DNA from: a virus | Reading direction: 5' to 3' (one strand) | Length of the DNA: 44,103 nucleotides | Virus record (IMG/VR): IMGVR_UViG_3300020215_000080 | Coordinates: 1 to 44,103 of that record | Shown here: in pieces, positions 1 to 44,103 of the stretch | Numbering within the stretch: position 1 is the stretch's first letter | Layout of the letters: the number at the start of each line of letters is the position of its first letter | Program-made: the position numbers and the translations under genes | Notes under the pieces: model-generated | The model's database searches: none | What the model saw: only the letters and a program-made list of their open reading frames with translations | What the model was told of the DNA's origin: nothing

Positions 1-157
1 TGCTCGCCCGCGGCGTGCCCGCCTTGTCCCTCTGGGGGGCCCAGAACCGCTTGTCTTCTTCTCGCTGGTTGGAATTTTGCTTCTTCATCTCCTCTTTGAG
101 GCGCTCGAGGTCAGAAGCAGAGGTGCGCCTGAGCGGCGCGAAGTTGGTCGTATCCAC
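1..157 (-). CDS. 32: gp32-like ssDNA-binding protein, N-terminal 52 residues (runs off left edge)
   Basis: Cooperative single-stranded DNA-binding protein of phage replication, recombination and repair. The start is GTG at 157 with GGAG 9 nt upstream; there is no ATG start, so it is easily missed. Residues 9-13 (LRRTS) match the basic-then-Ser/Thr LAST motif that drives gp32 cooperativity. The helix that follows and the segment EEDKRFWAPQRDKAG (33-47) parallel the T4 gp32 N-terminus just before its OB-fold core. The zinc and OB domains lie beyond position 1. A TAAATA box lies about 55 nt upstream. The assignment rests on about 50 residues; a generic lysine-rich protein is the alternative. Confidence 0.72.
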   Translation of the reverse strand, partial: MDTTNFAPLRRTSASDLERLKEEMKKQNSNQREEDKRFWAPQRDKAGTPRAS

Positions 158-210
158 GATCCGTATCTCCTATGTTTGCTCAGTCTACAACGGCCACTGT
201 GGGCCACGCT

Positions 211-220
211 GTATTTAGGC
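211..220 (-). promoter_or_regulatory. T4-late-promoter-like box GCCTAAATAC upstream of the gp32-like gene
   Basis: On the minus strand GCCTAAATAC lies about 55 nt before the GTG of the gp32-like gene. T4 late promoters consist of a TATAAATA -10 box with no -35. A gp33-like coactivator is encoded nearby. No transcript start is visible, and the box also touches the stop codon of the upstream small gene, so it may be coincidental. Confidence 0.3.
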
Positions 221-502
221 GCCAGGAGTAACTTTCGGGAAACTTTTTTCGTGCCTGTCGCACGAATAATCATTTGACGTGGAGAAGAAGTCCTTGGGCT
301 CGAGGGTGACGGCTCTGAAGTGCTTGTCCGTCAGCTGGGTGACGACTCGGTCGACCCTGAGGGCTCGGCAGGTGCCCCACCCCGGTGCTGTTTTTTCCCA
401 GTGGACGCAGCTTGAGCAGCGCGCGTCTTGTCGAGCTCCCTCGCGTTCTCCTCGTCCACCCTCTCGCGGATCAGATCCACCAGCACCGGCAGGGATCTCC
501 AT
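215..502 (-). CDS. Small Cys-rich (zinc-binding) protein, start uncertain
   Basis: The last ~65 residues look like a real small metal-binding protein: CSSC, then a third Cys (GTCRAL), then SNDYSCDRH near the end. The only ATG in this frame is at 502, deep inside the gene that ends at 331 in another frame, and residues before CSSC look like shadow sequence. So either it starts at 502 and overlaps its neighbour by ~170 nt, or it is the C-terminal domain of that neighbour joined by a frameshift near 420-435. Function unknown. Confidence 0.45.
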   Translation of the reverse strand: MEIPAGAGGSDPREGGRGEREGARQDARCSSCVHWEKTAPGWGTCRALRVDRVVTQLTDKHFRAVTLEPKDFFSTSNDYSCDRHEKSFPKVTPGA

Positions 503-672
503 GCGTCTTCCTCGTTGTTGTACTCGTAGTGGAACTCGGCCATGCGGGGGGTATGGCCGCGGACCCGGTAGTTGCCGTCGTCGCCCCTCTCGATCGCCAC
601 GTTGACGATCTGCTTCCTCAGGTAGAGGGTGATGTGGGCGACCTTTTCCATCACGACAAATTCCAGCGTCAC
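331..672 (-). CDS. Hypothetical protein (113 aa)
   Basis: ATG at 672 overlaps the TGA of the preceding gene (ATGA), implying translational coupling. Residues 1-85 look like a compact alpha/beta protein (beta-rich start, then an acidic helix with VDLIRERVDEEN). From about residue 86 the composition changes to low-complexity AAQAASTGKK and Pro/Ser-rich sequence, while the overlapping frame carries an ordered Cys motif. This suggests the true protein frameshifts there or ends differently. No family recognised. Confidence 0.6.
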   Translation of the reverse strand: MTLEFVVMEKVAHITLYLRKQIVNVAIERGDDGNYRVRGHTPRMAEFHYEYNNEEDAWRSLPVLVDLIRERVDEENARELDKTRAAQAASTGKKQHRGGAPAEPSGSTESSPS

Positions 673-833
673 GGGCCGAATCCCATCTTGATCTTCTCTT
701 TAACTCTGTAAAGCCTGTTCCCGTGCCGGTCAAGGATGCCGGTGAACTCGGCGTCGGATTCCTCGTGGACGGTCATCGAGTTGAGTCGGAGGGACTCGTC
801 CTCGGCGAACCACCTCGCCGTCTCGTCCCTCAC
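669..833 (-). CDS. Hypothetical small protein (54 aa), GTG start
   Basis: GTG at 833 overlaps the TGA of the upstream gene (GTGA), and its own TGA overlaps the next ATG (ATGA), so it sits in a tight coupled series. A longer ATG-initiated version from 965 would be the shadow of the neighbouring gene. The protein is charged, with a predicted C-terminal hairpin (FTGILDRHGNRLYRVKEKIK). No family recognised. Confidence 0.6.
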   Translation of the reverse strand: MRDETARWFAEDESLRLNSMTVHEESDAEFTGILDRHGNRLYRVKEKIKMGFGP

Positions 834-1180
834 TGCGGCCTCTTGGAAAGAAGTTCCCGCTCCGCGTCCAGGATCTGGACCGCGATGCGGGCCCAGGCGC
901 CGCCGGTCTCGAAGAGCCCGGCCTGGTAGGAAGCGGCGAGCCTCCGGAGCTCGCTCTCGTTCCATTCCACGAGCCTTCCCGACTCGTCGAGCTTGGCCAC
1001 CGTCCGCCCCTCGTGGTACACGGTGACCGCGACCGGCTTCTGGGGGAAGTCTAGGCGAATATCGGAGCTTCCGTCTACGCCGGGGACGATCACGTCCAAC
1101 CGTCCGACCTCGTCGCTGTCCTTCATTTCCGCCTCCGCAGCCGTCGCCATCATGATGAAAAAGACAAGGGGTAGGATCAC
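830..1180 (-). CDS. Secreted hypothetical protein (116 aa)
   Basis: The N-terminus MILPLVFFIMMATAAEAE is a typical Sec signal peptide with an AEA-type cleavage site, so the mature part should be periplasmic. The mature part has beta-strand-like segments (DIRLDFPQKPVAVTVYHEG) and a helical C-terminus. ATG at 1180 overlaps the TGA of the gp33-like gene. Function unknown; an envelope-acting phage protein is an inference from the signal peptide only. Confidence 0.65.
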   Translation of the reverse strand: MILPLVFFIMMATAAEAEMKDSDEVGRLDVIVPGVDGSSDIRLDFPQKPVAVTVYHEGRTVAKLDESGRLVEWNESELRRLAASYQAGLFETGGAWARIAVQILDAERELLSKRPQ

Positions 1181-1410
1181 AGGGGGAGCCTCGCGGTCTT
1201 CTCTATGAGGTTGAGGTCCTCGCAGTCGAGCTGCATCTTCGCCTTGAGCACGGCGTGCTGCTTGACGAGCGACGCCAGCACCTCGATCTCGATCCCCGTC
1301 CGCTCGTGGTAGATCATCACGGCCTCAAGGTAGTCGCACTTCGTTTCCCTGACCAGCTTCTCGATCTCCTCGTAGAACTGGGAGGGCTGCAGCATCGTTT
1401 TGATGTTCAT
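1177..1410 (-). CDS. 33: gp33-like late-transcription coactivator (77 aa)
   Basis: Resembles the short gp33 proteins of T4-like cyanophages, which bridge host RNA polymerase, the sliding clamp and the late sigma factor. Visible features are an N-terminal helix around FYEEIEKLV (12-20), the central YLEAVMIYHERTGIEIE (27-43), a helix ending in LKAKMQ, and the tail LNLIEKTARLPL typical of the family. The start at 1410 lies 7 nt after the CCA end of tRNA-Gly; an in-frame upstream ATG would lie inside the tRNA. The match is from memory of the family pattern; another small phage transcription factor is possible. Confidence 0.6.
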   Translation of the reverse strand: MNIKTMLQPSQFYEEIEKLVRETKCDYLEAVMIYHERTGIEIEVLASLVKQHAVLKAKMQLDCEDLNLIEKTARLPL

Positions 1411-1417
1411 GCGGTGA

Positions 1418-1491
1418 TGGAGCGGGCGGCGGGAATCGAACCCGCACATTCGACTTGGAAGGACGCTGCTCTGCCACTAAGCTACGCCCGC
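1418..1491 (-). tRNA. tRNA-Gly (anticodon TCC)
   Basis: Full cloverleaf with acceptor GCGGGCG/CGCCCGC, D arm with AGTGG, loop CTTCCAA (anticodon TCC), T arm GCGGG-TTCGAAT-CCCGC, discriminator T and an encoded CCA. The anticodon stem GCGTC/GTCGA has two mismatches (T-T and G-A), unusual for a functional tRNA. It precedes the gp33-like gene directly and may be cut from the same transcript. Confidence 0.85.
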
Positions 1492-1524
1492 TTTTATCGG
1501 GGTCCTTTTTCATCACGAACAAAT

Positions 1525-1630
1525 TGGCGGCGGCACCGGATTCGAACCGGACTCGACTCGGTTTCCACATGACGTGGGGACCTACCTCGGTTGGACCCGA
1601 GACGCCCTGCACCACGCAGCCCTTCCGCCG
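1525..1630 (-). tRNA. tRNA-like element, isotype unresolved (about 106 nt)
   Basis: A T arm (CCGG-TTCGAAT-CCGG) is followed by a GC-rich acceptor strand pairing with CGGCGGA at the far end and by a CCA, as in a tRNA. A D-arm-like CTGC-GTGGT-GCAG is present. The middle is odd: the CTCGG/CCGAG stem has a 6-nt loop, and about 30 extra nt contain a second hairpin CCAC-GTCAT-GTGG. This is longer than class II tRNAs. It could be a tRNA with a large variable arm, an interrupted tRNA or a decayed one. The anticodon cannot be assigned. Confidence 0.5.
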
Positions 1631-1636
1631 ATTGGG

Positions 1637-2188
1637 TTATTTATTCCGGCCACGCCGCTTCGCTGTTGATTTTTTTTGCATTTCGATGGGCTTGATAAGC
1701 TTCCGGGGAGGGAGCGGCCGCATGGCCTCGTCGTAGCCGCGGATGCTTTCTGGCTTGTGGTGCTTCTCGTAGAACTCCGCGACCTCCCGCTGGCCGATGA
1801 ACTTGCCGTGGACCTTGATCCAGCCGGCCTGCATGAAGTTCCTCTCCTTGACCCACTCGTCGTTCCTCTTCTTCTCCTGTTCTGGGATCGTCCAGACGCG
1901 GAGGAGGGTGTGGGCGTCGAGCTCGTCCGACAGCCTGAGCTCGTAGCACTCGACGTGCTGCCACGGGTTGGGATGGTACCATGCCTGGCTTTCGGGCGGG
2001 GAGCACCCGCCCGCGAGGTGGCGGAAGGAGCGCTCCGCGAGGTAGAAGTGCCCCTTGAGGTTGTACCGGCACCATCTCTCGAACTCACCGTAGTTGGGGA
2101 TCGAGTCGTCCTCGAACTTGATCTGGAACATGCGGGCGAAGCTCACGTCAGCGGGAACGGGGACCTCGGTCAGGGTGTAGCGCCTCAT
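1637..2188 (-). CDS. Hypothetical protein (183 aa)
   Basis: ATG at 2188 overlaps the stop of the upstream gene. The protein is mixed alpha/beta and aromatic-rich, with a very basic C-terminus (MQKKSTAKRRGRNK) suggesting nucleic-acid contact. The middle WVKERNFMQAGWIKVHGKFI and KHHKPESIRGYDEAM segments have no motif I can place. A TAAATA sequence just after the TAA stop is probably incidental. Confidence 0.7.
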   Translation of the reverse strand: MRRYTLTEVPVPADVSFARMFQIKFEDDSIPNYGEFERWCRYNLKGHFYLAERSFRHLAGGCSPPESQAWYHPNPWQHVECYELRLSDELDAHTLLRVWTIPEQEKKRNDEWVKERNFMQAGWIKVHGKFIGQREVAEFYEKHHKPESIRGYDEAMRPLPPRKLIKPIEMQKKSTAKRRGRNK

Positions 2189-2421
2189 TGGTCGTCCTCC
2201 TCGAGCGCCCGTCTTGCGATCTCAACGGAGTTGCCGCCTTCCATGATCTCCCTCAGCGCCTTGCGCAGACGCCTCCGCCTCTTCGCCAGCTCAGCTCGGC
2301 CCGCCATCTCGGAATCGATGCGAGCATCAAGCCGCACCACCATGTCGAGGTCGATCTCGTTCTGTGGAGTCAACGGCTTCTGCATCGCATCGGCAATGCG
2401 TCGAACAAAGGCTTCGCCCAT
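2185..2421 (-). CDS. Hypothetical helical protein (78 aa)
   Basis: Start chosen at ATG 2421, which forms a TGATG overlap with the upstream 57-aa gene; a longer version from 2463 would overlap that gene extensively. It is predicted almost wholly helical, with a charged coiled-coil-like centre (ELAKRRRRLRKALREIM) and an acidic tail. Function unknown. Confidence 0.6.
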   Translation of the reverse strand: MGEAFVRRIADAMQKPLTPQNEIDLDMVVRLDARIDSEMAGRAELAKRRRRLRKALREIMEGGNSVEIARRALEEDDQ

Positions 2422-2594
2422 CAGTGCACCTTCTTCAGCTCGAGCAGGTGTTCCGGCACCCACGTCTTGTAGATGTGCCCCCGGTAGGTGAACTCGACGT
2501 AGACCTGGCCGTCCTCAGCGTCGAGCACGGTCATGTCGTCGATCTCCTCGGCGTTGACGATGTCTCCCGGTTGAAGCCTCTCGCTGTCACTCAT
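2421..2594 (-). CDS. Hypothetical acidic protein (57 aa)
   Basis: A clean 57-codon frame from ATG 2594 to TGA 2421, coupled by ATGA upstream and TGATG downstream. Beta-rich in the centre (DGQVYVEFTYRGHIYKTWV), resembling a small SH3-like or KOW-like barrel (PGDIVNAEEI start), then a short helix. Function unknown. Confidence 0.65.
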   Translation of the reverse strand: MSDSERLQPGDIVNAEEIDDMTVLDAEDGQVYVEFTYRGHIYKTWVPEHLLELKKVH

Positions 2595-2791
2595 TCTCCC
2601 AGGTCCTCACCCTTGAGCTTCTTGTACTCCTCGAGCGCGATCTCGTCGCACCAGGCCTTCGTCGACCGCATGCCCATGTTGATCTCGTTGGCGACGTCCT
2701 GGCACTCAGCCAGCGTCCAGCTCGCGGCGATGGGCTCGGACCTGACCGCGTTGAACCCGATGTTGACGACGATGAACATCACGACGATCAT
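2591..2791 (-). CDS. Secreted or membrane-anchored hypothetical protein (66 aa)
   Basis: The N-terminus MIVVMFIVVNIGFNAVRSEP is a signal peptide or anchor, followed by a small helical domain with two Cys (LAECQDV, AWCDEI) that could form a disulfide in the periplasm. The start at 2791 overlaps the stop of the DUF4031 gene (ATGA). It is one of several small exported proteins in this phage. Confidence 0.6.
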   Translation of the reverse strand: MIVVMFIVVNIGFNAVRSEPIAASWTLAECQDVANEINMGMRSTKAWCDEIALEEYKKLKGEDLGE

Positions 2792-3054
2792 ACGAACTCC
2801 CTCCACGAGGCCTTGAGCTCCCTCCACTGGGACCTGTCGACGGGGACCGCCCCGCAAGCGATCGCCTCCATCCTCTGCACCTCGTTCAGGTCGTAGTGGG
2901 GGATCCCGCCGCGCGAGACGTGGTACCAGTGTCGCTTGACCCCGAGCCGGCGGGCCATCGCGTGGAGCTCGTCGACCGAGTCCGCGGTCATGTGGCAGTA
3001 GTACTTCTTTCCGTGCCTCCGGCGGTGGACCGCCCTGTCGACGTAGACGCTCAC
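2788..3054 (-). CDS. DUF4031-family protein (88 aa), GTG start
   Basis: Matches the DUF4031 pattern: N-terminal SVYVDRA, then YYCHMTADSVDELHAMARRLGV, then W...HYDLNEVQRMEAI..GAVPVD. The biochemical role of this family is unknown; members occur in phages and bacteria. GTG at 3054 overlaps the TGA of the zinc-ribbon gene upstream. Longer versions of this frame would run through the tRNA-Trp gene and are not credible. Confidence 0.75.
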   Translation of the reverse strand: MSVYVDRAVHRRRHGKKYYCHMTADSVDELHAMARRLGVKRHWYHVSRGGIPHYDLNEVQRMEAIACGAVPVDRSQWRELKASWREFV

Positions 3055-3308
3055 CGGTCGTCCCTTATCCAAGGGGCCGGCTGCTTTTTGTAGTTCTCGA
3101 CGACCTGCCAGATCCTTTGGGGGCTCATGCGTCCCATGCGCATGTCGAGGAGGAGCTGGTACGGATATACATTCCCGCACCACTTGCACCGGGCCATAGG
3201 CGAGAACGACGTGTGGTCTAAGAAGCGAGAGAACTCCCTGTGCCCGCATTTGAGGCATCCGTCGGGGAGGCACTTTTCCGTCACCTTGCCGCTTCGCGGG
3301 ATCCGCAT
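3051..3308 (-). CDS. Small zinc-ribbon protein (85 aa)
   Basis: Two Cys pairs spaced like a zinc ribbon (CLKCGH at about 18-23 and CKWCGN at about 41-46), then a helical C-terminus. First gene downstream of the tmRNA/tRNA-Trp block, starting 22 nt after the tRNA 3' end. Probably binds zinc and perhaps nucleic acid; no specific family recognised. Confidence 0.7.
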   Translation of the reverse strand: MRIPRSGKVTEKCLPDGCLKCGHREFSRFLDHTSFSPMARCKWCGNVYPYQLLLDMRMGRMSPQRIWQVVENYKKQPAPWIRDDR

Positions 3309-3329
3309 CGTTTTCCATCATCAACAAAT

Positions 3330-3403
3330 TGGCACCGGCTCTAGGAATCGAACCCAGGTCATCTGTTTTGGAGGCAGAGGTCCTACCACTGAACGAAGCC
3401 GAT
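3330..3403 (-). tRNA. tRNA-Trp (anticodon CCA)
   Basis: Acceptor ATCGGCT/AGCCGGT (one T-G pair), D stem GTTC/GGAC with loop AGTGGTA, anticodon loop CTCCAAA with anticodon CCA, T arm CTGGG-TTCGATT-CCTAG, discriminator G and encoded CCA. The anticodon stem has one C-A mismatch beside the loop. Its 5' end follows the coding piece of the tmRNA by only a few bases, so RNase P cleavage here would also release the tmRNA 3' end. Confidence 0.9.
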
Positions 3404-3404
3404 A

Positions 3405-3700
3405 AGAAACAGGTCCGGGATTCTGTTGCCAGGCTCCCGGGGGCCCCGAGTCTCTTCAATCCTTAGGCCGCGAGGGCCACCGGAGCGAAGTTGTCGTTGT
3501 CAGCCTTGAGGTTGACATCTATCGCAGTTCCAGGATGTATCGGTCCCGACCCGGTTTCTCGATGTGCCCTTCGCCGTCAATCGATCCCAGTTCACCCCCT
3601 CAGAAAAAACTGTCGGGAGATGGTGGAGGTGGGCGTATTCGAAACGCCGTCTTGTCCAACTACAAACACATGTCAGCGAAACGAAGCTAATTTATACGAC
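3405..3700 (-). ncRNA. ssrA: Circularly permuted (two-piece) tmRNA
   Basis: Rescues stalled ribosomes by acting as tRNA and as template for a degradation tag. Gene order is permuted. The acceptor piece comes first: T arm GGCGT-TTCGAAT-ACGCC (3648-3632), CACCTCC, A, CCA ending at 3621. A 21-nt spacer (3620-3600) follows. The coding piece starts at 3599 with GGGGGTG, which pairs with CACCTCC (one G-U), then AACTGGGATCGATTGACGG, closely matching the tmRNA 5' consensus. P2 can form from GGGCACAT (coding) and ATGTGTTT (acceptor). The tag frame (3504-3463) reads ADNDNFAPVALAA then TAA. A hairpin TTAGC/GCTGA precedes P2 in the acceptor piece. Outer ends are approximate. This is the two-piece form typical of Alphaproteobacteria. 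SmpB would be supplied by the host unless encoded elsewhere. Confidence 0.9.
3463..3504 (-). other. tmRNA proteolysis-tag reading frame (ADNDNFAPVALAA)
   Basis: Thirteen codons from GCT at 3504 to GCC, then TAA at 3465-3463. The ALAA end is the usual ClpXP/ClpAP recognition terminus and NDNFA is the conserved SspB/ClpA-type segment in proteobacterial tags. The exact resume codon is inferred; the frame stays open further upstream. Confidence 0.88.
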
Positions 3701-3724
3701 ACACAAAAAAAGTACAACGGTTTT

Positions 3725-3991
3725 TTACTTGATGAGCTCGTCGGAACCGGGCATCATGCGGACCGCTCCGTCCACCGTGCCCTTCACCCGCGCCCAGAAC
3801 CGGTCGTTGCCGTGGAACTCGTGGCAGTAGCAGTCACTGTCCACCCTCGGCTGCTCCCAGAGCGTACTCCCGGCGTAGCCCTTCCCCGCGTAGACGGGTG
3901 GGAACCGCTGGCACCTGTATCCCTGGTGGTATCCGGTCCGGTAGACGCAGACCTCGCAGTTGGCGAGCGGGTGCTTCGGCTTGTACCTCAC
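3725..3991 (-). CDS. Cys-rich hypothetical protein (88 aa), GTG start
   Basis: GTG at 3991 overlaps the TGA of the upstream HTH gene. Cys residues in CEVC, CQR and CYC suggest a zinc site or disulfides. An aromatic-rich middle (YHQGYRCQRFPPVY) is followed by a short helix. Its stop is the last before the tmRNA, so it bounds that RNA locus on the upstream side. No family recognised. Confidence 0.65.
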   Translation of the reverse strand: MRYKPKHPLANCEVCVYRTGYHQGYRCQRFPPVYAGKGYAGSTLWEQPRVDSDCYCHEFHGNDRFWARVKGTVDGAVRMMPGSDELIK

Positions 3992-4176
3992 GTTGGCTTC
4001 CTCCGTTCCACGTGGCGCCCCCACGCCCTGATCGGGACCCCGTCCCTCTCGAAGATCTGGCGGACCCGCTCGTGGTCGAGGCCGTACATCTCCCCGATGT
4101 CCCTGAGCGAGTACCGCTTCGTCAGGTACCGGTCGGCCATCTCGGCGTCCCGCTTCTCCATCTCGCTGCGCTTCAT
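3988..4176 (-). CDS. Sigma-region-4-like helix-turn-helix protein (62 aa)
   Basis: The core YSLRDIGEMYGLDHERVRQIFERDGVPIR (positions 23-51) is a textbook helix-turn-helix of the sigma70-region-4 or recombinase-HTH type, with a recognition helix near HERVRQIF. The protein is little more than the HTH. Start at 4176 overlaps the upstream stop (ATGA). Likely a small DNA-binding regulator; the target is unknown. Confidence 0.65.
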   Translation of the reverse strand: MKRSEMEKRDAEMADRYLTKRYSLRDIGEMYGLDHERVRQIFERDGVPIRAWGRHVERRKPT

Positions 4177-4697
4177 CTCGCCTCCGGATCCTGCCACTGC
4201 GTATGGTGCCGCATCAGGAGGTCGTCGTCGGGTCGTCCCCGGGGCCGCCTCTCCTTCTTGGTCAGCTTGGGGTAGACCGCGGTCGGCCCCTGCCAGTGCT
4301 TGCTCTTGGCGTCGATCTCGAGGGCGTGCTTCCTCCTCCTGTCCTGCTCCTCCCGGTGGCGCCTCGCGGCCTCGTCCGCCGCCCTGAGCTCCCGCACCTG
4401 CTCGCCGTACCACACCAGTGTTATGAGGACTGCGGCGCAGATCAGGAAGAAGTTGACGACGACGAAGGCGGCGTAGAGCCGGCTCTCGTGGCTCAGGCCG
4501 GTGAGGGTGATCAGCTTCACCACGGCCATCATGTAGCCGACGACCACGGCGAAGCCGACGCATGTCGCGAAGGCCCAGAAGACCGCCGAGCCGGCCCGGC
4601 TCCCGAGCTCGCGCCCGAGGATCCCGAGCGCCCTGACCCTGGGGTCCCTACAGAGGGAGTCCCACCTTCTTCTCAACCACTCCGGTGCGCCTCTCAT
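4173..4697 (-). CDS. Membrane protein with two TM helices (174 aa)
   Basis: Two hydrophobic segments (around GSAVFWAFATCVGFAVVVGY and LYAAFVVVNFFLICAAVL) are followed by a long charged helical tail rich in Arg, Lys and Glu. Start ATG 4697 was preferred because AGGAGG lies just upstream; ATG 4724 (183 aa) is the alternative. It overlaps the end of the cpYpsA gene by about 50 nt. Could be holin-like or an inner-membrane modulator; no family recognised. Confidence 0.6.
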   Translation of the reverse strand: MRGAPEWLRRRWDSLCRDPRVRALGILGRELGSRAGSAVFWAFATCVGFAVVVGYMMAVVKLITLTGLSHESRLYAAFVVVNFFLICAAVLITLVWYGEQVRELRAADEAARRHREEQDRRRKHALEIDAKSKHWQGPTAVYPKLTKKERRPRGRPDDDLLMRHHTQWQDPEAR

Positions 4698-5337
4698 CGT
4701 CCTCCTGAGCCCTCCGAATCGCATCGAGCCTGTTCCAGTCGCCGTAGCCGAAGAAGACGCAGTCGAGGAACACCTGCACCTCGCGCTGGATGCCCGGCTG
4801 CCTCGACTCCCTGTTCCCCGCGACGTTCAGGATCCAGAAGTCGGGAATGAACGCGTTGACCTGCCTCCTGGCGGTCCGCAGGTCCTTCCGAGCATTGTTT
4901 ATCGCTTGGGCGAAATGCGCCGAGGGACCGTAGCCGGTCGTGCTGGACCAATAGACGTGGACATACGGCACCTTGAGCTCGATGCAGTACTTGATCGTCA
5001 GCTTGCAGCCCCTCGACCTCGGGTTGCCGAAGATCATCGTCACGCTCGAGGATTCCACGTTCATCCTGGTCCTCGGCGGGTAGGCCGACGAGTTGACCTG
5101 CTCGAGGCCGAACTCCTCCGCCAGGTCCTTCCTCATGCCGTCCTCGGCGCGGAAGTGCAGGGGCATGTAGCCGCCCGTCACGATCCCGCGCCTCTGGGCC
5201 CAGATCAGGGCGCCCCGGTCGGCCCCCGTCTGGCAGCCCGAGATGACCCGGGAGGGTATGTCCGGTCTCAGCTCCACTATGCGCTCGTTCCGGTACGACA
5301 CCCGGTTGAATTCCTCGACGGTCTCTCCATCCCTCAC
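4648..5337 (-). CDS. Putative molybdenum carrier / cpYpsA (SLOG-superfamily) protein (229 aa)
   Basis: Carries the signature of the circularly permuted YpsA (MoCo) family: SGCQTGADRGALIWA (33-47), GGYMPL...RAEDG (55-67), YPPRTRMNVESSSVTMIF (86-103) and RGCKLT (109-114), a Rossmannoid SLOG nucleotide-binding core. SLOG domains bind nucleotides and ADP-ribose-like ligands; bacterial and phage roles are mostly unproven. A C-terminal extension of about 90 residues has no motif I know. GTG at 5337 overlaps the stop of the ADP-ribosyltransferase-like gene, so the two are probably co-translated and functionally linked. Confidence 0.75.
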   Translation of the reverse strand: MRDGETVEEFNRVSYRNERIVELRPDIPSRVISGCQTGADRGALIWAQRRGIVTGGYMPLHFRAEDGMRKDLAEEFGLEQVNSSAYPPRTRMNVESSSVTMIFGNPRSRGCKLTIKYCIELKVPYVHVYWSSTTGYGPSAHFAQAINNARKDLRTARRQVNAFIPDFWILNVAGNRESRQPGIQREVQVFLDCVFFGYGDWNRLDAIRRAQEDDERRTGVVEKKVGLPL

Positions 5338-6050
5338 GCGGCCTCCTTCTTTCTCGGCGGCAGCTCGGTGACCGAGACCACCCGCACCCTCTCGGCGACG
5401 ACTTCGTCCTCGTTCCTTCCCAGGAACACGGCGAGCACGTCGTTGATGTTGACCCGCCCGTGGACGAGAAGGGGCTTCCGTCCCTTCCTCAGCAGTCGGT
5501 GGGCGAACCACTCCGCCCGCTTCCTGTCGAGGGTCCACGAAAGCCCCCTCGCCCTCTTCTTCATCTGCACGCCCCTCCAGACGTCGATCACGTCGGGGAG
5601 GGACTCGAGCCTCTTGAGCTCCTTCTCGTTCATCACCGCCTCGCGGCCCTCGGTCCGCTCGGACCACACCCGCCGCCACCTGTCCTCGTGCTGGAAGATG
5701 TTCTCGGAGTCGACCCACACCTCGCCGACGAGCCGCCAGTACTCCCGGCCGGACAGGCCCATCGCGCGGTACTCGAGGAGCTTCTCGAGCCGGTAGGGCC
5801 GCTCGTGGAGGAACAGGGCCGAGCCCCACTTCTTCTCCGCCAGCGCCCTCGCGACCATCCGGGACTTGACCCGGTAGCTCTCGTTGTAGACCGCGCACCG
5901 TTTAGGGTCGATCATCAGGTGGATCAGCAGCGGGTGGTGGAGCGTCCAGCCGAACGTCCCCTCGTGTATGTGGCCCGCGAGCTCGGGGATCGCCTCCTCC
6001 TCCTTGTGGAGGAGCTCGGACCACTTGCTGACGAGCTTTTCGTCGCTCAT
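5334..6050 (-). CDS. ADP-ribosyltransferase-like protein (238 aa)
   Basis: The C-terminal half has the R-S-E order of ADP-ribosyltransferases: VWRG (R159), GLSWT (S171), and RNEDEVV (E214-D-E216, an ExE signature) after a beta strand ending VLAVFLG. The N-terminal half is helical and unrecognised. If active it would transfer ADP-ribose from NAD+ to a host target, as T4 Alt/ModA do, though sequence similarity to those is not evident. It is coupled to a downstream cpYpsA/SLOG gene that could bind an ADP-ribose-type ligand. The fold call rests on three short motifs. Confidence 0.5.
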   Translation of the reverse strand: MSDEKLVSKWSELLHKEEEAIPELAGHIHEGTFGWTLHHPLLIHLMIDPKRCAVYNESYRVKSRMVARALAEKKWGSALFLHERPYRLEKLLEYRAMGLSGREYWRLVGEVWVDSENIFQHEDRWRRVWSERTEGREAVMNEKELKRLESLPDVIDVWRGVQMKKRARGLSWTLDRKRAEWFAHRLLRKGRKPLLVHGRVNINDVLAVFLGRNEDEVVAERVRVVSVTELPPRKKEAA

Positions 6051-6307
6051 TCTTTTTCCTCTTCCGGAGGCGCCGTTAAGTCGAAGTCGCCGTACACCCC
6101 TTCCTGGATCGCGGGTTTATGTACCGGGCAGGCCCCCCTCACGCGGACCCACATCTGTATCTGGTCCAGTTTTCCGTCCTCGTTAGAGCCGGGTGTGATC
6201 ACGCGGATGGGCCGGTCCTTTTCTTCGACGATGATCTCGTCGGCGCATTCGTCGCACTCCCAAGTTCTCTTTATGACATGTCGAAACGGCTCGGGTGATA
6301 TCGTCAT
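6047..6307 (-). CDS. Small Cys-containing hypothetical protein (86 aa)
   Basis: CDEC near the N-terminus (WECDECADEIIVEEKD) and a later ACPVH suggest one zinc site, a layout repeated in several small proteins here. The tail is acidic (PPEEEKE). ATG 6307 overlaps the upstream stop (ATGA). Function unknown. Confidence 0.65.
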   Translation of the reverse strand: MTISPEPFRHVIKRTWECDECADEIIVEEKDRPIRVITPGSNEDGKLDQIQMWVRVRGACPVHKPAIQEGVYGDFDLTAPPEEEKE

Positions 6308-6570
6308 CGAACCCTCCCATTGAGGTGGCCGAAGTCGCCGAGGTCGACGATTCCGCCGCTCGTCTGCACCTTGTAGTTGACCCGACACCAGTAGCGCACG
6401 GGCGGGACCTCCTTGTCGGGGTCCTCGGCGTTGACGAGCCGCTCGCCGTCCCAGTACAGGTACGCGAAGGGCGTGCCGTCGGACGTCATTGCGGCCTTGA
6501 AGATGGTCCCCGTCTTCGGGAACGACCGGATGGGCTGCCACCCGTCGACGTTGAGCTGGGTCCTACCCAT
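6304..6570 (-). CDS. Hypothetical protein (88 aa), DUF551-like pattern
   Basis: The start WQPIRSFPKTGTIFKAAM followed by strands and YWCRVNY resembles short phage DUF551-type proteins (W-x-P-I ... P-K). A good ribosome site GGAGG precedes ATG 6570. Predicted beta-rich. Function unknown. Confidence 0.62.
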   Translation of the reverse strand: MGRTQLNVDGWQPIRSFPKTGTIFKAAMTSDGTPFAYLYWDGERLVNAEDPDKEVPPVRYWCRVNYKVQTSGGIVDLGDFGHLNGRVR

Positions 6571-6748
6571 GTTTCCTCCATCCTTCGGGGTCGCGGAGGC
6601 AGGCGACGATCCCGCGTATCGTGTCCCTGAACGAGACGTTGCCGGGCACCTCCTCCATCTCCCGGCATAGGTCCTCTATCTCACCGGAGTCGACGTAGCG
6701 GGCGATGATCTCCGCTACGCGCTCCACCGTTCCTCGCGACGCGACCAT
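6563..6748 (-). CDS. Hypothetical helical protein (61 aa)
   Basis: ATG at 6748 makes a TGATG overlap with the upstream stop; a GTG one codon earlier is possible. The protein is predicted all helical, with no hydrophobic segment. It overlaps the next gene by 8 nt. Function unknown. Confidence 0.55.
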   Translation of the reverse strand: MVASRGTVERVAEIIARYVDSGEIEDLCREMEEVPGNVSFRDTIRGIVACLRDPEGWRKHG

Positions 6749-7122
6749 CACACCGCCTTCTGCTCGGGGGCCTTGCCGAAGTAGAACTGGGCCTGCTGGT
6801 CGGAGAGCTTCTTGAGCCTGCCGTCCCGGCTGTCCATCACGATCCAGGGGTACTTCGTCTTCTTCGAGTCGTACCCGTGGAGGGTCATGCCCATGGCCGA
6901 CTTCGCCGTGTCCAGGTTGTAGAGGCGGGCCATGTCGTCGAGCGCGTCCTGGCGGCGGTCCTTCGCGCCGGGGATCTTCGCGCCCACCTTGATCTCGACC
7001 TCGCCGGGGGTGAACCTCATGTTGCCGACGTGGAACTGCAGACCGAGGCCCGCGGCGTCGAGGACCCGCTGCAGGTCCTTCCTGAGCTTGGTGCAGGCCG
7101 CCTTGTCGAACTGGCTGTACAT
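6748..7122 (-). CDS. Conserved phage protein of unknown function (124 aa)
   Basis: Start ATG 7122 has AGGAG 7 nt upstream and lies just downstream of a strong promoter. The sequence pattern FDKAACTKLRKDLQ, VGNMRFTPGEVEIKVGAK and HGYDSKKTKYPWIVMD occurs, as I recall, in proteins of unknown function from several large phages. It resembles the product of 14090..14482 in order of motifs, so the two are probably paralogues. Confidence 0.72.
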   Translation of the reverse strand: MYSQFDKAACTKLRKDLQRVLDAAGLGLQFHVGNMRFTPGEVEIKVGAKIPGAKDRRQDALDDMARLYNLDTAKSAMGMTLHGYDSKKTKYPWIVMDSRDGRLKKLSDQQAQFYFGKAPEQKAV

Positions 7123-7170
7123 GAACTTTCTCCTAAGGTTTGTTTCGCCCAATCCTGGGCCAATTTTTGA

Positions 7171-7200
7171 ATAATAACAAAAAGTTCATGGAATTGTCAA
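7171..7200 (-). promoter_or_regulatory. Sigma70-type promoter TTGACA-N18-TATTAT
   Basis: On the minus strand TTGACA (7200-7195), 18 nt, TATTAT (7176-7171); with 17 nt the hexamer is TTATTA. It drives the gene starting at 7122. The spacer contains TTCCATGA, shared with the promoter at 12709-12737, and an A/T tract. The -35 overlaps the stop of the upstream gene. Confidence 0.75.
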
Positions 7201-7436
7201 CTGACCATCTTGAGCCTGACGACCCGGGCTATCTCGTCGGCCAGGGCGACCCGGTCTTCGAGCTCCAGCTGGCCCGTCATGGGATTCTCGCTCAGCACCC
7301 GATGGATGATCTCCATCATGTGGTCCAGGTACTCGGGGGTGAACGAGCCCGACTCCCTGAGCTCCTCGGCGAGGCTGTTGGCGATCCTGTCGCAGCTCTC
7401 GTTGAACTTCTCGAGCAGCATCTCCGCCTTGGTCAT
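7197..7436 (-). CDS. Hypothetical helical protein (79 aa)
   Basis: Helical and acidic with heptad-like spacing (LLEKFNESCDRIANSLAEEL). ATG 7436 overlaps the upstream stop. Its stop codon lies inside the -35 element of the next promoter, marking the end of this transcription unit. Function unknown. Confidence 0.65.
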   Translation of the reverse strand: MTKAEMLLEKFNESCDRIANSLAEELRESGSFTPEYLDHMMEIIHRVLSENPMTGQLELEDRVALADEIARVVRLKMVS

Positions 7437-7672
7437 TGCTGGGCCTTCCTGCCCATGAAGGCGGCCGCGACGGAGCCGAGGTTGAGCGGCCGGTCGAACT
7501 CGAGCTGCGTGTGCTCGAGGTCCCTGACCACGTCGATCAGCAGGGCGAGGTCCCGCATCGTGATGAACTGGGGGTCCCCTAGGGTGGGGTGGCCGGTGTC
7601 CTTCAGCTTGCGCTGCAGGTCGTCTATGAGCTTCTGTTTGTCGCCGAAGCTGTAGCCCTTCGGTCTGCTCAT
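7433..7672 (-). CDS. Hypothetical helical protein (79 aa)
   Basis: Mostly helical (KQKLIDDLQRKLKD; MRDLALLIDVVRDLEH). Coupled by ATGA overlaps at both ends. Function unknown. Confidence 0.65.
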   Translation of the reverse strand: MSRPKGYSFGDKQKLIDDLQRKLKDTGHPTLGDPQFITMRDLALLIDVVRDLEHTQLEFDRPLNLGSVAAAFMGRKAQQ

Positions 7673-8016
7673 CGTATCTTGTTCTGCCAGTGGAGGTTGG
7701 ACCTGTACTGGGCCCGGGGCCCGTCGGCGGTGATGCCGAGCTTCCTTCTAATCGCGTCCGCCTTGAGGGCCATCTCGCCGTCGGACCAGTGGTTGTTCAA
7801 ATCGTTCTTGAGCTTGACGGTATGTCGCTTGCGTTGGAGGGTGATGTATACCGTCGCCGGCGTGTCGTCTTCATCTAGCTTGGAGTGCTCTATCCGCTCG
7901 TCTATATGCACGTCCGCGGGGAGCAGTCTCGCAATCTGTCTACCGAACCTAGTCCTTAAATCTCGATTGAAGTTCGGTCGTAGATGGTTGACTACGATAG
8001 TGCGCTTGATGTCCAT
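7669..8016 (-). CDS. Hypothetical basic protein (115 aa)
   Basis: First gene behind the promoter at 8052-8079, with GGAGGAGG as a strong ribosome site before ATG 8016. The protein is basic with a beta-hairpin-like middle (PATVYITLQRKRHTVKLK) and a helical C-terminus. No family recognised. Confidence 0.68.
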   Translation of the reverse strand: MDIKRTIVVNHLRPNFNRDLRTRFGRQIARLLPADVHIDERIEHSKLDEDDTPATVYITLQRKRHTVKLKNDLNNHWSDGEMALKADAIRRKLGITADGPRAQYRSNLHWQNKIR

Positions 8017-8051
8017 CGCCCTCCTCCGTTGGGAATCCGCGTCAATGGTTT

Positions 8052-8079
8052 ACTGTACTCCGTATTAAAAAAAAGTCAA
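8052..8079 (-). promoter_or_regulatory. Sigma70-type promoter TTGACT-N16-TACAGT
   Basis: Minus strand TTGACT (8079-8074) followed by a T tract, 16 nt, then TACAGT (8057-8052), about 35 nt before ATG 8016. The intergenic gap is unusually long for this region, which supports a regulatory role. The -10 is imperfect. Confidence 0.6.
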
Positions 8080-8080
8080 C

Positions 8081-8410
8081 TCAGATCCTGTCGGGATGGT
8101 CCTCCTCCTGCTCGTCGTTCTCCTCGGGCGGCTCGAGCGCCTTGAGCTCGCCCTCCTCGACGTACTCGTCCATGCAGTCCTTGCACACCACCAGCGTGTT
8201 CTCGAGCGAGTCATTCCCCTCGTTGCCGTCCTTGGGCACGAGCCAAAGGTCGCCTGAGGCGAGGTCGGCGCCCGCCCTCGCGAGCTGGCCCACCATGTCG
8301 TGTATCGTGGCGCCCGGCGGCACGGTGGCCGCCGGGTCCAGACGAAACCTAATCAGGCAGGCGCAGCCGTCGCACTCGACGACCGCCTGCACGCTCACTA
8401 CGTTGACCAC
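8081..8410 (-). CDS. Small zinc-ribbon-like acidic protein (109 aa), GTG start
   Basis: GTG 8410 is preceded by AAAGGAGGAG. Two Cys pairs, CDGCAC near residue 13 and CKDCMD near 77, fit a zinc ribbon split by an insertion. The tail is strongly acidic (EENDEQEEDHPD). It is the last gene before a promoter gap. Function unknown. Confidence 0.68.
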   Translation of the reverse strand: MVNVVSVQAVVECDGCACLIRFRLDPAATVPPGATIHDMVGQLARAGADLASGDLWLVPKDGNEGNDSLENTLVVCKDCMDEYVEEGELKALEPPEENDEQEEDHPDRI

Positions 8411-8421
8411 TCGCTCCTCCT

Positions 8422-8544
8422 TTAGACCTTGCAGTACCGGCTGAAGTTGCCCGGCTTGCAGTCGGCCTTGCCCCCTCCGCCGGCGTCAGTCGACTGACAC
8501 CCCGCCACCAACAACACCACCAACAGGATCGCGCATCTCAGCAT
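8422..8544 (-). CDS. Short lipoprotein (40 aa)
   Basis: N-terminus MLRCAILLVVLLVAGCQS has a clear lipobox (LVAGC, Cys16), predicting an outer-membrane lipoprotein with a mature part of only ~25 residues holding two Cys. Such tiny lipoproteins in phages can be o-spanins, but no partner is adjacent; a better spanin pair lies at 35382-36229. It overlaps the 3' end of the GIY-YIG gene by 59 nt in another frame. Ends just before a strong ribosome site for the next gene. Confidence 0.6.
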   Translation of the reverse strand: MLRCAILLVVLLVAGCQSTDAGGGGKADCKPGNFSRYCKV

Positions 8545-8815
8545 CTCTGGCCTCCCTACACTGTGGGCAGTGTCTCGCTGCCCGTTTCCAACTCTTCAGT
8601 CTCTTCTCCAGCTCCCGGTCTCCGTCCTCCCATACCCGCGCCAGCGAGACCTCGCACCCGGCCCTCACCGCCGCGGCGACGAGCGGGGACCTGCGCCCCC
8701 GCTTGCCGTTCACGTGGCACCGCACCCTCCCGACCACGTCCGAATCCGCCGTGTACCCGATGTAGTGCCGGGCGTGCCTGTACGGCGGCTCGAAGTGGAG
8801 GAGGTAGACGGGCAT
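8486..8815 (-). CDS. GIY-YIG-fold protein (109 aa)
   Basis: N-terminal VYLLHF...HYIGYT matches the GIY-YIG nuclease motif; an Arg-rich helix follows (VVGRVRCHVNGKRG) and RVWEDGDRELEKRLK contains the usual catalytic-Glu helix. Small single-domain GIY-YIG proteins of this kind are common in phages and actinobacteria. The C-terminal HCPQC adds a Cys pair. ATG 8815 forms TAATG with the upstream stop. It may be a structure-specific nuclease; activity untested. Confidence 0.65.
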   Translation of the reverse strand: MPVYLLHFEPPYRHARHYIGYTADSDVVGRVRCHVNGKRGRRSPLVAAAVRAGCEVSLARVWEDGDRELEKRLKSWKRAARHCPQCREARDAEMRDPVGGVVGGGVSVD

Positions 8816-9048
8816 TATCTCGGTCTGTCCTTCTGTTTGAGCAGGGTGTAGCAGCGCACGTCGCGAGACCTGAGCTTCGTGCGCCAGTTCGCCGTCTCCC
8901 TGTCGATCCTCCACATCCTCCCCCTGACGTATTCCTCGCCGAGGCCGCCCATGTCCCTCACCGCTTCCACGTAGTTGCTGAGTGAGCGGAGCGCGTCGAC
9001 GGCCTTGCGGGCGGACAGCGCCTCGATGCGGATGGTCATCCTTATCAC
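8815..9048 (-). CDS. Small protein of the dispersed (T/V)xRI paralogue family (77 aa)
   Basis: GTG 9048 overlaps the upstream stop (GTGA). Starts with a beta strand MTIRIEA, then a helix AVDALRSLSNYVEAV, then a basic C-terminal hairpin NWRTKLRSRD. The same order recurs in the proteins at 12741, 12980, 13173, 13851 and 43498, so it belongs to a dispersed small family. Function unknown. Confidence 0.62.
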   Translation of the reverse strand: MIRMTIRIEALSARKAVDALRSLSNYVEAVRDMGGLGEEYVRGRMWRIDRETANWRTKLRSRDVRCYTLLKQKDRPR

Positions 9049-9296
9049 GCGGCGTCCTCGTTGTTCTTCCTCTCCCGCACCGGGCCCATCACGGTCTCGG
9101 TCTTCTCGGCGAACCCCTCGCGGTTGTAGACCGCGGCGAGGAGCTCCCTGAGCTTCATCGGCCGGGTCGTCACCTTCGTGATCTCCCCGTAGGGGCCCTC
9201 GCAGTCCTTTCGGATGTCGAGGGCGTCCTTCAGCGTGGGGGCCGCGACCGAACCCTCGGTCGCGTCCTTCACCGTCACCTCGTAGAACACGGCCAT
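9045..9296 (-). CDS. Hypothetical protein (83 aa)
   Basis: N-terminal strand FYEVTVKDAT, then helices, then a charged tail. ATG 9296 forms TAATG with the upstream stop. It may be a distant relative of the small family that includes its downstream neighbour, but the C-terminal hairpin is missing. Function unknown. Confidence 0.62.
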   Translation of the reverse strand: MAVFYEVTVKDATEGSVAAPTLKDALDIRKDCEGPYGEITKVTTRPMKLRELLAAVYNREGFAEKTETVMGPVRERKNNEDAA

Positions 9297-9526
9297 TATC
9301 CCTCCTTATTTGATTGTTGCATCCTGGCCGCGAAGATCGCCTTGGCCGCGAGGCGGACCTTCTCGACGTCGTTCCTGTGCCACGCGGTAGGCTCCCGCGC
9401 CTTCTTGATGACCTCGATCTGGTTGGCGAACCAGTCCACGGCCTCGACGAGGGCGTCCGCCTGGCCGACCGTCATCTCCACCTGGATCTTCTGACGGGCG
9501 GCGGCCCTTGGGTCCTGCTTCGCCAT
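9296..9526 (-). CDS. Hypothetical helical protein (76 aa)
   Basis: Predicted mainly helical, with VGQADALVEAVDWFANQIEV followed by a basic helix. ATG 9526 lies 4 nt after the upstream stop. No motif recognised. Confidence 0.62.
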   Translation of the reverse strand: MAKQDPRAAARQKIQVEMTVGQADALVEAVDWFANQIEVIKKAREPTAWHRNDVEKVRLAAKAIFAARMQQSNKEG

Positions 9527-9530
9527 CCAG

Positions 9531-10091
9531 CTATATCCTGGCGCCGTAAGTGGCCTTGCCCTGGCCGCTGCGGGAGGCGAGGGCGAAGTGGCGGGGCTTG
9601 GCCCGCTGGCGGTGGTCCCTCGGCACGGGCGTGTGCTTGCCCTGCGCGACCAGCCTCCTGATTCTGCGCTTGCGCTTCGCGAGCTCGACGACCCTCTCCG
9701 AGGGGCTGGGCTTCCTGAGGTAGATGCCCACCTCGTCGACGACCTTGCCCTGGTCGAACCGCTTGATGATCTTCTGCGTCGTCTCGGGGATGATGAAGCG
9801 GGTCAGCTTGCGCCTCGTGCCGTGGAGGATGTCCACGTAGGCGGTCTTGGAGAATATCAGGACGCCCTTGGACTTCAACAGGCGCTTGCACGCCTGGGCG
9901 ACGATGCAGCAGTGGGGCCGGACCTTCTCCTCGCCGACCTCCTCCACCGCCTTGTCGATGTCCTCGCGGGCGAGCTCGATGTAGAGGTCCCGTCGGGCCT
10001 CGACGACCGGCATGTCTCCAAATATCTCCTTCATCAGCGCCCTGTCCTCGTGCGGGTGGCCGCTGACGTTAGGACTCTTTCTACCTGCCAT
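9531..10091 (-). CDS. Hypothetical basic protein (186 aa)
   Basis: Helical N-terminal half with a VRPHCCIVAQACKRLLKSKG segment, then a beta-rich middle (ILHGTRRKLTRFIIPE) and a very basic C-terminus rich in Arg, Lys and His. It could bind nucleic acid. No family recognised. It is the last high-GC gene before the lower-GC islet at 10107-10910. Confidence 0.65.
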   Translation of the reverse strand: MAGRKSPNVSGHPHEDRALMKEIFGDMPVVEARRDLYIELAREDIDKAVEEVGEEKVRPHCCIVAQACKRLLKSKGVLIFSKTAYVDILHGTRRKLTRFIIPETTQKIIKRFDQGKVVDEVGIYLRKPSPSERVVELAKRKRRIRRLVAQGKHTPVPRDHRQRAKPRHFALASRSGQGKATYGARI

Positions 10092-10106
10092 TACAAAGTC
10101 ACTCCT

Positions 10107-10457
10107 CTAGTTACCACACATATAATTCTCTAGCAATGCGTCAGCCACTACGAGCTGCGCATCATGATGGCGATTCTTTGGGTTGTCCTTCAACCATTTG
10201 ATCACCACATCAATGACCTGTTCGGTCGTCACACCATCCTCGAAACAGTACGATATGCTGTCGGCACGAAGGTCGCGCACATCAACTGCTACGTAGCTTT
10301 CCACCGAGCCAGCAATATAGCCACGGCATTGTCCCAGAAGCACGGAATCATGTGGCATCATACACCAGCGATGCAAATCATTTCCAGTTAGCGCAAAAGC
10401 AGGTGAGACCATGCCAGAACCGATAATTAGAATGTGTGCAAGCTTTACTGGGTTCAT
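10107..10457 (-). CDS. Rap1a/Tai-family secreted protein (116 aa)
   Basis: The signal peptide region (MNPVKLAHILIIGSGMVSPA) is followed by a small helical domain with the Rap1a/Tai pattern: CRGYIAGSVES, then VTTEQVIDVVIKWL, KDNPKNRHHDAQ and a C-terminal ALLENYMC with paired Cys. Known Rap1a proteins are periplasmic immunity proteins against type VI amidase effectors; related family members have other roles. In a phage it could protect or modulate the host envelope. Base composition is lower in GC than its surroundings. Its 5' end overlaps the oppositely oriented GIY-YIG gene by 24 bp. Confidence 0.68.
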   Translation of the reverse strand: MNPVKLAHILIIGSGMVSPAFALTGNDLHRWCMMPHDSVLLGQCRGYIAGSVESYVAVDVRDLRADSISYCFEDGVTTEQVIDVVIKWLKDNPKNRHHDAQLVVADALLENYMCGN

Positions 10458-10910
10458 GATGAATCCTGCGACAATCCTGAGACTTCGGGCTACGTAGGAA
10501 TCACAGTCGGCCGTCTGTCTCGCCGACATTATACACACATTCGCCGGGGGGTGGTACCGAGAGATTCTCGGATCGACGTGCTTTTTGAGGGCACCCGCGA
10601 AGAATGCAAGATGATGGAACGAAGGCTCAGGCCTGCGCCCGACTTGGGCTGGAACAAAGCCATTGGCGGTACGGCCGGCGGGATGTTCCGTCGGCAACAT
10701 TCTCCAGAAACTCGTCAGAAGATGTCCGAAGCTCGCCGCCGTTGGCATGAGGCCCACCCCGACTTTCAGCCGGTTGCGTTTCCGTCCCAGAAGGGGAAAC
10801 CGAAGCCGCCGGGTCATGGTGAAAAGCTCCGAGCCATTGCTAAAACCAGGTACAAAGTTGTGCTGCCAGATGGGCGATGGACGTGGGGATACAGAGCAAA
10901 AACGGAATGA
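10434..10910 (+). CDS. GIY-YIG homing-endonuclease-like protein (158 aa)
   Basis: The only plus-strand gene in the left arm. KLYWVHD...SGYVGITVG is the GIY-YIG motif, followed by the RLSRRHYTHIRRG helix and GTREECKMMERRL with the catalytic-type Glu. A NUMOD3-like repeat HSPETRQKMSEARR follows and a basic DNA-binding tail. GTG 10434 is the only possible start (an in-frame stop lies 2 codons earlier). Lower GC, opposite orientation and overlap with both neighbours point to a free-standing mobile endonuclease that inserted at the 3' end of the ligase-like gene. Confidence 0.75.
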   Translation: MCKLYWVHDESCDNPETSGYVGITVGRLSRRHYTHIRRGVVPRDSRIDVLFEGTREECKMMERRLRPAPDLGWNKAIGGTAGGMFRRQHSPETRQKMSEARRRWHEAHPDFQPVAFPSQKGKPKPPGHGEKLRAIAKTRYKVVLPDGRWTWGYRAKTE

Positions 10911-11547
10911 TGAATCCGTAGTTCTTGTGGCCGATCCTGCACTTCGCCTGCCAGTGGGAGTTCGCCCCCGGCGTGACGGGCAGGCCCAGATACGCCATCG
11001 GGTCCTTGAGGACGATGCCCTCGAGCTCGGGGAAGTTCCCGGATTCCGCCATGTCCATGCCCATGTGGGCGCAGGAGGCGTCGAAGGTGCCCGACCGGCT
11101 GACGTACTCGTTGATGCGGTGGTTGGGGTACGGCATGTCGTCTTCCGACGGGACCAGCTCCTTGAGCAGCATGTCCCGCCGCTTGAAGTGCATGTCGGTC
11201 AAGATCTCCCCGTCGTGGACGAGGACGTCGTTGACGACGAAGTGGTTCCTGAGACCACCCTTCACCTTGCTGTGGAGGAGCTCGGCGGACAGGACCGTCC
11301 AGTTGCCGTTGACCGCCACGCCCTTGAAGAACTCGTCGTGCTCGGGGAGCGGCTTCCACAGCTTGTGGTCCTCGTTGTGGCGGGTCTTGTAGACGACGGA
11401 CCGGCCGTTCGTGAATATCACGGAGCCGGTCCCGTTCATCTTCGGCTGCCACCACCAGCCGAGGTCCTTGTACATGCGGATCATGTCCTTGGGCACCCGG
11501 TTCTCGGGCCGGGGCGGGTACAGGAAGATGTACTTCTCGTACCTCAC
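10840..11547 (-). CDS. ATP-dependent DNA ligase-like nucleotidyltransferase domain (235 aa)
   Basis: Has the ordered motifs of covalent nucleotidyltransferases: KMNG (K36, the adenylated lysine, in QPKMNGTG), VLSAEL (motif III region, E89), LEGIVLKDP (motif IV, 175-183) and SHWQAKCRI (motif V, 197-205). It ends soon after motif V with no OB-fold domain. The last ~25 residues (FIIPFLLCIPTSIAHL...) are read from DNA shared with the opposing homing endonuclease and look non-homologous, so the gene may have been truncated or altered by that insertion. GTG 11547 overlaps the upstream HTH gene stop. Confidence 0.7.
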   Translation of the reverse strand: MRYEKYIFLYPPRPENRVPKDMIRMYKDLGWWWQPKMNGTGSVIFTNGRSVVYKTRHNEDHKLWKPLPEHDEFFKGVAVNGNWTVLSAELLHSKVKGGLRNHFVVNDVLVHDGEILTDMHFKRRDMLLKELVPSEDDMPYPNHRINEYVSRSGTFDASCAHMGMDMAESGNFPELEGIVLKDPMAYLGLPVTPGANSHWQAKCRIGHKNYGFIIPFLLCIPTSIAHLAAQLCTWF

Positions 11548-11732
11548 GGCCGCATCCTCCGCTCGAACCACCGCTTGAAGTCCTTGAACCGGTACACCGG
11601 TCCCATCGCGAGCCTGGCGATGGGCTGGGGAAAGTCGGTGAACCGCATCCGCCAGTTGACGACGGCGTTCCGGCTGACGCCGGCGTGCTTGGCCATCTCG
11701 GTGATGCCGGCGAGCTTCACGGTCTTCTTCAT
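11544..11732 (-). CDS. Small helix-turn-helix protein, AlpA/MerR-like (62 aa)
   Basis: ITEMAKHAGVSRNAVVNWRMRF is a clear HTH, followed by YRFKDFKRWFERR, as in AlpA or excisionase-type winged HTH proteins. It consists of the DNA-binding domain alone. ATG 11732 overlaps the upstream stop. Likely a local transcription regulator or excisionase-like factor. Confidence 0.72.
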   Translation of the reverse strand: MKKTVKLAGITEMAKHAGVSRNAVVNWRMRFTDFPQPIARLAMGPVYRFKDFKRWFERRMRP

Positions 11733-11944
11733 GCGTCACCCATCATGTAGTCGTTGCGCTCCTGCAGCCACTCGGCCACGACCTGGATGATCTCCTCCGG
11801 GTCGACCCCGTAATCCTCGAAGTCCGTGCAGGCTATGAGGTCGTCGTAGAGCTGGTTCGGCGTCCACTCGAGGATCTCGCCGTTGTCGTTCTCGAGCGCG
11901 TTGTCGAGCGCCCGCCGAACCAGGCTCTTGAACTCCGGCGTCAC
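11729..11944 (-). CDS. Acidic hypothetical protein (71 aa), GTG start
   Basis: GTG 11944 overlaps the stop of the 242-aa gene. Strongly acidic and helical (NDNGEILEWTPNQLYDDL, EEIIQVVAEWLQE). Could be a DNA mimic or an adaptor, but nothing specific supports this. Confidence 0.62.
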   Translation of the reverse strand: MTPEFKSLVRRALDNALENDNGEILEWTPNQLYDDLIACTDFEDYGVDPEEIIQVVAEWLQERNDYMMGDA

Positions 11945-12669
11945 TTGAGGCTCGCCTGGAGGGTCGCCTTCAGCGTCGCGGACCCGTCCTTCTTCGTCTC
12001 CTCCTGGTCGCCCATCACGATGGCCTTCGCCTGGTCGATCGCCTTCTCAAGGTCGAACCGCTCGAGCTTGGCCTTGATGGCAAGCGTGCAGATGATGTCG
12101 ATCGCGGCGGCGAACTTGGCCGGCTCGGCGGCCGCCGCGGTCAGGGTCTCCTCGGTGACGACGACCTTGGTCGTCGACTCCTGCTTGAGGAAGCAGTCGG
12201 CCGGGATGCCCTTCACCGAGGCGAGCTTGGCGAGGAGCTCCATGTTGCCGGCGTAGGCCGGGTTGAGGATGAAGGTCGCCGGGACCCCGACCGTGCCGGT
12301 GGGCAGACCCAGCTGGGTCAGCATCTCCACCTGGGCCTCGGTCAGGCCCGAGTTCTCGCCGCGCTTCCTCATCTCGCCTGAGGCGGAGGCGATCCCCTCG
12401 ACGATCTTGATGTTCTCGGGGCGGCGTCGGGTCAGCCTGTTCTCGGTGAGGAAGATGTCCTTCATCCGCCTGCAGATGCGGGAGTGGATGTTGTCCTTCG
12501 CGGTCTTCAGCGCCTCCATGAGCTCGCAGACCGTGGCGTACGCCTCGAGCTCCTTGATCTCGTGGACCGCCTTCTTGTCCTTGGGCTGGTTCGACTTCGC
12601 GTTGACGGTGGCCGCCCGGGCAAACATCTCGGGGAGGGCGGCGGGGGCAGACTTCGCTTTGGTGGCCAT
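11941..12669 (-). CDS. Conserved-looking phage protein of unknown function (242 aa)
   Basis: First gene of a unit with its own consensus promoter (12709-12737) and AAGGA before ATG 12669; the protein is likely abundant early. Disordered start, then helices (ELEAYATVCELMEALKTAKD), a basic RLTRRRPENIK segment, a helix with LTEAQVEMLTQLGLP, and an Ala-rich C-terminal helical region. No catalytic motif. It could be a DNA-binding or annealing factor by position, which is a guess. Confidence 0.7.
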   Translation of the reverse strand: MATKAKSAPAALPEMFARAATVNAKSNQPKDKKAVHEIKELEAYATVCELMEALKTAKDNIHSRICRRMKDIFLTENRLTRRRPENIKIVEGIASASGEMRKRGENSGLTEAQVEMLTQLGLPTGTVGVPATFILNPAYAGNMELLAKLASVKGIPADCFLKQESTTKVVVTEETLTAAAAEPAKFAAAIDIICTLAIKAKLERFDLEKAIDQAKAIVMGDQEETKKDGSATLKATLQASLK

Positions 12670-12708
12670 ATTGGGTTCCTTTCGGTGAATCCTCACTCTA
12701 GTTTTTTC

Positions 12709-12737
12709 ATTCTATAAAAAAATCATGGAAAAGTCAA
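12709..12737 (-). promoter_or_regulatory. Sigma70-type promoter TTGACT-N17-TAGAAT
   Basis: Minus strand TTGACT (12737-12732), exact 17-nt spacer, TAGAAT (12714-12709), about 40 nt before ATG 12669. The spacer TTTCCATGATTTTTTTA shares TTCCATGA and a T tract with the promoter at 7171-7200, suggesting a phage-specific early promoter class. Confidence 0.8.
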
Positions 12738-12740
12738 CCG

Positions 12741-12983
12741 TCACTTTCGTGCCCTGCGGCGGGGCTTCCACGGGTCGTGTACCGCGGTCGCTTTATATTG
12801 CCAGCTGAGGGGGATGGCCTCGTCCCACTTTCTGTACTCCTTCTCGCCGCCGTAGCCGATGTCTACGTTGCACACCTCGGCGGCGGCGTACTCGAGGGCC
12901 CGGGCAAGGTCGTTGAGGCTGTCTGCCCCCACCCTGACGGTGGCTCTATAGGGGAACAACTTGTTTGGGAAGAGCTTGCTCAT
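12741..12983 (-). CDS. Small protein of the dispersed paralogue family (80 aa)
   Basis: Strand RATVRVGADS, helix LNDLARALEYAAAEV, then SWQYKATAV and a basic tail. The layout matches its upstream neighbours and the proteins at 8815 and 43498. ATG 12983 overlaps the upstream stop. It ends just before the promoter at 12709. Function unknown. Confidence 0.65.
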   Translation of the reverse strand: MSKLFPNKLFPYRATVRVGADSLNDLARALEYAAAEVCNVDIGYGGEKEYRKWDEAIPLSWQYKATAVHDPWKPRRRARK

Positions 12984-13183
12984 CGCTTGACCTCCGGAAA
13001 CTTCTTGATTCGCGACACCCTGTACTTGTAGTGCGTATTGTGCAGGTCGTAGCAGCAGTGCCGCTCCTTCATCCCGTGCGTGAACAGGAACCGCCGGATC
13101 TCGGCAAGCGTGCGATCGAAGTCGTCTATGGTCGGGGCCGCGGCCCTGATGACCAGCGTGTATCGAGGCTTCCTAAGGCTCAT
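12980..13183 (-). CDS. Small protein of the dispersed paralogue family (67 aa)
   Basis: RYTLVIRAAAPT strand, helix DFDRTLAEIRRFLF, then THYKYRVSRIKK, the characteristic aromatic/basic final strand of this family. Two adjacent Cys (HCCYD) are specific to this member. Coupled by ATGA downstream; overlaps the upstream gene by 11 nt. Confidence 0.65.
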   Translation of the reverse strand: MSLRKPRYTLVIRAAAPTIDDFDRTLAEIRRFLFTHGMKERHCCYDLHNTHYKYRVSRIKKFPEVKR

Positions 13184-13388
13184 AGCGGTCGGGCTCCCAG
13201 TAGTTGCCCTTGATCAGCGTGTACTTCCAATGGAAGCCCCGTTCCCTCGCTGCGTCCCTGAGCAGCCAGTTCGTGTGTACGCGGGGCCACTTCGCGTCGG
13301 GGTGAGTGTCTATCTGTCGCGCGACGTCCATGAGCGCATCACGGATCAACTCTGGGTACGCGACCTCTATGCGGACGACGATCTTCAT
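13173..13388 (-). CDS. Small protein of the dispersed paralogue family (71 aa)
   Basis: KIVVRIEVAYP strand, helix LIRDALMDVARQI, then FHWKYTLIKGNYW as the closing strand. One of a local cluster of such proteins. ATG 13388 forms TGATG with the upstream stop; longer versions of this frame are shadows of the zinc-ribbon gene. Confidence 0.66.
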   Translation of the reverse strand: MKIVVRIEVAYPELIRDALMDVARQIDTHPDAKWPRVHTNWLLRDAARERGFHWKYTLIKGNYWEPDRYEP

Positions 13389-13627
13389 CACAGGTTCTTG
13401 AGCATCTGTCGCATCCTCAGCGCGGTCGCCCGCCACCCGCCGTCGGCCATGAAGTCGTGTACCCAGTCCTGCTCGTAGTCGCACGCCGGGCACCTCATGC
13501 CCGCCGGTACTGCGACGAGGACGCTCCTGTCGCGGGGGCAGGTGAACGGGTGCATGTGGCCCGACAGCTGGAACTCGTTGATGTTGGTACACTCCCAGTC
13601 CTCAAACGGCGCCTGCTTCCCGATCAT
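13388..13627 (-). CDS. Small zinc-ribbon protein (79 aa)
   Basis: FTCPRDRSVLV and MRCPACDYEQD supply Cys residues for a zinc ribbon; a helical C-terminus follows. It sits inside the cluster of paralogous small proteins and is coupled to them by stop/start overlaps. Function unknown. Confidence 0.66.
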   Translation of the reverse strand: MIGKQAPFEDWECTNINEFQLSGHMHPFTCPRDRSVLVAVPAGMRCPACDYEQDWVHDFMADGGWRATALRMRQMLKNL

Positions 13628-13851
13628 TGGTCCCTCTCCACTACGTTCCCGGACCTGTCGAAGCAGACGACCCACCAGCGTCCGTTCCAGGAGCTGGACT
13701 CGCCGCGGGTCCTCGTGATCTGAGCCCGCACGATGTCTCGGGCATCGAGGCACCTGGCCTTCGGGTGGAGCGCCCCGTGGTGGGGGAGGAACTCGGTGGC
13801 GGTGAAGTGGGGCCCGCCCCCGATGACGATCATGATCACGAGCAGGTACAC
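13624..13851 (-). CDS. Secreted/anchored hypothetical protein (75 aa), GTG start
   Basis: GTG 13851 has GGAGG 8 nt upstream; an in-frame ATG far upstream would be shadow. N-terminus VYLLVIMIVIGGG is a short hydrophobic anchor, then a soluble part with SSWNGRWWVVCFDRSG. Function unknown. Confidence 0.58.
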   Translation of the reverse strand: MYLLVIMIVIGGGPHFTATEFLPHHGALHPKARCLDARDIVRAQITRTRGESSSWNGRWWVVCFDRSGNVVERDQ

Positions 13852-14090
13852 TACCGCGCCCTCCTCACGTTCTGCCGCCTGAAGTGTAGGTTCCTCCCTT
13901 CCTTCATCCTCAGGACGTTCCACTTCCACTGGTAGCCGTTCTTTTCCATCTCCGTGTACGTGTCAGACGTGAAGTAGCTCGCGTTGTTGAAGCCGTACCT
14001 CCTGACGTAGTCGCACACGTCGGTCAGCGCCTCGCCGACCTTGTTGGGGTCGTCGATGTCGACGCGTATCGTGACCTGGAAGCGGGACAT
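13851..14090 (-). CDS. Small protein of the dispersed paralogue family (79 aa)
   Basis: FQVTIRVDIDDPN strand, helix VGEALTDVCDYVRRY, then YQWKWNVLRMKEGRN. The closest in layout to the products at 13173 and 43498. ATG 14090 forms TGATG with the upstream stop. Function unknown. Confidence 0.67.
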   Translation of the reverse strand: MSRFQVTIRVDIDDPNKVGEALTDVCDYVRRYGFNNASYFTSDTYTEMEKNGYQWKWNVLRMKEGRNLHFRRQNVRRAR

Positions 14091-14482
14091 CAGTCGCCCA
14101 GCCTCTTGAACATCGTCTTCGCGAGCTTGATGCTCGTCGCGAACGTCTTCCCGTCCTCGAGCCGCCTCACCATCACGGGCTTCTTCTTCCGCGTCGGGTC
14201 GTAGCCCCTGAGCTTGTAGCCCTGGGTGACCTGCTCGGGGTCGAGCTCGTACTGCTCGAGGAACTTCTCGAAGTTCGGGTCCGTCGGCTGGTCCTTGACG
14301 TCGAGCCGAATCCTGCACCTCGCGGTGGCCGTGAACGAGTCGTAGATCATGTCGTAGACCTTGATGTCCAGGCTCGGGTGCACGTTCTTGACCGCCTGCT
14401 CGATCGCCTCCCTGAGCGGACCCAGGTCGGACGACTGGAAGAGGTCGATCTCCTCGCGGGGTTTCTTCTTTGCGCTACTCAC
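14090..14482 (-). CDS. Paralogue of the 6748-7122 gene product (130 aa), GTG start
   Basis: Shares the order of motifs with the 124-aa protein at 6748: N-terminal LREAIEQAVKNV helix, beta segment SFTATARCRIRLDVK, LDPEQVTQGYKLRGYDP, then KKPVMVRRLEDGKTF and a C-terminal helix SIKLAKTMFKRLG. Unknown function; an old duplication within this phage lineage is likely. GTG 14482 overlaps the upstream stop by 8 nt. Confidence 0.68.
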   Translation of the reverse strand: MSSAKKKPREEIDLFQSSDLGPLREAIEQAVKNVHPSLDIKVYDMIYDSFTATARCRIRLDVKDQPTDPNFEKFLEQYELDPEQVTQGYKLRGYDPTRKKKPVMVRRLEDGKTFATSIKLAKTMFKRLGD

Positions 14483-14792
14483 CGTTCTCCTCGAGTTCTG
14501 GAAACGCCTTCGTCTCCTCCGGGGCCGGGATCAGGACCGCGGGCTCGGGGTTCAGCTTCGCGCAGCGGTGAAGCCCATCCGGGCCGATCCTCGGCGTTAT
14601 GCCGTGGCCTGTGCTCGTCGTAAGGTACTGACAGCCGGTGTACTCGTCAACCAGCACCACGAGCTTGGCGACGGGCTTGGCCTCCTGGGCCTGGACGGTG
14701 GCGAGTCCGGCGACGCCGAACCCGAAAAAGATTGCGACCATCGAGAGGCCGACCATCGCCACCCCGGCGTTAAAGAGTGTCTGTTCTTTCAT
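14475..14792 (-). CDS. Membrane-anchored DUF6440-like protein (105 aa)
   Basis: One N-terminal TM segment (VAMVGLSMVAIFFGFGVAGL) precedes a domain with VVLVDEYTGCQYLTT...GITPRIGPDGL, the pattern of DUF6440, a small domain of unknown function found in phages and firmicutes. The tail is Pro- and Glu-rich. ATG 14792 overlaps the upstream stop (ATGA). Probably in the inner membrane with the domain outside. Confidence 0.66.
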   Translation of the reverse strand: MKEQTLFNAGVAMVGLSMVAIFFGFGVAGLATVQAQEAKPVAKLVVLVDEYTGCQYLTTSTGHGITPRIGPDGLHRCAKLNPEPAVLIPAPEETKAFPELEENGE

Positions 14793-15394
14793 GATGTAGA
14801 AACCTCCTTCTCCATTCTGTGCACGGCGTCGTCGCCGAGCTTTGACACCGCATCCTTGAGCTCCTCGACGGTGATCTCCTTGTTCTCGTACCGGGCGAGC
14901 TCCCTGAACAGGGTCTGCTGGAACTCGTGCTGCGAGTGGTCCGCATACGACGGGACCTTTTCCCTCAGCAGCCACACCGGGGCCTCCCAGTAGGACTCCG
15001 ACAGCCGCTTGACCTGGCTCTTGGGAAGCCAGATGATGGCGCCGAACGCCTGGACGTTCCAGGCGGAATCCGTCTCCTTGATCACGCGGACGCAGAACAC
15101 CACGCCGCGGTTCATCTCGGACCGCTTCTGCTTGAACTCGGCGTCGAGCCGCTCCCTGTGGGCCATCAGCGTCTCGAGGGTCTTCTCGTCGCAGGTGGAC
15201 GGGGCGAGCTGGTGGGACCGGAAGCTGACCTTCCGCCCGTCGACCGTCACGGCGACGAGGTAGACGGAGTCGTCGGGATTCCTCGCCCCCCTGAGTATCA
15301 GCACCTTGTCGCCGAGGTTGCCCTTGTACGTCTTGTTCAGCCGCTTCGTGCTTATCTCCGCGACCATCGGGTACTTCGAGCCTGCTGGGATCAT
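14789..15394 (-). CDS. Hypothetical protein (201 aa)
   Basis: Start ATG 15394 was chosen for AGGAG 6 nt upstream and TGATG-type coupling. N-terminal half is beta-rich (GDKVLILRGARN, VYLVAVTVDGRKVSFRSHQL) like an SH3/OB-type barrel; the middle has FCVRVIKET and IIWLPKSQVK; the C-terminal third is helical. No family recognised. Confidence 0.68.
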   Translation of the reverse strand: MIPAGSKYPMVAEISTKRLNKTYKGNLGDKVLILRGARNPDDSVYLVAVTVDGRKVSFRSHQLAPSTCDEKTLETLMAHRERLDAEFKQKRSEMNRGVVFCVRVIKETDSAWNVQAFGAIIWLPKSQVKRLSESYWEAPVWLLREKVPSYADHSQHEFQQTLFRELARYENKEITVEELKDAVSKLGDDAVHRMEKEVSTS

Positions 15395-15555
15395 TTCGTC
15401 TCCTGTTTCCATTCGATGTCCTCGTCGGCAAAGTAGGCGTGGCCCCAACCGCAGTGGACCATATGCCAGACCCACGCCACCCCGTTGTGGGTGCGCTCCA
15501 CCTCCACCAGCTCGTCGCAGGTGGGACAGCGGGCGTACGGTACGGGTCTAGCCAT
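15391..15555 (-). CDS. Small zinc-finger protein (54 aa)
   Basis: CPTCDE and later HCGWGH residues can form one zinc site. A short clean frame from ATG 15555 to TGA 15391, overlapping the next start, in the same coupled series. Function unknown. Confidence 0.6.
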   Translation of the reverse strand: MARPVPYARCPTCDELVEVERTHNGVAWVWHMVHCGWGHAYFADEDIEWKQETK

Positions 15556-15691
15556 CGTCCTCTACGTCGTCCTCCGTGTGGTAGTAGTACTCGACGAGCG
15601 TGTCCACGGCCTCGTGGAGCAGGTCGTCCTCGATCTCCTCGTCGCCGTTCAGCCACTTCTCAGCTATCGCAACCGCATCCAGGATCCTCAT
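15548..15691 (-). CDS. Very acidic small protein (47 aa)
   Basis: ATG 15691 to TAG 15548; helical N-terminus (LDAVAIAEKWLNG) and a tail with YYYHTEDDVEDD. Strong negative charge is compatible with a nucleic-acid mimic, but this is only composition. Starts 2 nt after the upstream stop. Confidence 0.55.
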   Translation of the reverse strand: MRILDAVAIAEKWLNGDEEIEDDLLHEAVDTLVEYYYHTEDDVEDDG

Positions 15692-15692
15692 G

Positions 15693-15983
15693 TCAGTCCA
15701 CCGTGTCCTTAGCCCGCGCCCACGCCTCGGGGATATAGAGAGCCGTCCCCGTCACCCTGACCCGCCACTGCTCGCGGAGGAACGCGCGTATCGCCACGTT
15801 GCTCAGCTCGGGGAACATGTAGTGGACCATCTCGTGGGCGACCCCGAGCTTGCCGTCCGCGATCATGCGCCTCACGGCGTCGCGGAACGTGCCCGAGTGG
15901 CAGATGAGCCTGCGGTTGCCGCGAGAGATGATGTCCCTCTCGCGGCGGTTCAGGTCTTCCGGCTCCTTCCTGCGCCTGGTCAA
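15693..15983 (-). CDS. Hypothetical basic protein (96 aa), TTG start
   Basis: TTG 15983 overlaps the TGA of the upstream gene (TTGA), the same device used at 24036. The protein has a basic start (TRRRKEPEDLNRRERD), a HEMVHYMF segment reminiscent of, but shorter than, a metallopeptidase HExxH motif (here HEMVH), then a C-terminal strand. HEMVH fits HExxH formally, but no third ligand is evident, so protease function is not claimed. Confidence 0.55.
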   Translation of the reverse strand: MTRRRKEPEDLNRRERDIISRGNRRLICHSGTFRDAVRRMIADGKLGVAHEMVHYMFPELSNVAIRAFLREQWRVRVTGTALYIPEAWARAKDTVD

Positions 15984-16243
15984 TGGAGACCCTTCACGCT
16001 GACCGAGTCCCCGTCCGGGCTGCGGATCACCGAGTCGATCCCGAAGGACATCAGCTCCGCTGCCGCGTTCTGGGCGTCGATCTGTCGCTCGAACTCGTAC
16101 TGGACGTCCCTCGTGGCGGTCGCCAGCATTATGCCTCCGCCGACGAACTGGCCGCCGTGCTTCTCGCAGACGTCGCGCACCTCGATGTCGTCCATCTGGC
16201 TGGCCTGGAACTGGGCGATCACTTCCCACTTCTTATCAGTCAT
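15980..16243 (-). CDS. Hypothetical protein (87 aa)
   Basis: Mixed alpha/beta, with QMDDIEVRDVCEKHGG, then a strand GGGIMLATATRDVQYEFE and a helix. The alternation suggests a ferredoxin-like fold. ATG 16243 overlaps the upstream stop by 8 nt. Function unknown. Confidence 0.64.
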   Translation of the reverse strand: MTDKKWEVIAQFQASQMDDIEVRDVCEKHGGQFVGGGIMLATATRDVQYEFERQIDAQNAAAELMSFGIDSVIRSPDGDSVSVKGLH

Positions 16244-16385
16244 CCTCGCGCTCCTTCTCCTGCTTCAATTCGAGATACAGCTCGTCATAGGCGGCGAGCA
16301 ATTCAGCAAGCATCGGCTCCCTAACCTGACCGTGATTCATTATCTCGCAATGCTTTCTAATCTCGGCAAGGCGTTCTGGAGTCAT
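16236..16385 (-). CDS. Hypothetical small protein (49 aa)
   Basis: Three consecutive ATG codons (16391, 16388, 16385) follow AAGGA; the third has the best spacing. Helical (PERLAEIRKHCEIM, LLAAYDELYLELKQEKE) and lower in GC than its neighbours, which hints at later acquisition. Function unknown. Confidence 0.55.
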   Translation of the reverse strand: MTPERLAEIRKHCEIMNHGQVREPMLAELLAAYDELYLELKQEKEREDD

Positions 16386-16387
16386 CA

Positions 16388-16570
16388 TCATTCCTTTCCC
16401 AATAGAGCCTCTATCACCTCCGCCTCGGAGGCCCCGTAGACGTAGGGGCCCTCGGGGTCGTCGAAGTCGGCGTACCACTCGCAGCCGTAGCCGGGCAGCG
16501 TGGGGTCGTAGGCGACGTGGACCTTCCGGCCGTCGATCACCCTGATGTAGTCGAGCTCACGGGTTGACAT
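16388..16570 (-). CDS. Hypothetical protein (60 aa)
   Basis: Beta-rich N-terminal part (YIRVIDGRKVHVAYDP) and a short C-terminal helix ASEAEVIEALLG. Overlaps both neighbours by a few bases. Function unknown. Confidence 0.62.
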   Translation of the reverse strand: MSTRELDYIRVIDGRKVHVAYDPTLPGYGCEWYADFDDPEGPYVYGASEAEVIEALLGKE

Positions 16571-16781
16571 TCTGCTCCTCCGTCCCGTAGCCGATGATGC
16601 CGTTGATGAGGTCGCAGGCCTTCCGGGCCGCCTCCTCGGTCTTGTAGGCGCCGTAGTGTCCGTGGAAGAGCGACTCCACGTGCCAGGGGCGCTTGCCCCC
16701 GCGCTTCACCACGTCGTACCTGCCCCAGCGCTTCCTCAGGCGCCGGTTCAGCCTCGCGCTCGGTCCCGGCGTCTCGGTCAT
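16557..16781 (-). CDS. AP2-like small DNA-binding protein candidate (74 aa)
   Basis: After a basic N-terminus (NRRLRKRWGRYD), the block KRPWHVESLFHGHYGAYKT followed by helix EEAARKACDLI resembles the three-strand-plus-helix AP2 DNA-binding fold seen in phage homing endonucleases and regulators. Start ATG 16781 overlaps the upstream stop. The AP2 assignment is a pattern guess. Confidence 0.55.
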   Translation of the reverse strand: MTETPGPSARLNRRLRKRWGRYDVVKRGGKRPWHVESLFHGHYGAYKTEEAARKACDLINGIIGYGTEEQNVNP

Positions 16782-17284
16782 CGGCCGCCCTCCATCTCCC
16801 GGACGACCTCGTCGAGGTCCCACGGGTTGTCGCGCATGTCGCGCTCAAGCTCCTCGGCGTCGAGCCGGGCGTCGTGGTCCCGCTCCTGCTGGGCGAGCCA
16901 GTCCTCGTACTCGGCCTCGTCCTGGGCCGTCTTCGCGGCCTCGTCATATAATGACTGCAGGAGGGCGCGGGCCGCGAGGGAGTTCATGTGCCAGCGGGGG
17001 CGGAAGCCGTTCGCGTCCTTGTAGGCGTCCGAGAGCTCGGACCACGTGATCGGGTCCGTCTCCCACGCGGGGAGCTGGCGGTCGGTCGCCTGGTCCAGGT
17101 CCTCGACCGCGCGGTCGTACATGTCGTTCGCCTGGTCGAGGGCGAGCTTCCACTCGTCGACCGAGCCGTACAGGCAGGCGGCGCCCGAGTCGATGTCGGC
17201 GCGGGCCCTGAGTACCAGCCTGACGGCGAGCTCGGCCTGGGCGACATCATTCTTGAGTCTGTCGATGTTCGTGGTCATTGACAT
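16778..17284 (-). CDS. Conserved phage-type protein with GFRPR motif (168 aa)
   Basis: Helical start (IDRLKNDVAQAELAVRLVL), then WSELSDAYKDANGFRPRWHM; a YKDxxGFRPR sequence recurs in small phage proteins of unknown function. The C-terminus is highly charged. GGAAGG precedes ATG 17284; ATG 17278 is also possible. First gene of the leftward unit driven by the divergent promoter region. Confidence 0.68.
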   Translation of the reverse strand: MSMTTNIDRLKNDVAQAELAVRLVLRARADIDSGAACLYGSVDEWKLALDQANDMYDRAVEDLDQATDRQLPAWETDPITWSELSDAYKDANGFRPRWHMNSLAARALLQSLYDEAAKTAQDEAEYEDWLAQQERDHDARLDAEELERDMRDNPWDLDEVVREMEGGR

Positions 17285-17338
17285 CCGTCCTTCCGTTGTG
17301 GGACCATCCGGCCCCGAGGGGATTACCACAATGTCATG

Positions 17339-17367
17339 ATCCTACCACAAAAGGCCGCCGGTGTAAA
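17339..17367 (-). promoter_or_regulatory. Leftward promoter TTTACA-N17-TAGGAT
   Basis: Minus strand TTTACA (17367-17362), 17 nt, TAGGAT (17344-17339), about 55 nt before the start at 17284. It diverges from the rightward promoter at 17397-17425 and marks the switch in coding strand. Confidence 0.65.
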
Positions 17368-17396
17368 CGGCTATTTTTCGTGATGAAAAACAAGGG

Positions 17397-17425
17397 TTTA
17401 CTTTTGCGGTCGCATTTGATATAAT
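17397..17425 (+). promoter_or_regulatory. Rightward promoter TTTACT-N17-TATAAT
   Basis: TTTACT (17397-17402), exact 17-nt spacer, TATAAT (17420-17425), followed about 50 nt later by GGAGG and ATG 17478. The same hexamers with 17-nt spacing occur at 43135-43163. It serves the only rightward operon in the window. The -10 perfection argues for a strong host-RNA-polymerase promoter. Confidence 0.85.
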
Positions 17426-17477
17426 GACAAAATCGGCCGGATGGCCGACACCAAACCCAACCCATGGAGGATTTCCA

Positions 17478-18620
17478 ATGGTGGTGAGAAGAATCTTCAG
17501 GGGGCGACCCAAGCCCCAGAAGAAGTCTCGTTCAGAGGTCCAACTCATAAACGAAAGGCATCTAGGGCCCGAACCCAGCTTCGCTGTCGGACAGGTCCCG
17601 AATTTTTTGGAAAAGGCGCGGGCGTTCACGTGGTATAATGCCATGGCCGACGACCAAGACGTCCGTGATTATCTTGAAGTCGGACTGAAGGCCCTCGGAA
17701 GGGAAGACCTCGTCCGCGATCTGAAGGCCGCACCGGACCAGGTGCTGCCCCGCACGGCGGCGTGGATATGCCGCATGGCGGACAGGGGCGCGGACGTCGC
17801 CGTGTCGATGGACTTCGTGATCAAGAGCGCGTCCGAGCTCGCGGAGAGGTACCGCGGCCGGATCGTCGAGGGCGCGGACCCGGTCGTCAGGCAGGGCCCG
17901 ACGATACAGGACAGGATGGACGCGAAGGCGTCCGACCTCATCGCCGAGCTCGACGGCATGATCGACCGGTGCGAGTTCGAGGGCTTCAACTTCTTCCTCA
18001 AGCTCAAGTCGGTGGACTTCCCTCCCCAGCTCGCGTCGCGGATCGCCGACCACTACGCCGGCCTCGCCGCGGAGCTGGCCGAGGCCGAGCTCGGCAAGGA
18101 CGGGGACCTCAAAGAGGCGTACAAGAGGTTCGACAAGAAGAACCTCCACGCCTACCGCGACTTCGTCTGCGGCATCGTCGAGGACGCCTCCCGGTACGGG
18201 CAGGCGGAGCGGAAGGTGAGGGCGACCCGCAAGGCGAAGCCCGTCTCGATCGAGAAGAAGCTCCGCGACTTCCGGTACATGAAGGAGTGCCCCGACCTCA
18301 AGGTGGCCTCCGTCAACCCGGCGGACCTCATGGGGGCAGTCGAGGTGTGGCTCTACGACGCGAAGTATCGGTTCATGACCGTCCTCCGCGCCCCCGAGGG
18401 CCGGGTCCTCGACGTCCACCGGACGACGATCACCGGGTTCGACGCCGAGCGGTCAATGAGCAAGCAGGTGGGCCGGGTCGCCGACAAGCTCATCGAGCCG
18501 ATCCTCAAGGGGAACAAGAACGTCCTCGCGAAGGTCCTCGACCCGATCAAGACGAAGCCGTTCCCCGAGCCGAAGGCCCGGGTCAACGAGAACACGGTCA
18601 TCCTGAGGGTGCTCAGGTAG
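17478..18620 (+). CDS. Conserved T4-like phage protein of unknown function (380 aa)
   Basis: ATG 17478 has GGAGG 8 nt upstream; an upstream ATG at 17424 lies within the -10 element and is rejected. The N-terminus is basic (RGRPKPQKKSRSE). The central helical part contains FNFFLKLKSVDFPP, and the C-terminal region contains VEVWLYDAKYRFMTVLRA, TTITGFDAERS and a final NENTVILRVL, resembling a protein conserved in T4-like cyanophages. No catalytic motif visible. It has its own strong promoter and terminator, so it is probably made in large amount. Confidence 0.72.
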   Translation: MVVRRIFRGRPKPQKKSRSEVQLINERHLGPEPSFAVGQVPNFLEKARAFTWYNAMADDQDVRDYLEVGLKALGREDLVRDLKAAPDQVLPRTAAWICRMADRGADVAVSMDFVIKSASELAERYRGRIVEGADPVVRQGPTIQDRMDAKASDLIAELDGMIDRCEFEGFNFFLKLKSVDFPPQLASRIADHYAGLAAELAEAELGKDGDLKEAYKRFDKKNLHAYRDFVCGIVEDASRYGQAERKVRATRKAKPVSIEKKLRDFRYMKECPDLKVASVNPADLMGAVEVWLYDAKYRFMTVLRAPEGRVLDVHRTTITGFDAERSMSKQVGRVADKLIEPILKGNKNVLAKVLDPIKTKPFPEPKARVNENTVILRVLR

Positions 18621-18639
18621 GAAGGAGATCGCGACGCAG

Positions 18640-18672
18640 GGGCGGGGATTCCATTCCCCGCCCGATCTTTTT
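18640..18672 (+). terminator. Rho-independent terminator
   Basis: Perfect 9-bp stem GGGCGGGGA (18640-18648) / TCCCCGCCC (18655-18663) with loop TTCCAT, followed by GATCTTTTTG. It ends the transcript of the 380-aa gene, or attenuates read-through into the RNase H-PhoH operon. Confidence 0.88.
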
Positions 18673-18711
18673 GTTGTACATTTGCCGCGGAGCTTGGTTA
18701 CGAGAAAAGCC

Positions 18712-19056
18712 ATGAAAACGATCTATCGCGGACACACATACGAGCTCGACCACCTCGACGGCGACGGGAAGACGATCCTCCAGTTCGTGCAGAGGCGGCC
18801 CCACCACCAGCCCAAGGAGGGCGTCACCAACCAGGAGGTGCTCAGGGCCCTCATCCACCGGGTGAAGCTCCTGAACGAGGAGGCGCCCTGGTCGGGCAAC
18901 GCCGAGATCCTCTACCACCTCAGGATGGCCCTCGCCCTCCACGAGTGCAGGGCGATCCTCCGCCACATCGAGAAGGACGGCCTCTCCGTCGAGAACCTCG
19001 CCCTCAACGAGGAGGACGGACACTGGGCCCTCCGCTTCAAGGACTTCGCGTCATGA
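18712..19056 (+). CDS. Hypothetical protein (114 aa)
   Basis: Start ATG 18712 chosen over 18682 because the protein then begins with an ordered strand (KTIYRGHTYELDHLDGDG). The remainder is helical (NQEVLRALIHRVKLLNEE; LYHLRMALALHECRAIL). The stop overlaps the RNase H start (ATGA). A similar pattern occurs, as I recall, in small phage proteins of unknown function. Confidence 0.66.
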   Translation: MKTIYRGHTYELDHLDGDGKTILQFVQRRPHHQPKEGVTNQEVLRALIHRVKLLNEEAPWSGNAEILYHLRMALALHECRAILRHIEKDGLSVENLALNEEDGHWALRFKDFAS

Positions 19057-19943
19057 TCATCTTCGACCTCAGGAACGTCATGATCGCCAGCCTCATGGCG
19101 ATGCTCGGCGAGATAAAGAACGAGCGGCTGTCGGTGGAGCTCCTCCGCCACATGGTGCTGAACTCGATCAGGGCCAACCGAAAGAAGTTCCGCGACTACG
19201 CCCCGTCGGGCTCCGACGTCGTCATCGCCTGCGACCAGGGCCCGAGCTGGCGGAAGACGGTGTTCCCGTACTACAAGGCGAGGCGGCAGGAGGCGAGGGA
19301 GGCGAGCCCGATCGACTGGTCGGTGGTCTTCGAGGCCCTGAACAACATCCAGGCGGAGCTCCAGACCTACTTCCCGTACCGGGTCGTGTCCGTCGACTCC
19401 GCCGAGGGGGACGACGTCATCGGGACGCTGGCCCGGCTCCCCAAGCCGAAGGCCGAGTTCACCCTCGGCGACCTGGCGATGCGCCACGAGACGGTCATCC
19501 TGTCCGCGGACGGGGACTTCAAGCAGCTCCTCGCGGGCGGGGTCGTCCTCTACAACCCGATCGCCAACAAGGGCTGGGTCAGGACGAACAACCCGGCCCG
19601 CGACCTCAAGGAGAAGATAGCCCGGGGCGACCGGACTGACGGGATCCCGAACTTCATGAGCCCCGACGACTGCTTCGTCGCCGGCGGCAGGCAGAGGCCC
19701 CTCGCCCAGAAGAAGCTCGACGTCTGGCTGGATCAGCGCCCCGAGGAGTTCTGCACCGACGAGACTCTCCGCCGGGGGTGGACCCGGAACGAGCGGTTGA
19801 TCGACCTCAGTTTCACCCCGCACGAGCTCAAGCGCTCCATCGTCGATAAATACGAGTCGGAGGCCGGCAAGACCGGCCACATCATGGACTACCTGATGCA
19901 GTATCGGCTCAAGCAGCTGACTGAATCGGCTAGCGACTTCTAA
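19053..19943 (+). CDS. rnh: T4 RNase H-type 5'-3' exonuclease (FEN-1 family, 296 aa)
   Basis: Removes RNA primers and 5' flaps during lagging-strand synthesis. Acidic residues of the FEN/RNase H active site are visible: D5 in IIFDLRN, D61 in IACDQG, E118-D120-D121 in DSAEGDDVIGTL, D153 and D155 in LSADGDFKQLL, and D193/D196 in GDRTDGIPNF. The length is close to T4 Rnh (305 aa). The C-terminal MDYLMQYRLKQL helix matches the family. Works with the gp32-like protein. Coupled to the preceding gene by ATGA. Confidence 0.9.
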   Translation: MIIFDLRNVMIASLMAMLGEIKNERLSVELLRHMVLNSIRANRKKFRDYAPSGSDVVIACDQGPSWRKTVFPYYKARRQEAREASPIDWSVVFEALNNIQAELQTYFPYRVVSVDSAEGDDVIGTLARLPKPKAEFTLGDLAMRHETVILSADGDFKQLLAGGVVLYNPIANKGWVRTNNPARDLKEKIARGDRTDGIPNFMSPDDCFVAGGRQRPLAQKKLDVWLDQRPEEFCTDETLRRGWTRNERLIDLSFTPHELKRSIVDKYESEAGKTGHIMDYLMQYRLKQLTESASDF

Positions 19944-19952
19944 AGGATCGAC

Positions 19953-20387
19953 ATGGAACCCCTTTCCGACTACCTCTCCCAGCTCAACAAGCTCTCCAAG
20001 AGGGAGGAGAAGAAGGCCTTCCTCGAAAACATCCCGCCCCGCTACGCGTTCGCCACCAAGGCGGTGCTGTGGTACATGTTCTCGACCAAGGTCAAGTTCG
20101 CCCTCCCCGAGGGCCCGCCGCCGTACACCCCGTCGAGGGACGACGGACCGGGCGTCCTCCTCGCCGAGATCCAGAAGATGTACCTGTACCTGGACCCCGC
20201 GACCGGGGGCCACCCGGGGCTCAAGCAGATCAAGCGCGAGAAGCTGTGGGTAGACCTCCTCGAGAAGGTCCACCCCCGCGACGCCCTCCTGCTCATCGCC
20301 ATGAAGGACAAGAAGTCGCCCTGGAAGGGCGTCGACCGGAAGCTCGTCGAGGAGATCCACCCCGACCTGTTCGAAGCGGCCGCGTAG
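19953..20387 (+). CDS. DUF6433-like conserved phage protein (144 aa)
   Basis: Pattern typical of a T4-like phage family: helical start (LSDYLSQLNKLSKREEKK), LPEGPPPYTPSRDDGP in the middle, then KREKLWVDLLEKVHPRDALLLIAMKDKK and GVDRKLVEEIHPDLF. Function unknown; in related phages it lies among replication genes, as here. The family name is recalled, not searched. Confidence 0.68.
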   Translation: MEPLSDYLSQLNKLSKREEKKAFLENIPPRYAFATKAVLWYMFSTKVKFALPEGPPPYTPSRDDGPGVLLAEIQKMYLYLDPATGGHPGLKQIKREKLWVDLLEKVHPRDALLLIAMKDKKSPWKGVDRKLVEEIHPDLFEAAA

Positions 20388-20671
20388 TGGACTTCGGGCA
20401 CCTCGCCCTCGCGGCGCTCCTGGGCCTCCTGCTCGTCAGGTCGTACCAGGTCTCGAAGCAGTTCTACAACCGCGGATACGTCGACGGGTGCGGGGCCGCC
20501 TACGCGATCCTGCTCGGCGTCCTCCAGGACACGGACGCCCTCGGCGTCGAGGAGAAGAAGCTCCTGCTCAACGATGTCGTGGCCACCTGCACGAGCGAGA
20601 AGCGGCTGCGGGGCGTCGTCGACAAGATGAAGGACTCGGGGGAACATGCCGACGTACACCTTCCGCAATAG
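20387..20671 (+). CDS. Single-TM hypothetical protein (94 aa), GTG start
   Basis: GTG 20387 overlaps the upstream stop (TAGTG). N-terminal anchor (HLALAALLGLLLVRSYQV) followed by a helical periplasmic or cytoplasmic domain with Cys in DGCGAAY and VATCTSE. Overlaps the next gene by 26 nt. No family recognised. Confidence 0.6.
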   Translation: MDFGHLALAALLGLLLVRSYQVSKQFYNRGYVDGCGAAYAILLGVLQDTDALGVEEKKLLLNDVVATCTSEKRLRGVVDKMKDSGEHADVHLPQ

Positions 20672-20885
20672 GGAGACGGGCGAGATCCGCGAGGAGTTCC
20701 TGAGCATCTCCGAGATGGAGAGGTTCGAGGCCGAGTGGCCCATCTGGGAGCGCGTCTACGACGGGGTCCAGAGCAACGCCGTGCTCCAGCCCGAGAGGAT
20801 GGGCAGGAAGAAGGCGGACTCCGAGTTCCGCAGCCTGCTCAACAGGATGAAGAAGTACTACCGGAACAGCACGATAGAATCGTAG
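20646..20885 (+). CDS. Conserved small phage protein, FmdB-like N-terminus (79 aa)
   Basis: MPTYTFRNRETGEIREEF and SISEMERFEAEWP resemble the start of FmdB-type small proteins but the zinc Cys residues are missing; the C-terminal FRSLLNRMKKYYRNST helix follows. T4-like phages encode similar 70-90 aa proteins near phoH. Function unknown. Confidence 0.68.
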   Translation: MPTYTFRNRETGEIREEFLSISEMERFEAEWPIWERVYDGVQSNAVLQPERMGRKKADSEFRSLLNRMKKYYRNSTIES

Positions 20886-20886
20886 C

Positions 20887-21573
20887 ATGGCGAAACGGAC
20901 GGGCAAGCAGAGCCTACAGCCAGTCGGCATAGAGCCCAAGACGAAGAACCAGCGGCTGGCCTTCGACGCGTTCAGGCGGGGCATGAACCTGCTCCTCCAC
21001 GGTTGCGCGGGCACGGGCAAGACGTTCATCGCCTGCGCCCTCATGCTCGAGTTCTACACGGGCGGCGAGGCGAGGGAGTGGGGCGTCGACCACATCAAGA
21101 TCATCAGGTCCGCGGTGCCCACCCGCGACATGGGCTTCCTGCCCGGCGACGCCAAGGAGAAGGCGGCCCTCTTCGAGGCCCCCTACTCGGGGGCGTTCTG
21201 CGACATCCTCGAGAACCGGGAGGCGTACGAGAGGCTGAGGGCGGACGGCATCGTCGACTTCGAGACGACGAGCTACCTGAGGGGCACGACGATCGACAGG
21301 GCCGTGGTCCTCGTCGACGAGATCCAGAACATGAACGAGCACGAGTTCGAGACGGTCATCACCAGGCTCGGCGAGAACACCCGCGTGATCCTGTCCGGCG
21401 ACACCCGCCAGTCGGACCTCGTCAACCACGCGGAGAGGGACGGCATCAAGCGGTTCCTCCCCATCATCCATAAGATGGAAAGCTTCGTGACGATCGACTT
21501 CACGATCGACGACGTCGTCAGGAGCCAGATCGTGAAGGACTACCTCCGTGCAAAGGGCGTTCCCGAGGACTAG
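20887..21573 (+). CDS. phoH: PhoH-like ATPase (228 aa)
   Basis: P-loop ATPase: Walker A GCAGTGKT (39-46), PhoH signature IRSAVPTRDMGFLPGD (73-88), Walker B VLVDEIQNM (141-149) and sensor LSGDTRQSDL (169-178). PhoH-like genes are frequent in marine phages; the family has been linked to RNA metabolism or helicase activity but its phage role is unsettled. Complete relative to phage PhoH size. The 3' end overlaps the exonuclease gene by 26 nt. Confidence 0.93.
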   Translation: MAKRTGKQSLQPVGIEPKTKNQRLAFDAFRRGMNLLLHGCAGTGKTFIACALMLEFYTGGEAREWGVDHIKIIRSAVPTRDMGFLPGDAKEKAALFEAPYSGAFCDILENREAYERLRADGIVDFETTSYLRGTTIDRAVVLVDEIQNMNEHEFETVITRLGENTRVILSGDTRQSDLVNHAERDGIKRFLPIIHKMESFVTIDFTIDDVVRSQIVKDYLRAKGVPED

Positions 21574-22207
21574 CCTCCTCCCCCAGTTCCCCCGCCTCAG
21601 GAACCACGACTACCCGTCCGGCCGCGTCTACGAGATGCCGTGGCTCGAGCTCTACCCGTCCATCACCACCGTGCTGAAGGGCCTCTACGACGGGCCCGAC
21701 ATGCCCGAGGAGGTGCTCAAGGCGGCGGCGATACGGGGCGAGAAGGTCCACCACCTGTGCGAGGACTACATCGAGGGCGAGGTCGTCAACCCGAGAAGGA
21801 ACGGCTTCAACGTCGAGGGCCTGTTCAGGTCCGTCGCCGCCGAGCTCGACTCCCACCTGACCGCCGTCCACGCCCAGGAGGTTACGCTCTACACCAAGAG
21901 GCTGAGGATGGCCGGCCGCTGCGACCTGATAGCGGACTGGGACGGGGTCCCCTCCATCATCGACTTCAAGACTTCGGCGACCGATAAGTACGAGTCGGGG
22001 ATCGAGTCATACTGGCTGCAGACCGCGGGCTACTCCCTGATGCTTCAGGAGATGATCGGCCTGGTCTGCGCCCAGCTCGTCGTGATCGTCGCCACCGAGG
22101 GCGACGACCGGTGCAAGGTTTTCAAGAGGCTGCGCACGTCCGAGCTGACGCAGAAGCTCGCATGGGTCCGGGCCGAGTACGAAAGGAAGAACGAATGCTC
22201 AGGCTAG
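21548..22207 (+). CDS. PD-(D/E)XK exonuclease, Cas4/MGME1-like (219 aa), GTG start
   Basis: YPSITTVLKGLYDG, then IRGEKVHHLCEDYI, GRCDLIADWDGVPSIIDFKTS (D, then D-x-K nuclease core) and YWLQTAGYSLML (QxxxY) are the motifs of the RecB/Cas4-like nuclease family, resembling exonucleases of T4-like cyanophages. Likely acts in recombination, end processing or host DNA breakdown. GTG 21548 lies within phoH. Groups with RNase H and PhoH in one operon. Confidence 0.82.
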   Translation: MQRAFPRTSLLPQFPRLRNHDYPSGRVYEMPWLELYPSITTVLKGLYDGPDMPEEVLKAAAIRGEKVHHLCEDYIEGEVVNPRRNGFNVEGLFRSVAAELDSHLTAVHAQEVTLYTKRLRMAGRCDLIADWDGVPSIIDFKTSATDKYESGIESYWLQTAGYSLMLQEMIGLVCAQLVVIVATEGDDRCKVFKRLRTSELTQKLAWVRAEYERKNECSG

Positions 22208-22554
22208 CCCTGCTCCTGCTCCTCTGCCTCGCCGTCCCCGCGGCGGCCGGCAACACAATCACCATCCCCGAGAAGAAGGTCGTCTGCGAGAAGGACGAGA
22301 TCCTCAGGCCCGCCCTCAAGGAGGGCGGCTACACCTGGATGCTGGGGGGAAGGATCTCCGACGACCCCCCGATCCTCATGGAGCTGTGGGCCGACCTCGA
22401 GGGCGGGGCCAAGAACGGGCTGGTCCTCGTCTATCCGCCCAGGAGCGACAGCAGCTGCGCCCTCTACGGGGTGAAGAACATGGGCGTGGACATCGACGCG
22501 CTGGCGGACTTCTTCGAGAGGAACGGCCAGGCCGGGTTCAAACCCGCGCCCTAG
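22195..22554 (+). CDS. Secreted hypothetical protein (119 aa)
   Basis: Signal peptide MLRLALLLLLCLAVPAAAG with AAA-G cleavage site, then a mature domain with two Cys (VVCEKDE, SSCALYG) about 60 residues apart, probably a disulfide. Last gene of the rightward operon; its end overlaps the convergent glycosyltransferase gene by 17 bp. Function unknown. Confidence 0.66.
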   Translation: MLRLALLLLLCLAVPAAAGNTITIPEKKVVCEKDEILRPALKEGGYTWMLGGRISDDPPILMELWADLEGGAKNGLVLVYPPRSDSSCALYGVKNMGVDIDALADFFERNGQAGFKPAP

Positions 22555-23473
22555 CGAAGGCCGCGTACTCCTGCCAGAGGGCCGCCCAGCGGTTGACCGA
22601 GTGGGCGTAGTCCGTCGTCTGCTTCTGCGCCATGCAGAGGGCCTGGTAGCTCGGCCTGTCCGTCCTGAACATCCTCGCTACCGACTGCAGGTTCGCCGCG
22701 AATATCGAGGCGTGCTTGGCCGCCTCCGCGTGCCAGGGGTAGAGGATGCCGTACTGGTGGGCGATCTCGGTTATGCCGGCGTGCCTCGGCGCGACGACGA
22801 CCATGCCGGCCGACATCGCCTCGAGCACCTGCATCGAGCAGGAGTCGTGCCAGACGCATGGGAACGCCAGGCAGTGGGCCTGGGCCATCACCGACCTGAC
22901 CGTGGAGTTGTCGACGACGCCCAGGAACTCGATGTTCTTGTCCTCCTTACACCGGTGGATCAGCTCGGCGTACTTGGGGTCCTCGGCGACCCCGTACATC
23001 TCGTTCCCGCCCATGATCGTCAGCCTGGCGTTCCCGAGCTCGTTCTGCTCCATCAGGTGCTGGAAGGACGCGACGAGGAGCCCGAGGCCCTTCTTCGGCG
23101 AGGTGGCGTAGACGATCCTGAACAGGTCGTCGTGGTACTTGTCGCCCGAGACGATGATCGGCTGGACGGGGTCGTAGATGACGCTGCCCATGCTGAACGG
23201 GATCTCGAGGGCGGAGCAGAAGGCGAACTGCTGCCAGCTCGAGGTGAAGACCACCCCGTCCAGGTCCTTCAGCGCGTTGTCCTCGTGGACGGCCTTCTCC
23301 ATCCCGCCCTCGTAGGGCAGCCCCCGGCAGTACCAGATCCCGGTCATCCCCTTGTGGGGCGAGTAGTGGGCGTCCTGCCACGGTCCGGTGTAGTCCTTGA
23401 TGGCCCACTCGAGGGCGTCCGTGCCGCACGCGGCTATCCCTTGGGGCCGAGGCCCGCAGCAGTCCAGTCCCAT
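22538..23473 (-). CDS. GT4-type glycosyltransferase (311 aa)
   Basis: C-terminal half has the GT-B fold pattern: IVYATSPKKGLGLLV, LTIMGGNEMYG, IEFLGVVDNSTVRSVMA and AFPCVWHDSCSMQVLEAMSAGMVVVAP (E-x7-E-type region). It would transfer a sugar from an NDP-sugar to a glycan or lipid. The N-terminal half is divergent. It heads the end of a cassette with GmhA- and HddA-like enzymes, which suggests heptose or related sugar transfer to the host surface or virion. Start 23473 (or 23476). Confidence 0.78.
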   Translation of the reverse strand: MGLDCCGPRPQGIAACGTDALEWAIKDYTGPWQDAHYSPHKGMTGIWYCRGLPYEGGMEKAVHEDNALKDLDGVVFTSSWQQFAFCSALEIPFSMGSVIYDPVQPIIVSGDKYHDDLFRIVYATSPKKGLGLLVASFQHLMEQNELGNARLTIMGGNEMYGVAEDPKYAELIHRCKEDKNIEFLGVVDNSTVRSVMAQAHCLAFPCVWHDSCSMQVLEAMSAGMVVVAPRHAGITEIAHQYGILYPWHAEAAKHASIFAANLQSVARMFRTDRPSYQALCMAQKQTTDYAHSVNRWAALWQEYAAFARARV

Positions 23474-24036
23474 CATTCTTTCCTTTTGTTGAGCGCCCTC
23501 GTGACCATGTGCATGAAGGCGTGGTGCGAGTCCTCGACGATCCCGTAGTCGTCGGAGGGTACGTGGAACGTGCGGTGGGGGAAGCCGTGGAGCAGGGCGC
23601 CCCCGCCGAAGCCGGTCAGGCAGTAGAGCTTGATCTTCCTCTGCCAGCACCACTCCGCCGCACGGAAGGCGTTTGCGCTCTTCCCGCTCGAGGAGATGAT
23701 GATCGCTATGTCGCCCTCGAACGCCCCCAGGTGACCCAGCATGTTGACCCAGGCGGTGTCCCACCGGTCGTCGTTGGCGAAGGCGGTCAGCGCGGGCGTC
23801 ATGTCCGTCAGGCAGACCGTCGGCTGGGGCCTCGTCCTGACGGTCTTCATCAGGTCGACGGCGAAGTGTGACGCGATCGCGGACGAGCCGCCGTTCCCCA
23901 TCGTGATCACCCAGCGGTGCTTCATGGACCAGACGTCCTCGACGAGCTCCTCCACCAGGTCCTTGCCGGTGGCGGCCCTCAGGGCGTGGTCGAGCTCGGA
24001 GACGTAGTCCAGGTATGCGATGCGGGGGGTTCTCAA
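23473..24036 (-). CDS. gmhA: SIS-domain phosphoheptose isomerase-like protein (187 aa), TTG start
   Basis: SIS fold with MGNGGSSAIASHFAVDL (46-62) and ISSSGKSANAFRAAEW (114-129), as in sedoheptulose-7-phosphate isomerase GmhA, the first step of ADP/GDP-heptose synthesis. Length matches GmhA (~190 aa). TTG 24036 overlaps the stop of the kinase gene (TTGA); no better start exists. The adjacent kinase supports the heptose pathway. Confidence 0.85.
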   Translation of the reverse strand: MRTPRIAYLDYVSELDHALRAATGKDLVEELVEDVWSMKHRWVITMGNGGSSAIASHFAVDLMKTVRTRPQPTVCLTDMTPALTAFANDDRWDTAWVNMLGHLGAFEGDIAIIISSSGKSANAFRAAEWCWQRKIKLYCLTGFGGGALLHGFPHRTFHVPSDDYGIVEDSHHAFMHMVTRALNKRKE

Positions 24037-25070
24037 TCTCGCCTCGGGGTTTCGACTATCTTCATGGTGACGTGGTCTGAGGTCTTGAACGGTACGCAGA
24101 GGACGTCCTCGGGCATGCCCATGCCGAAGTCCAGCGCCTTCTCGGGCGGGACCATGAAGGCCATGTAGCCGCCGGAGCCGGCGCCGAGGACCTTTCCCCC
24201 GACGGCTCCCAGGGAGCGGGCCCTCTCGTAGAGGGCGTCGATGCGGTCGTTGGTGATCCCGTCGGTCAGGGTCCTCTTGAGCATCCACGACTCGTGGAGC
24301 ATGTTCGCGAGGTCTTGGTACTTGCCCTCCCGGACCGCCATGGAGCCCCACTGGGCGAGGTCCCTCATGCGGTCCAGGGCGTGCAGCTTGTCCCTGCTGG
24401 CGGTCACCTCCTGGGACTGGCGGGCCAGTATCTCCGAGGCCGACCGGTTCCCCCCGATGTAGTAGAGGTGGATCCAGCTCGTCAGGGTCTCGTTGTGGGT
24501 GTCGTAGAAGTTGTTGACCGGGATGACGCCGACGAGATCAGACACCCGCGGGCCGTAGAAGTCGTAGCGGTTGAGGCCGGTGGTGGCGCAGGCGAACTGG
24601 TCCTGCTTGCCGATGGGCTGCCCGCACAGGACGACCTCGGCCTCGTACGCCCACTGGGCGATCACGGACTTGGGCGTCTTCTTCACGCTGTCCCTGAGCC
24701 GGATGTCGTCGAGGCAGGCGATCAGCCCGACCGCGTACGCAGACGAGCCGCCCAGGCCGGTGCCGTTGACGGGCAGGTCGGCGAAGCTCCCCACCTCGCA
24801 GCGGCGCCCGCCGGGGGCGTGCCTCTTCAGGATCTCCGCCGTAAGCCGGTGCTTGAGCAGGTCGAAGGATTCGACGTCCTCGCAGCCGGACGGGGTCGTC
24901 AGCCGGACGCCCGAGCCCGCCATGCCCGACTCGGCGACGCAGACGTGGACGTACTTGTCGATGGTGAGGGAGAGGCAGCAGCCGACTCGGTGCTCCTGGT
25001 TCAGGTAGGCGGGCATGTCTGTGCCGCCGCCGAGCAGGCTGATGCGAAGGGGGACGCTTGCGACTATCAC
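24033..25070 (-). CDS. hddA: GHMP-family D,D-heptose-7-phosphate kinase-like protein (345 aa)
   Basis: GHMP kinase: N-terminal VPLRISLLGGGTDMPAY (6-22), ATP loop GTGLGGSSAYAV (103-114), and C-terminal GGKVLGAGSGGYMAFMVP. The arrangement and length match HddA, which makes D-glycero-alpha-D-manno-heptose 1,7-bisphosphate for GDP-heptose. No HddC (nucleotidyltransferase) or GmhB is visible here; the host or another genome part would supply them. GTG 25070 with GAGG 5 nt upstream. Confidence 0.85.
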   Translation of the reverse strand: MIVASVPLRISLLGGGTDMPAYLNQEHRVGCCLSLTIDKYVHVCVAESGMAGSGVRLTTPSGCEDVESFDLLKHRLTAEILKRHAPGGRRCEVGSFADLPVNGTGLGGSSAYAVGLIACLDDIRLRDSVKKTPKSVIAQWAYEAEVVLCGQPIGKQDQFACATTGLNRYDFYGPRVSDLVGVIPVNNFYDTHNETLTSWIHLYYIGGNRSASEILARQSQEVTASRDKLHALDRMRDLAQWGSMAVREGKYQDLANMLHESWMLKRTLTDGITNDRIDALYERARSLGAVGGKVLGAGSGGYMAFMVPPEKALDFGMGMPEDVLCVPFKTSDHVTMKIVETPRRD

Positions 25071-25095
25071 GGGGACCTCATTGCGGACCGGCTAT

Positions 25096-25287
25096 TTAGT
25101 CGAACCCGCGGGACTTCCTTCCCCGCCACGAGATCATTATTATGTCCGCGATTAGATAGAAGACGAGGTATATCGTCACGAGGCAGACGACGCCGGCGAA
25201 CACCATGAAGAACTGGGGGTACGCCACGCACGCCGCGAGGAACCCGCCCGCGACGACCATGAGCAGGAGGGCGAGGAGGGCGGTCAT
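25096..25287 (-). CDS. Two-TM small membrane protein (63 aa)
   Basis: Two hydrophobic segments (ALLLMVVAGGFLAACVAY and FMVFAGVVCLVTIYLVFYLI) and a basic C-terminus (WRGRKSRGFD). Size and topology fit a class II-like holin, but its place in a glycan operon argues equally for a membrane accessory protein. ATG 25287 overlaps the upstream stop. Confidence 0.6.
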   Translation of the reverse strand: MTALLALLLMVVAGGFLAACVAYPQFFMVFAGVVCLVTIYLVFYLIADIIMISWRGRKSRGFD

Positions 25288-26243
25288 CCGATCTGGCTCC
25301 TGAGGAAGCGGTTCCAGCTCGGGCCGATCATCGCGGGCCAGCTGTAGTTGAGCTCCGCCGTCGCCCTCACCGAGGCCAGCGTCCTCTCCACCGCCTTGGG
25401 TTCGAGGTCGGCCACGGTCTGCAGGACCCGGCTCGCCGAGATGTAGGCGATGTTCGCGTGGTCGTTGAGGTCCTCGTGGTACTGGTACATGGCCGTCCTG
25501 CCCAGCGCCGTCTCGTAGAGGCAGCCGAAGTTGGAGTGGACGCAGTACACGCCCGCCATCATCGCCTCAATCAGCGCCCTGCAGCCAGTCTCCGGCCACG
25601 TGCAGGGATAGAGGAAGAAGTGGGCGGCCTCGCAGGCCGCCCGGATCTCCTCGTTCGACCGTGCACCGTGGTACGTTACCCCAGGTGTACTGGCCAACGT
25701 GTTGTACAGGTCTTGGTAGTCCCTGTCCCTCTCGTTCCAGCCATAGATCGAGAAACTGGAGTAGACGTCCAAGGTTATGCGCGGCCAGCGAGTTCGGAGG
25801 GCTGGAAACACAGCGGCAAGGACGTTCAGCCCACGATGAGGGGTGGTGTGATATATGAACCGGTATGCACCATCCTTCACGTCCCATTTTGACTGACCGG
25901 CCTTTGGCTTGGGAAAGGGGACGATGCCATTGTTGATCTGGACGCACTGCTGCCATGGGATGTTGTACCTCAGGATGAACTGCTGCATCTGCCAGTTGGA
26001 CACGAAGACCAGCTTGCGGAACTTCCTCCACCCGCCGTCGGCGAGGTGGTGCATCTCGGGGTCGTCCGCCAGGTCGTGGAGCCAGTAGAGGGGGATCAGC
26101 CCCTCCTCGAGACCCCTGAACCTGCTCGGGATGATCTGGAACTTGGAGAGGAGGTCGCTATCGACGTGGGCTTCCAGCTCCGCGATCGAGAGCTCCGTGC
26201 CCCCCTTGCTCTTCTCGTTGTACTCGTTCCTGCTTACGGGCAT
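25284..26243 (-). CDS. GT4-type glycosyltransferase (319 aa)
   Basis: Starts near KSKGGTELSI (acceptor loop of GT-B enzymes), then LYWLHDLADDP, FVSNWQMQQFI, FIYHTTPHRGLNVLA, VTYHGARSNEEIRAAC and FLYPCTWPETGCRALIEAMMAG (catalytic Glu region). Related in layout to the glycosyltransferase at 22538 (PCxW motif shared), so the pair may be paralogues. A stretch around 25650-25990 is visibly lower in GC than the ends, suggesting mosaic origin. Confidence 0.78.
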   Translation of the reverse strand: MPVSRNEYNEKSKGGTELSIAELEAHVDSDLLSKFQIIPSRFRGLEEGLIPLYWLHDLADDPEMHHLADGGWRKFRKLVFVSNWQMQQFILRYNIPWQQCVQINNGIVPFPKPKAGQSKWDVKDGAYRFIYHTTPHRGLNVLAAVFPALRTRWPRITLDVYSSFSIYGWNERDRDYQDLYNTLASTPGVTYHGARSNEEIRAACEAAHFFLYPCTWPETGCRALIEAMMAGVYCVHSNFGCLYETALGRTAMYQYHEDLNDHANIAYISASRVLQTVADLEPKAVERTLASVRATAELNYSWPAMIGPSWNRFLRSQIG

Positions 26244-26523
26244 AGGTCTTCCTGTTGTAGCTGCGCTGTCGCTCCCGTCGGGCCTCCTCCGACTGGTCGA
26301 GGTAGACCGACCGGGCCGGGTGGTAGCAGTCCATGAACCACTCGTGGTCCTCGGGGCTGTTGAACGTGAACACGGGCTCGCCGGAGTCGAAGCTCACCCT
26401 GCCGGTGAAGTTCCGCTGGCGCCCGTTCTGGATGGCGACCCAGTACGCCGTATGGTTGCCGGCGTACTGGATCTTTCTGCGTATCCCCCGCGGGAATACG
26501 GCGAGCACCTTCATCCTGCTCAT
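26158..26523 (-). CDS. Hypothetical protein (121 aa)
   Basis: First ~100 residues look real: strand KVLAVFPRG, YWVAIQNGRQRNFTGRV, and a basic helical part with RRERQRSYNRKTYARKQ. The C-terminal ~28 residues overlap the glycosyltransferase start by 86 nt and look like frame shadow. ATG 26523 overlaps the SPFH gene stop. Function unknown. Confidence 0.58.
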   Translation of the reverse strand: MSRMKVLAVFPRGIRRKIQYAGNHTAYWVAIQNGRQRNFTGRVSFDSGEPVFTFNSPEDHEWFMDCYHPARSVYLDQSEEARRERQRSYNRKTYARKQERVQREEQGGHGALDRGAGSPRR

Positions 26524-27476
26524 GCCGCCTTCTTCTTGGGCACCGGGGCGGAGGAGGCCTCCTCGCCGGCGATCATGCCGTCACGGATCTGGGCGGACAG
26601 GTCCCTGACCGCGGACAGGCTGTTGGGCATGAGGATGACCTTGGAGCCCTCGGACATCGCGAACTCCTTGAGGGTGTCGAAGTACTGGGTGAGGAGCACC
26701 ATCTGCAGGGCCGCCTCGGTGTCGACGCCGGCGCCCTTCTCGAACTCCTCGATCGACTCCTTGAGGCCGTTGATGATCGCCTTCCGCTGGTTGGCGAGGC
26801 CCTCGCCCTGCAGCTTCTTCGACTCGGCCTCGGCCTCGGCCCTCTTGACGACGAGGACCTTGTCGGCCTCGCCCTTCTCCTGGGCCGCCACCCTGAGGCG
26901 GGTCTGCGCCTGGATCTCGTTCATCGAGGCCTTGACCTTGGCGTCGGGCTCGATCTCGGTCACGAGGGCGTCGATGATCTCGAAGCCGTAGGTGCCCATC
27001 TTCACCGCGAGGTGGTCCTTGACGGCGTGCGCGAGCTCGTCCTTCTTCTCGTACGCCTCGTCGAGGATGTTCGCGGGGACCTTCGCCCTGACGACGTCGA
27101 GGATGTAGGCGGCCATCTGCTTATCGACGTCCTGGAGCATGTAGTGGGACTCGGCGGCCGAGCCGGGCAGGATGCGGTACTGGGTGGCCACCGCGACGTG
27201 GACGAACACGTTGTCCTTCGTCTTGGTCTCGGCCCTCAGCACGAGCTGCTGGGTCTTCATGTTCTGGACGGCGACCTTCTTGTCGATGATCGGCCACTTG
27301 AACCTGAGCCCGGGCTCGGCGACGCGGTGGAACCTGCCCAGCCGCTCGATGATCACGCGGGTCTGCTGCTGGACCGTAAACAGTCCGGCCTTGAGGATGC
27401 AGATGGTGAAGATCCCTATCACGAGCCACATGAGCCCCTTCGCTAGGAACCAGAACAATACCATCGGGTCTTCCAT
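26520..27476 (-). CDS. Stomatin/SPFH (band 7) membrane protein (318 aa)
   Basis: One N-terminal TM helix (MWLVIGIFTICILKAGL), then the SPFH domain (TRVIIERLGRFHRVAEPGL, FKWPIIDKKVAVQNMKTQQL, VATQYRILP), a long coiled-coil (RLRVAAQEKGEADKVLVVKR) with the QGEGLANQRKAIINGL segment, and a short tail. SPFH proteins assemble rings or microdomains that modulate membrane proteases (HflK/C with FtsH) or protein turnover. In a phage it may restrain host proteolysis or organise the membrane; this is inference. Rare but recurrent in large phages. Confidence 0.88.
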   Translation of the reverse strand: MEDPMVLFWFLAKGLMWLVIGIFTICILKAGLFTVQQQTRVIIERLGRFHRVAEPGLRFKWPIIDKKVAVQNMKTQQLVLRAETKTKDNVFVHVAVATQYRILPGSAAESHYMLQDVDKQMAAYILDVVRAKVPANILDEAYEKKDELAHAVKDHLAVKMGTYGFEIIDALVTEIEPDAKVKASMNEIQAQTRLRVAAQEKGEADKVLVVKRAEAEAESKKLQGEGLANQRKAIINGLKESIEEFEKGAGVDTEAALQMVLLTQYFDTLKEFAMSEGSKVILMPNSLSAVRDLSAQIRDGMIAGEEASSAPVPKKKAA

Positions 27477-27477
27477 G

Positions 27478-28386
27478 TCAAACGTTTTCCTTTCTCCATG
27501 TGTGAATCCGCCAGGAGTGCTTCTTGGCGAGGTAGTCCAAAACCAGTTCGGCCTCGACGGGACCGGACACCTCGAAGGCGTCCTGGAACCTGCCGTAGTT
27601 CAGCCACAGGCGGTCCCTCAGCGGGCGGTCGTTGCCGTACCTCATCATGCCGTCGCCGATCGCGTAGACCGGGCCGGAGATGTCCTTGAGCATGTCGAAG
27701 ATGCGGCCCTTGTGGCAGCCGCGGCGGACGACGTCGATGCCCGTCTGGCCGCCGAGGAAGTAGTCGAAGTGCTCGAACGAGTCGTGTCTGTAGAGCTGCT
27801 CGATCAGCCTGATCCTCTCGCCCGTCCGCCTCTCCCACTCGATGTACGCCTCCCGCTGGGCGGGTCCGTACCTCTTGCCGAGCACGCTGAAGCTGAAGGA
27901 GCCGACGCGCTCCTGGAAGTGGTCCCCCGTCTTGTGGTGATCGGGCCAGGGGGAGTCCCTGACGAGCCGCTCGCAGGTCCACCTGAGGGAGTTGACGGCG
28001 TCCCGGTCCTGGATCCTGAACGGGTCCTGCCAGTAGGTGGCCTCGTGCCCCGGCTTCGACCAGTCCATGAACTCGGCCTCGTTGCCGTTGCAGCCGATGA
28101 AGGCGTCGGCCCAGAACGATACGCCGGGGTCGTTGCACGCCCGCTTGACGTCGGCGACCCTCGAGCCCGAGGCGACGACGACGAAGGGGCGGGGTGCGTA
28201 GCTGAAGTGCATGAACCGCTTCCCCTCGATCTGTCCGCCGTACTCCATCATCGTGCCGTCGAGGTCGATGATGACGGTCTCGGCGTGCTTGGAGTTGTCG
28301 AGGACGGGGAGCGGGTCCCTCTCCTCGGGCTTGGGCTTCCAGACGTGAGCGGAGAGGCTATTCGTGTCGGGTGGGTTCGAGGTCAT
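27478..28386 (-). CDS. HAD-IIB phosphomannomutase-like protein (302 aa)
   Basis: HAD motif I IIDLDGTMMEYGG (D41, D43), motif II VVASGSR (70-76), then GSFSFSVLGKRYGPAQREAYIEW and FLGGQTGIDVVRRGCHKG, and motif IV IGDGMMRYGND (243-253). The middle block resembles eukaryotic-type phosphomannomutase (PMM), which interconverts mannose-6- and -1-phosphate for GDP-mannose. With GmhA/HddA and two glycosyltransferases it would feed a nucleotide-sugar pathway. A sucrose-phosphatase-type HAD phosphatase is the alternative. Confidence 0.72.
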   Translation of the reverse strand: MTSNPPDTNSLSAHVWKPKPEERDPLPVLDNSKHAETVIIDLDGTMMEYGGQIEGKRFMHFSYAPRPFVVVASGSRVADVKRACNDPGVSFWADAFIGCNGNEAEFMDWSKPGHEATYWQDPFRIQDRDAVNSLRWTCERLVRDSPWPDHHKTGDHFQERVGSFSFSVLGKRYGPAQREAYIEWERRTGERIRLIEQLYRHDSFEHFDYFLGGQTGIDVVRRGCHKGRIFDMLKDISGPVYAIGDGMMRYGNDRPLRDRLWLNYGRFQDAFEVSGPVEAELVLDYLAKKHSWRIHTWRKENV

Positions 28387-28612
28387 GCTGAATCAGGTAC
28401 TTCATCGTCTCATCGTAGCCGCCCACTAATTTATCGTCCATGAAGAACTGCGGCACGGTCTTCACGCCGGGGATCCGGTTCCTCAGCTCGACCAGGTTCT
28501 GGATGTCCGCGTCGATCTTCACCTCCTCGAAGGGGATGCCCCTCTCGACGAGGTGCTCGACGAGGAGCCGGCACCACCTGCAGTCGTTCTTTGAATAGAG
28601 GGTGTTTACCAT
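28358..28612 (-). CDS. grx: Glutaredoxin (84 aa)
   Basis: Thioredoxin-fold redoxin with CRWC active site (C11-C14), a KTVPQFFMDDKLVGG segment containing the cis-Pro loop and GG of glutaredoxins. Typical phage Grx size. It could reduce the C-terminal Cys pair of the ribonucleotide reductase encoded at 31995, though class II enzymes often use thioredoxin. The ATG at 28612 falls inside the end of the upstream gene. Confidence 0.88.
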   Translation of the reverse strand: MVNTLYSKNDCRWCRLLVEHLVERGIPFEEVKIDADIQNLVELRNRIPGVKTVPQFFMDDKLVGGYDETMKYLIQHDLEPTRHE

Positions 28613-28857
28613 CCCGGGAACTGGCTCCTCGGGTCGTCGGGCCTGCCCCACACCGTCGTCGCAGGCACCCTCTTCATCTGGCCGTTCTCCCCCTCGATCG
28701 TCAGGAAGACGTCCTTGCCCTGTCTCCATGCCTTCCGCTTCCCCTTCCATATCGAGAAGGCGTCGCGCTCGCGTCGGCTGGCCTTCGTGATGTCCCGGCG
28801 GCCGCCCGCGCGCTCGCCCTTGGACGTGTACTTGGCTCTCGTTCTCTTCTTGCCCAT
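28606..28857 (-). CDS. Small basic hypothetical protein (83 aa)
   Basis: Very basic start (GKKRTRAKYTSKGERAGGRR), then a short beta domain (VFLTIEGENGQMKRVPATTVWG). Overlaps the glutaredoxin start by 7 nt. Likely nucleic-acid or ribosome contact by charge; no family known to me. Confidence 0.66.
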   Translation of the reverse strand: MGKKRTRAKYTSKGERAGGRRDITKASRRERDAFSIWKGKRKAWRQGKDVFLTIEGENGQMKRVPATTVWGRPDDPRSQFPGW

Positions 28858-28873
28858 CCGGGCTCACTCCTGT

Positions 28874-29119
28874 CTAGTAGCTGATGTGTCTCGTCTCGGA
28901 GTCCTTGAACTTACGGGTCAACCGAATGATCTTGCCGACTCGCTGGATCCACCCCTCCCGTTTCATGGCGCCAAGACCGTTGTCGATGGACGACCTGCTG
29001 TACTTCGGCTTCATGGCCTCCCTCATGTCGTCGTCGATCATCATCCCGCCGTTGAGTATCAACGTATCCCTCATACAGATGAGGGAATTCCGCCCGTCGA
29101 GGGCCGCTTTTATCTTCAT
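28874..29119 (-). CDS. Winged-helix-like small protein (81 aa)
   Basis: MREAMKPKYSRSSIDNGLGAMKREGWIQRVGKII reads as a winged helix: helices, recognition helix (SSIDNGLGAMKREG) and wing. GGAAG lies before ATG 29119. Lower GC than its neighbours. Could be a small regulator; a second protein of similar type is at 29717. Confidence 0.6.
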   Translation of the reverse strand: MKIKAALDGRNSLICMRDTLILNGGMMIDDDMREAMKPKYSRSSIDNGLGAMKREGWIQRVGKIIRLTRKFKDSETRHISY

Positions 29120-29137
29120 GGCAAACTTCCTTTCTGT

Positions 29138-29338
29138 CTAGCCCTTAAAGCTGCACTGGCTGTATGCCTTCTTGTAGCTGCCCTTCCGATAGCCCGGGGT
29201 GACGTCCCAGAACTCGTCGTCGATCGTCTTGGCCCTAAGCTCCCGCCTCGCCGTCTCGCAGGCCTGCTCGGTATTGAACTCCACCTTGAGGGACGTCACG
29301 CCTGTGTGGTGGACCATGATCAACAGCAGGATCCACAT
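29138..29338 (-). CDS. Secreted hypothetical protein (66 aa)
   Basis: N-terminal hydrophobic MWILLLIMVHHTG, then a small domain with Cys in EQACETA and YSQCSF, possibly one disulfide, in the periplasm. Starts 2 nt after the preceding gene ends. Function unknown. Confidence 0.6.
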   Translation of the reverse strand: MWILLLIMVHHTGVTSLKVEFNTEQACETARRELRAKTIDDEFWDVTPGYRKGSYKKAYSQCSFKG

Positions 29339-29339
29339 G

Positions 29340-29546
29340 CTACCCCTCCGCCCCGTCCTCGCGGAGCCAGCGGGGAGGCATGACCGCCTGCGGCCGGGGG
29401 CTGAGCAGGCTCTCCTGGAACTTGTAGTGGAGCGACGAGCCCTCGCACCGGCCGGTGGCCGAGTGGGCGACCGTCGCCCAGACGAACACGGCTACGATTG
29501 CGAAGGCGGTCGCGATCGAAAGGATCACGGTCGGGAGACAATTCAC
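29340..29546 (-). CDS. Single-TM small protein (68 aa), GTG start
   Basis: GTG 29546 overlaps the stop of the tiny basic gene (GTGA). TM segment VILSIATAFAIVAVFVWATVA, then a short soluble part with a single Cys and many Pro. Function unknown. Confidence 0.58.
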   Translation of the reverse strand: MNCLPTVILSIATAFAIVAVFVWATVAHSATGRCEGSSLHYKFQESLLSPRPQAVMPPRWLREDGAEG

Positions 29547-29635
29547 TTTCGGTTCTTCCTTCTCTTCTGGCGCTTGGACGAGCCGATCTTCCTGCGGCCC
29601 TTGCCCAGGCAGTTCCTTCCGGTTCTCGATGGCAT
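29543..29635 (-). CDS. Tiny basic peptide (30 aa)
   Basis: ATG 29635 to TGA 29543; sequence RRKIGSSKRQKRRKNRK is almost all Arg, Lys and Asn, like very small ribosomal or RNA-binding proteins. A purine-rich ribosome site (AGGGAGG) lies upstream of the start. It begins about 35 nt after the large hairpin at 29669-29708, which could regulate it. Confidence 0.55.
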   Translation of the reverse strand: MPSRTGRNCLGKGRRKIGSSKRQKRRKNRK

Positions 29636-29668
29636 GATTGACCTCCCTTCGATGTCGCGGTAATTAGG

Positions 29669-29708
29669 GGACCCGGGGGCGGAAAGGGAGGAGGAAACCC
29701 CCGGGTCC
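29669..29708. repeat. Perfect 11-bp inverted repeat (hairpin) with 18-nt loop
   Basis: GGACCCGGGGG (29669-29679) pairs with CCCCCGGGTCC (29698-29708). It lies between the stop of the gene at 29717 and the start at 29635. On the minus transcript no U tract follows, so it is not a classical terminator; it may be a processing or translation-control element. Confidence 0.7.
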
Positions 29709-29716
29709 GTCCGCGG

Positions 29717-29905
29717 CTACCGCGCCGGGATGTAGTACACGCCGGACTTCTTCTGCGAGCCCGTGCTCAGGATCCGCTCGCCGCGGGCCCTGAGGTTGTA
29801 GACGACGCCCGCCGGGTTCGTGATCTTGTAGCGGGTCTTGATGAGGGCCGCGGAAAGCCTCTTGCCGCCCTTGAGGGCCGCGAGGAGTTTATCTGTCTTG
29901 GTCAA
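29717..29905 (-). CDS. Winged-helix-type small DNA-binding protein (62 aa)
   Basis: TDKLLAALKGGKRLSAALIKTRYKI followed by NPAGVVYNLRARGERILS is a compact helix-turn-helix with a wing; similar 60-70 aa proteins are common in T4-like marine phages. Behind its own promoter candidate (29958-29986). Likely a small regulator. Confidence 0.68.
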   Translation of the reverse strand: MTKTDKLLAALKGGKRLSAALIKTRYKITNPAGVVYNLRARGERILSTGSQKKSGVYYIPAR

Positions 29906-29957
29906 GTTTCATCTCCATAACGTTGGGACGCCCTGCGTCTGCGTCAATGGAAACAGA

Positions 29958-29986
29958 GCCTAAACCTGCGGTTACAAAGCTGTCAA
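29958..29986 (-). promoter_or_regulatory. Promoter candidate TTGACA-N17-TTAGGC
   Basis: Perfect -35 TTGACA (29986-29981) after an A tract, 17 nt, then the weak -10 TTAGGC (29963-29958; TAGGCT with 18 nt). It lies in a 98-nt gap upstream of the gene starting at 29905. Confidence 0.5.
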
Positions 29987-30003
29987 ACTTTTTTTTTAGA
30001 ATC

Positions 30004-30219
30004 CTATGGAACTTTTTTCCAGCCCAGGCCGGCGAGGGTCCCGACCAGGACGAGCTTCTCCCGGTCCTCCATGAACGAGCGGACGGGCCGGTGGGACCCG
30101 ACGAAGCGGACTATCTCCCAGGTCCCGTGCATGTCCGTCTTGTGGAGCTCGATCCGGCACCCCACCCCGTCCAGGGTTGTCCAGACCCAGAACTCACTCG
30201 TCGGCGGAAGCGAGGGCAT
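30004..30219 (-). CDS. Hypothetical protein (71 aa)
   Basis: Beta-rich small protein (FWVWTTLDGVGCRIEL, TWEIVRFVGSHRP) with a C-terminal helix. Overlaps the 3' end of the RuvC-like gene by 26 nt. Function unknown. Confidence 0.62.
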   Translation of the reverse strand: MPSLPPTSEFWVWTTLDGVGCRIELHKTDMHGTWEIVRFVGSHRPVRSFMEDREKLVLVGTLAGLGWKKVP

Positions 30220-30745
30220 GGCAGTAGCTGCACATGTAGAACGCGTCGATGATGTCCGAGACGGGGTTCTGCTGCCGGTCGGTCAGGGATAGGGCTTTCC
30301 TGAGGTCCACGCCCTGGCTGGTGACGAAAGCCTGCTCCATGAGGGCTTTATCGGCGTTCCCCTTTCCCGTGCCGTGTTTCTTGATCACGGACGGGGCGAC
30401 GACGTCGAACCAGATGCCCTTGCGGTACAGCTTGTGCTTGAGGAGGCCGCCGTTCTCGCCGATCTGGTAGACCTGGCCCTTGGCGGCGAAGGCGTAGCCC
30501 TCGAGGACGACCCGGTCGGATTCCCGCAGGTGGCGGAGGAAGGCGTCGCTGATGAGGTCGAACCGCTCCTCGGGGGTCGACCACTCGGGCATCTGCCAGC
30601 CGGACATATTGGAATAGAATCCGACGCACTTCTTCAGGTCAGTGAGGAAGTGAACTTCGCACCCGACGAACTCCGGCGGACCATCGCCATCCCAGATGCA
30701 CATAGCCGGCGAGGTCATCGAGTAATCGATGCCGACGCAACGCAT
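30194..30745 (-). CDS. RuvC-like Holliday junction resolvase (183 aa)
   Basis: RNase H-fold nuclease with GIDYSMTSPAM (D7), VVLEGYAFAAKGQVYQI (E82), PSVIKKHGTGKGNADK and a C-terminal SDIIDAFYMC with acidic residues (D164, D167), the catalytic set of RuvC-like enzymes. T4-like cyanophages encode similar proteins. It would cut branched DNA before packaging in place of T4 endonuclease VII. The start at ATG 30745 is required by the GIDYS strand; upstream in-frame sequence is shadow. Confidence 0.8.
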   Translation of the reverse strand: MRCVGIDYSMTSPAMCIWDGDGPPEFVGCEVHFLTDLKKCVGFYSNMSGWQMPEWSTPEERFDLISDAFLRHLRESDRVVLEGYAFAAKGQVYQIGENGGLLKHKLYRKGIWFDVVAPSVIKKHGTGKGNADKALMEQAFVTSQGVDLRKALSLTDRQQNPVSDIIDAFYMCSYCHALASADE

Positions 30746-30768
30746 GGGCCTATTTAGGCCCCTCCGGG

Positions 30769-30903
30769 TCAGAGGCCTATCGCGAGGGCAATGGGCTTGA
30801 TGAAGGCGGCCACCCACTCGCCCAGCTTCTCGGGCGAGTGGAGGTTGGGCAGCACGACGAACAGGAAGAAGAAGAACCCTATCAGCGACAGAGTCTCCCT
30901 CAT
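30769..30903 (-). CDS. Tiny single-TM protein (44 aa)
   Basis: SLIGFFFFLFVVLPNL is one TM segment, then a short amphipathic end with EWVAAFIKPIALAIGL. ATG 30903 overlaps the phosphoribosyltransferase stop (ATGA). Function unknown. Confidence 0.55.
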   Translation of the reverse strand: MRETLSLIGFFFFLFVVLPNLHSPEKLGEWVAAFIKPIALAIGL

Positions 30904-31286
30904 CGGCCCATCGTGAACAGGGCGTTCACCCTCCGGTCGTCGATGGGGTTGCGGGCGAAGACTACCCAGCCGATGTTGTCCGGGCCGAGGGCGTTCTTCA
31001 TCGAGCCGCCCGTCGTCCAGACGTCGTCGACGACGAGGACGGGCAGGCCGTCGTTGTCCGGCGTCGCGTACTTGGCCATCGCGTGGGCGAGCTTGGTTCC
31101 GCCCCGCGGGATCCCGACGACGTCTCGGAAGGGGGCGCTCTTGACGGCGATCATGTACGCCAGGCACTCCCAGTCCGCGTCGCTGAGGGCGTCGCAGTCT
31201 ATCTTGAAGAAGCTCTTGTCGCCCCCGTGGAGGGTGAACTCACCCAGTTGGAACAGTCTCATCAGTCTGAACTCCACTTCTACCAT
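30900..31286 (-). CDS. Phosphoribosyltransferase-family protein (128 aa)
   Basis: Type I PRTase core: VVGIPRGGTKLAHAMA (57-72) and PRPP loop VLVVDDVWTTGGSM (83-96). It likely salvages a base or nucleoside, or acts in NAD/pyrimidine synthesis; the substrate cannot be told from sequence. Near the ribonucleotide reductase, consistent with nucleotide supply. Short for the family, with a reduced hood region. Confidence 0.8.
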   Translation of the reverse strand: MVEVEFRLMRLFQLGEFTLHGGDKSFFKIDCDALSDADWECLAYMIAVKSAPFRDVVGIPRGGTKLAHAMAKYATPDNDGLPVLVVDDVWTTGGSMKNALGPDNIGWVVFARNPIDDRRVNALFTMGR

Positions 31287-31292
31287 CGAACA

Positions 31293-31682
31293 TCACTCGT
31301 CGTCATTCGGCACCCACTCCATTGTCTCGCCCCTCTCTCCGCCCGGCTCCATGCGGCCGTGCTCGTCGCACCTGTAGCCGCACGCCTTGCACACGTTGTG
31401 CTTCGAGCAGGTGTAGTCCGTACAGGTGGGGCAGCCCGTGTTGGCCTCGCTGGCGAGGCTGGCCCTGAGCTCTTCCCTCACGGACTCGGTCGACTGGAAG
31501 TGCTCGTCCCAGGCGAAGTGCTTCTCCCACAGCTCGATGTGGCCCATCATGTACATCAGCTTCCTGATGATCATCAGGTCGAGGGAGCCGATCTCGCCCG
31601 ACTCCTCGGCGTACTTGTACCACCGCCTGAGGAGGTGGTTGACCTCAGCCCTTCTTATCGGGTACTGGAGGGTGTTTCTCAT
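31293..31682 (-). CDS. Zinc-binding helical protein (129 aa)
   Basis: ATG 31682 has AAAGG 6 nt upstream (a TTG two codons earlier is less likely). Helical first two-thirds (LNHLLRRWYKYAEE-like, LDLMIIRKLMYMMGHIEL), then Cys cluster GCPTCTDYTCSKHNVCKACGY with six Cys able to bind two zinc ions. Function unknown. Confidence 0.66.
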   Translation of the reverse strand: MRNTLQYPIRRAEVNHLLRRWYKYAEESGEIGSLDLMIIRKLMYMMGHIELWEKHFAWDEHFQSTESVREELRASLASEANTGCPTCTDYTCSKHNVCKACGYRCDEHGRMEPGGERGETMEWVPNDDE

Positions 31683-31995
31683 CGCCAACCTTTCCCGCCG
31701 CCTGGTCGCAGCGACACTCGAACCACCCGCAGTACGGGCAGTGGTTCATCTTGGGCTTGCTCGCCCTGCCCTGTAGCTCGTACCCGCAGGCGCCGGGGTC
31801 GTATCCGGTGCCTTGTAGTTCATAGCCGGAGAAGAGGTCCTCCGGCTGGGGGTGGAGATACTTGAGCATGCGCGAGTACTTATCCCTGTCGTCGAACTCG
31901 TAGTATCTCTGATCGTCCGACACCCAACCCAGCTCGTTGTTGACGAGGAAGCTGTAGTCGGTGTGCGACCAGTGCTCGATGTAAATCTTCCACAT
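31645..31995 (-). CDS. Cys-rich hypothetical protein (116 aa)
   Basis: ATG 31995 forms TGATG with the ribonucleotide reductase stop. N-terminal WKIYIEHWSHTDY, then a repeat of GYELQG (twice), then HCPYCGWFECRCDQ near the C-terminus, a zinc ribbon. Co-translated with nrdJ, so a link to that enzyme is possible but unproven. Confidence 0.63.
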   Translation of the reverse strand: MWKIYIEHWSHTDYSFLVNNELGWVSDDQRYYEFDDRDKYSRMLKYLHPQPEDLFSGYELQGTGYDPGACGYELQGRASKPKMNHCPYCGWFECRCDQAAGKVGDEKHPPVPDKKG

Positions 31996-33941
31996 CAGAC
32001 GATCTCGCAGCCCGTGTTGGCCGAGCACGCCAGCTCCTGCGAGCCGATCGTGTTGTCCGTCTTCTCGTAGTCCGTCAGCTTGAGCCAGTCGACGACGGGC
32101 TGCTCGGCGAGCATCCTGTTGTAGGTCGCCTCGTCGATCTCCTCGTAGGGGGCCTGCTGGTAGACGTGGTCGCTGTGGGGGAGGAAGCTGACGCCGGTCA
32201 TCTCGTCGAAGTGCTTGTACACCCAGGCGCCGACCTCCATCCACTCGTGCTCCCTCACCGTGACCGTGATCGACGGGTTGTGGTCGCACCAGTGGTTCCG
32301 GTAGGTCCTCCACAGCTCGAGGTGCTCCACCGCGGTCATGTCGTCCCTGAACACCGCGTCCCCGCTCGTCTTGATCGGGAACTCGAACACGAGGGTGTGC
32401 TCTGGGGCCATGACGTCGGGCTGGTGCTTGAAGCCCTGGTCGACCATCATCTTCGCGAGCGGGTCCTTGACGTCGGCCCTCACCCGCCTGACGTAGTGGC
32501 GGCTGTGGCGGGGGTGGATGCCCGAGCCCGTGTCGACGAGCTGGGACACGGTGCCCGACGGCTTGATGCAGGTGACGGCCTTTGACGCCGGCACGCCGAG
32601 CTTCTTCGCCCACTCCTGGTTCGTCTCGTGGGCCGTCTTCCTGAGCTCGTGGAGCACGGGGACCAGCTCGGGGCGGTTCTCGCTCATGTAGCGGCTGTCC
32701 ATGATGCCCGTGAGGGAGACGCCGAGCAGCCTCTCCTCCTCGCAGTTGTCCCTCCACTTCTTGGAGATGTACTTGAAGTCGGTCAGGGTCGACTGCCATG
32801 TGCCGATGATCGTCGCCAGCCTGACCTTGCGCTCGAGCTCGTGGAGCCCGTCGGTCGGCCGGATCACGACCTCGGACAGGTTGCAGAACTCACGGTCCCT
32901 GAGCAGGATCTCGCCGCAGGGGTTGGTGCCGAACTCGTGGTCGGCGTCCCTTCCCGTCTCGAGGGCCCTGATGTGCTTCTGGGCGGCCTCGCGGTTGAAG
33001 ATGCCGCGCTCCCCCGACTTGGACTCGTAGAGGCTCTTCCACTCGTCCATGAAGACGCCGATCTCGGGCTTCTCCGTGTAGGCGGCGGAGTTGTTGGCGA
33101 GCCTCCTGTACGGGGTGTCCGTCCACCACTGTCCCGACTTGGCCGACCGCATCCTGTCGTCTGACAGGTTCGAGAGGCTGATGAGGGCGGACCTCCTGAC
33201 GCCGCCGACGACGATGACGTCGGCGATCATGCAGACGAGGTCGTGGCACTCGAGGGAGGAGAGCTTCCTGCCCGCCGCCCGCTTGAACAGGTCGACGCTG
33301 AAGCGGAAGAGCTTGTCGAGGGGCTCCGGTCCCGAGGCCCGTCCGCCGAACGTCTTGAGGGGCGAGCCCGCGGGCCTGACCCTGCTCAGGTCCCACTTCG
33401 GCACCTGGCCCTGGTAGAGGAGGGACACCACCTCCTTGAACGCCTTCGCCCAGCCGAGCTTGGAGTCCTGGACGAGGATGGTGATGTCGCTGGGGAAGAA
33501 CTCCTCGGCCACGGTGGGGAGGTGGCGGACGTGCTGCCTCTCGACGGAGAAGCCGACCCCCGTCCCGTTCATCAGGATGTAGAGGATCTCGTCGAACGCC
33601 TGGACCCGGTTGACGGCGACGAAGGAGCAGTTGTATCCGGCGACGTTCTCCCTCTTGAGGGCCTCGCCCGCGGTCATCATGCACCGCATCGAGGGCATGA
33701 CCTGCAGGCCGTAGATGGCGGACGCGATCTCCTCCATCGTCGCCTTGTCGGCCCTCCACTTGGTCGTCTCCCGCAGGTGCTCGTAGAAGAAGTCCACGTA
33801 CCTCTGGACGGTCTCCGCCCACGTCTCCCGGCGGCCCTGCTCCCACATGAAGCGGGAGTACCGGCTCAGGTGGATGAACTGCTGGTAGTTGGAGGGGAGT
33901 TGGGACACGGGCTTCTCTTCGCGTGCGAGCGCGTTCGGCAT
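31995..33941 (-). CDS. nrdJ: Class II (adenosylcobalamin-dependent) ribonucleoside-triphosphate reductase (648 aa)
   Basis: Reduces ribonucleotides to deoxyribonucleotides with vitamin B12 radical chemistry, independent of oxygen. Catalytic features match monomeric RTPR (Lactobacillus type): NCSF (C105), NPCGE (341-345 region, with thiyl Cys C342 and E344), FCNLS (C353), and the C-terminal redox pair CSANTGC (C639, C645). The PSMRCMMTAGEALKREN and VVGGVRRSALISLS segments fit. Length is slightly shorter than the 739-aa bacterial enzyme. No NrdB-type subunit is present. ATG 33941. Confidence 0.93.
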   Translation of the reverse strand: MPNALAREEKPVSQLPSNYQQFIHLSRYSRFMWEQGRRETWAETVQRYVDFFYEHLRETTKWRADKATMEEIASAIYGLQVMPSMRCMMTAGEALKRENVAGYNCSFVAVNRVQAFDEILYILMNGTGVGFSVERQHVRHLPTVAEEFFPSDITILVQDSKLGWAKAFKEVVSLLYQGQVPKWDLSRVRPAGSPLKTFGGRASGPEPLDKLFRFSVDLFKRAAGRKLSSLECHDLVCMIADVIVVGGVRRSALISLSNLSDDRMRSAKSGQWWTDTPYRRLANNSAAYTEKPEIGVFMDEWKSLYESKSGERGIFNREAAQKHIRALETGRDADHEFGTNPCGEILLRDREFCNLSEVVIRPTDGLHELERKVRLATIIGTWQSTLTDFKYISKKWRDNCEEERLLGVSLTGIMDSRYMSENRPELVPVLHELRKTAHETNQEWAKKLGVPASKAVTCIKPSGTVSQLVDTGSGIHPRHSRHYVRRVRADVKDPLAKMMVDQGFKHQPDVMAPEHTLVFEFPIKTSGDAVFRDDMTAVEHLELWRTYRNHWCDHNPSITVTVREHEWMEVGAWVYKHFDEMTGVSFLPHSDHVYQQAPYEEIDEATYNRMLAEQPVVDWLKLTDYEKTDNTIGSQELACSANTGCEIV

Positions 33942-33967
33942 TCTTCTTTTCCTTGTGATAAAAAAAG

Positions 33968-34147
33968 TTAAGCGGAGTCGGGCTTGGGCTTCTGGCCAGC
34001 CCTGGTCATCATGACGGAGCCGTCCTCCCTCAGGTCCCACTGGAGGAACTCGCCCTCCTGGAGGTTGAGGGAGCGGAGGAGCTGCTTGGGGAATACGAGG
34101 ACGAGGTCCTTGCCGTCCCTGTCCACCTTGCCAATGAACGTCTTCAT
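33968..34147 (-). CDS. AbrB/SpoVT-like small DNA-binding protein (59 aa)
   Basis: Swapped-hairpin type: GKVDRDGKDLVLVFPKQLLRSLNLQEGEFLQW matches the AbrB-type barrel (V...FP..LL..L.L..GE.L). T4-like cyanophages carry a similar gene. ATG 34147 overlaps the primase stop (ATGA). Possibly regulates phage or host transcription. Confidence 0.75.
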   Translation of the reverse strand: MKTFIGKVDRDGKDLVLVFPKQLLRSLNLQEGEFLQWDLREDGSVMMTRAGQKPKPDSA

Positions 34148-35178
34148 GCTGTCTTCTTCCATGCGTGGAGGCGGACCCGGGCGCGGGGTCCCTGGAACGT
34201 GTTCTCGCTAATTATGCGGCCCGGATCGAGTCCCGCGAGATACATGTCGTTAATGTCTTTTTGGTTGAGGCCGTCGGGCCATATCACGACCCGCCACCCC
34301 TTCTCGATCAGCGAGGCCATCTTCTTGACGATCTGTTCGTTCCGGGGCTCGTTGTCGAACACGACGACGTCCTTGGACGGGTCGAACATGGACATGTCCG
34401 CGTCGGAACCGCCCATCGCCACGGCGTTCTCCAGAAACAGGCTGTCGATGGGCCCCTCGACGATGTAGACCGGCCTGGTCCAGTCGACCGACTCCATGCC
34501 GAACGCCTTGGGGTGGTCGGCGACCTTGATCGCGACGTAGCGGGGCTCCTCGTTGTTGACGGACCGGCCCGTGAACCCGTAGATCTTCCCCGTCCGGTCC
34601 TTGAACATGAAGACGATCCGGCCGTGGTCCCTCTCGAGGCTCCTGTCGCTGAACTTCCCGGGGATGATCCCGTTGACCCAGGCGAAGAACCGGTCGACGT
34701 AGAGGATGTCCTTGGCCCTCCGAGGGGGGATGCCCCTCAGCGCCACGTACTTCACGGCCGGGTGGTCGGGTCCCAGCTCCAGGAGGGTCTGGGTTCCACG
34801 GACGACCGGGCCTGGCGGGTCGCCTGCGGGCTTCTGGGGGGCCTCGTCTGCGGGGTCGGAGCCCCGGTGGGCGACGTGGAGTCGTCCTGTTCCGTTTTCC
34901 TTCATGAGCTCGAGCTTGTACTCCCTCCACAGCGACTGGTCGAGCTCGTACAGGACGGACTTTATGGAGGAGGACTTGCCGCAGTTGTGGCACTTGAAGC
35001 GGAACCCGCCCTTGTACCGGAAGAAGAAGCCGCGGGCCTTGCTGCGGCTCTTTTTGCTGTCACCGCAAAAGGGGCACCTGCAGTTCGCGACGAGGGGGTT
35101 GGTCTGCTTGACCTTGAACCCCTCCAGGCGCGGCGCCAACAGGCGTACGAACTTCTCGTCTATCCAACTGGTTTCCAT
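34144..35178 (-). CDS. DNA primase, T4 gp61-size, zinc-finger plus Toprim (344 aa)
   Basis: Synthesises RNA primers for lagging strand DNA. N-terminal CHC2-like zinc binder: CRCPFCGDSKK (33-43) and FKCHNCGKSS (61-70). The Toprim part includes IYGFTGRSV, VYIVEGPIDSLFLENAVA (catalytic Glu), DVVVFDNEPRNEQIV and WRVVIWPDGLNQKDINDMY. Length equals T4 gp61 (342 aa). No helicase domain is fused. A weak TTGACT -35-like sequence lies upstream at 35246-35251. Confidence 0.88.
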   Translation of the reverse strand: METSWIDEKFVRLLAPRLEGFKVKQTNPLVANCRCPFCGDSKKSRSKARGFFFRYKGGFRFKCHNCGKSSSIKSVLYELDQSLWREYKLELMKENGTGRLHVAHRGSDPADEAPQKPAGDPPGPVVRGTQTLLELGPDHPAVKYVALRGIPPRRAKDILYVDRFFAWVNGIIPGKFSDRSLERDHGRIVFMFKDRTGKIYGFTGRSVNNEEPRYVAIKVADHPKAFGMESVDWTRPVYIVEGPIDSLFLENAVAMGGSDADMSMFDPSKDVVVFDNEPRNEQIVKKMASLIEKGWRVVIWPDGLNQKDINDMYLAGLDPGRIISENTFQGPRARVRLHAWKKTA

Positions 35179-35241
35179 CTGCCCATCCAGGCTCGATGGC
35201 TTCTGGGTACACGGGCGCCGGAAAGGAAGTCAAACTTATTT

Positions 35242-35307
35242 TTAGTATGCGGGCCCGGTCATGAGAAACATGCCGATGATGAAACAAAAGACGAATAGTC
35301 TAACCAT
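35242..35307 (-). CDS. Tiny TM peptide (21 aa)
   Basis: ATG 35307 has AGGAGA 5 nt upstream, the best ribosome site in this gap, and the peptide is almost entirely hydrophobic (LFVFCFIIGMFLM). End at TAA 35242. It may be a leader or regulatory peptide for the primase or a small membrane toxin-like peptide; nothing more can be said. Confidence 0.45.
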   Translation of the reverse strand: MVRLFVFCFIIGMFLMTGPAY

Positions 35308-35381
35308 GGTACTCTCCTTAAGTTGGCCATTTGTCGCCGACCTGGGGAGAGCCTGCTATGCGTTTAATTAGGTGAACTCAC

Positions 35382-35774
35382 CTATTTTTTGTGCTTCTTT
35401 TTTTGTCCATGGCGACTTAGAGATTCCAGAACGTTTCCGGAACCATCATAATAGCGGCGGTAAGCAATTATGACGGCCCGCTGCTGGCGGATGTACTTCA
35501 TGATCTTGGCGTCGTTGGACCTGAGCTCGCGGTAGCCGTCCTCGGTGATCGCGAAGAAGTAGGGCTTGGTGCCCTCGGCCCTGAGCCGGTCTACGGTCTG
35601 CTGGAAGTTCCTCTCCGTGATGACGTACCACTTGATGTCGCCGAGGCGGAGCTCCTCGGGGTCCTGGACGTGGAGGAGGGGCTTGATCTCCTTGGAGACG
35701 ACGTGGATCCTGGGCTTCTCCTTGCAGCCGGCGAGGAGGAGTAGCGACAGTAGCGCTATGAGAGCTACCCGCAT
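35382..35774 (-). CDS. Lipoprotein, probable o-spanin-like (130 aa)
   Basis: Signal with lipobox LLLLAGCKEK (Cys17). Mature part has DIKWYVITERNFQQTVDRL and FFAITEDGYRELRSND, a pattern I recall from lipoproteins of T4-like cyanophages, where it neighbours a TM/coiled-coil protein as here. The tail is basic (GQKKKHKK). Overlaps the i-spanin-like gene by 10 nt, as Rz/Rz1 pairs do. Outer-membrane disruption at lysis is the inferred role. Confidence 0.65.
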   Translation of the reverse strand: MRVALIALLSLLLLAGCKEKPRIHVVSKEIKPLLHVQDPEELRLGDIKWYVITERNFQQTVDRLRAEGTKPYFFAITEDGYRELRSNDAKIMKYIRQQRAVIIAYRRYYDGSGNVLESLSRHGQKKKHKK

Positions 35775-36229
35775 ACCTTGTTCCCCGGCTTGGGCGGCCT
35801 GCCGTTCGCGGCGGCCTCCGTGCAGTCCTTGATGTCCGCCTGGATCGCGTTGACCGCGGCCTCGATGTCCTTGATGTCCTTCTGCAGGTCGTCGACGTTG
35901 GTCTCGTCGATCAGCCTGCGGATCTTGGCCTCGGGGACGCCGAGGTCGACCATCTGCCTCCAGAAGTCAGATATGGTGTCCACCTGGATCTCGAAGTTCC
36001 TCCTCAGGTCGTCCACGTAGGTCGCGAGGGTGTCGTTCGAGATGGTGAGGGTCTGGTTCTCCTTGGTCAGGACGGCGACCCGCTCGTTGAGCTTGCCGAT
36101 CGTCTTGGCCTGGTGGCTGTGGTAGCTCCAGATGGCGAAGGCCATCAAACCGACCACCGCTACGCCGATGACGGAGATGCCCGTCTTGGTCTTCGCGAGA
36201 CCGAGGGCGGTACCGAGAAATGCTAGCAT
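35765..36229 (-). CDS. TM/coiled-coil protein, probable i-spanin-like (154 aa)
   Basis: N-terminal TM (GISVIGVAVVGLMAFAIW), then a long heptad region (IGKLNERVAVLTKENQTLTI; ATYVDDLRRNFEIQV), the topology of inner-membrane spanins. Ends with two Cys (DCTEAA, KVCG). Start ATG 36229; longer versions are shadows. Immediately precedes the lipoprotein gene. Confidence 0.65.
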   Translation of the reverse strand: MLAFLGTALGLAKTKTGISVIGVAVVGLMAFAIWSYHSHQAKTIGKLNERVAVLTKENQTLTISNDTLATYVDDLRRNFEIQVDTISDFWRQMVDLGVPEAKIRRLIDETNVDDLQKDIKDIEAAVNAIQADIKDCTEAAANGRPPKPGNKVCG

Positions 36230-36564
36230 TGGATGAGGCTCTTCTTTCGCTTCTTCTTGGGCGGCTCCGGGTTGGGCTCTACGCCGAGGCCCGCTACTGC
36301 GCCGGAACCGGCGGACATGGTGGGTGCGTCCTCCTTGAGGAGGCTCTGGCATCGCTCACAGACGTTCCACTGGCCCGTGGGGTTCTTGCGCCACCTTTTC
36401 AGGTCTTCCTTGGTCCAGTCCCTGTCCGTGACCGGCGCGCCGCAGACGGTCTGGGACGCTTTCCGGTCAACCTGGAGACTCCGGATGCGTCTCTCCTTGG
36501 GGGCCACGAACTTCCTGATGTGGATAAGGGGGCTTTCCGAGATGAATTCCTTGAACGTCTTCAT
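36223..36564 (-). CDS. Virion-associated-type hypothetical protein (113 aa)
   Basis: MKTFKEFISESP is the short N-terminal motif found on several T4-like phage head or prohead proteins. A zinc-type VCERCQ is in the middle and a Pro-rich basic end (PEPPKKKRKK). Overlaps the upstream gene by 4 nt. Function unknown. Confidence 0.62.
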   Translation of the reverse strand: MKTFKEFISESPLIHIRKFVAPKERRIRSLQVDRKASQTVCGAPVTDRDWTKEDLKRWRKNPTGQWNVCERCQSLLKEDAPTMSAGSGAVAGLGVEPNPEPPKKKRKKSLIQC

Positions 36565-36944
36565 ATCTTCCTCAGCGCATTGACGATGCCGGGGTCGAGG
36601 CCGACGTCGCTGTTCCTTATGTCCTTGCCGTCCACGCCCTTCACGACCTCCGGCATGTAGCTGAGGAAGACGAGGAAGGGCTTGAGGTAGTGCCACTGGC
36701 CCTTGAGCTTCAGGAACAGCATCCTGGTCGCCGCCTGCGGGCCGAATACGTTGTAGATCACGGTGATGTGGTTGAGGATCAGTCGCTCCTTGAGCTCCCC
36801 GCCCTCTGCGTACTTGTTGAACAGGCGCTTCAGGTAGCGGAAGTGGTTCAGGTCGTCCTGAAACTCCTCCATGCTGTAGCAGCCCGGGTTATCGTAGTAC
36901 TTCGCGGCGAAGAGAAAGAAGTTGTCGTCCGTCAAATTTTCCAT
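36561..36944 (-). CDS. Conserved T4-like phage protein (127 aa)
   Basis: Helical protein with DNFFLFAAKYYDNPGCYSME, HFRYLKRLFNKYAEGGELKE and RLILNHITVIYNVFGPQAATRMLF, a pattern I recognise from short proteins encoded near structural genes in T4-like cyanophages; function unknown. ATG 36944 (a GTG one codon earlier is possible). Confidence 0.72.
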   Translation of the reverse strand: MENLTDDNFFLFAAKYYDNPGCYSMEEFQDDLNHFRYLKRLFNKYAEGGELKERLILNHITVIYNVFGPQAATRMLFLKLKGQWHYLKPFLVFLSYMPEVVKGVDGKDIRNSDVGLDPGIVNALRKI

Positions 36945-36961
36945 CACAAATAATCAAGCTA

Positions 36962-37354
36962 CTACCAGGTCGAGATCGCCACCCGCTTGATGTGGGTCGC
37001 GTTGGCCTGACAGTAGATGAAGGAGCCGTCCGACCAGATGAGACCCACCGTGCCCGAGCCCGGCACATCGGTGGTGCCCGACGGGGTGGTGGTCTTCTTG
37101 ATGATCAGGTTGTTGCTGTTGAGGTAGTTGGCCGTGTTGATGTCGACGTTGCCAGAGGCGGTGACGACGTTGGCCACGAGCCTCTGCTGGGTCGTGACGT
37201 TGGCCGAGAACAGGGTGTTGCAGGGGATGTTATTGCAGAAGTTCGCGATCGTGATCCTCTGGGTGGTGGGACCCGAGGCGACGACGAACGGGATGTAGTC
37301 CGCCGCCGCGAGGGCGGTAGCCGCCGTCAGCTCGGAGATCTTTCTAGAGGCCAT
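36962..37354 (-). CDS. Tail-fibre/virion surface-type protein (130 aa)
   Basis: Start ASRKISELTAATALAAADYIPFVVAS is the N-terminal repeat typical of phage tail-fibre and virion-decoration proteins. The rest is Thr/Asn-rich beta sequence (NVTTQQRLVANVVTASGNVD) with little charge. Ends with GLIWSDGSFIYC and KRVAIS. Probably structural. Confidence 0.65.
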   Translation of the reverse strand: MASRKISELTAATALAAADYIPFVVASGPTTQRITIANFCNNIPCNTLFSANVTTQQRLVANVVTASGNVDINTANYLNSNNLIIKKTTTPSGTTDVPGSGTVGLIWSDGSFIYCQANATHIKRVAISTW

Positions 37355-37380
37355 GGATTGCTCCTAATGATGAAGTGGGA

Positions 37381-38100
37381 TTAGCTGTCCGGGAACTCGG
37401 TGTCCTCGGCGTCGCCCGTCATGCCGTTGATGAACACCATGTTCTCCCACGACTTCCTGCCCGCCCGGCCGCCCAGGACCGGGACGAGGGTGGCCAGCTG
37501 GCCGTCCGTCGTCGTGATCGAGACGTTGGTCGTCGTCAGGTTGCGGAAGCCCGAGCCCGAGCCGCCGGCGGTGTCGGGGTTGACGATCACCTCGTTGATG
37601 ATGCCCCACTCGCCCGCCTTGGTCTCGGCGTTGGTGAAGGCCCAGGTGGTCGTGATGTTGAGGAACGTGCCGTTGACGACCCGGTTGATCTTCTTGGTCG
37701 TGAAGGCCGTGGAGTTGGAGTAGACGAAGATGCCGTCGCCGTTGGCGAAGCGGGCGGTGAAGTCCGTGCCCGTGCCGACGACGTTGGCCTCGCCCGAGGT
37801 CACGGCGACGTTGCCCGCGATGTTCGCGCTGTTGGTCGTCCTAACGTTGGCGGTGGCGTTGACCACGCCGGACAGGCCGTTGCCGTCGACGGTGACGACG
37901 TCGGAGTTCGTGTAGGCGGAGCCTCCCGCGGAGACGGTCAGCCCGGTCACCTGGCCGGTGCCGTAGGTCACCTGGACCCAGCCCGGGGAAACGGTCTTGC
38001 CGTGGAGCCCGGCCTCCGTCGCGTCGACGCCGTAGACGTTGGCGTTGTTCGCGTACTTAGGTCGGCCGTTCGCCTCATCTACGTTGGACCAGAGCGGCAT
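37381..38100 (-). CDS. Virion structural-type protein (239 aa)
   Basis: MPLWSNVDEANGRPKYANNANVYGVDATEA and LHGKTVSPGWVQVTYGTG resemble a virion protein of T4-like cyanophages; the centre is low-charge beta repeat (VTVSAGGSAYTNSDVVTVDG) and the C-terminus carries GRAGRKSWENMVFINGM. Likely a beta-rich exposed or baseplate/fibre component. It follows the fibre-like gene and precedes small acidic/basic genes. Confidence 0.7.
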   Translation of the reverse strand: MPLWSNVDEANGRPKYANNANVYGVDATEAGLHGKTVSPGWVQVTYGTGQVTGLTVSAGGSAYTNSDVVTVDGNGLSGVVNATANVRTTNSANIAGNVAVTSGEANVVGTGTDFTARFANGDGIFVYSNSTAFTTKKINRVVNGTFLNITTTWAFTNAETKAGEWGIINEVIVNPDTAGGSGSGFRNLTTTNVSITTTDGQLATLVPVLGGRAGRKSWENMVFINGMTGDAEDTEFPDS

Positions 38101-38325
38101 CTACTTCCCCCTTCTTACCATTGTTCGGGCATACTCCGAGCTCTTCAGGGCGAGCGACCGTTCGATCGCGTCGCGGGGCTCGGGAGCCTCTTCTTTCTTG
38201 GGCTTATTTATCTTCGCCGATTCCGCTTTCTTGGGCGGGGCCTTCCTGTGCTTGACGGGCTTCGGGGCGAACTCGAACTCCTCCAGGCTGCCGCCGTCCC
38301 TGAGGACCGCCTTCCTGGCCTTCAC
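38101..38325 (-). CDS. Basic hypothetical protein (74 aa), GTG start
   Basis: Very rich in Lys, Pro, Ala and Glu (KHRKAPPKKAESAKINKPKK), probably largely disordered, with a final helix (RDAIERSLALKSSEYARTMV). GTG 38325 overlaps the upstream stop (GTGA); GTG 38331 is an alternative. Could be a virion or DNA-binding component. Confidence 0.58.
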   Translation of the reverse strand: MKARKAVLRDGGSLEEFEFAPKPVKHRKAPPKKAESAKINKPKKEEAPEPRDAIERSLALKSSEYARTMVRRGK

Positions 38326-38573
38326 TCCCACAGGGCTCTCCTCAGCCTCGCCCAGATCCCCTCCATCCGGGGGTTCATGTCCATGACGGACCTGGGTGAG
38401 CCGGTGTCCGCGGTGGGTCCGGGGTTGTAGTTCTCGTCGTCGGGCGGCTGACCCTCGCGGGTCTCGTCGTCGTCGAACGCGCCCTTGGGGGCGATCAGGG
38501 CGATCTCTTCGCCGCCCTCGTCGTCGGAAGGCTCTGCGAAGCTCTTCTGCTTGTTTTTGTTGGGAGGAGCCAT
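38322..38573 (-). CDS. Disordered acidic hypothetical protein (83 aa)
   Basis: Mostly Asp, Glu, Pro and Gly (SDDEGGEEIALIAPKG, GQPPDDENYNPG) with a short helical end (MEGIWARLRRALW) that may insert into a membrane or a partner. A CCTAAATACG box lies 8 nt before the ATG. Function unknown. Confidence 0.58.
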   Translation of the reverse strand: MAPPNKNKQKSFAEPSDDEGGEEIALIAPKGAFDDDETREGQPPDDENYNPGPTADTGSPRSVMDMNPRMEGIWARLRRALWE

Positions 38574-38580
38574 GTCGACC

Positions 38581-38590
38581 CGTATTTAGG
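38581..38590 (-). promoter_or_regulatory. TAAATA late-promoter-like box upstream of the 38573 gene
   Basis: Minus strand CCTAAATACG just upstream of ATG 38573. It repeats the CCTAAATAC of the gp32-like gene. The leader would be under 10 nt, so transcription from it would be nearly leaderless; treat as a weak candidate. Confidence 0.28.
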
Positions 38591-38636
38591 CAGATTAAAT
38601 CGTACCCCGTTTTGGCCCCCTAGGGGCGAAAGCACA

Positions 38637-39362
38637 CTAGAAGTTAATCTTAAACGCCACGCGGGTGGCCCCCTTGGACGCTCCCCCGTAGGTCTCGAGG
38701 TGGACCTCCCTGAAGCGGGGCAGCGGGGGCGCACGGAGGTCGTTCCGCCCGTGGCCGGTATGGAACACCCGGACGTCGTCGTCGGCCTTCTGGTGCACGA
38801 CGAAGTAGCTGTCGCCCGACTTCCTGAAGTGGTCGAGGACGACGAGCCTGGAGCGGTGAAGGACCTCGGGCCGGCTCGTCTTCAGCGCCCGGGGTAGCTT
38901 CCCCGAGCTGGGAGAGCCCGGATCCTCGGCGAGCCCGATCGTCGGGTCGGGCGTCTTATCACGGAAAAAGTCGAGCATGCCCAGGAAGGTGAGGGGGTAG
39001 CCCTCGGCGAGCATGATCCTCTTGAGCACGCCCCCGTCCCGCCAGCTGAGCGACTCGATGTACGCCTCGGCGACCTCCTCCACCTCGTCGGGGACGGACC
39101 TGCGGCGGACGGACTTGTCGAAGAAGGGGAGCGGGCGCAGGAACGAGGAGACTCCCTTCACCTCGAAGGCGACCTCCACCGTACCTACGCGCACGAGCAG
39201 GTCGGACTTCTTCTGTCCGTACTTGGCCTTGCTGACTGTGCGGCTGGGGATGCCCAGCTCGGAGGCCATCGCGTTGATGTACATCGCGGCGACGTCCTGG
39301 GAGGCGAGGCCGGCGCGGGCGCGCCTCAGGATCTGGCGGTAGCTTCTCGGTTCGGCGGACAC
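38637..39362 (-). CDS. PD-(D/E)XK-like nuclease candidate (241 aa), GTG start
   Basis: KKSDLLVRVGTVEVAFEVKG (51-70) has the D54 ... E67-x-K69 arrangement of the restriction-endonuclease-like fold, preceded by a helix as in Hjc/Vsr-type nucleases. The remaining 170 residues are mixed, with MAEGYPLTF-like and VFHTGHGRNDLRAPPLPRF segments not recognised. Substrate unknown. GTG 39362 is the only reasonable start. Faces a 60-nt gap holding a CCCC/GGGG hairpin. Confidence 0.5.
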   Translation of the reverse strand: MSAEPRSYRQILRRARAGLASQDVAAMYINAMASELGIPSRTVSKAKYGQKKSDLLVRVGTVEVAFEVKGVSSFLRPLPFFDKSVRRRSVPDEVEEVAEAYIESLSWRDGGVLKRIMLAEGYPLTFLGMLDFFRDKTPDPTIGLAEDPGSPSSGKLPRALKTSRPEVLHRSRLVVLDHFRKSGDSYFVVHQKADDDVRVFHTGHGRNDLRAPPLPRFREVHLETYGGASKGATRVAFKINF

Positions 39363-39395
39363 CGCATAGTTATACGCCTGCGCGGCGGTCGCGGG

Positions 39396-39941
39396 TCAAT
39401 CCTTTTCCGGCGGTCCCTGCTCCCAGCGACCCTCTGCGAGCGCCTTGGCGACCATGGGCGGGAGGTCGCCCATCATTACCTCCCGCGTCGCGAACGAGTT
39501 GTCCTTCAGGAAGTTGAACTCCATCTCCCTCGCCCTGGCGCTGTTGGTGCCCTCGGGAAGCGGCCCGACGTCCTTCACGGCCGTCTCCCCCTCGTTCATC
39601 ATGTTCCATAGCTCGCTGTAGACTTCTTTGCACACCTCGTCGACGAAGTGCTGGTCGGCGCCGCGTCGCTCCGTCTGGATCCGGTCCCGGACCCGGGAGA
39701 CGGCGTTCAGGCAGTCCCGGATGGCCTCCGACCTCTGGTCCATCCTGCGCCTCAGCCGGCGCCTCACGCGGTTCGATGCGATCCGGATGTACCTGTACCG
39801 CGGCCCGAACCCCAGCGACTGCCAGTCCTGCCCCTTCTGGGCGGCGATCCTGTGCGCCTCCGCCTCTATCCACTGGAAGAGGTTCTGCCGGTGGGCGTCG
39901 AGCGTATCCGAGACGATGTAGAAGCTGGGAAGCACGCTCAT
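39396..39941 (-). CDS. Hypothetical protein (181 aa)
   Basis: ATG 39941 overlaps the upstream stop (ATGA). Helical and Arg-rich (RYIRIASNRVRRRLRRRMDQ), a long charged middle, and a Pro/Gly-rich end. Could be a structural or DNA-binding protein. The 85-residue extension upstream in frame is shadow of the neighbouring gene. Confidence 0.65.
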   Translation of the reverse strand: MSVLPSFYIVSDTLDAHRQNLFQWIEAEAHRIAAQKGQDWQSLGFGPRYRYIRIASNRVRRRLRRRMDQRSEAIRDCLNAVSRVRDRIQTERRGADQHFVDEVCKEVYSELWNMMNEGETAVKDVGPLPEGTNSARAREMEFNFLKDNSFATREVMMGDLPPMVAKALAEGRWEQGPPEKD

Positions 39942-40228
39942 CTTTTCTTCTCCTCGACGATGTGTTCGATCAGCTGCATGCAGTGCACGGCGGCCTCGCG
40001 GGTCATCAGCGTGTGGCTCATGAGGAAGTCGACGAAGTCCATCCGCGCCGACTCGAGCGTGCGGGGCTCGCGGAACGGCTTGATGCGCGGCGGGAGCTTT
40101 GCCCCGAGGTGGAAGGGAAAGAAGTCCTGCGGGATGTCGGGAGGCTGGCAGAGGGGGCAGTCGCGGGAGGCCGCGATCGGCCAGCCGTGGGCGCACTGCT
40201 TCGGGATCCCGCTGGTGAGGTTACCCAT
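39938..40228 (-). CDS. Small zinc-binding protein (96 aa)
   Basis: GIPKQCAHGWPIAASRDCPLCQPP gives Cys/His ligands (CxH, CPLC) for one zinc, then a helical C-terminus (LESARMDFVDFLMSH, EAAVHCMQLIEHIV). Overlaps neighbours by 4-8 nt. Function unknown. Confidence 0.64.
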   Translation of the reverse strand: MGNLTSGIPKQCAHGWPIAASRDCPLCQPPDIPQDFFPFHLGAKLPPRIKPFREPRTLESARMDFVDFLMSHTLMTREAAVHCMQLIEHIVEEKKR

Positions 40229-40439
40229 TGAAGCGCGTGGAGAGGAACTCCTCCACCTTGTCCCAACAGGTCCGGCAGTAGTCCTTATGTATGACCGTCC
40301 TTCGATTGCTGACCATCGGATCGGTCGACGTGTTGATGCCGACGCCGTGGGCGACGAGCTCGACCGTGGCCCAGTCCTCCTTCACGCGCCCGTCTTTGAT
40401 CTTTTCACAGCCGTCGCAGCGTATGATCTGTTCCCTCAC
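40221..40439 (-). CDS. Small zinc-ribbon protein (72 aa), GTG start
   Basis: GTG 40439 overlaps the stop of the 38-aa TM gene (GTGA). CDGCEK and later CRTCWDK form a zinc ribbon. A longer ATG version would be shadow of the TM gene. Function unknown. Confidence 0.6.
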   Translation of the reverse strand: MREQIIRCDGCEKIKDGRVKEDWATVELVAHGVGINTSTDPMVSNRRTVIHKDYCRTCWDKVEEFLSTRFNG

Positions 40440-40552
40440 AGGGATACCCACACTAACAGCGCCAGGCCAATCAAAATTGCGAGCAAGGCCAGCTGTAGAC
40501 GGGGCTCTCTCGACAACATGAAAAGCCAAAAACGAAAGCTGTATTCCTTCAT
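40436..40552 (-). CDS. Tiny single-TM protein (38 aa)
   Basis: ATG 40552 to TGA 40436. A short charged start, then LALLAILIGLALLVWVSL as one TM helix to the C-terminus. Coupled by TGATG upstream and GTGA downstream. Lower GC than flanks. Could be a small membrane regulator or lysis accessory peptide. Confidence 0.55.
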   Translation of the reverse strand: MKEYSFRFWLFMLSREPRLQLALLAILIGLALLVWVSL

Positions 40553-40806
40553 CACCTACGCGACCGCCGTCCCCCGCTCCTCCGGTCCCTCTCCCGCAGC
40601 CTCTCGTTCTCGATGTGGGCGAAGAACCTCTCGTCGTCGTAGAGGAATATGTTGATCCTCTCGAGCTCGTACCCGGTCCGCTCCCTGATGCCCTGGCGGG
40701 AGACCCCCTGCCGGGCGAGCTTGCGGACCTTCTCGCGGCGGTCGAGCATCTCCACGAACCGGCGCTTGTGGCTCTCGTTGTAGCCGCCGTTGGTCTCCCT
40801 GCTCAT
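40552..40806 (-). CDS. HTH-like basic protein (84 aa)
   Basis: Basic with FVEMLDRREKVRKLARQGVSRQGIRERTGYE, which reads as a resolvase-type helix-turn-helix (helix, Gly-turn, recognition helix), and an Arg-rich end. ATG 40806 overlaps the upstream stop (ATGA). Likely a small DNA-binding protein. Confidence 0.62.
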   Translation of the reverse strand: MSRETNGGYNESHKRRFVEMLDRREKVRKLARQGVSRQGIRERTGYELERINIFLYDDERFFAHIENERLRERDRRSGGRRSRR

Positions 40807-40943
40807 GCGTGGCTCCGCCCGTCGAAGATCGAGAGGCCGAACAGGACGGCGAGACCGATGGCGAGGGCGGGCTCCCCGAGCCACACGGCAAGGAGGGCCC
40901 AGCCGATGAAGAAGCCGTGCCTAGCGATCTTTATTGGGTTCAT
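40803..40943 (-). CDS. Tiny two-TM protein (46 aa)
   Basis: FFIGWALLAVWLG and LAIGLAVLFGLSIF can make two short TM segments or one long re-entrant pair. ATG 40943 lies inside the 3' end of the upstream gene; its stop overlaps the next ATG. Function unknown. Confidence 0.5.
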   Translation of the reverse strand: MNPIKIARHGFFIGWALLAVWLGEPALAIGLAVLFGLSIFDGRSHA

Positions 40944-41106
40944 AGCACCCCACCTTGGCGAGCGTGATCGCGGAGCGGCGGTTCCTCTTCGTCACCGCCG
41001 CCCTGATGGCTATGTTGCTGGCGAGGACCCGGGTCCGGTTCCTGACCGACTGGATCTGGTTCTTCCGGAACTCGCAGTCCTTCGCCCTGTACGCGTCGCT
41101 GCTCAC
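40921..41106 (-). CDS. Basic hypothetical protein (61 aa), GTG start
   Basis: GTG 41106 overlaps the stop of the DUF6745 gene (GTGA). Arg/Lys/Asn-rich helical protein (KNQIQSVRNRTRVLASNIAI) with two Cys. Third gene of the DUF6745 unit. Function unknown. Confidence 0.58.
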   Translation of the reverse strand: MSSDAYRAKDCEFRKNQIQSVRNRTRVLASNIAIRAAVTKRNRRSAITLAKVGCYEPNKDR

Positions 41107-42458
41107 GTCTGCCTCTTGATCTCGGCGTACTCCTTGCCGGTCATGCCGAAGGTGGACGCGATGGCGTTGAGCGGGGTCCGGTTCTGGATGCTGCCGAACC
41201 TCGTCTCGATCTGGCCGTTCCTGCCCCTCACCTGGGTCATGGGCCGGCACTGCGGGTCGACCTTGAGGGCGTACTTCTTGTACGTCCCGTCGGGTTCCCT
41301 GGTGGAGTTGGTCACGAGCACGGCCCAGATGTCCATGTTCCTGCCGTTGCCCGCCTCCTCCTGCCACCGGTACAGCACGCCCCAGTCGTCCTTGGCGATC
41401 TCCTCGGCGCCCACCGCCTCAAGGTACGAGGCCAGGCCGTACTCGCCGTAGCGCTCGATCATGATGCGTCGGAGCTCGAGGTTCTCCTGCTCGGCGATCT
41501 TGTCCATCGTGATGTAGCGCTTCGGGCTCAGGACGATCTGCCTGGGCACCTGGACGCCGCCGATGAAGTACAGGTCCGTGCCGTCGTGCCACTCGATCGC
41601 GGGCCTGTCGACGGAGTGGAAGCGGTTCCTGTCGTCGAACCGCACCACGCTCGGGTTCGCGATCAGGTACCACGTCCCGTTCACGAGCCACATCGCCGCG
41701 ACCCGGCTGGACAGCTCGAGGTAGTCCTTGACGAAGGACTGCATCGGCGCACCCAGCTCGGCGAGGACGTGGAGGCGGCAGCACCTGCCGTACTCCTTGC
41801 ACTTGTTCCACGCGTCGTCCATCCAGCCGTGCTCGAGGAGCGCGACGAGCCAGCGGTCGAGCTTGCCCTCCTTCATCGCCTTGATGAGGTCGTCGACGGA
41901 CTCGACGGGGTGGCTCGCCGTGGCGATCTGCACCTTGCCGTAGATCGACTTGACGTTGTGGAACGCGATCTGGGCGTAGGTCTTCGCCTGGCTGATTATC
42001 TCCTCGTAGTTGGTCGTCGGGTTGAGCCCGTCGAGCGTGTCGTAGACGTCGAGGGGTTCGGGCCGGAGCACCTTCTCCTGGAAGTTGGCGTAGTCCTTCT
42101 GGATCGCGATGCCCGACGCGTTGGTCATGAACTCGTCGACCGCGTCGAGGATGAGGTCGATCTCGTCGGCGCCCGTCAGGCTCTCCGACGTCGACTGGTT
42201 CAGCGTCGCGGACTGGACGGCTATCGTCATCAGCGCCGCGAGGGGACTCCAACAAAACACTATGGGGCACCGCCGACCGAACACGCTCCTCGCTCTCGGG
42301 AGCGCCTCCTCGGCGTCCTCGGGCCTGGCCAGGGCCGCACAGCGACTTCGCCAGAGATCGACGAACTCCTGCTGTTCCTCCTTGGTGAGGTCCCGGGGCG
42401 CCCGTAGCTCGGGCGCCTCCGGTCTCACGCGGAGTGGCTTCTGCCGCTCCTCAGCCAT
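41103..42458 (-). CDS. DUF6745-domain protein (451 aa)
   Basis: C-terminal ~200 residues fit DUF6745: PSVVRFDDRNRFHSVDRPAIEW, DGTDLYFIGGVQVPRQIV, ITMDKIAEQENLELRRIMIERYG, WGVLYRW, and VLVTNSTREPDGTYKKYALKV, then a TFGMT-like end (ASTFGMTGKEY). The N-terminal ~250 residues are helical. DUF6745 proteins occur in actinobacteria and cyanobacteria with no known function, often beside a small MxQGDVLL-type protein, as here. Start ATG 42458 forms TGATG with that partner's stop. Confidence 0.78.
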   Translation of the reverse strand: MAEERQKPLRVRPEAPELRAPRDLTKEEQQEFVDLWRSRCAALARPEDAEEALPRARSVFGRRCPIVFCWSPLAALMTIAVQSATLNQSTSESLTGADEIDLILDAVDEFMTNASGIAIQKDYANFQEKVLRPEPLDVYDTLDGLNPTTNYEEIISQAKTYAQIAFHNVKSIYGKVQIATASHPVESVDDLIKAMKEGKLDRWLVALLEHGWMDDAWNKCKEYGRCCRLHVLAELGAPMQSFVKDYLELSSRVAAMWLVNGTWYLIANPSVVRFDDRNRFHSVDRPAIEWHDGTDLYFIGGVQVPRQIVLSPKRYITMDKIAEQENLELRRIMIERYGEYGLASYLEAVGAEEIAKDDWGVLYRWQEEAGNGRNMDIWAVLVTNSTREPDGTYKKYALKVDPQCRPMTQVRGRNGQIETRFGSIQNRTPLNAIASTFGMTGKEYAEIKRQT

Positions 42459-42775
42459 CAGTCGGCCACCGCCCGCGCCTGCTGCGTGAACGGGTCGGCC
42501 TCCACCTGGCGCCTGACCTCATACGTCCCCTTCGGGATGTTGATGGGATCGTGCTCCTGGTGCTCAAGGGGGGTGTCCTTCTCCACCTTGATGAAGGCCC
42601 GGGCCATGCCGTCGTCGCGGAACATGACCACGTGGCGGTCAAGCAGGCTGTGGTGATGGCCGGTGGCCTCGCCGTGGGCCAGCACCACCCTGCCCTTCTC
42701 GGAGGGGACCTGCGTGGCCGCCTCCTTGGGGATGGACTTTACTGGGATCACCAGTACGTCGCCCTGTCTATACAT
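42458..42775 (-). CDS. Conserved DUF6745-partner protein (105 aa)
   Basis: Start ATG 42775 with GGAGA upstream. Pattern MYRQGDVLVIPV, SEKGRVVLAHGEATGHHHSLL, then PLEHQEHDPINIPKGTYEVRRQVE and a C-terminal ARAVAD. The His-rich GEATGHHH segment could bind a metal. The same small protein neighbours DUF6745 genes in bacteria, as I recall. Function unknown; the pair is translationally coupled. Confidence 0.75.
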   Translation of the reverse strand: MYRQGDVLVIPVKSIPKEAATQVPSEKGRVVLAHGEATGHHHSLLDRHVVMFRDDGMARAFIKVEKDTPLEHQEHDPINIPKGTYEVRRQVEADPFTQQARAVAD

Positions 42776-42806
42776 CAATGTCTCCTTCTCTCTGTGTTGC
42801 AAACCG

Positions 42807-43109
42807 TTAAAGCCGGACCACCGTCCATCCCCGGTCGGGGACGTAGGTCCGTACCAGCGCGGAGGCCTCGCCCTTCACGGCGGACACCATGATCGAGCGG
42901 GGGTTCACCCCCTCCTGCGTCAGCTCCTGAAACCTCGCCAGCGCCCACTTGCAGGCGTCGTCGAGGTTGGGAAAGTCGTACCCGCGATCGTAGCCGCGGT
43001 ATCCTGCCTCCTTCTGCCGAGGGATGAATATGATGGCGTTGAAGTGGGTGGCCCCCTCGCGGATTCCGAGGTCTCGGGCCTTCTGTTGGGTAAGCTTCTC
43101 CTCTGCCAT
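42807..43109 (-). CDS. Hypothetical protein (100 aa)
   Basis: Start ATG 43109 with GGAGG 6 nt upstream; an earlier ATG at 43136 touches the -10 box and is rejected. THFNAIIFIPRQ strand, a Tyr/Asp-rich turn (GYRGYDRGYDF), a helix DDACKWALARFQEL and a closing strand ASALVRTYV. First gene behind a near-consensus promoter. Function unknown. Confidence 0.66.
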   Translation of the reverse strand: MAEEKLTQQKARDLGIREGATHFNAIIFIPRQKEAGYRGYDRGYDFPNLDDACKWALARFQELTQEGVNPRSIMVSAVKGEASALVRTYVPDRGWTVVRL

Positions 43110-43134
43110 TTGGGCCTCCGGTTTTAGAGTGGCC

Positions 43135-43163
43135 ATTATACCCGGCAGCGGCGTCGAAGTAAA
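43135..43163 (-). promoter_or_regulatory. Strong promoter TTTACT-N17-TATAAT
   Basis: Minus strand TTTACT (43163-43158), exact 17-nt spacer, TATAAT (43140-43135), preceded by an A/T tract like an UP element. Drives the 43109 gene and probably the DUF6745 unit downstream. Hexamers and spacing equal those of the rightward promoter at 17397. Confidence 0.85.
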
Positions 43164-43176
43164 CTTAAAAAAAAAT

Positions 43177-43296
43177 TCACTCGTTGTCGCCGGTGCCCAC
43201 TATGTCCCAATATCTCCGGGCGTCCGGTCGGTCCCCGGCGACGATCCAGGCGAGCTGGTTAACGTGCGCGTTCGACATCCCGGATTCCCGTAGCAT
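43177..43296 (-). CDS. Short ORF, possibly the frameshifted C-terminus of the next gene (39 aa from ATG)
   Basis: From about 43341 this frame reads ADEEPPAWAVAKAARMLRES and on to YWDIVGTGDNE, a plausible helical domain, but the first ATG in it is at 43296, after that sequence has begun. The preceding gene in another frame turns into shadow-like sequence at the same point. A +1 shift (or a sequence error) near 43340 would join them. Confidence 0.4.
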   Translation of the reverse strand: MLRESGMSNAHVNQLAWIVAGDRPDARRYWDIVGTGDNE

Positions 43297-43498
43297 CCGG
43301 GCCGCCTTGGCGACCGCCCAGGCGGGGGGCTCTTCGTCGGCTGTAGAAGTCGACGTGCTGCCTGCCGTGCCTGTCGCACATGACCCAGATGGTGTGGAGC
43401 CGCGTGGATCGTCCCGGCCGGGTCTCGCAGACGGCCCAGTCCTTGAAGCAGCAGGCTCCGTTCGGGGGTTCGAATCCTTCGACATAGAACACCGGCAT
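43259..43498 (-). CDS. Cys-containing hypothetical protein (79 aa as read)
   Basis: ATG 43498 forms TGATG with the upstream stop. First ~50 residues look real (FYVEGFEPPNGACCFKD, TIWVMCDRHGRQHVDFY) with Cys residues for a zinc site. After VDFYS the sequence becomes Arg/Gly-rich shadow, while another frame continues as an ordered protein. Possibly frameshifted. Confidence 0.55.
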   Translation of the reverse strand: MPVFYVEGFEPPNGACCFKDWAVCETRPGRSTRLHTIWVMCDRHGRQHVDFYSRRRAPRLGGRQGGPDATGIRDVERAR

Positions 43499-43791
43499 CA
43501 GCTGCGCGTGAATCCGCTGGGAAGCCTGTAGATCGTCGCGTCCCTGCCTATCCCCCGGGCCCGCTTCGGCACCCAGAGCTGGTAGTCCAACGAGCAGGGG
43601 TACGACACCTCCGTCGAGCTCGACAGCCAGCTGTCCTTCCGGCGCGGGTACCACGGGCCGTCGAACTTCACGTCGTGGCGGTGGTCTGCGGTCACGTTGA
43701 GATAGTTTCTAACCGCGTCCATGAGTTCGACGACTCCGTCGATCGTCTGGGCCTCTATCCTCACTGTCAGTCTGAACGGCTCGTCGCTCAT
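43498..43791 (-). CDS. Small protein of the dispersed paralogue family (97 aa)
   Basis: RLTVRIEAQTID strand, helix VVELMDAVRNYL, a longer variable middle, then LDYQLWVPKRARG as closing strand. Same order as the cluster at 12741-14090 and the protein at 8815, about 30 kb away. ATG 43791 overlaps the methyltransferase-like stop. Confidence 0.66.
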   Translation of the reverse strand: MSDEPFRLTVRIEAQTIDGVVELMDAVRNYLNVTADHRHDVKFDGPWYPRRKDSWLSSSTEVSYPCSLDYQLWVPKRARGIGRDATIYRLPSGFTRS

Positions 43792-44103
43792 TGCTTCTGG
43801 TACACGCTCTTTCGCTGGCCCTTCTCTACGAGCTTGAACCCGCCCGCCTCGATGTGCGGGTGGCTCCTGCCCCAGTGGTCGTAGAGGTTCGTGTCGTCGC
43901 AGACGAGCATCGCCCCCTTGACCATCCTCGGGCCGAAGAAGTCGAACTCCGTGTTGACGGCCGTCGAATCGTGCGGACCGTCGAGGTGGACGATGCAGTA
44001 GCTCGTCTCGAAGATCTTGCCCCGGTTGACGTAGGTCGGCACCCCGTCGGGGAACCGCTTGAAGAACTCGACGTCCTCCATGATGAACACGACCGGGTTG
44101 ACG
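43788..44103 (-). CDS. SAM-dependent methyltransferase-like protein, C-terminal part (runs off right edge)
   Basis: The frame stays open to the window edge (VNPVVFIMEDVE), so the ATG at 44090 is probably internal. CIVHLDGPHDSTAVNTEFDFFGPRMV, MLVCDDTNLYDHW and FKLVEKGQRKSVYQK resemble the C-terminal half of class I methyltransferases acting on sugars or small substrates (Methyltransf_24/cephalosporin-hydroxylase type: HLDGxHxY, DD..YxH). The SAM-binding half lies outside. Could belong to glycan modification. Confidence 0.62.
   Translation of the reverse strand, partial: VNPVVFIMEDVEFFKRFPDGVPTYVNRGKIFETSYCIVHLDGPHDSTAVNTEFDFFGPRMVKGAMLVCDDTNLYDHWGRSHPHIEAGGFKLVEKGQRKSVYQKQ

Follow-up and report, generated by a model that had tools for sequence, protein, structure and literature searches.

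An alpha-type circularly permuted tmRNA gene in a large, T4-related phage with a probable alphaproteobacterial host

The window (the whole 44,103-nt stretch of IMG/VR record IMGVR_UViG_3300020215_000080 that was analyzed) carries a circularly permuted tmRNA gene of the alpha type that looks intact and very probably yields a working rescue RNA. The phage to which it belongs is large and T4-related, and its host is probably an alphaproteobacterium. In Rfam covariance-model searches, positions 3721 to 3412 of the minus strand matched alpha_tmRNA (RF01849) with 65.4 bits (E value, 8e-16; curated cutoff, 50) and tmRNA_permuted (RF04321, supplied by PMC11915505) with 78.3 bits (E value, 1.8e-13; curated cutoff, 47), each over the full model length. 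A first-pass annotation had read a permuted tmRNA encoded by the phage itself, with a tag of the degradation type, on this strand and in this position and had proposed a covariance-model search as a check; it is borne out by the two matches, both above the curated cutoffs, together with the phage gene content. The main alpha tmRNA copies of bacteria mostly score 143 to 313 bits with RF01849, compared with 65 bits for the window copy, which is therefore divergent. ARAGORN detected two tRNAs in the window and missed the tmRNA, which indicates that this program, as used here, can overlook permuted tmRNA genes.

The acceptor piece, which includes the T arm and CCA, lies 5' of the coding piece, with the 21-nt spacer in between (Table 1), as the first-pass annotation had read it, and the two strands of the acceptor helix (GGGGGTG and CACCTCC in the DNA) pair at 7 of 7 positions, including G3-U70, the identity pair for alanyl-tRNA synthetase. 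G3-U70 is present in the window and in all 33 distinct phage acceptor/T-arm sets that passed the filter, most of which had been selected by a pattern containing it. The P2 pairing consists of the short helices CAA/UUG, AUGUG/CACAU, and GUUUC/GAAAC. Its presence, as claimed earlier, stands in that the pairs exist and match the family model, but when the two pieces are folded together, their stability does not exceed that of shuffled controls (z = -0.6), so support for P2 comes from the family model and not from energy. The pairing of the candidate PK1 pseudoknot was drawn by hand after the alpha-family pattern, and its second stem also appears in the minimum-energy fold.

Table 1. Features of the permuted tmRNA locus in the window
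Feature	Positions	Strand	Remarks
Acceptor (tRNA-like 3') piece	3621..3721	-	5' boundary provisional; RF04321 match begins at 3683, RF01849 match at 3721
T arm, GGCGU-UUCGAAU-ACGCC	3632..3648	-	5-bp stem, 7-nt loop; Rfam match and part-by-part reading
Acceptor-stem 3' strand, CACCUCC	3625..3631	-	A 3624 and the encoded CCA 3623-3621 come next
Intervening spacer	3600..3620	-	21 nt; removal by tRNA-type processing expected
Coding (mRNA-like) piece	3412..3599	-	3' end approximate; Rfam match
Acceptor-stem 5' strand, GGGGGUG	3593..3599	-	Opens the coding piece; G3 opposite U70
Candidate PK1 pseudoknot	3530..3553	-	CGG 3553-3551/CCG 3543-3541; UCGGGA 3549-3544/UCCUGG 3535-3530
Resume signal, AUAGAU	3517..3522	-	A at -4; weight-matrix scan
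Tag reading frame, GUC...UAA	3463..3516	-	VNLKADNDNFAPVALAA (probable); the 13 codons proposed earlier are its last 13
3' hairpin, CCGGGA-GCCUGGCAACAGAA-UCCCGG	3415..3440	-	Conserved alpha-type 3' element
tRNA-Trp (CCA anticodon)	3330..3403	-	Directly 3' of the tmRNA; same transcript likely; Rfam and ARAGORN
gp33-like late promoter transcriptional regulator (phrog_254)	1177..1449	-	1963 nt downstream of the tmRNA, same strand

The tag is probably VNLKADNDNFAPVALAA, with 17 residues and GUC 3516 as the resume codon, because the best resume signal lies in frame directly before this codon, has the expected base at -4, and lies close to the family distance from the candidate PK1. The weight matrix for resume signals was built from 47 distinct six-base signals, and since this training set was selected by an Ala-Asn tag start, the matrix is uninformative on the resume codon itself. 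AUAGAU before GUC 3516 scored 6.6, making it the top site of the whole coding piece, in the tag frame, and this score is matched by just 0.02% of window positions. In other permuted tmRNAs, both phage and bacterial, the -4 base is nearly always A; in one assay of the Escherichia coli RNA, no activity was left when its counterpart A86 was replaced by C or U, and little when it was replaced by G (PMC2481249). The site lies 13 nt past the candidate PK1, compared with about 11 nt in our own reading of the family consensus. GUC (valine) is an unusual resume codon, GCN being the usual one. The first-pass annotation had given a 13-codon tag, ADNDNFAPVALAA, ending in ALAA and a stop; its frame and its end hold, but its start is probably four codons short. 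Resumption at GCU 3504, which would give that tag, is less likely (CUCAAG, with C at -4, scored -4.5), and AAGGCU before GAC 3501 scored -1.3. The idea of a broken resume signal or a lost base was dropped, as a canonical in-frame signal lies four codons upstream of GCU 3504. The tag ends in NDNFAPVALAA, identical to the end of bacterial tmRNA tags. Some other phage copies have what appear to be much longer tags, which end in RLAA and share a core like ALGFADLTVGMS (loci L010, L019, L024, L064, L072, L077, L092, L097, L104, and L113), compared with the usual 10 to 14 residues.

The window is a phage fragment that encodes ribonucleotide reductase, a T4-type primase, exonucleases, PhoH, a RuvC-like resolvase, Rz-like spanins, glycosyltransferases, and a gp33-like late regulator; the best cultured matches of the ribonucleotide reductase are annotated as the cobalamin-dependent type. 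Taken protein by protein, the nearest cultured phages are T4-like cyanophages and phages of Roseobacter, Rhizobium, Sinorhizobium, Caulobacter, and Ochrobactrum, all with less than 60% identity, and a search for close phage relatives at the DNA level found none. An open frame at 4648 to 5898 (minus strand) contains a circularly permuted YpsA SLOG-family domain (PF12694; E value, 1.5e-26), and the protein at 5334 to 6050 had no relatives in viral_contigs. In a one-genome-per-species collection, NDNFAPVALAA was found in 15 contigs, all from Alphaproteobacteria and all in tmRNA genes. This tag end and the alpha type of the tmRNA suggest that the host is probably an alphaproteobacterium. The window copy shares with chromosomal alphaproteobacterial tmRNAs (RF01849) the permuted order, the acceptor helix with G3-U70, the 3' CCUGGCAACAGAA element, and the NDNFAPVALAA end, and differs from them in its far lower score, its shortened tail, and a tag five residues longer than the ANDNFAPVALAA form.

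The low score relative to bacterial copies would also fit a remnant, that is, a tmRNA fragment or decaying copy taken from a host, for example by integration next to ssrA, and now functionless; integration at ssrA is well known (PMC9004378, PMC11915505). We consider such a remnant quite unlikely, since all essential parts are intact (the acceptor helix with 7 of 7 pairs, T arm, CCA, resume signal, open tag, and 3' element) and since a deeply diverged, collinear relative retains the tmRNA with compensated pairs. This relative, IMG/VR contig 3300025679_000001 (175.8 kb), follows the gene order of the window at positions 17 to 44 kb (about 27 kb), with 65% identity in ribonucleotide reductase and 46% in primase. 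Its permuted tmRNA is likewise of the alpha type (RF01849, 101.5 bits), and a gp33-like gene comes 27 nt downstream. Its acceptor helix (GGGCCCG/CGGGUCC, compared with GGGGGUG/CACCUCC in the window) is changed at positions 4 to 6 on both strands and is nevertheless fully paired, with G3-U70 kept. The acceptor helix of the cultured Rhizobium phage RHph_I1_18 (GGGGAUG/CAUCUCC) is likewise altered yet paired, so the compensatory base changes that the first-pass annotation had looked to related phages for do occur. Counts of acceptor-stem pairing are partly circular, because full pairing was required for keeping a copy and many copies were found by the acceptor pattern, and the statistical test was therefore confined to the T stem, counted without filtering for pairing in 59 distinct phage copies picked by the acceptor stem only. 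The T-stem cells of these copies were paired in 85% of cases, compared with 33 to 40% in registers slid by 1 to 3 nt, and GC, CG, AU, and UA were all seen at the first two T-stem positions. The tmRNA shows deep retention with compensated base changes in a GC-rich, probably alphaproteobacterial T4-like phage lineage. The collinear relative differs from the window in its tag (ANDNVDMSNAALAA), its T loop (GGCAGUA), and its own structured spacer of 140 nt (L197 1640-1780, minus strand), which has a strong fold of its own (-52.9 kcal/mol), including a stem of about 9 pairs adjoining the acceptor helix, and matches no other Rfam family.

Phage two-piece tmRNAs as a kind are already known. The first-pass annotation had known of no characterized phage copy of the permuted form, which is contradicted by a report from 2022 (PMC9004378) as well as by RHph_I1_18 and over 100 IMG/VR contigs. 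In that report, the cultured phage Melnitz carries a two-piece tmRNA, and 53 two-piece structures are counted among 133 unique phage tmRNAs, mostly aquatic; a further study gives 79 tmRNA sequences from bacteriophages, all forms included (PMC11915505). At least 120 IMG/VR stretches match a single acceptor pattern, and the RF04321 cutoff was passed by 47 of the 49 records tested. Melnitz, a Methylophilales phage, and its marine relatives resemble the window phage: they are T4-like, and their permuted tmRNA, alphaproteobacterial in affinity, precedes a transcription coactivator gene. The window phage differs in being GC-rich, in its longer tag, and in the 1.96 kb between the tmRNA and the gp33-like gene, and unlike Melnitz it has no Rfam match to a glutamine riboswitch in the window. 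The window extends well-supported two-piece tmRNAs to GC-rich, probably alphaproteobacterial T4-like phages. In RHph_I1_18 (MN988519), a cultured phage of the alphaproteobacterium Rhizobium, the permuted tmRNA is of the alpha type (RF01849, 60.3 bits; RF04321, 60.1 bits) and lies at 15520 to 15713 beside a tRNA cluster, and the record already annotates it as "transfer-messenger RNA, SsrA"; it has its own 6-nt spacer and tag (ANDNSVQVRLAA), and its gp33-like gene lies 15 kb off. This cultured phage opens the way to bench testing of a phage two-piece tmRNA.

The order of the tmRNA and the gp33-like gene recurs beyond the window, where the true start of the latter is probably below 1449 because a tRNA-Gly covers 1418 to 1491. 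Among the other phage records with both genes, 25 of 29 have the gp33-like gene within 2 kb downstream of the tmRNA on the same strand (about 1.8 expected under random placement), as do 10 of the 14 records of at least 30 kb (0.26 expected), although nominal P values for this order overstate the evidence because many of the records are related. The remaining records comprise two contigs with beta-type tmRNAs, one record with a distance of 5 kb, and RHph_I1_18. The ssrA gene of Melnitz also lies upstream of a transcription coactivator (PMC9004378), and a limited search of the open literature found no statement of the order as a general pattern. A tentative reading is that phage two-piece tmRNAs have long been kept within the late-switch region of T4-like phages, upstream of a gp33-type coactivator in many lineages, rather than scattered host captures, and from this arrangement rescue and the late-transcription switch may be co-expressed. 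This offers a testable idea on the timing of the rescue RNA during infection and on why phages retain a tmRNA.

The sequence itself establishes the anatomy, the family membership, the retention in a relative, and the gene order; from it we infer a course of transcription, cutting, charging, rescue, tagging, and degradation in the infected cell. The tmRNA would be made as a single transcript, possibly with the tRNA-Trp and on towards the gp33-like gene; a scan for the sigma-70 consensus found no promoter- or terminator-like site. After excision of the 21-nt spacer and trimming of the ends by host tRNA-processing enzymes, the two pieces would remain joined through the acceptor helix and P2, and alanyl-tRNA synthetase would charge the acceptor piece by way of G3-U70. 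A search for smpB gave nothing, either in the window or in five larger phages with a tmRNA; the phage presumably relies on the SmpB of its host, with which the RNA would enter ribosomes stalled on broken mRNA. Reading would resume at GUC 3516, and the tag would mark the protein for host proteases. The likeliest benefit would be that ribosomes are kept free during the destruction of host mRNA and the shift of the phage to late transcription; the purpose put forward earlier, rescue under RNA decay or the use of a different tag, is possible. Action mainly against the host system, with an intact tmRNA competing for SmpB or ribosomes, serving as a decoy for them, or directing a different tag, would fit the divergent body, the 17-residue tag, the non-alanine resume codon, and the precedent of the tag-less phage tmRNA DS6A, whose expression in E. 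coli inhibited the endogenous tmRNA (cited in PMC11915505), but is less likely still, as the window copy, unlike DS6A, has a full tag frame whose C terminus is the same as in bacteria, which suggests ordinary degradation.

In one alphaproteobacterial genome (G226, contig 5, about 288.5 to 288.8 kb; L342 1010-1350, minus strand, and L372), a diverged permuted tmRNA of the alpha type (72.8 bits) is present as a second copy. It adjoins terminase, capsid, and adaptor genes and is either a prophage-like copy or phage sequence in the assembly. The terminase of this prophage-like region (L372 12201-14873, minus strand) contains a LAGLIDADG-like stretch, possibly an intein.
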